Translations under genes and position numbers: made by a program
IMG/VR virus record: IMGVR_UViG_3300044470_000025
Span: 1-29,980 of that record
Source: a virus
Length of the DNA: 29,980 nucleotides
Reading direction: 5' to 3' (one strand)
In this document: one piece after another, positions 1 through 29,980 of the stretch
Position numbering within the stretch: the first letter of the stretch is position 1
Layout of the letters: each line of letters opens with the position of its first letter
Notes under the pieces: model-generated
What the model was told of the DNA's origin: nothing
Databases searched by the model: none
Seen by the model: the letters and a program-made list of their open reading frames with translations, nothing else

Positions 1-160
1 AAATAAACCCTACTGATGGAATAGCGATACAAGTATCAGCATAAGCTGAAGTCGGAGTTGGTAAGTCGGCATAATAATCAGCCCATTGTATCATCGTTGA
101 ATTCATGTTAGCGGCTGTTCCCTGTACGCCGGTAGACCAGAGACCTGTTTTTAAACTCAT
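1..160 (-). CDS. Partial structural/tail protein (N-terminus only)
   Basis: The frame opens at an ATG at 160 behind an AAGGAGAG ribosome binding site four bases upstream and stays open to the window edge, giving about 53 residues beginning MSLKTGLWSTGVQGTAANMN. It follows the stop of the next gene by ten bases in the same direction, at the distal end of the tail module, so a virion or tail-tip role is likely by position. No family is recognised from this fragment. The rest of the protein lies outside the window. Confidence 0.6.
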   Translation of the reverse strand, partial: MSLKTGLWSTGVQGTAANMNSTMIQWADYYADLPTPTSAYADTCIAIPSVGFI

Positions 161-170
161 TTAACTCTCC

Positions 171-641
171 TTAATCCTGCGAACTTAGCGAAACTGACCA
201 TGTCAAAACCAAATCTTGAGCCAGTGTTGTGTTGTTATAAGAAGCTAAAACTCGGGCAAACATGGTGCCCGAGTTGGCTGTGCCGGTGGCTCCGTTCCCG
301 AACAATCCTAGTTCTTGAATATTGACTGAGCAGTGAGCAGCGGCCATGAACGTCTGGACTGTTAGTTGATTATTTGAAATCGTGATAGCTGATGTGAAAG
401 CCGCCCTGTACGACTCCGCTACCAGTTGAGTCTGTGAACTGGATATCGCCGTGCTGGATGTTCCAATAGCGCAATAGTTAATGCCGGAATAGGTTGTGAC
501 GCCCGCCTGCTGCGCAAGTAAAAGAATGAGCAGGTTCAACCCGGACATGACGGTGCTATTGTGTCCTTCCCATAGAAGCTCCCCTTTGGTATTGTGAATC
601 TGAACATTTGACTTTATCAATCCGTTAGCTTTAATTCTCAT
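171..641 (-). CDS. Putative distal tail / virion structural protein
   Basis: This gene encodes about 156 residues. I chose the ATG at 641 because AAGGAGAGAC lies directly in front of it; the frame is open 12 codons further upstream without a ribosome binding site. The protein begins MRIKANGLIK and is rich in Ser, Thr, Ala and Asn with alternating hydrophobics, as in beta-rich virion proteins. A segment near residue 35 (STVMSGLNLLILLLA) resembles the NQGLNYLLN part of the protein at 9748-10323, and both share a glycine-rich TxxSG-type second half, so the two may be paralogous decoration or fibre-associated proteins. It sits downstream of the baseplate-like gene. Function is inferred from position only. 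Confidence 0.6.
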   Translation of the reverse strand: MRIKANGLIKSNVQIHNTKGELLWEGHNSTVMSGLNLLILLLAQQAGVTTYSGINYCAIGTSSTAISSSQTQLVAESYRAAFTSAITISNNQLTVQTFMAAAHCSVNIQELGLFGNGATGTANSGTMFARVLASYNNTTLAQDLVLTWSVSLSSQD

Positions 642-649
642 GTCTCTCC

Positions 650-877
650 TTAGTCTGCGACCCAGTACCCACACCAAATTGTACTTGTGCCTAATGCGCC
701 TGTACCGCAGTAATAAGGCGGACCGGCGTTTGATAGGATGCTGACACTAGACAAAACAGATATTGATTCTACCGCACCCGCAAATGTTGGGCTCGTAGCA
801 GGGAGTGCTTGAACGGTATTGTTTTGGAGGTTAACGATTAAATCGGGGAGGTCATACGACCTCTGTTGCATTGTCAT
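650..877 (-). CDS. Small hypothetical tail-region protein
   Basis: The product is 75 residues, starting MTMQQRSYDLPDLIVNL from an ATG with GGAGT four bases upstream. It ends nine bases before the chosen start of the next gene and begins two bases after the stop of the 464-residue tail protein, so it belongs to the tail operon. The C-terminal half is Gly-, Tyr- and Cys-rich (PPYYCGTGALG, then IWCGYWVAD), which may form a small folded tip. There is no signal peptide or membrane segment. I do not recognise a family. Confidence 0.55.
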   Translation of the reverse strand: MTMQQRSYDLPDLIVNLQNNTVQALPATSPTFAGAVESISVLSSVSILSNAGPPYYCGTGALGTSTIWCGYWVAD

Positions 878-879
878 AT

Positions 880-2274
880 TTACTCCAAGACGTAGTTTCT
901 TAACTCCATTTTGTATTCTTTAAGTTGTCCGCCTAATACTGTAGTGGTGATAGAGTGAATCCAGTACCCACCGCTGATTCCCAGTATTGAGTTTTGAAGC
1001 AATAGATATTGTCCTACATTAAACCGATTAGTATTTCCGACAGGAAAGTCATCGTCTGAAACCGAAAGATTAAGGACTTCCAGCGGACTTGAGAATTGCC
1101 TCTCTAGGTTTTGCAGGTTAACAGACAGTCCTGCCATACTGTTAGCATCCGAGGCGATAATCCTCTGCCAAAATTCACGTCCGTATTGAGTAATGCTGTT
1201 GGCAACCCAGAAAGGCTGACCGCCCACATACGTGTAGATGTATTGTAGTTGTACTGCTCCGCTAATGTTTGATGACGGTACTGCGATATTAGGAGGGGCG
1301 ACCGCAAATGTCAGTGAGTTAGCTACTGCGTCAAAAAGGCAGTTGAAAGAACTCAGGCTATTCAATCCGGCAACACCCACTGTTTTGGCTGCCCATACAG
1401 GACTCGCCTGTGTTCCTGTATTCACCCAGACTAGAATCTGAGTTTGTCCAGGAGGTGCGCCTAACCCGAATTGAGAACCGGGCAAACCTCCCGTGCTGAG
1501 AACGGTCTGTGTCCCATCATTGCCGAGATAACTTGTTTGAATATTTGAAGGTAAAGACATACCGTAAACCATGTAGCAGTTTATAATACGGGAGGCGTCT
1601 ACTTTACGAGTTAAGCCACGATAACTTAAAGTCGTGGTGCCATTGGGTGTATCAGATAAATTGAACGGTGCCGGAATAGTTGTATATCCGTAATAATGGA
1701 GGTATTTATTGTAATCGACGTAATAGTTAAATCCGACATAGGTTGCGAGTTGTGAGACGGCTTCTTGAGCATACGTGTAAACAAACTGCAAAGCGCCGAT
1801 CGTTGATAAACCGGACTGGCAATACGTTGGAGAGACGATTATCTCGGAAGGTGCAAACCCTATCCCGTTTCTAGAGACAACACTCTTTTCAAATAGATTA
1901 GCTAGAACGGCCAGGTCGCCAGGATATGTAGGGTGGTCGGGGTTTACGTATCCGGTATTGTAATCATTCCTGAAAATTATTTTATTCAGTAAAATAGTAT
2001 AACTTTGAGCATTGATGTCCCAATAGCGGGATAGTCCCTCAATCCGGCCCGTGTTAGTTGACAGTAACCCTCCGAAGATTCTGGCTCCCGTATCACTACG
2101 GGTAACGATTACATCTGTTAGTTCGCCGGGAATGGCAAGATGTGAGTTTTTATCGTAAATAGTTCCCGTGAGGGTTGACACGGTTTGACCTTGAATGGTT
2201 GATATTTGAAAGTTTTCCTGCTGTACAGAAGGGTAGGAAACACCTCCGATGGTTAAAATTACAGGTGCAGACAT
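880..2274 (-). CDS. Putative baseplate/tail hub protein
   Basis: This 464-residue protein directly follows the tape measure gene, its ATG overlapping that stop (TAATG). That is the place where siphoviruses encode distal tail and hub proteins. The N-terminal 120 residues form a beta-rich domain with IFGGLLSTNTGRIEG and a SYTILLNKIIF segment, like the first barrel of gp27-type hub proteins, where the field Gly-Gly-hydrophobic followed by a tyrosine-rich strand is common. The middle contains aromatic-rich YNKYLHYYGY, and the C-terminus returns to a barrel-like pattern (FNVGQYLLLQNS, then LKEYKMELRNYVLE). I infer a hub or tail-tip role from order and this layout; no catalytic motif is visible. 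Confidence 0.6.
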   Translation of the reverse strand: MSAPVILTIGGVSYPSVQQENFQISTIQGQTVSTLTGTIYDKNSHLAIPGELTDVIVTRSDTGARIFGGLLSTNTGRIEGLSRYWDINAQSYTILLNKIIFRNDYNTGYVNPDHPTYPGDLAVLANLFEKSVVSRNGIGFAPSEIIVSPTYCQSGLSTIGALQFVYTYAQEAVSQLATYVGFNYYVDYNKYLHYYGYTTIPAPFNLSDTPNGTTTLSYRGLTRKVDASRIINCYMVYGMSLPSNIQTSYLGNDGTQTVLSTGGLPGSQFGLGAPPGQTQILVWVNTGTQASPVWAAKTVGVAGLNSLSSFNCLFDAVANSLTFAVAPPNIAVPSSNISGAVQLQYIYTYVGGQPFWVANSITQYGREFWQRIIASDANSMAGLSVNLQNLERQFSSPLEVLNLSVSDDDFPVGNTNRFNVGQYLLLQNSILGISGGYWIHSITTTVLGGQLKEYKMELRNYVLE

Positions 2275-3632
2275 TAATAACCTCCCCTGTTCCTGACGAC
2301 TTGGAGGATGTTATTTGAAACGGCTGTAGATAATTCTTGCTCTGTCATGACTGAACCTTGAACATTGACAGTCACGTAGATATTGCCGCCCATGCCACCG
2401 CCAGCACCCAACGGCATCACAGTCGCACCCGTGGGCAGGCTTAAAAGTTCCGGCCCCCTCTCACCCACTACAGAGAGTCCGGGGCTTGTTGTAATACCAC
2501 CGTTGGCTTGTCCAGGAACTTTAGTTGTGGTCTTACTAGAACTTTGTCCGCCGAACAGATTAGAGAATGTGGATGTAAGACTGTTCCATAGGTTAGAGAA
2601 AACATTCCCTATCCAGTCAATAATGGTATTAATACCATTCTTGAACCAGTTAAGACCATCTCCAATCAGCCAGTTATAAGCATCCTGCCCCATCTTAGTG
2701 AGCCATTCTGTTACCTTAACAAACGAGTCCCAATCTGCCTTCATACTCGGTAGAAAGTTCTTCCAGAGAGGTTCTAGTGCGTTTATGCCTGCATTCCACC
2801 AACCTTTTAACTGTTCCCATGCACGCTGCCATTCAGTAGGAGAAAAGAATGCTAACAACATTTGCCCTGCAAGTAAGAAGAATTCACCTACAGCTCCGCC
2901 TAACATTTTCAAAGTTTCTAAGCCTTGACTTGCATATGCATTCATTGAACCCTTTACTTTACCCCAAGTTGAACTTTGGCTTTCTAAGTCTTTTGTCACC
3001 TGGTTGATAGCCTCATCACCCATCATCCATTGCCCGTTGACATACTCGCCGTTATAGGCTTTTTCAAGGTCTGCTAAGACTGTCTTTAGGGAAAGTCCTG
3101 TGTCCTTTGAAATTTGCATAGCTTTAGCAAGAATAGACTGGGATACGTTATTGCTTCTGGTCGTCTGGTCAAGTTCACTCATGGCGTTTGCTACCGTTCC
3201 CAGCGGTAGACCTAATTGAAGGGCTAAAGAACTTGTTAGTCTCATTGTTTGATTAAAGTCCATCATGGGACCTAAAGTGTATTGATTCGAGATTGCCCCA
3301 AAACTAACAAGGGAGGATTCAAGTGAATCCAGCGTCTCAGCTAATGCGACTAATCCCACAACGGCTGCAATCGCAGCTGCAGGCAATGCAAGAGCCATAA
3401 TACCGCTCAGTCCGGCAGCACCCATTAACGGATTGAGCATTTGCAGGCCGGGCACCATTTTATTAATACTGGTATTCATTAAGTCGGTTGAGGCACTCGC
3501 CGCTTTTGCACCCGTGGCTGTTCCTGTGGCCTTTGCTGACAGGTTCTCTAATTCAGTGGATACCTGAGCAGCCGCATCTGTGCCGGTCTTGATAACCTCT
3601 ATTCCGATTTGCATTGTATTACTTGTTGTCAT
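2274..3632 (-). CDS. Tail tape measure protein
   Basis: At 452 residues this is a short tape measure protein. An Ala/Thr/Ser-rich N-terminal helix region is followed by a hydrophobic stretch around residues 75-100 (ALALPAAAIAAVVGLVALAE), typical of the membrane-inserting part of the family. A Trp-rich segment around residues 255-345 (repeats of NWL, NWF, DWI and LWN) comes next, and the C-terminus carries the GERGPELLSLP motif common in phage tape measures. The ATG overlaps the stop of the frameshifted chaperone extension (ATGA). In the family the protein fixes tail length and enters the host envelope during DNA delivery. The small size suggests a short tail. Confidence 0.88.
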   Translation of the reverse strand: MTTSNTMQIGIEVIKTGTDAAAQVSTELENLSAKATGTATGAKAASASTDLMNTSINKMVPGLQMLNPLMGAAGLSGIMALALPAAAIAAVVGLVALAETLDSLESSLVSFGAISNQYTLGPMMDFNQTMRLTSSLALQLGLPLGTVANAMSELDQTTRSNNVSQSILAKAMQISKDTGLSLKTVLADLEKAYNGEYVNGQWMMGDEAINQVTKDLESQSSTWGKVKGSMNAYASQGLETLKMLGGAVGEFFLLAGQMLLAFFSPTEWQRAWEQLKGWWNAGINALEPLWKNFLPSMKADWDSFVKVTEWLTKMGQDAYNWLIGDGLNWFKNGINTIIDWIGNVFSNLWNSLTSTFSNLFGGQSSSKTTTKVPGQANGGITTSPGLSVVGERGPELLSLPTGATVMPLGAGGGMGGNIYVTVNVQGSVMTEQELSTAVSNNILQVVRNRGGY

Positions 3633-3850
3633 GAATCTTCCTTATTTACAAAAGACTCCAGTTCCATCATGTTAAGATACTCATAAAAGTCTTGTGCGGG
3701 TGCGGCTTTAATCTCCCATGGTGGTATTCGCCATGCCTTTGAAAGTTCATAGATAGTAATGGAAAGAGGATAACGCCCGTTATCTTGATACTGTTCGGGG
3801 TGCTCATGGCGTTTTTTAATGTCAGTAAAGCTGGCTATCAGCTTGGTGCG
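3629..3850 (-). CDS. Tail assembly chaperone, -1 frameshift extension (GT-like T part)
   Basis: From the slippery site at 3850 the -1 frame is open for 73 codons and stops at a TGA overlapping the tape measure ATG. It has no start codon of its own with a ribosome binding site, so expression by ribosomal frameshifting from the upstream chaperone is expected, giving a fusion of about 170 residues. The extension contains IYELSKAWRIPPWEIKAAPA and then a DFYEYLNMMELES tail. The W-x-IPPWE pattern is common in the second part of siphovirus tail chaperones. By analogy with lambda gpG/gpGT, the short form coats the tape measure and the long form recruits tail tube subunits. The reading frame is seen directly; the role is inferred from family and position. 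Confidence 0.85.
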   Translation of the reverse strand, partial: RTKLIASFTDIKKRHEHPEQYQDNGRYPLSITIYELSKAWRIPPWEIKAAPAQDFYEYLNMMELESFVNKEDS

Positions 3851-3856
3851 TTTTTT
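3828..3856 (-). promoter_or_regulatory. Programmed -1 ribosomal frameshift site
   Basis: On the minus strand the heptamer A-AAA-AAC occupies 3856-3850, in phase with the chaperone codons. After a five-base spacer (GCACC) there is a perfect six-base-pair hairpin, AAGCTG (3844-3839) with CAGCTT (3833-3828), closing a five-base loop. The zero-frame stop lies inside this hairpin. A slippery heptamer plus a downstream stem is the classic arrangement for -1 frameshifting, and the -1 frame remains open to the tape measure start. All of this is visible in the sequence; the efficiency is unknown. Confidence 0.85.
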
Positions 3857-4140
3857 GAGTAGTCATCCGTTATCATGGAATAGAACGCCTTTGTAACTTG
3901 CTTTAATTGCCGCATGGTCAGCTTATCCAGTCCTTCCGGCGTCACAGGGATAATAACACCGTCTTTATCCGTGACGTCCCATGACTTGATAATCTCCATA
4001 AAGATACCCTTGACCTTCTTATAGTCACTGGACGCATAGGCTGACTGAAGGTTGTCAAATTGTCCTAAAGTCATATCCCATGCGCTCATCTTCCAACCAT
4101 CGGGCAGGGTGATTTCTCTTGAAAATGCTTGGGTTTCCAT
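3838..4140 (-). CDS. Tail assembly chaperone, short form (gpG-like)
   Basis: This 100-residue acidic protein starts METQAFSREITLPDGWKMS and lies between the tail tube gene and the tape measure gene, the fixed position of tail assembly chaperones in siphoviruses. It is mostly helical in appearance (TLGQFDNLQSAYASSDY, then LDKLTMRQLKQVTKAFYSMI) and has no membrane segment. The last in-frame codons TCA-AAA-AAC form the A-AAA-AAC slippery heptamer, so a fraction of ribosomes should continue in the -1 frame into 3850-3629. The normal product ends four codons later (NAPS then stop). A GAGAGAAACA stretch upstream can serve as ribosome binding site. Confidence 0.85.
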   Translation of the reverse strand: METQAFSREITLPDGWKMSAWDMTLGQFDNLQSAYASSDYKKVKGIFMEIIKSWDVTDKDGVIIPVTPEGLDKLTMRQLKQVTKAFYSMITDDYSKNAPS

Positions 4141-4167
4141 TGTTTCTCTCCTTATTTATTCTTTTAC

Positions 4168-5175
4168 TTACGGAAGGGTTGCAACGCCATTCTTGAGGAT
4201 TGCCTGAAAGTCATGTGAACTGGTGGCATCGTATTGTGACAGCATGGTTAACTTAACCGTATCCTGGCCGCTTCTGTCTGTAAGGGTTGCGTATTTGTCA
4301 ATGACCATAGCGGCATCAAGGTCAAGTTCAGCATGTGCAGTTGCGCCGATTAGCGGGCCGGTGAATTTAAACCTGACAAATTGCAGGGCGGAGGGTGATG
4401 CGATGAAATTTGTGAAGTATCCTGCAACACCTGCATTGAAAGCAAAGGTCGCAGAGATTTCAACATGGCGTTTCGCTTCTGCCCTATCAGAGAAGTAGAT
4501 AGTGCCGTCAATATATTTAACAGGTGTGATAGAGGGTACAACTTTGTAACTAAGGTCAATCAGAGAAGTCGATATCTTTGTGCCGCCCAGTCCGGCCCAT
4601 GTGCTGTCGATGTAGAGTGCGCCTGTGCCCACAATAACGGGCGTAACGGTTGCGGGTGGCGTGATGGCCGCTGTGAAGGTTGAAGCCCTCACGTTTTGCC
4701 CTACGATGTTTGCCTTGACCATCATTACGGCCTTGTCGTCCTGAGCGTTGGCGGTAAATTCTAAATCGGTGGCATAGCAGAAGCCGGAAATGAAAGCCTG
4801 CGTGTCGTCTCCGTACTGAATAGTATAGGTATCGGGAGCGTTCGCTGATGTCATGTTGGGCACGTAAGTGCGGGTGTACACACTGTCGGTTGGGGAACCG
4901 CCGGTAATGCCGCCTATTACATTCATACCTAACAGATAACCTAACTGCTCATAGTTGGCGTCTGCGTTAAAGGTTATTTTTGCCTGCTCACCTACAATGT
5001 AAGAATGTTCGTAACTTGCCAGCCGTCCGGTATCGAGATCGTCGGGACGATAGAACTTCTGGTCATTCTCCATTGTGGCAGTGCCGATTAGCCGTGCGGT
5101 TGCCGTTGATATCTGGGTGCCTGGTGTTACCTCTTTTGCGAGTTGAATCTTTCGAAGTGCTTTGAGTCCACTCAT
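4168..5175 (-). CDS. Major tail (tube) protein
   Basis: The product has 335 residues and starts MSGLKALRKIQLAKEVTPGT. An opening of the type x-KIQLAKExTPGT, then a segment such as YRPDDLDTGRLASYEHSY, and beta-strand-rich sequence with many Thr, Ala and Gly residues match phage tail tube proteins that carry an N-terminal polymerisation loop. The length is above lambda gpV (246 residues), so the protein may hold an extra C-terminal domain. It lies immediately upstream of the tail chaperone pair, as expected. It forms the hexameric rings of the tail tube around the tape measure. Confidence 0.8.
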   Translation of the reverse strand: MSGLKALRKIQLAKEVTPGTQISTATARLIGTATMENDQKFYRPDDLDTGRLASYEHSYIVGEQAKITFNADANYEQLGYLLGMNVIGGITGGSPTDSVYTRTYVPNMTSANAPDTYTIQYGDDTQAFISGFCYATDLEFTANAQDDKAVMMVKANIVGQNVRASTFTAAITPPATVTPVIVGTGALYIDSTWAGLGGTKISTSLIDLSYKVVPSITPVKYIDGTIYFSDRAEAKRHVEISATFAFNAGVAGYFTNFIASPSALQFVRFKFTGPLIGATAHAELDLDAAMVIDKYATLTDRSGQDTVKLTMLSQYDATSSHDFQAILKNGVATLP

Positions 5176-5205
5176 TGTTATCCACGCTCCAATTAAATAT
5201 TTATA

Positions 5206-5622
5206 TTATGCTGCAAAATTAGTACCGTAAACTTCCTGTGCTGTGAGTTCGAATGTATAACCCAAGTGCATTTGTCCGTTGTAGTTAAGCACTCCAAAAT
5301 TATACCCTGTGATTTCAGAGTTATAACATGATCCGTTGAGCGATAATGCAGCGTCAAATACATCCAGAACCGCCTCAAGGTAAGGTCTGCACTTTGCTTC
5401 GGATTCCGGCTTGACCTGATTAGTGCAATGCAACTCCATGATAATATTGTGATTGACACGCCGGACTGACGGCTCCCTGACTATCTTCGCACCAGGAACG
5501 GGGAAGTTCACGAAGCATGGGAAGACGTTCATCGTTGCCGGTGCCTTGTCGTGGGCTTTAAGCACGCCGGGAACGGTTGCTTCCAGCACTGCTATTTGTG
5601 TCATTATTAAGTCTAAACTCAT
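5206..5622 (-). CDS. Putative tail terminator / tail completion protein
   Basis: This 138-residue protein lies between the HK97 gp10-like gene and the tail tube gene, the position of tail terminator proteins (lambda gpU type). It begins with a helix (MSLDLIMTQIAVLEA), followed by strands containing NIIMELHCTN and a YLEAVLDVFDAALSL helix, and ends in a strand-rich part (LGYTFELTAQEVYG). Helix-sheet-helix order, small size and a terminal strand are compatible with a terminator that caps the tube and joins the head connector. The ATG at 5622 has only a weak AGGTAA upstream; a second ATG seven codons in is possible. The function rests mainly on gene order. Confidence 0.6.
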   Translation of the reverse strand: MSLDLIMTQIAVLEATVPGVLKAHDKAPATMNVFPCFVNFPVPGAKIVREPSVRRVNHNIIMELHCTNQVKPESEAKCRPYLEAVLDVFDAALSLNGSCYNSEITGYNFGVLNYNGQMHLGYTFELTAQEVYGTNFAA

Positions 5623-5624
5623 AA

Positions 5625-6074
5625 TTATTTACCTATTAATTTATTAATCCAAGCTTGTGCTAACAGTTTGATTTTGTCTGCCGTCTGGCCGACTGATTCG
5701 AAGAAGTAGGGGTAAGCCCTCGTCATTCTGGAACCGATAGACGACGGATTCAGATGGCGGGTATTGCGAATTAGTCCGCCTCGACTGCCAATGCCCACCT
5801 TGATATTGTGCCCAAACTCAACGGCTGAAGCGTAGGAGATGTTTGTTCCTACCATGGCAGTCACGGGACTTGATAGTTTGGTTACAATCGAAGCTCTCAA
5901 ATTCCCTGTGATAACATTCGGGCCGGGCCGCCCTGATGCATTCTGCTTGGCCTGTTCTTCTATCAAGAGGCCGGCCTTATAGACTAATTCAGAGCAGTCT
6001 TGTAATCCGGTATCAAGCCGCTGTAATCCCGATTGAACTTCTTGTAATCCCGTGACCTTGATATTGACTTGCAT
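5625..6074 (-). CDS. HK97 gp10-like head-tail/tail completion protein
   Basis: The protein has 149 residues and starts MQVNIKVTGLQEVQSGLQRL. The order helix, LIEEQAKQNA, TGNLRASIVTKL, then YASAVEFGHN is the pattern of the HK97 gp10 family, in which the T-G-x-L-R-x-S motif and the aromatic-x-x-x-V-E-x-G motif are conserved. Family members act at the head-tail junction or in tail completion. The ATG overlaps the stop of the connector gene (TAATG) and the stop is three bases from the next start, so these genes are translationally linked. I am confident of the family from the two motifs. Confidence 0.8.
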   Translation of the reverse strand: MQVNIKVTGLQEVQSGLQRLDTGLQDCSELVYKAGLLIEEQAKQNASGRPGPNVITGNLRASIVTKLSSPVTAMVGTNISYASAVEFGHNIKVGIGSRGGLIRNTRHLNPSSIGSRMTRAYPYFFESVGQTADKIKLLAQAWINKLIGK

Positions 6075-6937
6075 TAGATGCCTATCTTCCTGACCAGGTT
6101 ACCCGTGGTCAACAAAGTCTTAATTGTGTCGTCGAGCCCTTTGTATATCTCGTACTCGCCTGTATTGGTATTGCCCGTCTTCATAGCATAAGCGGACTCC
6201 CTACGTTTCCACCAGATTAAGCACTGGGTCATACAAGCCGCCACGACCGCCTGATTGTACTGGCAGACGTTAATGGCCGCCCCTTGTGCATACTGGGCCG
6301 CTACAGTGCCGTTCACGCCACGTATGACAGTCAGAGAATTGCCGTAAGTTGAGGTTACATACATTTGTTCGGTACCAATCCGAAGAGTCATACCGGCCCC
6401 AAAGTTCGCACCTTGCGTTACGGTTACTTTCAATGCAGACGAAGTGAGTGGATTATCTTCAACACTATCACCCGATGTAGTATAGGGCGTGGGTGTCAAG
6501 CCGTTCCCATAACCCCATACTCCCGTAATTGAGACGCTATTGGGAATGGAATTAGCAAAGGAGCTGACACGAGAATTAAGTGATAGTTTGATATACGTCT
6601 TGGGATATGAGTATGTAGGATTCAGGACAATATCAAGGGGTGGAGTCACACTGACAGGAGTGGCATATTGACCGGAACCGTTCTCATCTAACGACATAGC
6701 GGAGATACTTAATATGTCTTGAGGCAATAAGAGCGTATTCCCTGAGCCATTGAAATACTTAGTTCCCTCCCAAGTGTAGAAGTGACGTTTGCAGAAACCA
6801 TCAATGAAATCCGATGCCGTCTCTGCCCATGATAAAAGCATTGAATCGTACTTTTGAACATTTGCCATATCGGAGAGGTTGCCCGGGTCTTTAAGGACGT
6901 CTAATGAACAATACGAACTCGTGCGGTTGTGGATCAT
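6074..6937 (-). CDS. Head-tail connector/adaptor protein with extra C-terminal domain
   Basis: The 287-residue product has an N-terminal part typical of gp6/gp15-like head-tail adaptors: an early DVLKDPGNLSD segment, a helix LLSWAETASDFIDGFCKRHFY, then GTKYFNGSGNTLLLPQDILS. An Ig- or beta-like insert of about 100 residues follows (MTLRIGTEQMYVTSTYG, then a TVIRGVNGT segment). The C-terminal helices include CMTQCLIWWKRRESAYAMKT. The N-x-x-D-F-I-D-x-x-C and Y-F-x-G-S-G patterns are common in adaptors that bind the portal and the tail. The beta insert makes it longer than the roughly 100-residue family norm. It overlaps both neighbours by one base (TAATG). Confidence 0.65.
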   Translation of the reverse strand: MIHNRTSSYCSLDVLKDPGNLSDMANVQKYDSMLLSWAETASDFIDGFCKRHFYTWEGTKYFNGSGNTLLLPQDILSISAMSLDENGSGQYATPVSVTPPLDIVLNPTYSYPKTYIKLSLNSRVSSFANSIPNSVSITGVWGYGNGLTPTPYTTSGDSVEDNPLTSSALKVTVTQGANFGAGMTLRIGTEQMYVTSTYGNSLTVIRGVNGTVAAQYAQGAAINVCQYNQAVVAACMTQCLIWWKRRESAYAMKTGNTNTGEYEIYKGLDDTIKTLLTTGNLVRKIGI

Positions 6938-7260
6938 TATGCGCTCTCCTCTACTGTGACAGTATTAGGGACAACTGGGAATGAGATTGTACCGCTGCCG
7001 CTTATTGGCGTGGCTATCCATTGCTGGGAGAACGTTCCCACCTGGGGAAAGTCCGCCTTTTGTACTGAATATTGAACAGTACCGCTGGCCGGTGTAACAA
7101 CCGAAGCGGCATTGTTGACTAGGATATACTGAGGGAAAGACGGATGCCACAGGACAAAATTGACAGTGTAACCAGTTAGATTAAACGGCGACCCGTCCGA
7201 GTTCTCTAGAATATCCGATATTACGTGACTGTAATTATTCTGTGAAACTTCAATTAACAT
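6937..7260 (-). CDS. Ig-like (BppU N-terminal-like) structural protein
   Basis: This 107-residue protein begins MLIEVSQNNYSHVISDILEN and continues with NLTGYTVNFVLWHPSFPQY, a VTPASGTVQYSVQ strand, FPQVGTFSQQWIAT, and a closing strand ending NTVTVEESA. The pattern L-T-G-Y-T-V-x-F, then G-x-V-x-Y, then G-x-F-x-x-x-W is the single Ig-like domain seen at the N-terminus of phage baseplate upper proteins, here standing alone. It abuts the 805-residue repeat protein, and the end of that gene (GGAGCATAA) supplies the ribosome binding site. It probably supports attachment of that protein to the virion. The domain assignment is from pattern memory, not a search. Confidence 0.55.
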   Translation of the reverse strand: MLIEVSQNNYSHVISDILENSDGSPFNLTGYTVNFVLWHPSFPQYILVNNAASVVTPASGTVQYSVQKADFPQVGTFSQQWIATPISGSGTISFPVVPNTVTVEESA

Positions 7261-9678
7261 TTATGCTCCCGTGCTCCCACCGATATCTAAATCGGAGAGT
7301 CTACTCCCGCCGATATTCCTTTGACCTGTCCGACTACCACCGAGAATGATAACTAATGCCCTTATAATATACTCAGCATCAGTTAATGACAATCCTTCTG
7401 TAATGGCTATGTTGTAGGCTGTTATTATTTTAAGGGTATCCGCTAGTGATAAGCCCTCACTAATAGAGATGCGCAGTATGAGTTGTACAGTCCGTGAATC
7501 GGTTAGGCTTAACCCTTCCACTTTGGAGATGATAGCCTTCACTGTCTTAAGGTCGGTTAGACTCAAACCCTCATTCCTGTTTATGTTTGCGGTTAGCAGT
7601 TCTGATATTGATTCACCGATTGATAGCCCTTCAGTGTGGGCAATAATGGTTTTGAGTAATTCAGCATCCGCTAGTGATAAGCCCTCATTATGGTTAATAC
7701 CAGCGTGCATTCGTGCAGTCTCTATATCGGTAACAGTCAGCCCTTCAGTGTGGGCAATAATGGTTTTGAGTAATTCAGCATCCGCTAGTGATAAGCCCTC
7801 ACTAATAGAGATGCGCAGTATGAGTTGTACAGTCCGTGAATCGGTTAGGCTTAACCCTTCATTTCTACTTATGCTTGCAGTTAGAAGTTCTGATATAGTT
7901 TCACCGATTGAAAGCCCTTCTGTCTTACTCAGCGCGGCGTGCATCGTTTCAGATAGAGTTTCGCCTGCTGTCAGTCCTTCAGTTCGAGAGATACGAGTCT
8001 TTAATGATTCCATATCGGCAATCGTTAATCCCTCTGTAATGGAAGGGAACGACTTTTGGATTGCTGACAGTGATTCCCCGGCGGTAAATCCCTCTGTAAT
8101 GGAAGGGAACGACTTTTGAGTTATTGATAATGCATCGCCAGCACTAAAGCCTTCAGAGATTAGCAATTTATAGATTAAACCAAACCAAACGGACTCGCTA
8201 AGTGAAAAACTTTCAGTGCGAGTGAGATTAGCGTGTAGGATTTCAGCCAACGTTTCAGTTAGTGTTAAACCTTCACTACGAGAGATAAGCGTTTTTAAGG
8301 CCTCAGAGTCCGTTAATGTCAGACCTTCGGCCCTTGATAAAATTGCTTTCAGTGTTTCGGTATCTGCTAAGGTGATCCCCTCAGTTCTTGAGAGAATGGA
8401 TTTTAATAATAGCGTCTCGCCTGCCGTCAACCCCTCTGTGCGAGTGATTTTCGTCTTGTCTGAGAGAGATTCACCTGTGTTTATTCCCTCAGTCCGTGAT
8501 ATCCGAGTCCCGACTGCTAATGACTCACCCGTTGTAATGCCCTCAGTTCTTGAGATACTATAAGTTGTTATAGCTATTGGTGCAAAGCTGGCAGCGGAGA
8601 TAGCCCAAAATATAGAATCGTGCACCCAACTCATAGTTTGAGAACCCGCAGGAGTCACTGGGGCATTGGTATCGCTACCTCCCTCTGATAAACCCTGTGA
8701 GTCGGCAAAATTCCATCGTGCTGTATTATTACATGTGGCGGTGTAAAACAAATTAACAACACTGAATACCCAGCAATTATCAGCAATGGTAGTTACATTA
8801 ACTGTGGCTGTACTGGAATTACCTGTTGCTCCATTATTAGCATCTGGTTGTCCAGATTGGGCTGCACCAGAATACGAAACTACACCACCAACACCACAAT
8901 AGGCATTATTTTTAAGGGTCACAAAAACACTTTTGGCAGAACCTGTAGTAGGAGCACACATAAACCAAATTGCAGTTATATTATAAGAACTTCCCTCATC
9001 TTCTCTAACTTTTGTTAAAGAAGTCCCATTATAAGTAACACCGCTTACCTGTCCATAAGTATAACTAGAATGTCCCAGCACTAATAAATTAGCAGTTGCT
9101 CCACAGGTATGACTCCAAGCATAACTACTAACGTTATCAAGCTCTCCCGTTTTACTTGTAGCGTCAAAGGCGATAGAATGAGGTAAATTGTGTGGTTGAG
9201 GTGGCTCAGGAGGTGGCAAAGCACTAATCATTTCAGTCCGTGAAGGCTGTGGAAAATGTGGAGTACTACCAAGAGATTGATAGAGAACCTTAGAAGTGAG
9301 AATCCTGACAACATCACCGGCAGGAAGCAATGACGGGTCTGTCAAGTAATACTGAGAAGTTGGGGTGTATAAATCAATCGCACCTTGTGCAGTCAAGAAC
9401 TCATCAAAGTAACAATGCCCAGGAGCGATGGAGACCTTGATTAATCCAGCCAAAGAGTAAAGATTCCCTGCTTGGTCTTTCAGGTCAAGTCCAATGTGGA
9501 TAAATTGCCACTGGCCTGCACTCTTAGGCTGGATATAGTACCCAGTGCCGTTACCGTCAAGGGCATAGTTAGTGCTTCCCAAAGCACCGGGAATAGCACC
9601 AACATTTGCCCCTACGAATATTAGTGTTTCGTAGGAATGTAGCCACTTATCATTGTATTGAATCGTACCTGTGGTCAT
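7261..9678 (-). CDS. Large repeat fibre / virion surface protein
   Basis: The 805-residue product has three parts. Residues 1-150 form a beta-rich attachment domain with no family I can name. Residues 160-370 form a jelly-roll-like domain (GVTYNGTSLTKV, IWFMCAPTTGSAKSVFVTL, GGVVSYSGA), a pattern seen in many phage surface proteins. From about residue 375 to 770 there are some twenty copies of an 18-20 residue repeat with consensus SRTEGLTLTDSEALKTLI. The C-terminus is glycine-rich (ILGGSRTGQRNIGG, then SDLDIGGSTGA). The repeats probably form an elongated helical or beta-solenoid shaft. The gene lies between capsid and connector genes rather than after the tape measure, so it could be a head fibre. 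Repeat number could vary by recombination. Confidence 0.75.
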   Translation of the reverse strand: MTTGTIQYNDKWLHSYETLIFVGANVGAIPGALGSTNYALDGNGTGYYIQPKSAGQWQFIHIGLDLKDQAGNLYSLAGLIKVSIAPGHCYFDEFLTAQGAIDLYTPTSQYYLTDPSLLPAGDVVRILTSKVLYQSLGSTPHFPQPSRTEMISALPPPEPPQPHNLPHSIAFDATSKTGELDNVSSYAWSHTCGATANLLVLGHSSYTYGQVSGVTYNGTSLTKVREDEGSSYNITAIWFMCAPTTGSAKSVFVTLKNNAYCGVGGVVSYSGAAQSGQPDANNGATGNSSTATVNVTTIADNCWVFSVVNLFYTATCNNTARWNFADSQGLSEGGSDTNAPVTPAGSQTMSWVHDSIFWAISAASFAPIAITTYSISRTEGITTGESLAVGTRISRTEGINTGESLSDKTKITRTEGLTAGETLLLKSILSRTEGITLADTETLKAILSRAEGLTLTDSEALKTLISRSEGLTLTETLAEILHANLTRTESFSLSESVWFGLIYKLLISEGFSAGDALSITQKSFPSITEGFTAGESLSAIQKSFPSITEGLTIADMESLKTRISRTEGLTAGETLSETMHAALSKTEGLSIGETISELLTASISRNEGLSLTDSRTVQLILRISISEGLSLADAELLKTIIAHTEGLTVTDIETARMHAGINHNEGLSLADAELLKTIIAHTEGLSIGESISELLTANINRNEGLSLTDLKTVKAIISKVEGLSLTDSRTVQLILRISISEGLSLADTLKIITAYNIAITEGLSLTDAEYIIRALVIILGGSRTGQRNIGGSRLSDLDIGGSTGA
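7438..7860 (-). repeat. 81-bp direct repeats inside the repeat-fibre gene
   Basis: Positions 7438-7518 and 7780-7860 are identical over 81 bases and lie 342 bases apart, an in-frame distance of 114 codons. Both encode part of the EGLSL-type repeat, including SRTVQLILRISISEG. The identity at DNA level is much higher than between other copies of the protein repeat, which points to a recent duplication or gene conversion inside the gene. Confidence 0.9.
7625..7801 (-). repeat. 63-bp direct repeats inside the repeat-fibre gene
   Basis: Positions 7625-7687 and 7739-7801 are identical over 63 bases, 114 bases (38 codons, about two protein repeats) apart. Both encode LADAELLKTIIAHTEGL. The second copy overlaps the start of the second 81-bp repeat, so the tract is a mosaic of shuffled units. 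A shorter pair, each containing ccctctgtaatggaaggg, lies near 8031-8118 and encodes the QKSFPSITEG units. Confidence 0.9.
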
Positions 9679-9747
9679 TCAAACCCTCTCTCTCTTGTGG
9701 TGTTTTTCATGTGGTTGCGCCTCCACTTCTAACAGTCAATTATTAGT

Positions 9748-10323
9748 TTAAGTCGTTGAAGCATCCGTAATGGTATAAGTGGCATTGATTACATTGGTGG
9801 CAATCCAGGGTTGACCGGCGCCAAGCAAGCCGTAGCTCAATAACACGCCGCCTGTGGCCGCCGTATCCCCTGCGGTTGTTACGCCCGCCGCATTAGCACC
9901 CACCAGACAGATACCGTACACCGTCTCTGTTGCCCCGCCATTAGTAAAGACTGCCGGAGACGCCAAGTTGGTGGTTGACTGAGCCGAGGATGTGACGAAC
10001 GTGCAAGCCTGCCGTGCCGCCTCACCTGTGGTCGATTCGGTATAAGTTGGTGTGACGTAGGTCATACCTGCCGCTGCCGCCGTGTTGGTCACTACAAGCC
10101 CTAAATACCAGGCATTAGACAGCTTGGCGGTGGTGTAGAAGATGCAGTTCAGAAGATAGTTAAGACCTTGATTCACGATTTTGTTCTTAATGTCCCCGCT
10201 CCACTTGATTAAAGATGCGTCTCCGCTCCTCAACCAGTCTTGCCTTACCGCTTCATTCTCGAAGCAGTCTAGATGATAGATACCCTCCAGCTCAAAGCCG
10301 GATGTGATAGTAGGATTTTCCAT
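9748..10323 (-). CDS. Putative capsid decoration / virion structural protein
   Basis: The product has 191 residues beginning MENPTITSGFELEGIYHLDC, with GAGG six bases before the ATG. A segment KIVNQGLNYLLNCIFYTTAK is followed by WYLGLVVTN and a long Thr/Ala/Gly-rich beta region. The arrangement N-x-G-L-N-x-L-L, small-residue-rich strands, and Y-x-I-C-L-V-G is one I associate with uncharacterised phage virion proteins encoded near fibre genes. A similar opening occurs in the protein at 171-641. It lies just upstream of the large repeat protein in reading order, with about 70 bases between them. The role is inferred from position. Confidence 0.6.
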   Translation of the reverse strand: MENPTITSGFELEGIYHLDCFENEAVRQDWLRSGDASLIKWSGDIKNKIVNQGLNYLLNCIFYTTAKLSNAWYLGLVVTNTAAAAGMTYVTPTYTESTTGEAARQACTFVTSSAQSTTNLASPAVFTNGGATETVYGICLVGANAAGVTTAGDTAATGGVLLSYGLLGAGQPWIATNVINATYTITDASTT

Positions 10324-10344
10324 GTTTTACCTCACTGATATTTA

Positions 10345-10545
10345 TTAATTTGTATTAGAATCCGGATTTCGTGGAATGAACGGCAATGGTATGCTGTCAG
10401 TCCAGCCACAGAACCTACAGAAACAAGCGCAACGCTCAGTCTCTTCTAGTGCTACCCCGCATTGAGGACAAACCATACGCTGTACAGGCGATTGATACTT
10501 AATCGAGAGCCACACATCTAACAGGTTATCGAAGGTGCCAGGCAT
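10345..10545 (-). CDS. Small zinc-ribbon protein
   Basis: This 66-residue protein contains CPQCG at residues 25-29 and CFCRFCG at about 41-47, two knuckles about 13 residues apart, which is a zinc-ribbon layout. It has no signal peptide or membrane segment. Its ATG overlaps the stop of the preceding gene (TAATG) and it sits among structural genes, where a zinc-ribbon protein is not expected. It could be an accessory virion part or a small regulator; the sequence does not decide. Confidence 0.6.
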   Translation of the reverse strand: MPGTFDNLLDVWLSIKYQSPVQRMVCPQCGVALEETERCACFCRFCGWTDSIPLPFIPRNPDSNTN

Positions 10546-10817
10546 TATATTTGCACTCCTAAGATGTTCACAGTGCCGTTTGACCCGGCTCCCGTATTCT
10601 TAAACCACAGAGTTGAGACATCAAAATTACTGAGAGTCATAGAACCCCCGGCCGCCACTGCATAGGTTTGTGCCGATGCGTTGCCGAATGTTTGACCCTG
10701 TGTAGCTACTGAAATATAAGCTACTGCTAAATTAGTGGGGGTCGCCGTGATTTGTCTCGCCGTATCCGCCGATGCTGTATTAGTGGCTGAATAGATAGTT
10801 CCTGTTTTATAAGCCAT
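10545..10817 (-). CDS. Small beta-rich hypothetical structural protein
   Basis: The 90-residue product begins MAYKTGTIYSATNTASADTA and is composed of Thr, Ala, Gly and Ser with alternating hydrophobics, ending GTVNILGVQI. It looks like a single beta-sandwich, similar in composition to capsid decoration or head-associated proteins. The ribosome binding site is weak (GGGGTGAAGAT before the ATG). It is the first gene after a hairpin-rich gap at 10818-10936, so its expression may depend on readthrough of that gap. No family is recognised. Confidence 0.55.
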   Translation of the reverse strand: MAYKTGTIYSATNTASADTARQITATPTNLAVAYISVATQGQTFGNASAQTYAVAAGGSMTLSNFDVSTLWFKNTGAGSNGTVNILGVQI

Positions 10818-10856
10818 ATCTTCACCCCATAAGAGTATTTGATTTCGATGTTAAAC

Positions 10857-10931
10857 CCGCCCCGGTAAGGGATGTACGACCCACAATGCCGGGGCGGTAA
10901 AGGAGGAGAGGACGTGCTTGCTGAAGGCACG
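10857..10931 (-). terminator. Two strong hairpins in an intergenic gap (possible attenuator or processing site)
   Basis: The first hairpin pairs CCGCCCCGG (10857-10865) with CCGGGGCGG (10889-10897), nine perfect pairs, with an inner GGG/CCC at 10869-10871 and 10880-10882. The second pairs CGTGC (10912-10916) with GCACG (10927-10931) and extends by GAGG/CCTC with one bulged base. On the minus strand neither is followed by a clear run of T (only GGGTTT), so a full intrinsic terminator is doubtful. The 119-base gap otherwise holds only the ribosome binding site of the next gene. Confidence 0.45.
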
Positions 10932-10936
10932 CCTCC

Positions 10937-11119
10937 CTATTTTGTTTCTGAGGGTTTGTCTGCTGTTTCCATTTCGGATAGCAGAGTCTTGGCCATATCC
11001 CTTGCGCCCCTGTTGTAAAGAGCCTGTTTGACAAGATTCAGCATACCGTCAATCGTGGCCTCAAGGTTGTCGCAGTCGGATATTTTCTGTTGCAGATTTT
11101 CCTTTGTGATTTCAGCCAT
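10937..11119 (-). CDS. Small helical hypothetical protein
   Basis: This 60-residue charged protein begins MAEITKENLQQKISDCDNLE and is predicted by eye to be mainly helical, with heptad-like spacing of Leu and Ile and an ARDMAKTLLSEME helix. The start has CCCTTTATTG-free purine-rich GGGAGAGTGAC directly before the ATG. It lies between two structural genes in the capsid region and ends just before the hairpin gap. A small coiled-coil protein here could be a scaffold or chaperone accessory, but no family is recognised. Confidence 0.55.
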   Translation of the reverse strand: MAEITKENLQQKISDCDNLEATIDGMLNLVKQALYNRGARDMAKTLLSEMETADKPSETK

Positions 11120-11142
11120 GTCACTCTCCCTTTATTGATTTA

Positions 11143-11763
11143 TTAACTCAAACTTGCATAGGTGGGAATATAGCGAACGCCCGCCGGAGTTTTAATCTTC
11201 AGTGTTCCCACGATTGTGCCGGTGATGGCCGTGCCTTTATCGTAGTATGCTGAGGATGCGCCGGATGTAAAGCCCTCAATCGTGAAGATTGTGGCTACAG
11301 TGTCCATATTGGTCATGCCGGTTGCGTTGCCGGAGCTGATAAGACGAAGGCAGGATAAGGACGTAGTACCTGCAGGATTAGTGCTGGACCCGTCCGCGCT
11401 CAATTCAAAGAGACCGGCTGCTACTGTGCCCATAGCGGTTGCGGCATTGGGAAGTTGCAGCGTGCCGCGAACACCCGCGCCTTCCCCGGTCACTGTGCCG
11501 GAAGTGCCAAAACTTAATGAGGCATGGAGGCCGTGTACGCCAACGCCGTCGGTGCCGTTGATTGTGGTAAAAGCTCTGACGGCCTCGCCGGATTGTCCCG
11601 ATGTTCCCGTCAGGTAGAGACGCATATAGATACCCCGGGCAGTCCCGCCGGTTGCGTCAGAGTTGGAAACGTAAAAGCCCATGAAGTTTGCATTGGCCTT
11701 TGAGGATGCGATCGGTTGAGTGGTAGAACCGAGATTATCGGTTACCCATTTTGCGAATAACAT
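11143..11763 (-). CDS. Putative head decoration / virion protein
   Basis: The product has 206 residues starting MLFAKWVTDNLGSTTQPIAS. It contains ATGGTARGIYMRLYLTGTSG, then a GEAVRAFTTINGTDGVGVHG stretch and several G-x-G-x-x-R/H-G strands, a pattern of beta-rich virion proteins with repeated glycine turns. The composition (Gly, Thr, Ser, Ala over 40 percent by eye) is like its neighbours and unlike the early genes. It is encoded two genes after the major capsid protein, where decoration proteins are common. No enzymatic motif is visible. Confidence 0.6.
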   Translation of the reverse strand: MLFAKWVTDNLGSTTQPIASSKANANFMGFYVSNSDATGGTARGIYMRLYLTGTSGQSGEAVRAFTTINGTDGVGVHGLHASLSFGTSGTVTGEGAGVRGTLQLPNAATAMGTVAAGLFELSADGSSTNPAGTTSLSCLRLISSGNATGMTNMDTVATIFTIEGFTSGASSAYYDKGTAITGTIVGTLKIKTPAGVRYIPTYASLS

Positions 11764-11879
11764 ATTTTTCCTTTGCCGTTGTGACAGAGAAGTATATCCA
11801 AAGTCCTAACGGTCTATTTTATTTCGATAGGTTTAAGTATTGCCGTGTGCTGGATTGGCTCAAGAATCGCAGTGTGAAC

Positions 11880-11913
11880 GGGAGGCGCAGTCAGAGCCTT
11901 AACCACGCCTCTC
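11880..11913 (-). terminator. GC-rich hairpin in the gap 11764-11926
   Basis: GGGAGGCG at 11880-11887 pairs with CGCCTCTC at 11906-11913, seven Watson-Crick pairs and one G-T, around an 18-base loop. On the minus strand the stem is followed by CGTTCAC, without a T run, so it could be a weak terminator, an RNA processing site or a messenger stabiliser. The 163-base gap lies between two abundant-type structural genes and shows no open frame on the minus strand; the rest of it carries no feature I can name. Confidence 0.4.
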
Positions 11914-11926
11914 CGTTTCTTATTCA

Positions 11927-12409
11927 TTACTGGACTGACGGCGGGATAGCCTGGCCGAAGCGTTCGTCACTGACTACGGCGGTAATATCGGCATAGTTGT
12001 TGCCGGAGGTGGCGGTGGAGACAATGCCAACCCACTTGTAACCGGCTGACAGGTTGCTGGATTTAATGGTAACAACCAGAATTTTATAGTTGTCCGTGCT
12101 GGTAGTCATGGTAACACCCGCTACGGGCATAGCAAGGGGTGCCGTGTCAAGTTCCGACAGGTCAATAACGCCGGTGCTGGCCTTCTGGTAAAGGGCGCCG
12201 TTTGCGGTCGGGATAGCGGACCCGCCGGTGGATGTGGTGGACTGGTAGGCAAGGAAGGTCATGGTCTGGGCCATCGTGCCGCATTTGATAATAAACGTGG
12301 CCTGTTGCCCAGTGCTCAACTGTACCATTGTTGAGGACTTGCCGGTATCGTGGGACTGATAGCCACCCACTTTGATAATTTTAGCTTTTTCGGTGAGTAA
12401 AACAGTCAT
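11927..12409 (-). CDS. Putative capsid decoration protein
   Basis: This 160-residue protein directly follows the major capsid gene in reading order. It starts MTVLLTEKAKIIKVGGYQSH and consists of short strands with Thr, Ser and Ala (AQTMTFLAYQSTTSTGGS, then DNYKILVVTIKSSNL and a YKWVGIVSTATSG stretch). The layout of a compact beta domain ending in WVGI and a flexible C-terminus (SDERFGQAIPPSVQ) is what small head proteins after the capsid gene often look like. It is probably a decoration or head-stabilising protein. The call is from position and composition. Confidence 0.6.
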   Translation of the reverse strand: MTVLLTEKAKIIKVGGYQSHDTGKSSTMVQLSTGQQATFIIKCGTMAQTMTFLAYQSTTSTGGSAIPTANGALYQKASTGVIDLSELDTAPLAMPVAGVTMTTSTDNYKILVVTIKSSNLSAGYKWVGIVSTATSGNNYADITAVVSDERFGQAIPPSVQ

Positions 12410-12491
12410 TATATTTTAACCTCAATTTTTTATTTAATTTGGGTCCCGTTCTCTGAGATTTACGTGACTCGAACCTTATGATTGATTAAAT

Positions 12492-13766
12492 TTATGCAGC
12501 GGTGGTGACAAAAGCTGACAGGGTGTCGGAGTTGTTGGCCGCTGTTAAGGTCGTGGACAACCACGGTTGCCCGTCAATCCTCTCACTGAGCAGGAAGGCG
12601 GTCTGATAGGTCTCGAAATATCTCTGGTCGCTGGTGGTAAGGGTCGGTTGCATCCGGTCGCCTAACAAGTAATACTGATAGTCGCAGAAGCTCAGGTCGC
12701 CGGCAGTTCCTAACGCCGGAACTTTCTCGGAGATGAAAATCGGGCGGCCTAACAGGTAAGCCGGAGGTGCTTGTACGCCGGATTGTCCGGGGAAGTTGCC
12801 GATCATGACGGAGTTGCCGCCGACGCCCACAACCACCGCAAATTTCATGATATCGGCGAAAGCGGAAGGCGAGCAGACCCAGATGGCGTTGTTTACTGAG
12901 CCGGGTAACATGTGGATGTATTGCTGAATGGCATCGTCGAAGGTCAAATGGCCGGTGACGGTGCGGGTGTTGCTGATCAAAGCGGCATTAGCAGGGTTCA
13001 AAGCACCTAGACATTTATTAACGCCGTTAGCGAGCAACATATCGTAATCTTCACGGAAGCCCAGAGATTCAAAGAGCAATGTCTGGAGCAGCGGGGCCAA
13101 CGCCATCGGGGAGTCCATCAGGAGTTCGTTGCTGACTTTGTGCATTTCAGCGTAGACTTTCGCAATCAGCATGGCATCGGCGGATACGGGGTCGCCGCCG
13201 GTCGCTGAACGGTCACTGGCTTCTGCGGCTACATTAACGGTCATGCCGCCGTGTACCTGGACGCCGTAGGTCGCGTTATAGTGGGTGTTGTCATAGATGC
13301 GCGGGATGCGGATGCTTTCTTGATTCATCGGGATAACTTTGGCGTACTTTCGGACGATCTGTTTCTCGATGATGAGCTTTTGCAATTCAGGATAGAACTC
13401 GGTGAAGAGTATGAAGGCGCCGGTGCTGCCCTGTGACTCACCCAGTGCTTTCATGGTAGCTTCCATGTTAGGATATTTAAAGCTACCCAAACTGGCCCCG
13501 GATTTGTGCTGTTCGTTTGCCCACAGGCCTTTCAGGTATTCGCCGGAATCCCATGCTTTCTTAAAGGTGTCTTTTGAAGATTCGGCAACGGGTGCCATGC
13601 GGGTCTTGAGAGCCTTTGCGACCTGCTCATCAACCATCTTCTGGACGTTCAGGTTTTCCTCTTTGAAAACGCCGAACTCTTTGTTGATTCTGTCTTTCAG
13701 ATTCAGGTCTTTCTCAAGGGCTGCATAAAGCTCCTTGTATTCGGGTTTCGTGGTATCAATAGCCAT
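12492..13766 (-). CDS. Major capsid protein, HK97 fold
   Basis: The 424-residue product follows the prohead protease, as in HK97-type heads. An N-terminal charged helical region (about residues 1-90, rich in Lys and Glu) resembles the delta domain that acts as scaffold and is removed by the protease. The body has the Phage_capsid pattern: IIEKQIVRKYAKVIPM, then IPRIYDNTHYNATYGV (E-loop area), AKVYAEMHKVSNELLMDSP, EDYDMLLANG, a P-domain segment WVCSPSAFADIMKF, LLGRPIFISEKVPALG and FCDYQYYLLGDR. The start MAIDTTKPEYKEL has AGAGG ten bases upstream. The shell protein self-assembles into the icosahedral head. Confidence 0.92.
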   Translation of the reverse strand: MAIDTTKPEYKELYAALEKDLNLKDRINKEFGVFKEENLNVQKMVDEQVAKALKTRMAPVAESSKDTFKKAWDSGEYLKGLWANEQHKSGASLGSFKYPNMEATMKALGESQGSTGAFILFTEFYPELQKLIIEKQIVRKYAKVIPMNQESIRIPRIYDNTHYNATYGVQVHGGMTVNVAAEASDRSATGGDPVSADAMLIAKVYAEMHKVSNELLMDSPMALAPLLQTLLFESLGFREDYDMLLANGVNKCLGALNPANAALISNTRTVTGHLTFDDAIQQYIHMLPGSVNNAIWVCSPSAFADIMKFAVVVGVGGNSVMIGNFPGQSGVQAPPAYLLGRPIFISEKVPALGTAGDLSFCDYQYYLLGDRMQPTLTTSDQRYFETYQTAFLLSERIDGQPWLSTTLTAANNSDTLSAFVTTAA

Positions 13767-13795
13767 GTTTGTTATTTACCTCTTTGTTTTATTTA

Positions 13796-15070
13796 TTATT
13801 TTGTCTGGAAATATTGGAGAATCTTGTTCGTGTGGCATTTGCACTGGCAGTCTTTATCGGTACAGTCCTCGCCTTTGCATTTGCAGTCAGTTTCCTTGCA
13901 GCCTTCACAGTGGCATTTGTCTGTGGCTTTTATCTCATCGGGCGTGTCGGGGCCCGTAATCCGTTTAAGTTCAGTGAATAACGACTTGGCTAGCACTATG
14001 TTCTCAGTGTTGAGTTTGCTATCCTTAAGGAGTTTCAGCGTGTATTCGAGCTGATCTGCTATCTCAGCCTGACTGTCTTTATGGGTCAGTTCCTTGTCTG
14101 CCAGTACTTCCTTGTACAGTTCGTCTATAATCGGATTGACGCTCTTCTTGAGTCCGTTCTGGATAGCGTTGCGGTCACAGGGAACTACCACCTGTGAGAT
14201 TTCATATAGTTCCGACTCTGTGTACGTTACAGCAGGGTCACTTTCTTTCTTGGCAGTCTCCATCTCTATTGGTTTAAACCCTACTGAGAAGGCAGCCATA
14301 CCCCTTTTGGCTAGTTTGTACGCCCAGTCCGCCTCTGCATTGCCGTCATTAATATAATATTGGGGAGTCCCTAACAATCCCTCAGGCGTAACCTTAAGCG
14401 TAACGAACTCGCCAATCTGTTTACGGAGGTCATCGTAGGTATGACTTGATACGAGGATAGGCCGCTTCATAAAGAGAGGTAGGTGTTTCTCCCATGACTT
14501 CGGCGTGCAGATCTCATCAGACCTGTCCATTTTCCCGGAGTTCATCGGGATGAGCATATCTATAATCCCGGTAGTGTCATCGAATTTAATCACTGTTGCC
14601 CTAAAGGATTTATAGATAAGGGCGGGTGCTTGTTTCGTTATAGGCATATTCTTGGCCTCCACGTTCGGTATTACTTTCGATTTATAAGCCGGTGCCAGTT
14701 TCAGTTCGGCCAGGCAGAGTTCGTTCAACTGGTCTCTGTGCGACCTGCCAAACTCTTCTGCTTCATTGGCCTTATCGTGTGCATCGTCATAGACAAGGCC
14801 ATCTTCTATCATGTACCGGCGTTCCGTCAGTTCGTGCAGGATAGTACAGCGGACTTCTGTCGGAGCCACATCAAGGTCAATCCATGCTTCACCCGGCGGG
14901 ACTAAATCTGGATTGTGTGCGTCATTGTCGCCCTCGTTGAAATCCATCCAGAAAGGTTTTGTCAACGGGTCGCGGATAGTAGAACCGTCAACCATAAAGA
15001 CCTTGACGTTATCGTTAGAGAATTCCGTCAATATTGTCTTGAAGAATGTATCCTGCTGTGATTCGGGCAT
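13796..15070 (-). CDS. Prohead protease with N-terminal zincin-like domain and Cys-rich tail
   Basis: I prefer the ATG at 15070, because GGAGG lies five bases before it; the frame has another ATG at 15082 with no such site. The protein (about 424 residues) has three parts. Residues 1-140 contain LHELTERRYM and then YDDAHDKANEAEEF, a possible metal-binding pattern (His-Glu and a later His and Glu). Residues 150-320 form the HK97-type prohead protease: FRATVIKFD, VSSHTYDD with the catalytic-type His, and KRGMAAFSVGFKP with the Ser. The last 45 residues hold about ten Cys (CHCEGCKETDCKCKGEDC and beyond). The protease cleaves the capsid delta domain; the roles of the ends are unknown. Confidence 0.85.
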   Translation of the reverse strand: MPESQQDTFFKTILTEFSNDNVKVFMVDGSTIRDPLTKPFWMDFNEGDNDAHNPDLVPPGEAWIDLDVAPTEVRCTILHELTERRYMIEDGLVYDDAHDKANEAEEFGRSHRDQLNELCLAELKLAPAYKSKVIPNVEAKNMPITKQAPALIYKSFRATVIKFDDTTGIIDMLIPMNSGKMDRSDEICTPKSWEKHLPLFMKRPILVSSHTYDDLRKQIGEFVTLKVTPEGLLGTPQYYINDGNAEADWAYKLAKRGMAAFSVGFKPIEMETAKKESDPAVTYTESELYEISQVVVPCDRNAIQNGLKKSVNPIIDELYKEVLADKELTHKDSQAEIADQLEYTLKLLKDSKLNTENIVLAKSLFTELKRITGPDTPDEIKATDKCHCEGCKETDCKCKGEDCTDKDCQCKCHTNKILQYFQTK

Positions 15071-15106
15071 GAGAGCCTCCATGACATTTCTTAAGAAATA
15101 AATTAA

Positions 15107-15325
15107 TCAGGTAGTTTTACCAAGTACGCCGATATCCATGCCCCGTTCAAGAAGAAACGCTTTGACGTTACGTTCTTTCCAGAGGGAATTCCAAGATTCT
15201 TTTAGTGCTTCGTATTGTTCTGCTGTAATCGCACCATCATAAAGCAATACAATTGTGACGCCATCGTTAACCACGAGGCGTTTGACATCAGATAACATAA
15301 TTGGTTCAAGTTTTTTGTCAGCCAT
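15107..15325 (-). CDS. Small hypothetical head-module protein
   Basis: The 72-residue product begins MADKKLEPIMLSDVKRLVVN, with AAGGAGAG just upstream of the ATG at 15325; the frame extends 19 codons further upstream into the portal gene without a better site. It has a strand-turn-strand opening (VNDGVTIVLLYDG) and two helices (AEQYEALKESWNSLWKER). It is encoded between portal and protease genes, where small accessory head proteins occur. No domain is recognised. Confidence 0.6.
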   Translation of the reverse strand: MADKKLEPIMLSDVKRLVVNDGVTIVLLYDGAITAEQYEALKESWNSLWKERNVKAFLLERGMDIGVLGKTT

Positions 15326-15345
15326 TTCTCTCTCCTTTAATTCAG

Positions 15346-17535
15346 CTAATCCGGTATTACCGGCTGCCACACGCAACGGCAATTGGGATGTAAGGGAATC
15401 GGCATCTCACTGCCTATATTGAATACCTCGTTATGGAAGTTCATACATGTTGAACAGGTGCGCTCATCTTTTGCAGCCCAGAACTTCACCTGGTGTACGA
15501 AGCCAGACGCCTTATAACCGTCAAGCGTACCCTGTGCATGTGCGGACATTATCTCAGTCCGTGCTATCCTGATTGACCGCACCTTGTCAAACCCTATTGA
15601 TTCCCTGATTTCCTTAGCGGCCTCCGCTATGGGTTCACCCGCTTCGAAACTATCTGCCAGAATCTTCCTAAGAATCTTCTCCGTCTCGTCCCCCACTTCT
15701 TTAGCTGCCCATTGGATTCTCGTCTTGAGCCACCGTAGGGCTGGGGTGTTGAGCACTCTGGGGATTGCTGGCCTTATGGTAGGTATAAGCCCCTTATGTG
15801 GATTGTGTGGCTCTACAAGGGCGTACCCGTTCATCATGGCGGTCAGCATACAGTCTGTCATTACGGGTGTTATAACTTTCTCATAGTCTGTAACAAACTT
15901 CTGGTAATTGAATAAGGCAGTGTCGCGGGTGATACCGCTGACACAATTATCAATAGCCTCTTTCTTAGTGGCATCCAATAACGATTGAATTTTAGTTAGG
16001 AACTTGGGCTCGAACGTCTCTGATTGTTTCACCCAGCTTTTCCAGTACGTCTCTGCCTTGTCCTCAGTGTCGAATATAGACTTTTTTTTTAACCCCTTGC
16101 CCTCTGCAACGTCTGTTGTATCATCATCTTCCTCTGTGGGTTTGTCTTCGTCCTCTTGTGTAGGGCGTTCACCATCACCGAAGCCGGGGAAAGCGGGAGC
16201 TGGTGCATGATAGAAATCATCACCTTCGTCTACGGGGTCAAGGTCGCACATCTCACGGGATTCGTTAAGAGTCGATATCCCCTGCTGGTATAACTGCCCG
16301 GCCACAGTAGAATTCTGTATGACGTCTTTCGGCACCGGGTTGTCAAAGTCTAACTGAATAATGGTTGAGTCGTTAAGTTCTTTCCAGACCTTCGACATGT
16401 TATCTTCATTGCCGGTTAAATCGCCGTCTATGCCGATTCTGGACTTGATTTGCATAACACGCTTGTCAGCGTCCGCCGTCCAGTAGCCGAATGAATCTTT
16501 AAGAGCCTTCTGCAATCCATAGGCAGACTTAGGGAGTTCTTTCGTGACAAACTTGGGTACTAGCAGACGATTCAGTGTATCTCTCTTTTTAAACAATCTA
16601 GGACGTAAGACCCTCCGGGCGACATCAACCTGGGCCGCCTCTGCTGTGGCTCTTGTGTTGACCTCTGAGCCGCCTAATTGACTGAAGGGCATACCGTAAG
16701 CTGCCAGAATGACATCCCTGCCATTCTTGAGCATATTAACAAAATCCATGTCTCTAGAGCCGAATGATTGTCCTGCTTGCGTAATAGTAGGCGCACCGCC
16801 TGCACTACCTGATAGAATACTGACACGATGAGACCTGCCATATCCTCTATGCTCTGAGTTAAACTGTTCCTTTAACCGGGTGTACTCTTGCTCACTGACA
16901 TCCGATGGGTAACTGATCACCAGCCCCATTGTGGCCCCGTTGTAAAAATAGAACCTGTTAGTCTGGTTAGCATAGGTCTGTGTATCCAGTTCAACACCGA
17001 CAGCCATAGCGGGGCTTACACCACGCCACGGGGTGACAGGATTAGGAGTAATGAACGGTATAACGTCCTCTTTAACCAGTGGCACATCACCGTCCGGCCC
17101 TGCATAGACATAACCTGAAATATACTCTTTACTATTCAGGCTGACTTTCATACGGTTTGGCGGGAATATCCACAGTTCCGGTTTCCCTTTCTCTGAGTCT
17201 AAATGCCAGTATCCCTCACCGGCCAAGTCCTCATATATCTGCGTAAGTTCGAACAGGTCATGGCCTGACATGAAAGGATTAGGCTCATTCAGTAATGTCA
17301 TAATCGGGTGAGGTTTGGTTATCTCGTCTATTTCACCATCTTCAATACGATTCAGCCGCCACTCAACTTCTGCAACAGAACGTCCAATGAATGACACAAC
17401 GGCATGCAGCCAGCCTATTTCACCATAGGCTCGCAGGAACTGCTCCATATTGGCCTTAGGAGGTTGTGATAATGTACCTCCATAATTAGATAAAGGAATA
17501 ATACGCTTTCCGAGGGCCTTGTTAATTAGTGTCAT
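15346..17535 (-). CDS. Portal protein fused to SPP1 gp7/Mu F-like head morphogenesis domain
   Basis: At 729 residues this is far longer than a normal HK97-type portal (about 400-450). Residues 1-440 are portal: AYGEIGWLHAVVSFIGRSVA, the ELTQIYEDLAGEGYWHLDSE segment, a stem region, RATAEAAQVDVARRVLRP, and a long C-terminal part ending in an acidic stretch (residues about 450-480, EDEDKPTEEDDD). Residues 530-729 are a head-morphogenesis domain with IARTEIMSAHAQGTLDGY, a DERTCSTCMNFHNEVF knuckle and LHPNCRCVWQP at the end. The fused proteins normally form the DNA entry ring and a minor head component. The ATG follows AGGAAAG and overlaps the upstream small gene. Confidence 0.9.
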   Translation of the reverse strand: MTLINKALGKRIIPLSNYGGTLSQPPKANMEQFLRAYGEIGWLHAVVSFIGRSVAEVEWRLNRIEDGEIDEITKPHPIMTLLNEPNPFMSGHDLFELTQIYEDLAGEGYWHLDSEKGKPELWIFPPNRMKVSLNSKEYISGYVYAGPDGDVPLVKEDVIPFITPNPVTPWRGVSPAMAVGVELDTQTYANQTNRFYFYNGATMGLVISYPSDVSEQEYTRLKEQFNSEHRGYGRSHRVSILSGSAGGAPTITQAGQSFGSRDMDFVNMLKNGRDVILAAYGMPFSQLGGSEVNTRATAEAAQVDVARRVLRPRLFKKRDTLNRLLVPKFVTKELPKSAYGLQKALKDSFGYWTADADKRVMQIKSRIGIDGDLTGNEDNMSKVWKELNDSTIIQLDFDNPVPKDVIQNSTVAGQLYQQGISTLNESREMCDLDPVDEGDDFYHAPAPAFPGFGDGERPTQEDEDKPTEEDDDTTDVAEGKGLKKKSIFDTEDKAETYWKSWVKQSETFEPKFLTKIQSLLDATKKEAIDNCVSGITRDTALFNYQKFVTDYEKVITPVMTDCMLTAMMNGYALVEPHNPHKGLIPTIRPAIPRVLNTPALRWLKTRIQWAAKEVGDETEKILRKILADSFEAGEPIAEAAKEIRESIGFDKVRSIRIARTEIMSAHAQGTLDGYKASGFVHQVKFWAAKDERTCSTCMNFHNEVFNIGSEMPIPLHPNCRCVWQPVIPD

Positions 17536-17704
17536 TATTCTTTCCTAATGCATAAGCGATAAATAACAATTCAAGTGCCAGGACAATGCCGCCCACACGC
17601 CAATCGAAGAACCCGATAGAGACGGCGAGTATAGCCATGCCGGCATACTCTACAATATCAGCGACTAGCGATTGAGACGGCTTACTGAATTTCGGTAACT
17701 TCAT
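17522..17704 (-). CDS. Small two-helix membrane protein
   Basis: The 60-residue product has a basic N-terminus (MKLPKFSKPSQ) and two hydrophobic helices, at about residues 18-34 (IVEYAGMAILAVSIGFF) and 37-55 (VGGIVLALELLFIAYAL), joined by a short DWR turn. It lies between the large terminase and the portal, overlapping the terminase stop by ATGA and the portal start by 14 bases. A membrane protein here is not rare in phages but has no assigned job; holin-like function is possible by topology only and there is no lysis gene beside it. Confidence 0.65.
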   Translation of the reverse strand: MKLPKFSKPSQSLVADIVEYAGMAILAVSIGFFDWRVGGIVLALELLFIAYALGKNNDTN

Positions 17705-18900
17705 ATGAAAAATGCCCTCACTGGTGTACGTCCTAGCGCACCCACTACACCATATCTTCTAGCATCCATTCCATGACTGTACTGATGGGTGGTTTTATCT
17801 GTTAATTTATTGTCCTTGTCCTGAATATATCGGAAGTTCCTTTGCTCTTTAATGCAATTCAAACTTGTCTTAGTCCAGAATTGCTTATATTGTCGTATCT
17901 TCTGATGACCGTACTCTACAGAGTCCGCACCTTTAGGACAGGGCTTGACATTAAACCCGAACTTATGAATCTCGTCTATACTCTTAGGCTCTGCACTATC
18001 AGCAAAGATTTCAGAGGAGTTGCGCTTGACACCCTTCTCATCCATGCGGTGAGCAATGGCGTCATTAGTCAGCCCGGCCTCATATATCAGTTCTTTAGAA
18101 TAGATAGCGGGCACTAACTTTTTTAACTGCTCATCATACACGTCTTTGATAACGTGGCGGGTTAACACTGTAGGGTCGTTAGAGTACCCGAAGTCCAGTC
18201 CGTAGAACTCTTGCCCGCCTTCAGGTAATGTATCGCACTGCTCGAAGTAAGGATAGACTAGACCTTCAACACGTCCAATTCTACCGAGGCCGTAAATATT
18301 CCACCAGTTAGGATCGCTTAACCTGTACGATTCAATATTGCGGACGATCTCTTTAGGCAATACCCATTTAGCGTCAAGATAGGTAGAGTGAACGTAGGCG
18401 TTCTCAGCCTTGCCTATCCAGTTCTCGTGAACCCAAAAAGAACTTACAGGATTCCAATCAGCGAATGTGAACATTGACGTTCTAACATCCAGGTTGCGCA
18501 CTGTTTCCCATGGTACATTATTGGCTTCATTGATGTAGAGTATTTGACGTCTTGGCCCCCGAACCTTTGCTGATTCGTCTGCTCCGAAGAACTCTATTGT
18601 TCCCTTGCCGAAATGATACTGTTGCTCGGTCTTGTTATAAAGGTCATCATTAAAGGTATCACCCAGAATATCCCTGAAGTCTTTAATACAACCCTTCTTA
18701 AGATGCGGCATGGACTCGCTCACGACTGAAATCATGGTGCTAGTTTTAACAGTCTGAGCAATACGTATTAGTACCTGCAGGATAGAATAGGTCTTGCTAG
18801 AGGCCGTTCCGCCTTCATTACAAGACCGGCGGTATTGCGGGTTCAGATAGTTGCTTAGGTTCTGGTTGTAAATCTGTGTTAGATTCCACCCGTCCGACAT
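17701..18900 (-). CDS. terL: Large terminase subunit (PBSX / Terminase_3 type)
   Basis: The 399-residue protein has an N-terminal ATPase with a Walker A-like GGTASSKT near residue 30, a Walker B ILYINEANN near residue 125, and an FTFADWNPVSSFWVHENWI coupling segment. The C-terminal nuclease shows GLDFGYSNDPT, then IFADSAEPKSIDEI and a closing HGMDARRYGVVG, with acidic residues spaced as in RNase H-like terminase nucleases. The length is typical of the PBSX group. It cuts concatemeric DNA and pumps it into the head through the portal. Its ATG lies 83 bases inside the end of the small-subunit gene, behind GGAGAG. Confidence 0.93.
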   Translation of the reverse strand: MSDGWNLTQIYNQNLSNYLNPQYRRSCNEGGTASSKTYSILQVLIRIAQTVKTSTMISVVSESMPHLKKGCIKDFRDILGDTFNDDLYNKTEQQYHFGKGTIEFFGADESAKVRGPRRQILYINEANNVPWETVRNLDVRTSMFTFADWNPVSSFWVHENWIGKAENAYVHSTYLDAKWVLPKEIVRNIESYRLSDPNWWNIYGLGRIGRVEGLVYPYFEQCDTLPEGGQEFYGLDFGYSNDPTVLTRHVIKDVYDEQLKKLVPAIYSKELIYEAGLTNDAIAHRMDEKGVKRNSSEIFADSAEPKSIDEIHKFGFNVKPCPKGADSVEYGHQKIRQYKQFWTKTSLNCIKEQRNFRYIQDKDNKLTDKTTHQYSHGMDARRYGVVGALGRTPVRAFFI

Positions 18901-19276
18901 TCTCTAATCTCTCCATTAGTACCTTTGTTTCAGGATTGATGATGTTGTAGACGGCACTACTCTTTAGCTGCTCGCCCTTGCTCGTTATATCAACCTTTGT
19001 TTCCTGCGGGTATAGTCTATCAAGCAGTTTGTCCGTATGCTTGGGGTCCTTGTGGCAGTCAAATACATAGTTAAGAGCTATCCGGTGCCCTAAGTCAAGG
19101 CTCTCATTCTTAGCCACTTCTTTCAATTGTTCAGGCGACATAACAAGATACTGCTCAATCATTGTTATAATGCATTTCTCTTTCTTAGGCCGTCCTGCAG
19201 GGTTTCCGCTTTGTCCGGGCTTCCAAGATTTAAGATAAGACTTAGCATTAGACTGCTTATCAGTGTTGTCAGCCAT
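18818..19276 (-). CDS. Small terminase subunit-like protein (DUF5681 motif)
   Basis: The 152-residue product contains KSWKPGQSGNPAGRPKKEK near residues 15-33, the signature of DUF5681, a domain encoded just before large terminases in many phages. A helical segment follows (LGHRIALNYVFDCHKDPK). It presumably binds the packaging start site and hands DNA to the large subunit. Its last 83 bases overlap the large subunit start in a different frame, which is longer than usual here, and its own ATG overlaps the methyltransferase stop by eight bases. The DUF motif is clear; the packaging role is by context. Confidence 0.75.
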   Translation of the reverse strand: MADNTDKQSNAKSYLKSWKPGQSGNPAGRPKKEKCIITMIEQYLVMSPEQLKEVAKNESLDLGHRIALNYVFDCHKDPKHTDKLLDRLYPQETKVDITSKGEQLKSSAVYNIINPETKVLMERLENVGRVESNTDLQPEPKQLSEPAIPPVL

Positions 19277-20264
19277 TGATTAACTCCGCTTTGTCTAAAA
19301 TGTTAATCCTGATATGTTCAGCTATTGCATCCATAAAAAGTGGTGGTACAGAGTTGCCAATTCTTTCTACACCATCTTTATAATTACCAATAAATTTAAA
19401 TGAATCAGGGAATGTCATTATCCGTTTCATTTCAGCAAGGGTTATTGCCCTCGTACCATCGGGGTGAACATAACAAGCGAGGCTCCCAACATTCCCCTTA
19501 ATCAAAGTCCGTGATGGTTTGTTCCAGTCAAGTCTTTTGGTTGAGAAGTAAGAGCCGCAAACATCACCGCCATCACCCCATACTGGTATCTTCTTGATAA
19601 TTTCAGCTAATGCAGGTGAGAGATGAGGGGGGGGCTCTATTGGGCAATCTTGCCATGCTTCTCTAATTGTAATAGGTCTGCCTTGTGGTTTAGGGTGATT
19701 TGGTTCAATCCCTAAGTCATTCCTAACGCCAATGATAATTACACGTTCCCTTGATTGGGGGACATTGAAATACATGGCATTGAGGACTTGACCTTTGCAG
19801 TTATACCCGCACTCCCTGAGAGTTTTGACAATCTCAAGATATGCCTGTTTCATTACTCCCTTGACCATGCCGGAAACATTTTCAAATACAAATACTTTCG
19901 GCTGGAGGTCTTGAAGTAATCGGGCATATTCTTTAAAGAGTGAATTGCGTGGGTCGTCAAACTTCCGCTTACCGGCTGTCGAGAATCCCTGACAAGGCGG
20001 GGAACCGTCTAATATATCCAGTTCACCCTGTTTGATTCCTGCCATTCTCATACATTCTTCAGATGATAACTTGGCAATATCACCCTCAAATATCGGTACT
20101 TCAGGAAAGTTTAGCTTAAAAGTTGCTATTGCATTCTTATCCCATTCAACAGCCAGAAGTTCTTTATATCCGGCTAACTTGTAACCGAGACTTGAACCGC
20201 CGCATCCGGCAAAGGTTGAAAGGACAGTATATTCTTTTACCACTGAAAGCCACACTTTGGGCAT
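19269..20264 (-). CDS. DNA cytosine-C5 methyltransferase
   Basis: The 331-residue protein carries the C5-methyltransferase motifs in order: TFAGCGGSSLGYKLAG (motif I, cofactor binding), GSPPCQGFSTAGKRK (motif IV with the catalytic Cys), VFENVSGM (motif VI), QSRERVIIIGV (motif VIII), a target-recognition stretch, and IGNSVPPLFMDAIAEHI (motif X). It transfers a methyl group from S-adenosylmethionine to cytosine in DNA. The ATG at 20264 lies inside the ParB-like gene; a GTG a few codons later, next to that gene's stop, is an alternative start. Its neighbours suggest phage DNA modification against host restriction, as no matching restriction enzyme is visible. Confidence 0.93.
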   Translation of the reverse strand: MPKVWLSVVKEYTVLSTFAGCGGSSLGYKLAGYKELLAVEWDKNAIATFKLNFPEVPIFEGDIAKLSSEECMRMAGIKQGELDILDGSPPCQGFSTAGKRKFDDPRNSLFKEYARLLQDLQPKVFVFENVSGMVKGVMKQAYLEIVKTLRECGYNCKGQVLNAMYFNVPQSRERVIIIGVRNDLGIEPNHPKPQGRPITIREAWQDCPIEPPPHLSPALAEIIKKIPVWGDGGDVCGSYFSTKRLDWNKPSRTLIKGNVGSLACYVHPDGTRAITLAEMKRIMTFPDSFKFIGNYKDGVERIGNSVPPLFMDAIAEHIRINILDKAELING

Positions 20265-20725
20265 TCGTGTTTTGTGTCTTTCATAGCATCTTCATCAATG
20301 TCTTTGTTATCGGGAGGTATAAAACTTTGAGTCATAAGATTCTCAATCTCTTTGGAGTCGAAGCCTGTTATCTCAATGTCGAAGTCGCCGGTGTCTATCT
20401 CTTGTAATAAGTCTTTTAATAGCGGTAAATCCCATTCACCGCTAATCTTGTTGAGTGCCAGGTTGAGAGCCTTCTCTTTAGCGTCTGTCAGGTCAACAAC
20501 CGATACTTCAACTTCGGTCTGTCCGATATCCTTGAGTATCTTTAAACGTTGGTGACCACCCACCAAGTTACCGCTGCGCTTATTCCAGACAAGGGGTTCT
20601 ACAATATCAAACTCTTTCATTGACTTGGCAAGTTTCAGATATTCAGGATCGCCCGGCTTTAAATCCTTTCTGGGGTTGTACTTAGCCGGTTTAATATCAG
20701 CAATGGGAATAGTTTTAATTATCAA
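20237..20725 (-). CDS. ParB-like nuclease-domain protein with zinc tail
   Basis: The 162-residue product opens MIIKTIPIADIKPAKYNPRK and contains LVGGHQRLKILKDIG, the ParB N-terminal (ParBc) motifs, with NPR and GGHQR boxes that bind CTP in relatives. The C-terminus adds a CPKCGFQW knuckle, a pattern often seen in phage ParB-like proteins encoded beside DNA methyltransferases. The start is TTG, behind GGGAGAGACC. It overlaps the methyltransferase by 28 bases, so the two are co-expressed. It probably acts on DNA together with the methyltransferase; whether it is a nuclease is not known from the sequence. Confidence 0.85.
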   Translation of the reverse strand: MIIKTIPIADIKPAKYNPRKDLKPGDPEYLKLAKSMKEFDIVEPLVWNKRSGNLVGGHQRLKILKDIGQTEVEVSVVDLTDAKEKALNLALNKISGEWDLPLLKDLLQEIDTGDFDIEITGFDSKEIENLMTQSFIPPDNKDIDEDAMKDTKHECPKCGFQW

Positions 20726-20819
20726 GGTCTCTCCCTAACTGTTTGGACTTTGGGTATGGCCTGAATGGCCTGTCACAAGTTTTGATAGTTTTATGTGACT
20801 GCTTAACTTTCTTCTTCAT
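20715..20819 (-). CDS. Small basic hypothetical protein
   Basis: A 34-residue frame, MKKKVKQSHKTIKTCDRPFR onward, starts at an ATG overlapping the HNH stop as ATGA and ends inside the start of the ParB-like gene. The ribosome binding site is weak (AAAGAAC), but the stop/start overlap matches the coupling used by neighbouring genes and it fills the 90-base gap exactly. It is rich in Lys and Arg, so it could bind nucleic acid. It may also be only a leader peptide that couples translation of the ParB-like gene. Confidence 0.45.
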   Translation of the reverse strand: MKKKVKQSHKTIKTCDRPFRPYPKSKQLGRDLDN

Positions 20820-21067
20820 AGTTCTTTAATATGATGCATGGCTGAGTGACATCTTCCACAAAGTAACTGGCAATCGTCTTTAGTGTATATCCGATGCGTG
20901 CCACCCATGCCCTTTGGTTGCGTGTGGCTTAAGCTGAGGCCTCTGAAGTCGGGCCACTGGTGACATTGCTCGCATAATCCCTGGCAGCGTTCCAGTATCT
21001 GTTCCCTCAGTACCTTCTCATTGGCTATCTGATTCCGAAACAGCTCACTTATTCGCCTTTTTATCAT
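20816..21067 (-). CDS. HNH endonuclease
   Basis: This 83-residue protein has an HNH layout: a CEQC pair near residue 33, LSLSHTQPKGMGGTHRIYT with the His and Gly-Gly core, then LLCGRCHSAMHH with the second Cys pair and the final histidines. It is the minimal single-domain size of the phage HNH family, which often sits a few genes before the terminase and helps packaging cleavage. Here the methyltransferase and ParB-like genes lie between it and the terminase. Its start is inside the preceding zinc-ribbon gene. Confidence 0.85.
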   Translation of the reverse strand: MIKRRISELFRNQIANEKVLREQILERCQGLCEQCHQWPDFRGLSLSHTQPKGMGGTHRIYTKDDCQLLCGRCHSAMHHIKEL

Positions 21068-21155
21068 CCACTAAAGCCTTATCGTGACCGCAGTGTGGGC
21101 ATTTCACCACATCAGCCGTGTATTCCTTAAAGCACTTTGCGCAGATTAGTTTCAT
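21045..21155 (-). CDS. Micro zinc-ribbon protein
   Basis: A 36-residue frame starting MKLICAKCFKEYTADVVKCP has two Cys pairs (CAKC at residues 5-8, CPHC at 19-22), a compact zinc-ribbon. The ATG overlaps the stop of the upstream membrane-protein gene as ATGA, with AAGGCAAA before it, and the frame overlaps the HNH start by 23 bases. The Cys spacing and coupling make it a credible gene in spite of its size. It may bind nucleic acid or a host protein. Confidence 0.7.
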   Translation of the reverse strand: MKLICAKCFKEYTADVVKCPHCGHDKALVDDKKANK

Positions 21156-21352
21156 TTTGCCTTATCTTTTGGCTCGAATATCTTACAGGTTAATACAGCG
21201 TCTACGTAGACAAGAACGAGATAGCAAACTAAGAGAATTATACCGGCTGCAGTCTGGTCGAACTTCCCGGCGAAGTACACTAGTGGCAAGAATGCGCCTT
21301 GCAGAATTATCCAAACGGCTCGGAGGTTTATCATCTTGCGGAGGTTTCTCAT
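21152..21352 (-). CDS. Small membrane protein
   Basis: The 66-residue product has a basic N-terminus (MRNLRKMINLR) and two hydrophobic segments, at about residues 13-28 (VWIILQGAFLPLVYFA) and 35-55 (AGIILLVCYLVLVYVDAVL), with a Lys-rich end. GGAGG lies six bases before the ATG. A second frame at 21183-21380 (MTTEIREAYDEKPPQDDKPP onward) covers the same DNA and also has a ribosome binding site; I favour the membrane protein because its composition is protein-like throughout, but both could be translated. Confidence 0.6.
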   Translation of the reverse strand: MRNLRKMINLRAVWIILQGAFLPLVYFAGKFDQTAAGIILLVCYLVLVYVDAVLTCKIFEPKDKAK

Positions 21353-21383
21353 CGTAAGCCTCCCTAATTTCAGTTGTCATGTT

Positions 21384-21668
21384 TTATTCCTGATGAGTGC
21401 AATTTGTATGAGTAATAGTTTGCCCTTGTGAATCCGCTGTTTGACAAGTGACTACATACGGAGGAGTCCACGGCGTAACATAAGGTACAGCCGTGGGAAC
21501 ATAAGGGTAGATATATGGCAAAACATTTACGGGTTGAGGTTGATAATGATTCAACTGGCAAGGTTCAGCCCATTCTTTCCCGCACTTCACGCAGTAAACT
21601 TTCTGACAGTGAGTACAGAATTTTACCTCTTCGTGTTTACAGTCCTTTTGCTCACATTGATGCGGCAT
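21384..21668 (-). CDS. Cys-rich protein with Pro/Tyr-rich tail
   Basis: The 94-residue product starts MPHQCEQKDCKHEEVKFCTH and holds a cluster of eight Cys and His residues in its first 40 residues (CEQKDCKH, CTHC, CVKCGKEW), spaced as in a cross-brace or B-box-like zinc fold. Residues 42-72 are Pro- and Tyr-rich (LPYIYPYVPTAVPYVTPWTP), as in flexible linkers, followed by a Thr- and Gln-rich end. No family assignment is made. It belongs to the run of small early genes between the phosphoesterase and HNH genes. Confidence 0.6.
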   Translation of the reverse strand: MPHQCEQKDCKHEEVKFCTHCQKVYCVKCGKEWAEPCQLNHYQPQPVNVLPYIYPYVPTAVPYVTPWTPPYVVTCQTADSQGQTITHTNCTHQE

Positions 21669-21677
21669 TTTCTCTCC

Positions 21678-21938
21678 CTATTCCAGTGTTATCTCGTCTG
21701 ACTTCTTTTCTGATAACTCGTAAATGTCCGTTACGGTGCCTCTCGGTATGACTTGATAACCCATCATGAGGTGATTGTCGGTTTTAGTACAGGTTATGAT
21801 GTATGCTTCCGTTGTCTCGTGAATCAGCCAGCCTACGGATATGCAGTGTTCTACCTGATGATCCATAACCTCATCCCTGCAAGTCCATGTACTGTCAGCC
21901 ACTGCATCATTCCAGGCTATACGGATCAGCTTATTCAT
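21678..21938 (-). CDS. Hypothetical early phage protein
   Basis: The 86-residue protein begins MNKLIRIAWNDAVADSTWTC and continues with VEHCISVGWLIHETTEAYII, then GYQVIPRGTVTDIYELSEKK. A W-x-D-A, x-S-V-G-W-L-I and I-P-R-G series is common in small uncharacterised phage proteins, where it suggests an SH3- or beta-barrel-like fold. Its ATG overlaps the upstream stop (TAATG). The job is unknown. Confidence 0.65.
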   Translation of the reverse strand: MNKLIRIAWNDAVADSTWTCRDEVMDHQVEHCISVGWLIHETTEAYIITCTKTDNHLMMGYQVIPRGTVTDIYELSEKKSDEITLE

Positions 21939-22150
21939 TACGAATACGTAACCTCATCAACCATCAGATTGACAAAGCAGTTCTTGCGAAACCATCCCAT
22001 GACATCACAAGCTGCATCCGGCGAAGGTGCGATAACATCGGCAGTATTTGAGGTCTCAAGATTCACCACAAAATACTTCTTGCCGTAACCCAGCGATTTA
22101 TCGGGCATAATCAAGGACGTGCTAATCGGCCTATCAGCTATTCCGTACAT
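21938..22150 (-). CDS. Small hypothetical protein
   Basis: The 70-residue product starts MYGIADRPISTSLIMPDKSL behind the strong site AAGGAGGTGAAGA. It contains KKYFVVNLETSN, then AACDVMGWFRKNCFVNLMVD, a short alpha/beta pattern. It overlaps the preceding small gene by 17 bases and the following gene by one base. No family is recognised. Confidence 0.6.
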   Translation of the reverse strand: MYGIADRPISTSLIMPDKSLGYGKKYFVVNLETSNTADVIAPSPDAACDVMGWFRKNCFVNLMVDEVTYS

Positions 22151-22262
22151 TCTTCACCTCCTTAGTTGTCCGAGATTGCTTTATCTGGCATATCTTGCAA
22201 ATGCGGTACTGTATGTTTAAGTAATCACCCTGCCAGTTTGACCATTCGTGAGTATGCTTCAT
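22134..22262 (-). CDS. Micro protein with Cys pair
   Basis: A 42-residue frame starting MKHTHEWSNWQGDYLNIQYR contains CKIC at residues 22-25 and an N-terminal His pair, which could complete a zinc site. Its ATG overlaps the DUF3310 gene stop as ATGA, and its end overlaps the strong ribosome binding site of the next gene. It fills the gap between two genes exactly. Coding is supported by the overlap and the Cys/His content rather than by homology. Confidence 0.6.
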   Translation of the reverse strand: MKHTHEWSNWQGDYLNIQYRICKICQIKQSRTTKEVKNVRNS

Positions 22263-22495
22263 TTCACGCCTTGCTCGTTTTTACTCAACCTACTGATTTC
22301 TCTGTTTAGATAGAAGATTGCCTTTTGTAAATCTTCGACAGTGTTCTTATTTTTTAACCCTGCACGCCATATATACTTGACAGCGTTACCGAGACAGAAG
22401 TTCATATGCTCAGTTATTTGAATACACTCAATTCCTGACGGATGAGAGGTGTAATGTGGAGGGTGATTAACTAAATCAACTAAATCATTTGTCAT
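22259..22495 (-). CDS. DUF3310-family protein
   Basis: The 78-residue product has VNHPPHYTSHPSGIECIQIT near residue 10, then NFCLGNAVKYIWRAGLKN and a DLQKAIFYLNREI helix, the DUF3310 pattern found across phages of many bacteria. The conserved N-H-P-x-H-Y and Y-I-W-R-x-G boxes suggest a nucleotide- or metal-binding role; relatives have been linked to nucleotide kinase-like proteins, but function is not established. It overlaps the upstream zinc-ribbon gene by 11 bases. Confidence 0.85.
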   Translation of the reverse strand: MTNDLVDLVNHPPHYTSHPSGIECIQITEHMNFCLGNAVKYIWRAGLKNKNTVEDLQKAIFYLNREISRLSKNEQGVK

Positions 22496-22607
22496 TTAGA
22501 CTCACTTTTTGATGGCATTCAGGACAAGTATCCTTACCATCTTCACCCGGAATAGCTTTTACTACTTTATGGCATCTCTCACAAATCCGATTAATCCAAC
22601 CTTTCAT
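22485..22607 (-). CDS. Small zinc-ribbon protein
   Basis: The 40-residue product starts MKGWINRICERCHKVVKAIP at an ATG overlapping the phosphoesterase stop as ATGA, with GAGGTCTGT in front. Two Cys pairs (CERCH at residues 9-13, CPECH at about 29-33) form a rubredoxin-like zinc ribbon. The frame is open further upstream within the phosphoesterase gene, but the ATGA start fits local practice. It could bind DNA or RNA. Confidence 0.7.
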   Translation of the reverse strand: MKGWINRICERCHKVVKAIPGEDGKDTCPECHQKVSLNDK

Positions 22608-23479
22608 ACAGACCTCGTTACGTCTATGAAGTTTGTGTTTGGATTGATAGTAAACATAGCACAGCAGAGAGCAGTAGGCGGGTAAACTTTCTGCTCGCCG
22701 TAGGAGCTGTTCACGCCCTGGGTGTATGTCCTGAACCATGATCCAGTGGTACAACCAGTAGAAGTGATATTGCTGATTTTCCCACGGCTATTGACATCCA
22801 GACGAGTTATTTCCTTTGAAACATAATCGTGAACGTGTCCGTAAGCATAAATATCAGCTTTAAATGACTTCATGTATTTTACGAGGTTGTTTAACTTCCA
22901 GCCCTCTGTAACAGCGTTTCCTGCCCCATGAGTGAAGCATCCTGTCACTAAGTGCTTCTCTAGGCTGTTGTCCCTGCTGAAATGGAACCTAACGAAGCAG
23001 GAGTATGATAGGTTTGGGAGTCCTAAGTCTTTACAGATATGCTCGTGTACCTTACCGTCATTCTGCTTGGAGTAAGATACCTCGTGATTTCCATAGAGCA
23101 GGCCGATACATTGGTGCTTGATTGGAGTGAGTAAGTCTACCAGCCAATCCCTGACAGATTCACCGATGTCAGCCGGGTCAACCCACGGCGCAATCTGTCC
23201 GTCCGCCCATCTCTTATCCTTTGGAGTAATAAAGTCTCCGTAGTCGCCCATGCCTATCCACATGGCATTAGTATCAGCCTGTATGTCTTTTACTTTTTGC
23301 CTGATGTGTGATTCGGCACAGTGGATTGTACCGGCGTGAATATCGCCTAAACAATACAGGTGGAAAGTTGATTGAGCCTTTCGATAAGGTGCCGCAATGT
23401 CAATTACTTCCGTTTTTCTCTCTCCTGTTCTAGATAGTCTCTGTGTAGAAGTATAGCACAAAGTGTCAAATTGTGTCAA
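22604..23479 (-). CDS. Calcineurin-like metallophosphoesterase
   Basis: The frame encodes up to 291 residues with the metal-site series of the family: YCLGDIHAGT, then MGDYGDF, LLYGNHEVS, FTHGAG and YAYGHVHDYV. Such enzymes hydrolyse phosphodiesters or phosphomonoesters using two metals; in phages they may act on DNA ends or nucleotides, and the substrate is not visible. The frame starts at TTG at 23479, but that codon is the -35 box of a strong promoter, so the transcript probably begins inside the frame. The true start may be an ATT at 23404 or another rare codon. The conserved domain begins after that point. Confidence 0.88.
   Translation of the reverse strand: MTQFDTLCYTSTQRLSRTGERKTEVIDIAAPYRKAQSTFHLYCLGDIHAGTIHCAESHIRQKVKDIQADTNAMWIGMGDYGDFITPKDKRWADGQIAPWVDPADIGESVRDWLVDLLTPIKHQCIGLLYGNHEVSYSKQNDGKVHEHICKDLGLPNLSYSCFVRFHFSRDNSLEKHLVTGCFTHGAGNAVTEGWKLNNLVKYMKSFKADIYAYGHVHDYVSKEITRLDVNSRGKISNITSTGCTTGSWFRTYTQGVNSSYGEQKVYPPTALCCAMFTINPNTNFIDVTRSV
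23443..23479 (-). promoter_or_regulatory. Sigma70-type promoter with extended -10
   Basis: On the minus strand TTGACA (23479-23474) is followed by 18 bases and TATACT (23455-23450), preceded by TGC, an extended -10. A second TTGACA lies at 23469-23464, ten bases closer. Transcription would start near 23443 and read the phosphoesterase and following small genes. It sits exactly between the non-coding region and that operon. Both boxes are near consensus, making this the best promoter in the window. Confidence 0.75.
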
Positions 23480-24123
23480 GTGGAGGCGGGCCGGTGTGCT
23501 TAGTGCATATCACGCCGCTTTCAGCTCGGTAGACGCTAAAGATAGCCACTCATTGGCGACAACCCTTAGTGACCCCTGCCGAGGTTGGAGTAGGACTTGC
23601 ACGCCTCTCCGATGAAAAGCACCCGCCTGTAGAGCTTTGCCCGCGAAGCCTGAAATAAAAAACCGGTTAAGACCTGCGCTGATTTGTGGGTTTTGTCATT
23701 TATCCACACCCGAAGCAGCCGGTTAGTGGCGGCGCACCCCTTCCGCAGAGAGTAATAATCGCTCTACAAAGGATGATGCGCCACTGGTTACCCTGTCCGA
23801 GCTTCACGGCGTCTATTCTTGAGACCTCGGCTGACACCTGATAACGGTCCCACTGTAACCACGTTTTGTCCTGTCAGAAACTACCCGCCTAGAAGGGCTG
23901 GCCGCTATTGCTGATTACGGTCATTTATACTGGCGTGGCACCCTTTAGAGGATTATAAAAGACGCCCGGGGTTGCGCTTGTCGGCATAACCGCTATCAGA
24001 GGCTCCGTGCGTATGTTAGGACTTTCGAGGGGATGTTTGCCCCTCTTAAGGATAAAGGAATAAAACATAGACTATTTAGCTAAACGCAGCCGCCAGTCTA
24101 GAGAGGTCGAAGTCTGGAGAGGG
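23480..24123. ncRNA. Candidate large structured non-coding RNA
   Basis: This stretch of about 640 bases has no plausible gene on either strand, in a genome that otherwise wastes almost no DNA, and appears GC-richer than the flanks. It contains many complementary segments: GGTGTG 23493-23498 with CATATC 23506-23511; GCTTTG 23634-23639 with CGAAGC 23644-23649; AACCGG 23661-23666 with CCGGTT 23719-23724, enclosing CTGC/GCAG; 23726-23736 with 23777-23784; TGGTTAC 23785-23791 with GTAACCA 23855-23861, enclosing CCGAG/CTCGG; TGGCCG 23899-23904 with CGGTCA 23918-23923; GGCGT/ACGCC at 23932 and 23962; GAGGGG/CCCCTC at 24027-24045. GCCGAGGT 23578-23585 could pair with 23824-23831 as an alternative. 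Size and phage setting recall GOLLD and ROOL RNAs, but no family is claimed. G-U pairs favour the plus strand in four helices and the minus strand in one. Confidence 0.6.
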
Positions 24124-24294
24124 CTATGAAACATCGTTGGTTCTCATTGTTTGGTACGTATCTGTATTCAATGCTCTTTTGGGGAGATCCCTAAATTGAG
24201 ATGATGGGTGATTGTGGATGGTTATTTTGTCACTAAAATTCTCATGTCCGTTTTTATCTTTACAGATTATGTGTTTCTCAGTGACTTTTAACAT
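24124..24294 (-). CDS. Small hypothetical protein
   Basis: The 56-residue product starts MLKVTEKHIICKDKNGHENF at an ATG behind AAGGAGATTACCG; the frame is open nine codons further upstream but lacks a comparable site. It is polar and charged, with a beta-hairpin-like first half (HIICKDKNGHENFSDKITIH) and an Arg/Thr-rich end. It lies alone between the methyltransferase and the non-coding region. A TTGACA and a TGT-TATATG extended -10 lie upstream at 24331-24312, but their spacing is too short for a standard pair. Function is unknown. Confidence 0.5.
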   Translation of the reverse strand: MLKVTEKHIICKDKNGHENFSDKITIHNHPSSQFRDLPKRALNTDTYQTMRTNDVS

Positions 24295-24362
24295 CGGTAA
24301 TCTCCTTCTTACATATAACATACACTGTCAAGCATTTCGTGACTAGAGTGTAAACCGTAGCT

Positions 24363-24785
24363 TTAAATTAAGGTTTCCTGCTTTATTGTTTCCTTCGGTA
24401 TCTCTAACTGCATTACGGACTGGCTAAGGCGTTTAGCGGCTATCTCACAGTACTTCTCGCTGATTTCAATACCTACACACTTTCTACCCAGAATCTTAGC
24501 GGCAACTGCGGTTGTCCCACTGCCTAGAAAGGGGTCAAGAATACCAGATGTTCCCGAACCAACTTTCGGCAACATGGCCATTTCAATACACCATTTCATA
24601 AGGGATATCGGCTTTTGGGTCGGATGCAAGTTTCCATTTTCTGCGTGGTTGCGCTTTTCAGTCCACGATTTACAGGGTTTATCTATGTTTGTCCATGCAA
24701 GCTCAAAGTCTGCCAGTGTGTCAAGTTTCTGCGTTTTATCCCAAGTGAGCCAACATCTTGAGGGTTGAACAAGATAGTTATTTGC
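24363..24785 (-). CDS. DNA methyltransferase, C-terminal part (after frameshift)
   Basis: This frame continues the methyltransferase begun at 25071, one base out of phase. From 24785 it reads ANNYLVQPSRCWLTWDK, then LADFELAWTN, HPTQKPISLMKWCIEMA, and ILDPFLGSGTTAVAAKILGR (the S-adenosylmethionine-binding motif I), ending GIEISEKYCEIAAKRL. W-x-W-D-K, HPTQKP and D-P-F-x-G-S-G-T-T are hallmarks of N6-adenine/N4-cytosine methyltransferases of the beta arrangement. An internal ATG at 24629 starts only a fragment lacking the target and catalytic region. Alone it would not be active; it is read here as the second half of one gene. Confidence 0.8.
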   Translation of the reverse strand, partial: ANNYLVQPSRCWLTWDKTQKLDTLADFELAWTNIDKPCKSWTEKRNHAENGNLHPTQKPISLMKWCIEMAMLPKVGSGTSGILDPFLGSGTTAVAAKILGRKCVGIEISEKYCEIAAKRLSQSVMQLEIPKETIKQETLI

Positions 24786-25071
24786 CCCCCCAGATGATAC
24801 TAAATTCAGCCTTGTTTATTATTTGCTCTATCAGTATCTGGTCGACTAAATAATCCCAATCTTTCATATCGCCACGTTTGAACTTTATACCCCAAGTGCC
24901 ACCTTGCATCTTTAAGTTGAGTCCATACGGCGGGTCAGTCAGTACCAAGTCAAACGCCTTATCGGGAAAGAGTGGCAATATCTCACGATTGTCAGCGCAA
25001 TAGATAACGGCGGCATCATCTTGATAGTAAATCTTGTCTTTGGCGGGTAAATTAGAGAAGTCTATCATCAA
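24778..25071 (-). CDS. DNA methyltransferase, N-terminal part (beta class)
   Basis: The first 97 residues include YYQDDAAVIYCADNREILP and VLTDPPYGLNLKMQ, with the DPPY catalytic motif IV of amino-methyltransferases, and then FSIIWGGK and a stop. DPPY before the motif I region is the beta order (N6_N4_Mtase family). The enzyme would methylate adenine N6 or cytosine N4 in phage DNA. Removing one G at 24785-24791 joins this part to the C-terminal frame, giving about 235 residues, a normal size. Its ATG overlaps the next upstream gene as ATGA. Confidence 0.82.
   Translation of the reverse strand: MMIDFSNLPAKDKIYYQDDAAVIYCADNREILPLFPDKAFDLVLTDPPYGLNLKMQGGTWGIKFKRGDMKDWDYLVDQILIEQIINKAEFSIIWGGK
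24785..24791 (-). other. G7 homopolymer at a methyltransferase frameshift
   Basis: On the minus strand a run of seven G follows ATC-ATC-T. With seven, the frame reads WGGK and stops. With six, it reads IIWGANNYLVQPSRCWLTWDK in one frame, which aligns in length with the normal family segment. The tract is therefore either a sequencing or assembly slip, or a phase-variable switch of the enzyme. Confidence 0.75.
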
Positions 25072-25499
25072 AATCCCTCATTTAAGTATCTCGCCATAGC
25101 GGCATAGGCTTGCCCCTTCAGCGGATCGATTTCCCGATTGTCAAACTTGCAACGGGTCTCTAGTTCTCTGTCCTCTACACCCAGAACATCAGCCAGGACG
25201 AGCCTTTGGTAGTCTCCGTACTTGTGATACACCTTCCAGTTGATTGTACCGTCAACCAAAGTCTCATCGCCTTCAGTTGCCAATCCCTCCCAGTTATGAT
25301 ACCGCCCTATTGCATTCAGTGCTCTGTCGAAGTCAACCTTGTACTCCGCCACGGCAAACGGTTCTATGCAGAGCACGAGGTCGGGATACTCTGACTCCTT
25401 GCTTGACTTCTCCTCTGTTCTAATGGACTCATGACCGTAGTAATGCGCTATGGCCCGCAGGACGAAGACCGAGTATTTAAAATCATAACCTTTCCACAT
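25068..25499 (-). CDS. Hypothetical protein beside methyltransferase
   Basis: The product has 143 residues from the ATG at 25499, behind GGAGCGTGCTT; a GTG two codons upstream is possible. It contains MWKGYDFKYSVFVLRAIAHY, then EYPDLVLCIEPFAVAEYKVD and NAIGRYHNWEGLATEGDE. The sequence PDLVL-x-x-x-P-x-x-V-x-E-Y-K resembles the core of small restriction-like nucleases (P-D, then E-x-K), which is suggestive next to a methyltransferase, but I do not claim the activity. It overlaps the methyltransferase start by ATGA. Confidence 0.6.
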   Translation of the reverse strand: MWKGYDFKYSVFVLRAIAHYYGHESIRTEEKSSKESEYPDLVLCIEPFAVAEYKVDFDRALNAIGRYHNWEGLATEGDETLVDGTINWKVYHKYGDYQRLVLADVLGVEDRELETRCKFDNREIDPLKGQAYAAMARYLNEGF

Positions 25500-25530
25500 A
25501 AGCACGCTCCGCTATCTGATTTTGTTACCG

Positions 25531-25650
25531 CTACGCCATTCCCATTGTTTTACGCCATGCTCGTCTGTTTTCTGGGCGTGTTACACCCGGATGCATTTGA
25601 TTATAGATTCTCCATAAGTTGTGTCTCTTTTGTTTCACTTCTTTATTCAC
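25531..25650 (-). CDS. Small basic hypothetical protein
   Basis: A 39-residue frame starts at GTG behind GAGGTGAACA and reads NKEVKQKRHNLWRIYNQMHP onward, ending TMGMA. It is strongly basic (Lys and Arg near 30 percent), as in small nucleic-acid-binding or host-takeover proteins. It lies 11 bases after the next upstream gene's stop and 31 bases before the next ATG. The strong ribosome binding site is the main support. Confidence 0.5.
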   Translation of the reverse strand: MNKEVKQKRHNLWRIYNQMHPGVTRPENRRAWRKTMGMA

Positions 25651-25661
25651 TGTTCACCTCT

Positions 25662-25838
25662 TTATTTACTCTCTAACCACATATCATTCATGACCATCAG
25701 ATAAGTAATCGCTCCGTTAAAAGCATCCTCGTCCATGATTTTCTTGTCCGTTGGCATATATCCGAGACTGACAGCTCTGACAAAAGCCGCTATTTGTCGG
25801 GCTCCAATAAGCTCACCATTTTTGATATATTTAATCAT
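25662..25838 (-). CDS. Small hypothetical protein
   Basis: A 58-residue frame starts MIKYIKNGELIGARQIAAFV at an ATG with a G-rich AGGGGGGCAACAG in front. It continues PTDKKIMDEDAFNGAITYLM and ends NDMWLESK. It looks like a compact helical protein. It follows the Cys-rich gene by 11 bases. It fills what would otherwise be an empty stretch. No family is recognised. Confidence 0.6.
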   Translation of the reverse strand: MIKYIKNGELIGARQIAAFVRAVSLGYMPTDKKIMDEDAFNGAITYLMVMNDMWLESK

Positions 25839-25849
25839 CTGTTGCCCCC

Positions 25850-26458
25850 CTATTTACCGATGCCCCAATTTTCACGCCCGTGCTCAGAAGATTGTCCGCA
25901 ATGCGTAGTGCCAGCGGGTGAATTGTTTGGTATTTGTTTACCACACCGATTACAGAACCGCCCCGATGCAACAACCTGTGAGGCTTTGTGTTTTGACCAG
26001 AATAGCATCCAGTCGCTCTTACGGTATGGATTAAACTCAAAACCGTATGGATTGACTTTTAATTCTTCTGCTAGTGTTTTCTTCTCAGGGACATAAGGGA
26101 TGCACGGTCCGGCACCAGCACCACCAGCCTTACCGCAACTGACTTCACAAGTAGGATTCTTATCATGTGGTTTATACTTTAATTCACAGACAATATGACA
26201 CTTATCACCGGCGGGGCAAATCATCAGTTGAGGCTTGGGCTTGACGGCGGGCAGATCATCGGGAATAGAGACAATGTGATAACCATTATTCAGCCGCTTC
26301 ATCTCATTATGGTCGACAGTATACCCAGAGGGAGTGACATATATATCAGCCTTAGACCTCAACGCCTCCAGCATGGCATCGGCACCCTTCTCAAATGTCA
26401 GTATCGCGGTATCATTTGTCACAGGCTGTTCCCATCCTTCCGGTCGCCACTTACTCAT
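25850..26458 (-). CDS. Cys-rich hypothetical protein
   Basis: The 202-residue product begins MSKWRPEGWEQPVTNDTAIL. It has a first half with LTFEKGADAMLEALRSKADI, then a Cys-rich middle (CPAGDKCHIVC, CEVSCGKAG) and a C-terminal knuckle CNRCGKQIPNN with a later CGQSS. The last part looks like a zinc-ribbon joined by a basic helix to the rest. Its ATG overlaps the stop of the upstream DUF4406-like gene by eight bases. No family is recognised. Confidence 0.65.
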   Translation of the reverse strand: MSKWRPEGWEQPVTNDTAILTFEKGADAMLEALRSKADIYVTPSGYTVDHNEMKRLNNGYHIVSIPDDLPAVKPKPQLMICPAGDKCHIVCELKYKPHDKNPTCEVSCGKAGGAGAGPCIPYVPEKKTLAEELKVNPYGFEFNPYRKSDWMLFWSKHKASQVVASGRFCNRCGKQIPNNSPAGTTHCGQSSEHGRENWGIGK

Positions 26459-26909
26459 TGTTCTCCTCCTTTGGTTCTAACTTCATGTTTACGGGGCCGG
26501 TACAGGGTTCGAGTTTTCCCCAGTTCGGATTCATGTCTATTTGTGCCTCAATACACCGACGGGCAGCATCCGGTAAGGTATCGTCAATGTCCTCATACCA
26601 GACTTCTATACCTCGTTTTTTTGCTTCATGTAATTCCAGACAGGCACCTATACTTGACTGCCATCCACTCATCATATAAACCGCCTGGCAGTGTTTCAGC
26701 ATCTTTAGAGTGGCTTCTAAGAACCAATCCTCGTCTTGAAGACCGTCCATCAAAGCCGTGTTCATGTGGGGAATGTAACATGAGTATCCTTGCTTAACTA
26801 ACCGGCGCCCGGCTCTATAAGCCTTAATAATGTTCACAGCCCTGCCGATGATACCATACTTTGACCGATATTTGCCGCTGATAAATACAATCTGCCGCTT
26901 AACTTTCAT
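26451..26909 (-). CDS. DUF4406 / nucleoside 2-deoxyribosyltransferase-like protein
   Basis: The 152-residue product starts MKVKRQIVFISGKYRSKYGI. It has I-x-I-S-G-x-Y, then A-x-x-A-G-R-R-L-V-K-Q-G-Y, a YIPHMN segment, DEDWFLEATLKMLKHCQAVY and MMSGWQSSIGACLELHEAKK. A small Rossmann-like order with C-D/Q-A-V-Y-M-x-x-G-W-x-x-S-x-G-A-x-x-E matches DUF4406, related to nucleoside 2-deoxyribosyltransferases. Such proteins may process deoxynucleosides, but the activity of the phage members is not established. It overlaps the coiled-coil gene by 11 bases. Confidence 0.7.
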   Translation of the reverse strand: MKVKRQIVFISGKYRSKYGIIGRAVNIIKAYRAGRRLVKQGYSCYIPHMNTALMDGLQDEDWFLEATLKMLKHCQAVYMMSGWQSSIGACLELHEAKKRGIEVWYEDIDDTLPDAARRCIEAQIDMNPNWGKLEPCTGPVNMKLEPKEENNE

Positions 26910-27255
26910 TCGTGCCCCCGTTTTTCCGGTTGAGATAATCGGCTTTAATCTGGAGTACATTCTGCTGGTATTCGGCCTTTGCCTGTATGTTCTGTGTTTC
27001 ACGCAGGTCAACGATCGGTTTGGCATCCGATTCAAACTGCTGATAAACCGGCTCCAGTTTTGCCAGATATTCCTGTTTGAGTTTTGCTCTCTTTTCGATG
27101 TAGTCATCCCTAACCGGTCTCATGGCGGCATTGAATTCGTTTTCGATATGCCTCCGCCGTTCCTGATAGATTTCCCCGGCCTTTGTTTTGGCCTCGTGCA
27201 GAATGAATTTCGCCTGTTTCTTGCTTACTTTCCGTTGTGTCAATACCTTTGTCAT
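26899..27255 (-). CDS. Coiled-coil hypothetical protein
   Basis: The 118-residue, very charged protein begins MTKVLTQRKVSKKQAKFILH and is almost entirely helical, with heptad-like runs from residue 20 to 105 (KAGEIYQERRRHIENEFNA, YIEKRAKLKQEYLAKLEPVY). AAGGAGAGAATGT precedes the ATG. It has no Cys pairs and no membrane segment. Long charged helices of this type occur in DNA-bridging or scaffold-like phage proteins, but no family is recognised. Confidence 0.65.
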   Translation of the reverse strand: MTKVLTQRKVSKKQAKFILHEAKTKAGEIYQERRRHIENEFNAAMRPVRDDYIEKRAKLKQEYLAKLEPVYQQFESDAKPIVDLRETQNIQAKAEYQQNVLQIKADYLNRKNGGTNES

Positions 27256-27269
27256 ACATTCTCTCCTTT

Positions 27270-27731
27270 CTATTTTAATATTTTAATAATAGCACTTAAC
27301 ATTGATGGTTTCCAGACCTCACCATTAAGTATTGTCAACCATTCCAGTTGTTCCAGTGAAAGTATCCCCTTATCGGTTTTCAACTCAATAAATAGAGCTT
27401 GACGTTTCCCTTGATGGTTTGTTCTCGCCAGTACCAAATCAGGAAATCCCGCACCATCACCAGCAACAGGAGTCATAAACCTTTTACCGTCTTTACTCCA
27501 TGCCCCACGAAAATGAGCAACCTTCCAACCCGTACTGTGTGCCAAATCTATGACGGTCTTTTGCCAGTCTTTCTCTTTGATAGCACCTTGCTTCTTGACC
27601 GGCTGTACGGGCATTGTAGGCGGTTTGGCTATATGCACAGCCCCATCGCTGGCATTGTTCTGGATAAAGGATTCGTCCGCCCACGGAAACGTCTCTCTTA
27701 ACTCTGCTGCAGTTGCTGTTCTGAAACTCAT
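27270..27731 (-). CDS. VRR-NUC-type nuclease
   Basis: The 153-residue protein has an N-terminal part of about 50 residues (MSFRTATAAELRETFPWADE) followed by a VRR-NUC-like domain: EKDWQKTVIDLAHSTGWKVA, GDGAGFPDLVLAR and FIELKTDKGILSLEQLEWL. The GFPDLVL and E-L-K residues supply the metal-binding nuclease core, with Q and W near the end. Such stand-alone domains resolve or trim branched DNA during phage replication. Its ATG overlaps the upstream small gene as ATGA. Confidence 0.85.
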   Translation of the reverse strand: MSFRTATAAELRETFPWADESFIQNNASDGAVHIAKPPTMPVQPVKKQGAIKEKDWQKTVIDLAHSTGWKVAHFRGAWSKDGKRFMTPVAGDGAGFPDLVLARTNHQGKRQALFIELKTDKGILSLEQLEWLTILNGEVWKPSMLSAIIKILK

Positions 27732-27946
27732 ATTATCATCTCCACTCTTTTATCAGATTCGTCAAGGTCTTCTGGTGATACTTCTATTGGTTTATAAGGC
27801 TCTGTTAAAGCAGGTTCGTACTTCGGATCATGCCAGTCCTGATAATAGGGACACGGTTTAATCCCCGGCCTTGACGGTTCTACCAGACAATCCATGTGCT
27901 TATTACATAGACTGCATGGTTTATTAGCGACTGTTAGGTGTTTCAT
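27728..27946 (-). CDS. Small Cys-containing protein
   Basis: The 72-residue product starts MKHLTVANKPCSLCNKHMDC and has CSLC near residue 11, a third Cys at residue 20 and another near 32 (KPCPYYQDWH). The C-terminal half is acidic (EVSPEDLDESDKRVEMI). Four Cys within about 22 residues could bind zinc or an iron-sulfur cluster. The ATG is in contact with the stop of the upstream gene and the stop overlaps the nuclease start. Confidence 0.6.
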   Translation of the reverse strand: MKHLTVANKPCSLCNKHMDCLVEPSRPGIKPCPYYQDWHDPKYEPALTEPYKPIEVSPEDLDESDKRVEMII

Positions 27947-28129
27947 TTAGCAACCTTCCTTACTGGACTTCTTGTCATCCCTCGATTTTAACGGGCACAC
28001 CATGTAATCCTGAATAGAGCAGGGCTCACTGAATGTTAAAGTACCCTGTAATTCACAGGTGAAAAGATGATAAAGACAACCCTTTACCTTACAATGCAGA
28101 CACATATTGATTCCCTCTATCGGTTTCAT
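27947..28129 (-). CDS. Small Cys-rich protein
   Basis: The 60-residue product reads [20 protein letters not shown] at its start, then [16 protein letters not shown] and a final Cys. The order C-x2-C-x4-C with later Cys residues resembles its neighbour at 27728-27946, so the two may be related by duplication or act together. Its ATG overlaps the YopX gene stop as ATGA. No family is recognised. Confidence 0.6.
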
Positions 28130-28563
28130 GAGAATAACTCCTTATTCTCGTATATATTTCCAACAACCTCAAGTTTGCCGTCACACTCAACTAATTCCAA
28201 CCATGAAACATCTCCTGTACATTGAGTACAATCTTCAGGAAAGAAGAAATACTCAAAGGATTTACACTTCTCACAATAGCCGATATAGCCATCTCCCCAT
28301 GAACCGCCCAGAATATCGCCTTCATAGATTTCCTTGCCGTTATTGTCTTTGAGTCCGGTGTATTGCATAATTCCGCAATCGGTAGGGTCAACTTGTGTGC
28401 GATTGTCTGAACCATTAATTCCGCCACTATGTTCTTTTGTTTCGCCAATAGGTAACATTCCAATCCATCCCGAACCGTGAGTATCAGTATTGCCCCACAT
28501 TAAATCAAACCACCACATATTTTTTGTCTTGCGATTGTAGGCTCTAAATTTAATTTCTCTCAT
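28126..28563 (-). CDS. YopX-family protein
   Basis: The 145-residue protein opens [20 protein letters not shown] and has [20 protein letters not shown] in the middle and [15 protein letters not shown] at the end. IKFRAYxxKxKxM, Q-Y-T-G-L-K-D-x-x-G-x-x-I-Y-E-G-D-I-L and V-x-G-N-I-Y-E-N are the three boxes of the YopX family, common in phages of Firmicutes and others; function is unknown. It also carries a CEKC and CTQC pair between them, an extra metal knuckle not standard in the family as I recall it. Confidence 0.9.
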
Positions 28564-28850
28564 GCTATTTGCACTCCTCCGATTTTAACCGTGCCTTTCT
28601 TTATGCCGTAAGTGTCCAGTCTGGGGAATAGTATGTTGTCAGTCGCTAACCCCACGCCCTTGTCTACCGACCTCGCCATGAGTTTGTTCTGCTCAATCTG
28701 CCGGTGGAGTTCTATCATCTTGGCCCTGTTGACGTAACCACTCCCTATCATCGGCCCCTGGTTTATCATCCCTTGCAACTGGTCTTCCGGTGACATCTTC
28801 TGATTCCTGATTGTTGAAGTTCCCTTTAGTGCATCGTTGTATCGTGGCAT
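28560..28850 (-). CDS. Small hypothetical protein
   Basis: The 96-residue product starts [20 protein letters not shown] with AGGAGGGAATGTTATA in front of the ATG. It has a helix around residue 40 ([20 protein letters not shown]) and a Gly-rich C-terminus ([15 protein letters not shown]). It follows the ATPase gene and overlaps the YopX start by ATGA. No family is recognised. Confidence 0.6.
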
Positions 28851-28891
28851 TATAACATTCCCTCCTTACCATAACCATATTTTTGTTCATT

Positions 28892-29896
28892 TTAATACAC
28901 ACTCGTATCGGCCCAGCCGGAGCCGTTACAGTTATCGCAATCTATGCCCTTGACCTTTCCGTATCCATGACATTCAGGACACTTGATTAGAGGACGGATA
29001 TTGTCGAACTTACTACCACCCTCTATGATATTGAATCCGAACACCTTACCGTTGCAGTTGATATCCTTCCATTCTTTTAACTTGTGTACTGTCAACCTAT
29101 TATAGTCAATGGTTAGATATAGACTGGCAAGATGCTCAGAGAAGCCGCCGCCAAGCCCTAACCCTTTACCCTCTGACTTCTGGAGGCATATCAGTGCGAT
29201 ACCGTCAACCAGTTTTCCTTGTATGCCCTCAATGACAGAACCGATCTTGTAAAAGTTATCGTCCAGGTTAACCCAATCTATGATGTTGATGTGGTTCGGC
29301 TTAATGATATCCTTCCAGTTGTCATGTCTCTCTGCCAGTTCAAATTTTGGAGTACCGTCTTCTTTTAAGGGATTATTCCAGGCCATGTGAGAAACCCTAC
29401 GTTTGAACTTACCGGGAAAATATTCATTACCCATAAGGAAACACGGGTACTTATCCATATTCTCCCAAAGGAAGTTCAGTGCAAATGTCGTCTTACCCAT
29501 ATTAGAGACCCCGGCTATAATAATAATGTCTCCAGGTGATACCACCACATGACCGTCAAATCCAAAATGAGTACCATCGTTAATTCCATAAGGAAACGTA
29601 ATATCAAGGGAGGTGAGGGGGGAGGCGTCCATCCAATTCACTAACTTATACGTATTATCTATATGTCTATAGAGGGTGGTGTGAGAATTGCTAACTTTCT
29701 CCAGTTTTTCCTGAGAAACCTTACGGGATAATTCGATAGCAACATACTTTCTGTTTTCCCGTTCGATAATTTTCAGTTCTCGGCAAATCCTATCTAAATC
29801 AAAGGGTTCTCCCTTGTGAATAGCGATATATTCATCAACCAAAAGGACTACTTTATGGTAAGCACCCTCTGCTTTTAATCTACCATCTTGATACAT
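28892..29896 (-). CDS. RecA/DnaB-type ATPase with C-terminal zinc-finger-like tail
   Basis: The 334-residue protein has a Walker A motif IIIAGVSNMGKTTFALNFLW near residue 130, followed by CFLMGNEYFPGKFKRRVSHM and VDGIALICLQKSEG, which has the hydrophobic strand of a Walker B region and a Gln sensor as in DnaB/RecA-like ATPases. Residues 1-110 form a helical N-terminal domain. The C-terminus has CPECHGYGK and CDNCNGSGW, C-x2-C-x-G-x-G repeats as in the DnaJ zinc finger. It is likely a replicative or recombination ATPase. GGGGAG precedes the ATG. Confidence 0.8.
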   Translation of the reverse strand: MYQDGRLKAEGAYHKVVLLVDEYIAIHKGEPFDLDRICRELKIIERENRKYVAIELSRKVSQEKLEKVSNSHTTLYRHIDNTYKLVNWMDASPLTSLDITFPYGINDGTHFGFDGHVVVSPGDIIIIAGVSNMGKTTFALNFLWENMDKYPCFLMGNEYFPGKFKRRVSHMAWNNPLKEDGTPKFELAERHDNWKDIIKPNHINIIDWVNLDDNFYKIGSVIEGIQGKLVDGIALICLQKSEGKGLGLGGGFSEHLASLYLTIDYNRLTVHKLKEWKDINCNGKVFGFNIIEGGSKFDNIRPLIKCPECHGYGKVKGIDCDNCNGSGWADTSVY

Positions 29897-29907
29897 ATTC
29901 TCCCCTT

Positions 29908-29974
29908 TAGCACCGTTAGCAGTTTATAGCACCGTTAGCTATTATAGCATTGTTAGCAGTTTTAGCATTATAAC
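29908..29974 (-). repeat. Four 13-bp direct repeats, 18-19 bp apart, upstream of the ATPase
   Basis: The minus strand carries GCTAACGGTGCTA at 29920-29908 and 29939-29927, GCTAACAATGCTA at 29957-29945, and a partial copy at 29974-29963. The spacing is 19, 18 and 18 bases, close to two helical turns, as expected for tandem binding sites of one protein: an operator or replication iterons. The array may continue beyond the window. Confidence 0.75.
29934..29949 (-). promoter_or_regulatory. Extended -10 promoter within the repeat array
   Basis: TGC-TATAAT on the minus strand at 29949-29941 is a consensus extended -10, with a start expected near 29934, 38 bases before the ATPase ATG. A clear -35 is not visible. 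Similar TATAAT or TATAAA boxes recur in step with the repeats, at 29972-29967 and near 29928, so a repeat-binding protein would cover the promoter. Confidence 0.55.
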
Positions 29975-29980
29975 CGTTCT

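Follow-up and report, generated by a model that had tools for sequence, protein, structure and literature searches.

The large phage RNAs ROOL (RF03087) and GOLLD (RF02032) are often found near tRNAs or tRNA islands, and they are of considerable size; one ROOL example is 659 nt long, and many GOLLD RNAs are longer than 800 nt (PMC12286853). The structures of both have been solved, but neither has a known function, and GOLLD expression increases during lysis. Further independent families would show which of their features matter, particularly if found in small genomes that devote over 2% of their length to a single RNA. In Staphylococcus phage K, two long RNAs have been likened to GOLLD and ROOL on the basis of their position and strong transcription; these RNAs adjoin tRNAs and are reported to be transcribed (PMC9241854).

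Here we analyze a gene-free stretch of 644 nt (positions 23480-24123, hereafter the gap) in the tightly packed genome of an environmental phage. The analyzed window, to which all positions refer unless another record is named, spans an entire IMG/VR virus record (29,980 bases). The long RNAs of phage K are the nearest precedent for the gap, being likewise long gene-free stretches that match neither GOLLD nor ROOL. One difference lies in the folding: positions 37679-38649 of KF766114, which we take to be one of phage K's long RNAs, fold far beyond chance (z of -5.4), whereas the gap does not.

A first-pass annotation made from the sequence alone had noted that the size and setting of the gap recall ROOL and GOLLD, and this part of the comparison stands. 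An RNA from the gap would share with ROOL the phage setting, the length class, and the absence of a protein product, and with GOLLD the phage setting, the large size, and the non-coding character. The likeness does not extend to the sequence or the neighborhood: the gap has no match to the ROOL covariance model (at the gathering score or at E<=5) or to the GOLLD model, which represents the conserved 3' region; it has no known covarying structure; and the tRNA vicinity usual for these RNAs is absent, as a tRNA search of the 29,980-bp record, which may be incomplete, found none. Membership of the gap in either family, both of which are defined by covariance models, was rejected, as Rfam gave no match at thresholds as lax as E<=5, and by analogy an RNA encoded there would at most work like ROOL or GOLLD. 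When the two models were run as positive controls, neither found a member in phage K or LBR48, and ROOL was not found in 50 viral records.

Genome context and coding potential

All recognizable genes of the record are on the minus strand, and they include tail genes, head proteins, a portal, a terminase, a ParB-like gene, two methyltransferases, an exonuclease, a nucleoside 2-deoxyribosyltransferase, and, at the right end, a helicase-like gene. Nowhere else in the window is there a run of 250 nt or more without ORFs of at least 60 aa, and the gap comprises over 2% of the genome length; a non-coding segment of 644 bases is rarely retained in phage genomes. The longest ATG/GTG/TTG ORFs within it reach 50-51 aa, the scores against the phage's own codon usage lie close to zero in each of the six frames, and none of the nine longest open segments matched Pfam or PHROGs models at E<=1. 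The absence of genes from about 640 bases, as first proposed, is therefore real, and neither six-frame codon usage nor protein-family searches revealed a hidden protein. The accompanying statement that every other gap is under about 170 bases was slightly wrong, since the gap at 3633-3837 spans about 205 nt. The gap is also enriched in GC as suggested (53.1%, versus 45.9% for the whole record), yet gene-containing windows elsewhere in the record reach 54-56%.

The gap is bounded by the end of a 65-aa ORF at 24124 and, at its left edge, by a sigma-70 promoter close to consensus, with the -35 box starting at 23479 (Table 1); judging from its sequence, this predicted promoter probably serves the exonuclease gene downstream. 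Within positions 23400-23479 (minus strand), the exonuclease gene has no ATG/GTG/TTG start between the promoter and its conserved part, which implies either that the start codon is a rare one or that the promoter is misplaced. The DNA methyltransferase gene at 24363-25071 (minus strand) is split near 24784 by a frameshift in a run of seven G, reflecting either an assembly or sequencing error or a true inactivation. In the head-tail region, a gene of 805 aa (7261-9678, minus strand) has internal repeats that are diverged and have a period of 114 bp.

Table 1. Features of the gap and its immediate flanks, ordered by position in the window
Feature	Positions	Strand	Basis or remarks
Downstream gene, DNA repair exonuclease-like (phrog_7339)	22604-23479	-	Profile match
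Sigma-70-type promoter, TTGACA-18-TATACT, TG before the -10 box	23450-23479	-	11/12 consensus matches
Proposed structured non-coding RNA, read leftward	23480-24123	-	ORF-free; zE about -1.5; low diversity
Domain closed by AGGCGGG/CCCGCCT	23484-23629		zE -2.3 (minus), -2.9 (plus)
Branched stem AACCGG...CCGGTT, then TTTTATTT	23655-23727	-	Sequence; exceeds loop limits of the stem scan
Perfect DnaA box TTATCCACA, single	23700-23708	+	Motif scan
Most stable local hairpin, stem GTGGCGCATC/GGTGCGCCGCCAC plus inner stem	23729-23784	-	-30.0 kcal/mol
Hairpin domain closed by GGTTAC/GTAACC	23785-23861	-	Predicted; own energy at chance
Rod-like hairpin, outer 5 bp, A-A mismatch, 8 bp	23911-23999	-	Predicted fold
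Small hairpin GAGGGG/CCCCTC	24027-24045	-	Sequence; minus-strand MFE and centroid
Upstream ORF, 65 aa, without family (Pfam, PHROGs)	24124-24321	-	Likely ATG start near 24293

Folding statistics and strand

The local helices listed in the first-pass annotation are present, but their number does not exceed chance: we counted 10 stems (at least 6 Watson-Crick pairs, loops of at most 60 nt), compared to 6.8±2.5 on the minus strand and 7.1±2.6 on the plus strand of dinucleotide shuffles. The same holds for the 8-bp long-range pairing between 23578-23585 and 23824-23831, which exists but is one of a class of exact 8-bp inverted repeats of which simple counting predicts about 3 per 644 nt; several other inverted repeats occur in the 1.1-kb stretch scanned around the gap.

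Folded as a whole, the gap has a z score of -1.2 to -1.7 on the minus strand (-1.45 in the control run) and of about 0.1 (+0.11), that is, chance, on the plus strand. This energy test is low in power and may overlook true RNAs of such a length: the controls gave zE values of -1.61 versus -0.54 for the two strands of the 5' part (644 nt) of E. coli 16S rRNA, -1.37 versus +0.03 for those of tmRNA, and -1.3 for the corresponding part of 23S rRNA, with more pronounced scores for RNase P RNA (-2.8) and the phage K stretch (-5.4). With rRNA and tmRNA scoring weakly too, we do not take the test as decisive, and since it can miss real RNAs the low score of the gap does not refute an RNA there; gene-containing windows of the same genome reach z scores of -1.4 to -1.9, and the energy of the gap therefore gives no support for an RNA either. 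The ensemble diversity of the minus strand is lower than that of 96% of shuffles, compared to a position at 48% for the plus strand (25 shuffles per strand). Of 22 strand-windows of equal size from the rest of the record, none matched both the energy and the diversity values (a rough comparison, with 12 shuffles each).

Among individual elements, the best minus-strand window of 64 nt, which holds the hairpin at 23729-23784, was matched by 5% of shuffled regions, versus 47% for the best plus-strand window; the hairpin itself has a z score of -4.7, a value for a segment picked after the fact. The diversity of the domain at 23484-23629 falls at 5-10% of shuffles. The predicted rod-like hairpin at 23911-23999 contains two G-U pairs on the minus strand that become C-A mismatches on the plus strand, and both it and the strongest hairpin favor the minus strand.

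Energy, fold definition, and the best hairpin thus together hint at a putative transcript of the minus strand, co-directional with the genes; the earlier leaning toward the plus strand, based on G-U pairs in four helices, is unsupported. A promoter scan of the region recognized no promoter belonging to a minus-strand RNA, and such a transcript could therefore arise by read-through of the upstream genes. We propose a 5' end near 24123 and a 3' end between about 23655 and 23480, with the branched stem at 23655-23727 and the adjoining TTTTATTT as a possible intrinsic terminator or 3' end.

Search for relatives

The comparison with Rfam that had been proposed along with the RNA returned no family match to the gap, at either curated (gathering) or lax (E<=5) thresholds, for group I and group II introns, tmRNA, or other families; a sub-threshold osmY match (E of 2.4) lies outside the gap. 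Homologues, which were to be collected as well, were found in none of the phage, plasmid, IMG/VR, and related viral records. A blastn search against 50,697 phage and 72,556 plasmid records recovered no similarity to the gap at E<=0.01, and at E<=10 it recovered merely short fragments with chance E values. Three 16-mers of the gap identified no relative among 2.9 million IMG/VR viral contigs; their longest matches are chance-like and lie in apparently coding or terminator-like sequence, those of the third scan ending after 17 nt. One 26-mer of the gap likewise identified no relative in GTDB genomes.

We also gathered relatives of the phage itself via its terminase (47 loci, 54-77% identity), exonuclease (40 loci, with GTDB also searched), and methyltransferase, and we compared them with the gap using BLAST, nhmmer, and single-sequence covariance models. 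The records retrieved for them contain no credible BLAST match to the gap, the best ones being short; nhmmer likewise gave no match, and single-sequence covariance models of three gap domains found no match among the relatives, an empty result that is weak evidence. A 21-nt match in one record (G025) was rejected as a homologue since it falls in a coding gene. The closest near-complete terminase relative shares with the window only genes of the structural side and is therefore uninformative on the presence of the RNA. The nearest exonuclease relative (76%) ends at a contig edge, and the next one (55%) carries a reading frame directly upstream of the exonuclease instead of a gap; the stretch is therefore not fixed in the lineage, as judged from a search that may have missed records very close to the window.

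Discussion

Our leading, though tentative, interpretation is that the gap may encode an orphan, lineage-specific structured non-coding RNA of the phage on the minus strand; we rank a decayed or foreign insert behind it and a DNA site third. The gene-free gap lies between two gene blocks, and transcription would enter it leftward from the upstream block, by read-through given that no promoter of its own was recognized. The transcript is predicted, with weak statistics, to fold into the hairpin domains at 23911-23999, 23785-23861, and 23729-23784 and a 3' domain, and it would end at the terminator-like stem and U tract near 23655 or before the promoter at 23479-23450. The RNA itself would then be the functional product, in line with proposals for other large phage RNAs, and it may be dispensable in relatives because it would have been acquired as an accessory element. 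The lone gap, the lack of a coding remnant, the raised GC content, and a strand asymmetry like that of real RNAs all hint at an orphan RNA; against it stand the lack of a homologue, a helix number and total energy within chance, and the lack of a recognized promoter of its own. As a single sequence without relatives, the gap is a lead and not a finding. It is unlikely that it represents a new family of large structured phage RNAs, unrelated to ROOL, GOLLD, and OLE, in which, as parts of the same unlikely reading, the other members would be unsampled or diverged past sequence recognition and the terminase-clade relatives would each carry an unrelated RNA of their own, as hinted by two further stretches (L078 5137-5450 and L064 3040-3275; see below).

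A functionless insert of foreign or decayed DNA, such as a worn-down gene or mobile element lodged between the two gene blocks, is a somewhat doubtful alternative. It would fit with the lack of a relative anywhere searched, the reading frame that the 55% exonuclease relative (L174) carries at the site, the chance-level stem counts, the frameshift that has broken the nearby methyltransferase, and an inverted pair of sequences alike at 13 of 15 positions (ACAGAGACTATCTAG/ACATAGACTATTTAG) that flanks most of the gap, of which about 0.5 are expected by chance. However, neither a protein family nor a codon signal survives, a target-site duplication was not seen, the minus strand has modest structure, and phages usually lose useless DNA quickly. 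The record's frameshifts (at least one, at the seven-G run in the neighboring methyltransferase) might also suggest a protein gene masked by sequencing errors or an unusual code, but all six frames are near zero for phage codon usage, and the nine longest open segments have no Pfam or PHROGs match; this reading would take many independent errors and is very improbable. The gap could instead act as DNA, as a replication origin or as a control region before the exonuclease promoter, an explanation that we regard as improbable. Its position between nucleotide-metabolism and packaging-side genes, the near-consensus promoter starting exactly at its left edge, and the perfect DnaA box TTATCCACA at 23700-23708, which is unusual for so short a stretch (two in the window, versus 0.27 expected), are consistent with this reading, but only one such box lies in the gap, and the relaxed motif occurs at chance level (3 found, 2.7 expected). 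The gap was rejected as a replication origin, having a single DnaA box, no iterons, a GC-rich rather than AT-rich composition (53% GC), and no change in GC skew, and the sole iteron-like array is elsewhere, before the helicase-like gene.

This array, at 29906-29967, immediately precedes that gene and is made up of 18-bp direct repeats (TTTAGCACCGTTAGCAGT) in about 3.4 copies; from their sequence the repeats are possibly an origin or operator, and they are a better origin candidate than the gap. The inverted 15-mers mentioned above (ACAGAGACTATCTAG/ACATAGACTATTTAG) lie at 23430-23444 (minus strand), just downstream of the exonuclease promoter, and at 24065-24079 (plus strand), and they may represent a shared operator or chance.

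Non-coding stretches were also observed in terminase relatives. Upstream of the terminase genes in L064, a largely non-coding stretch of about 240 bases (positions 3040-3275, minus strand; the same sequence occurs in L017) folds much better than shuffled sequences on either strand (z of -2.9), with an outer helix CTGTGGGGC/GCCCCACAG and no credible Rfam match. In a relative with 62% terminase identity (L038/L078), about 310 non-coding bases (positions 5137-5450 of L078, plus strand) lie directly upstream of a tRNA at 5450-5521 (anticodon CAT); they match no Rfam family and no phage record, and none of 100 shuffles folds as well as they do (z of -2.8), with a closing helix GCTTGCTGG/CCAGCAAGC in the stretch. 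The setting of this stretch is more like that of ROOL and GOLLD than is the setting of the gap.
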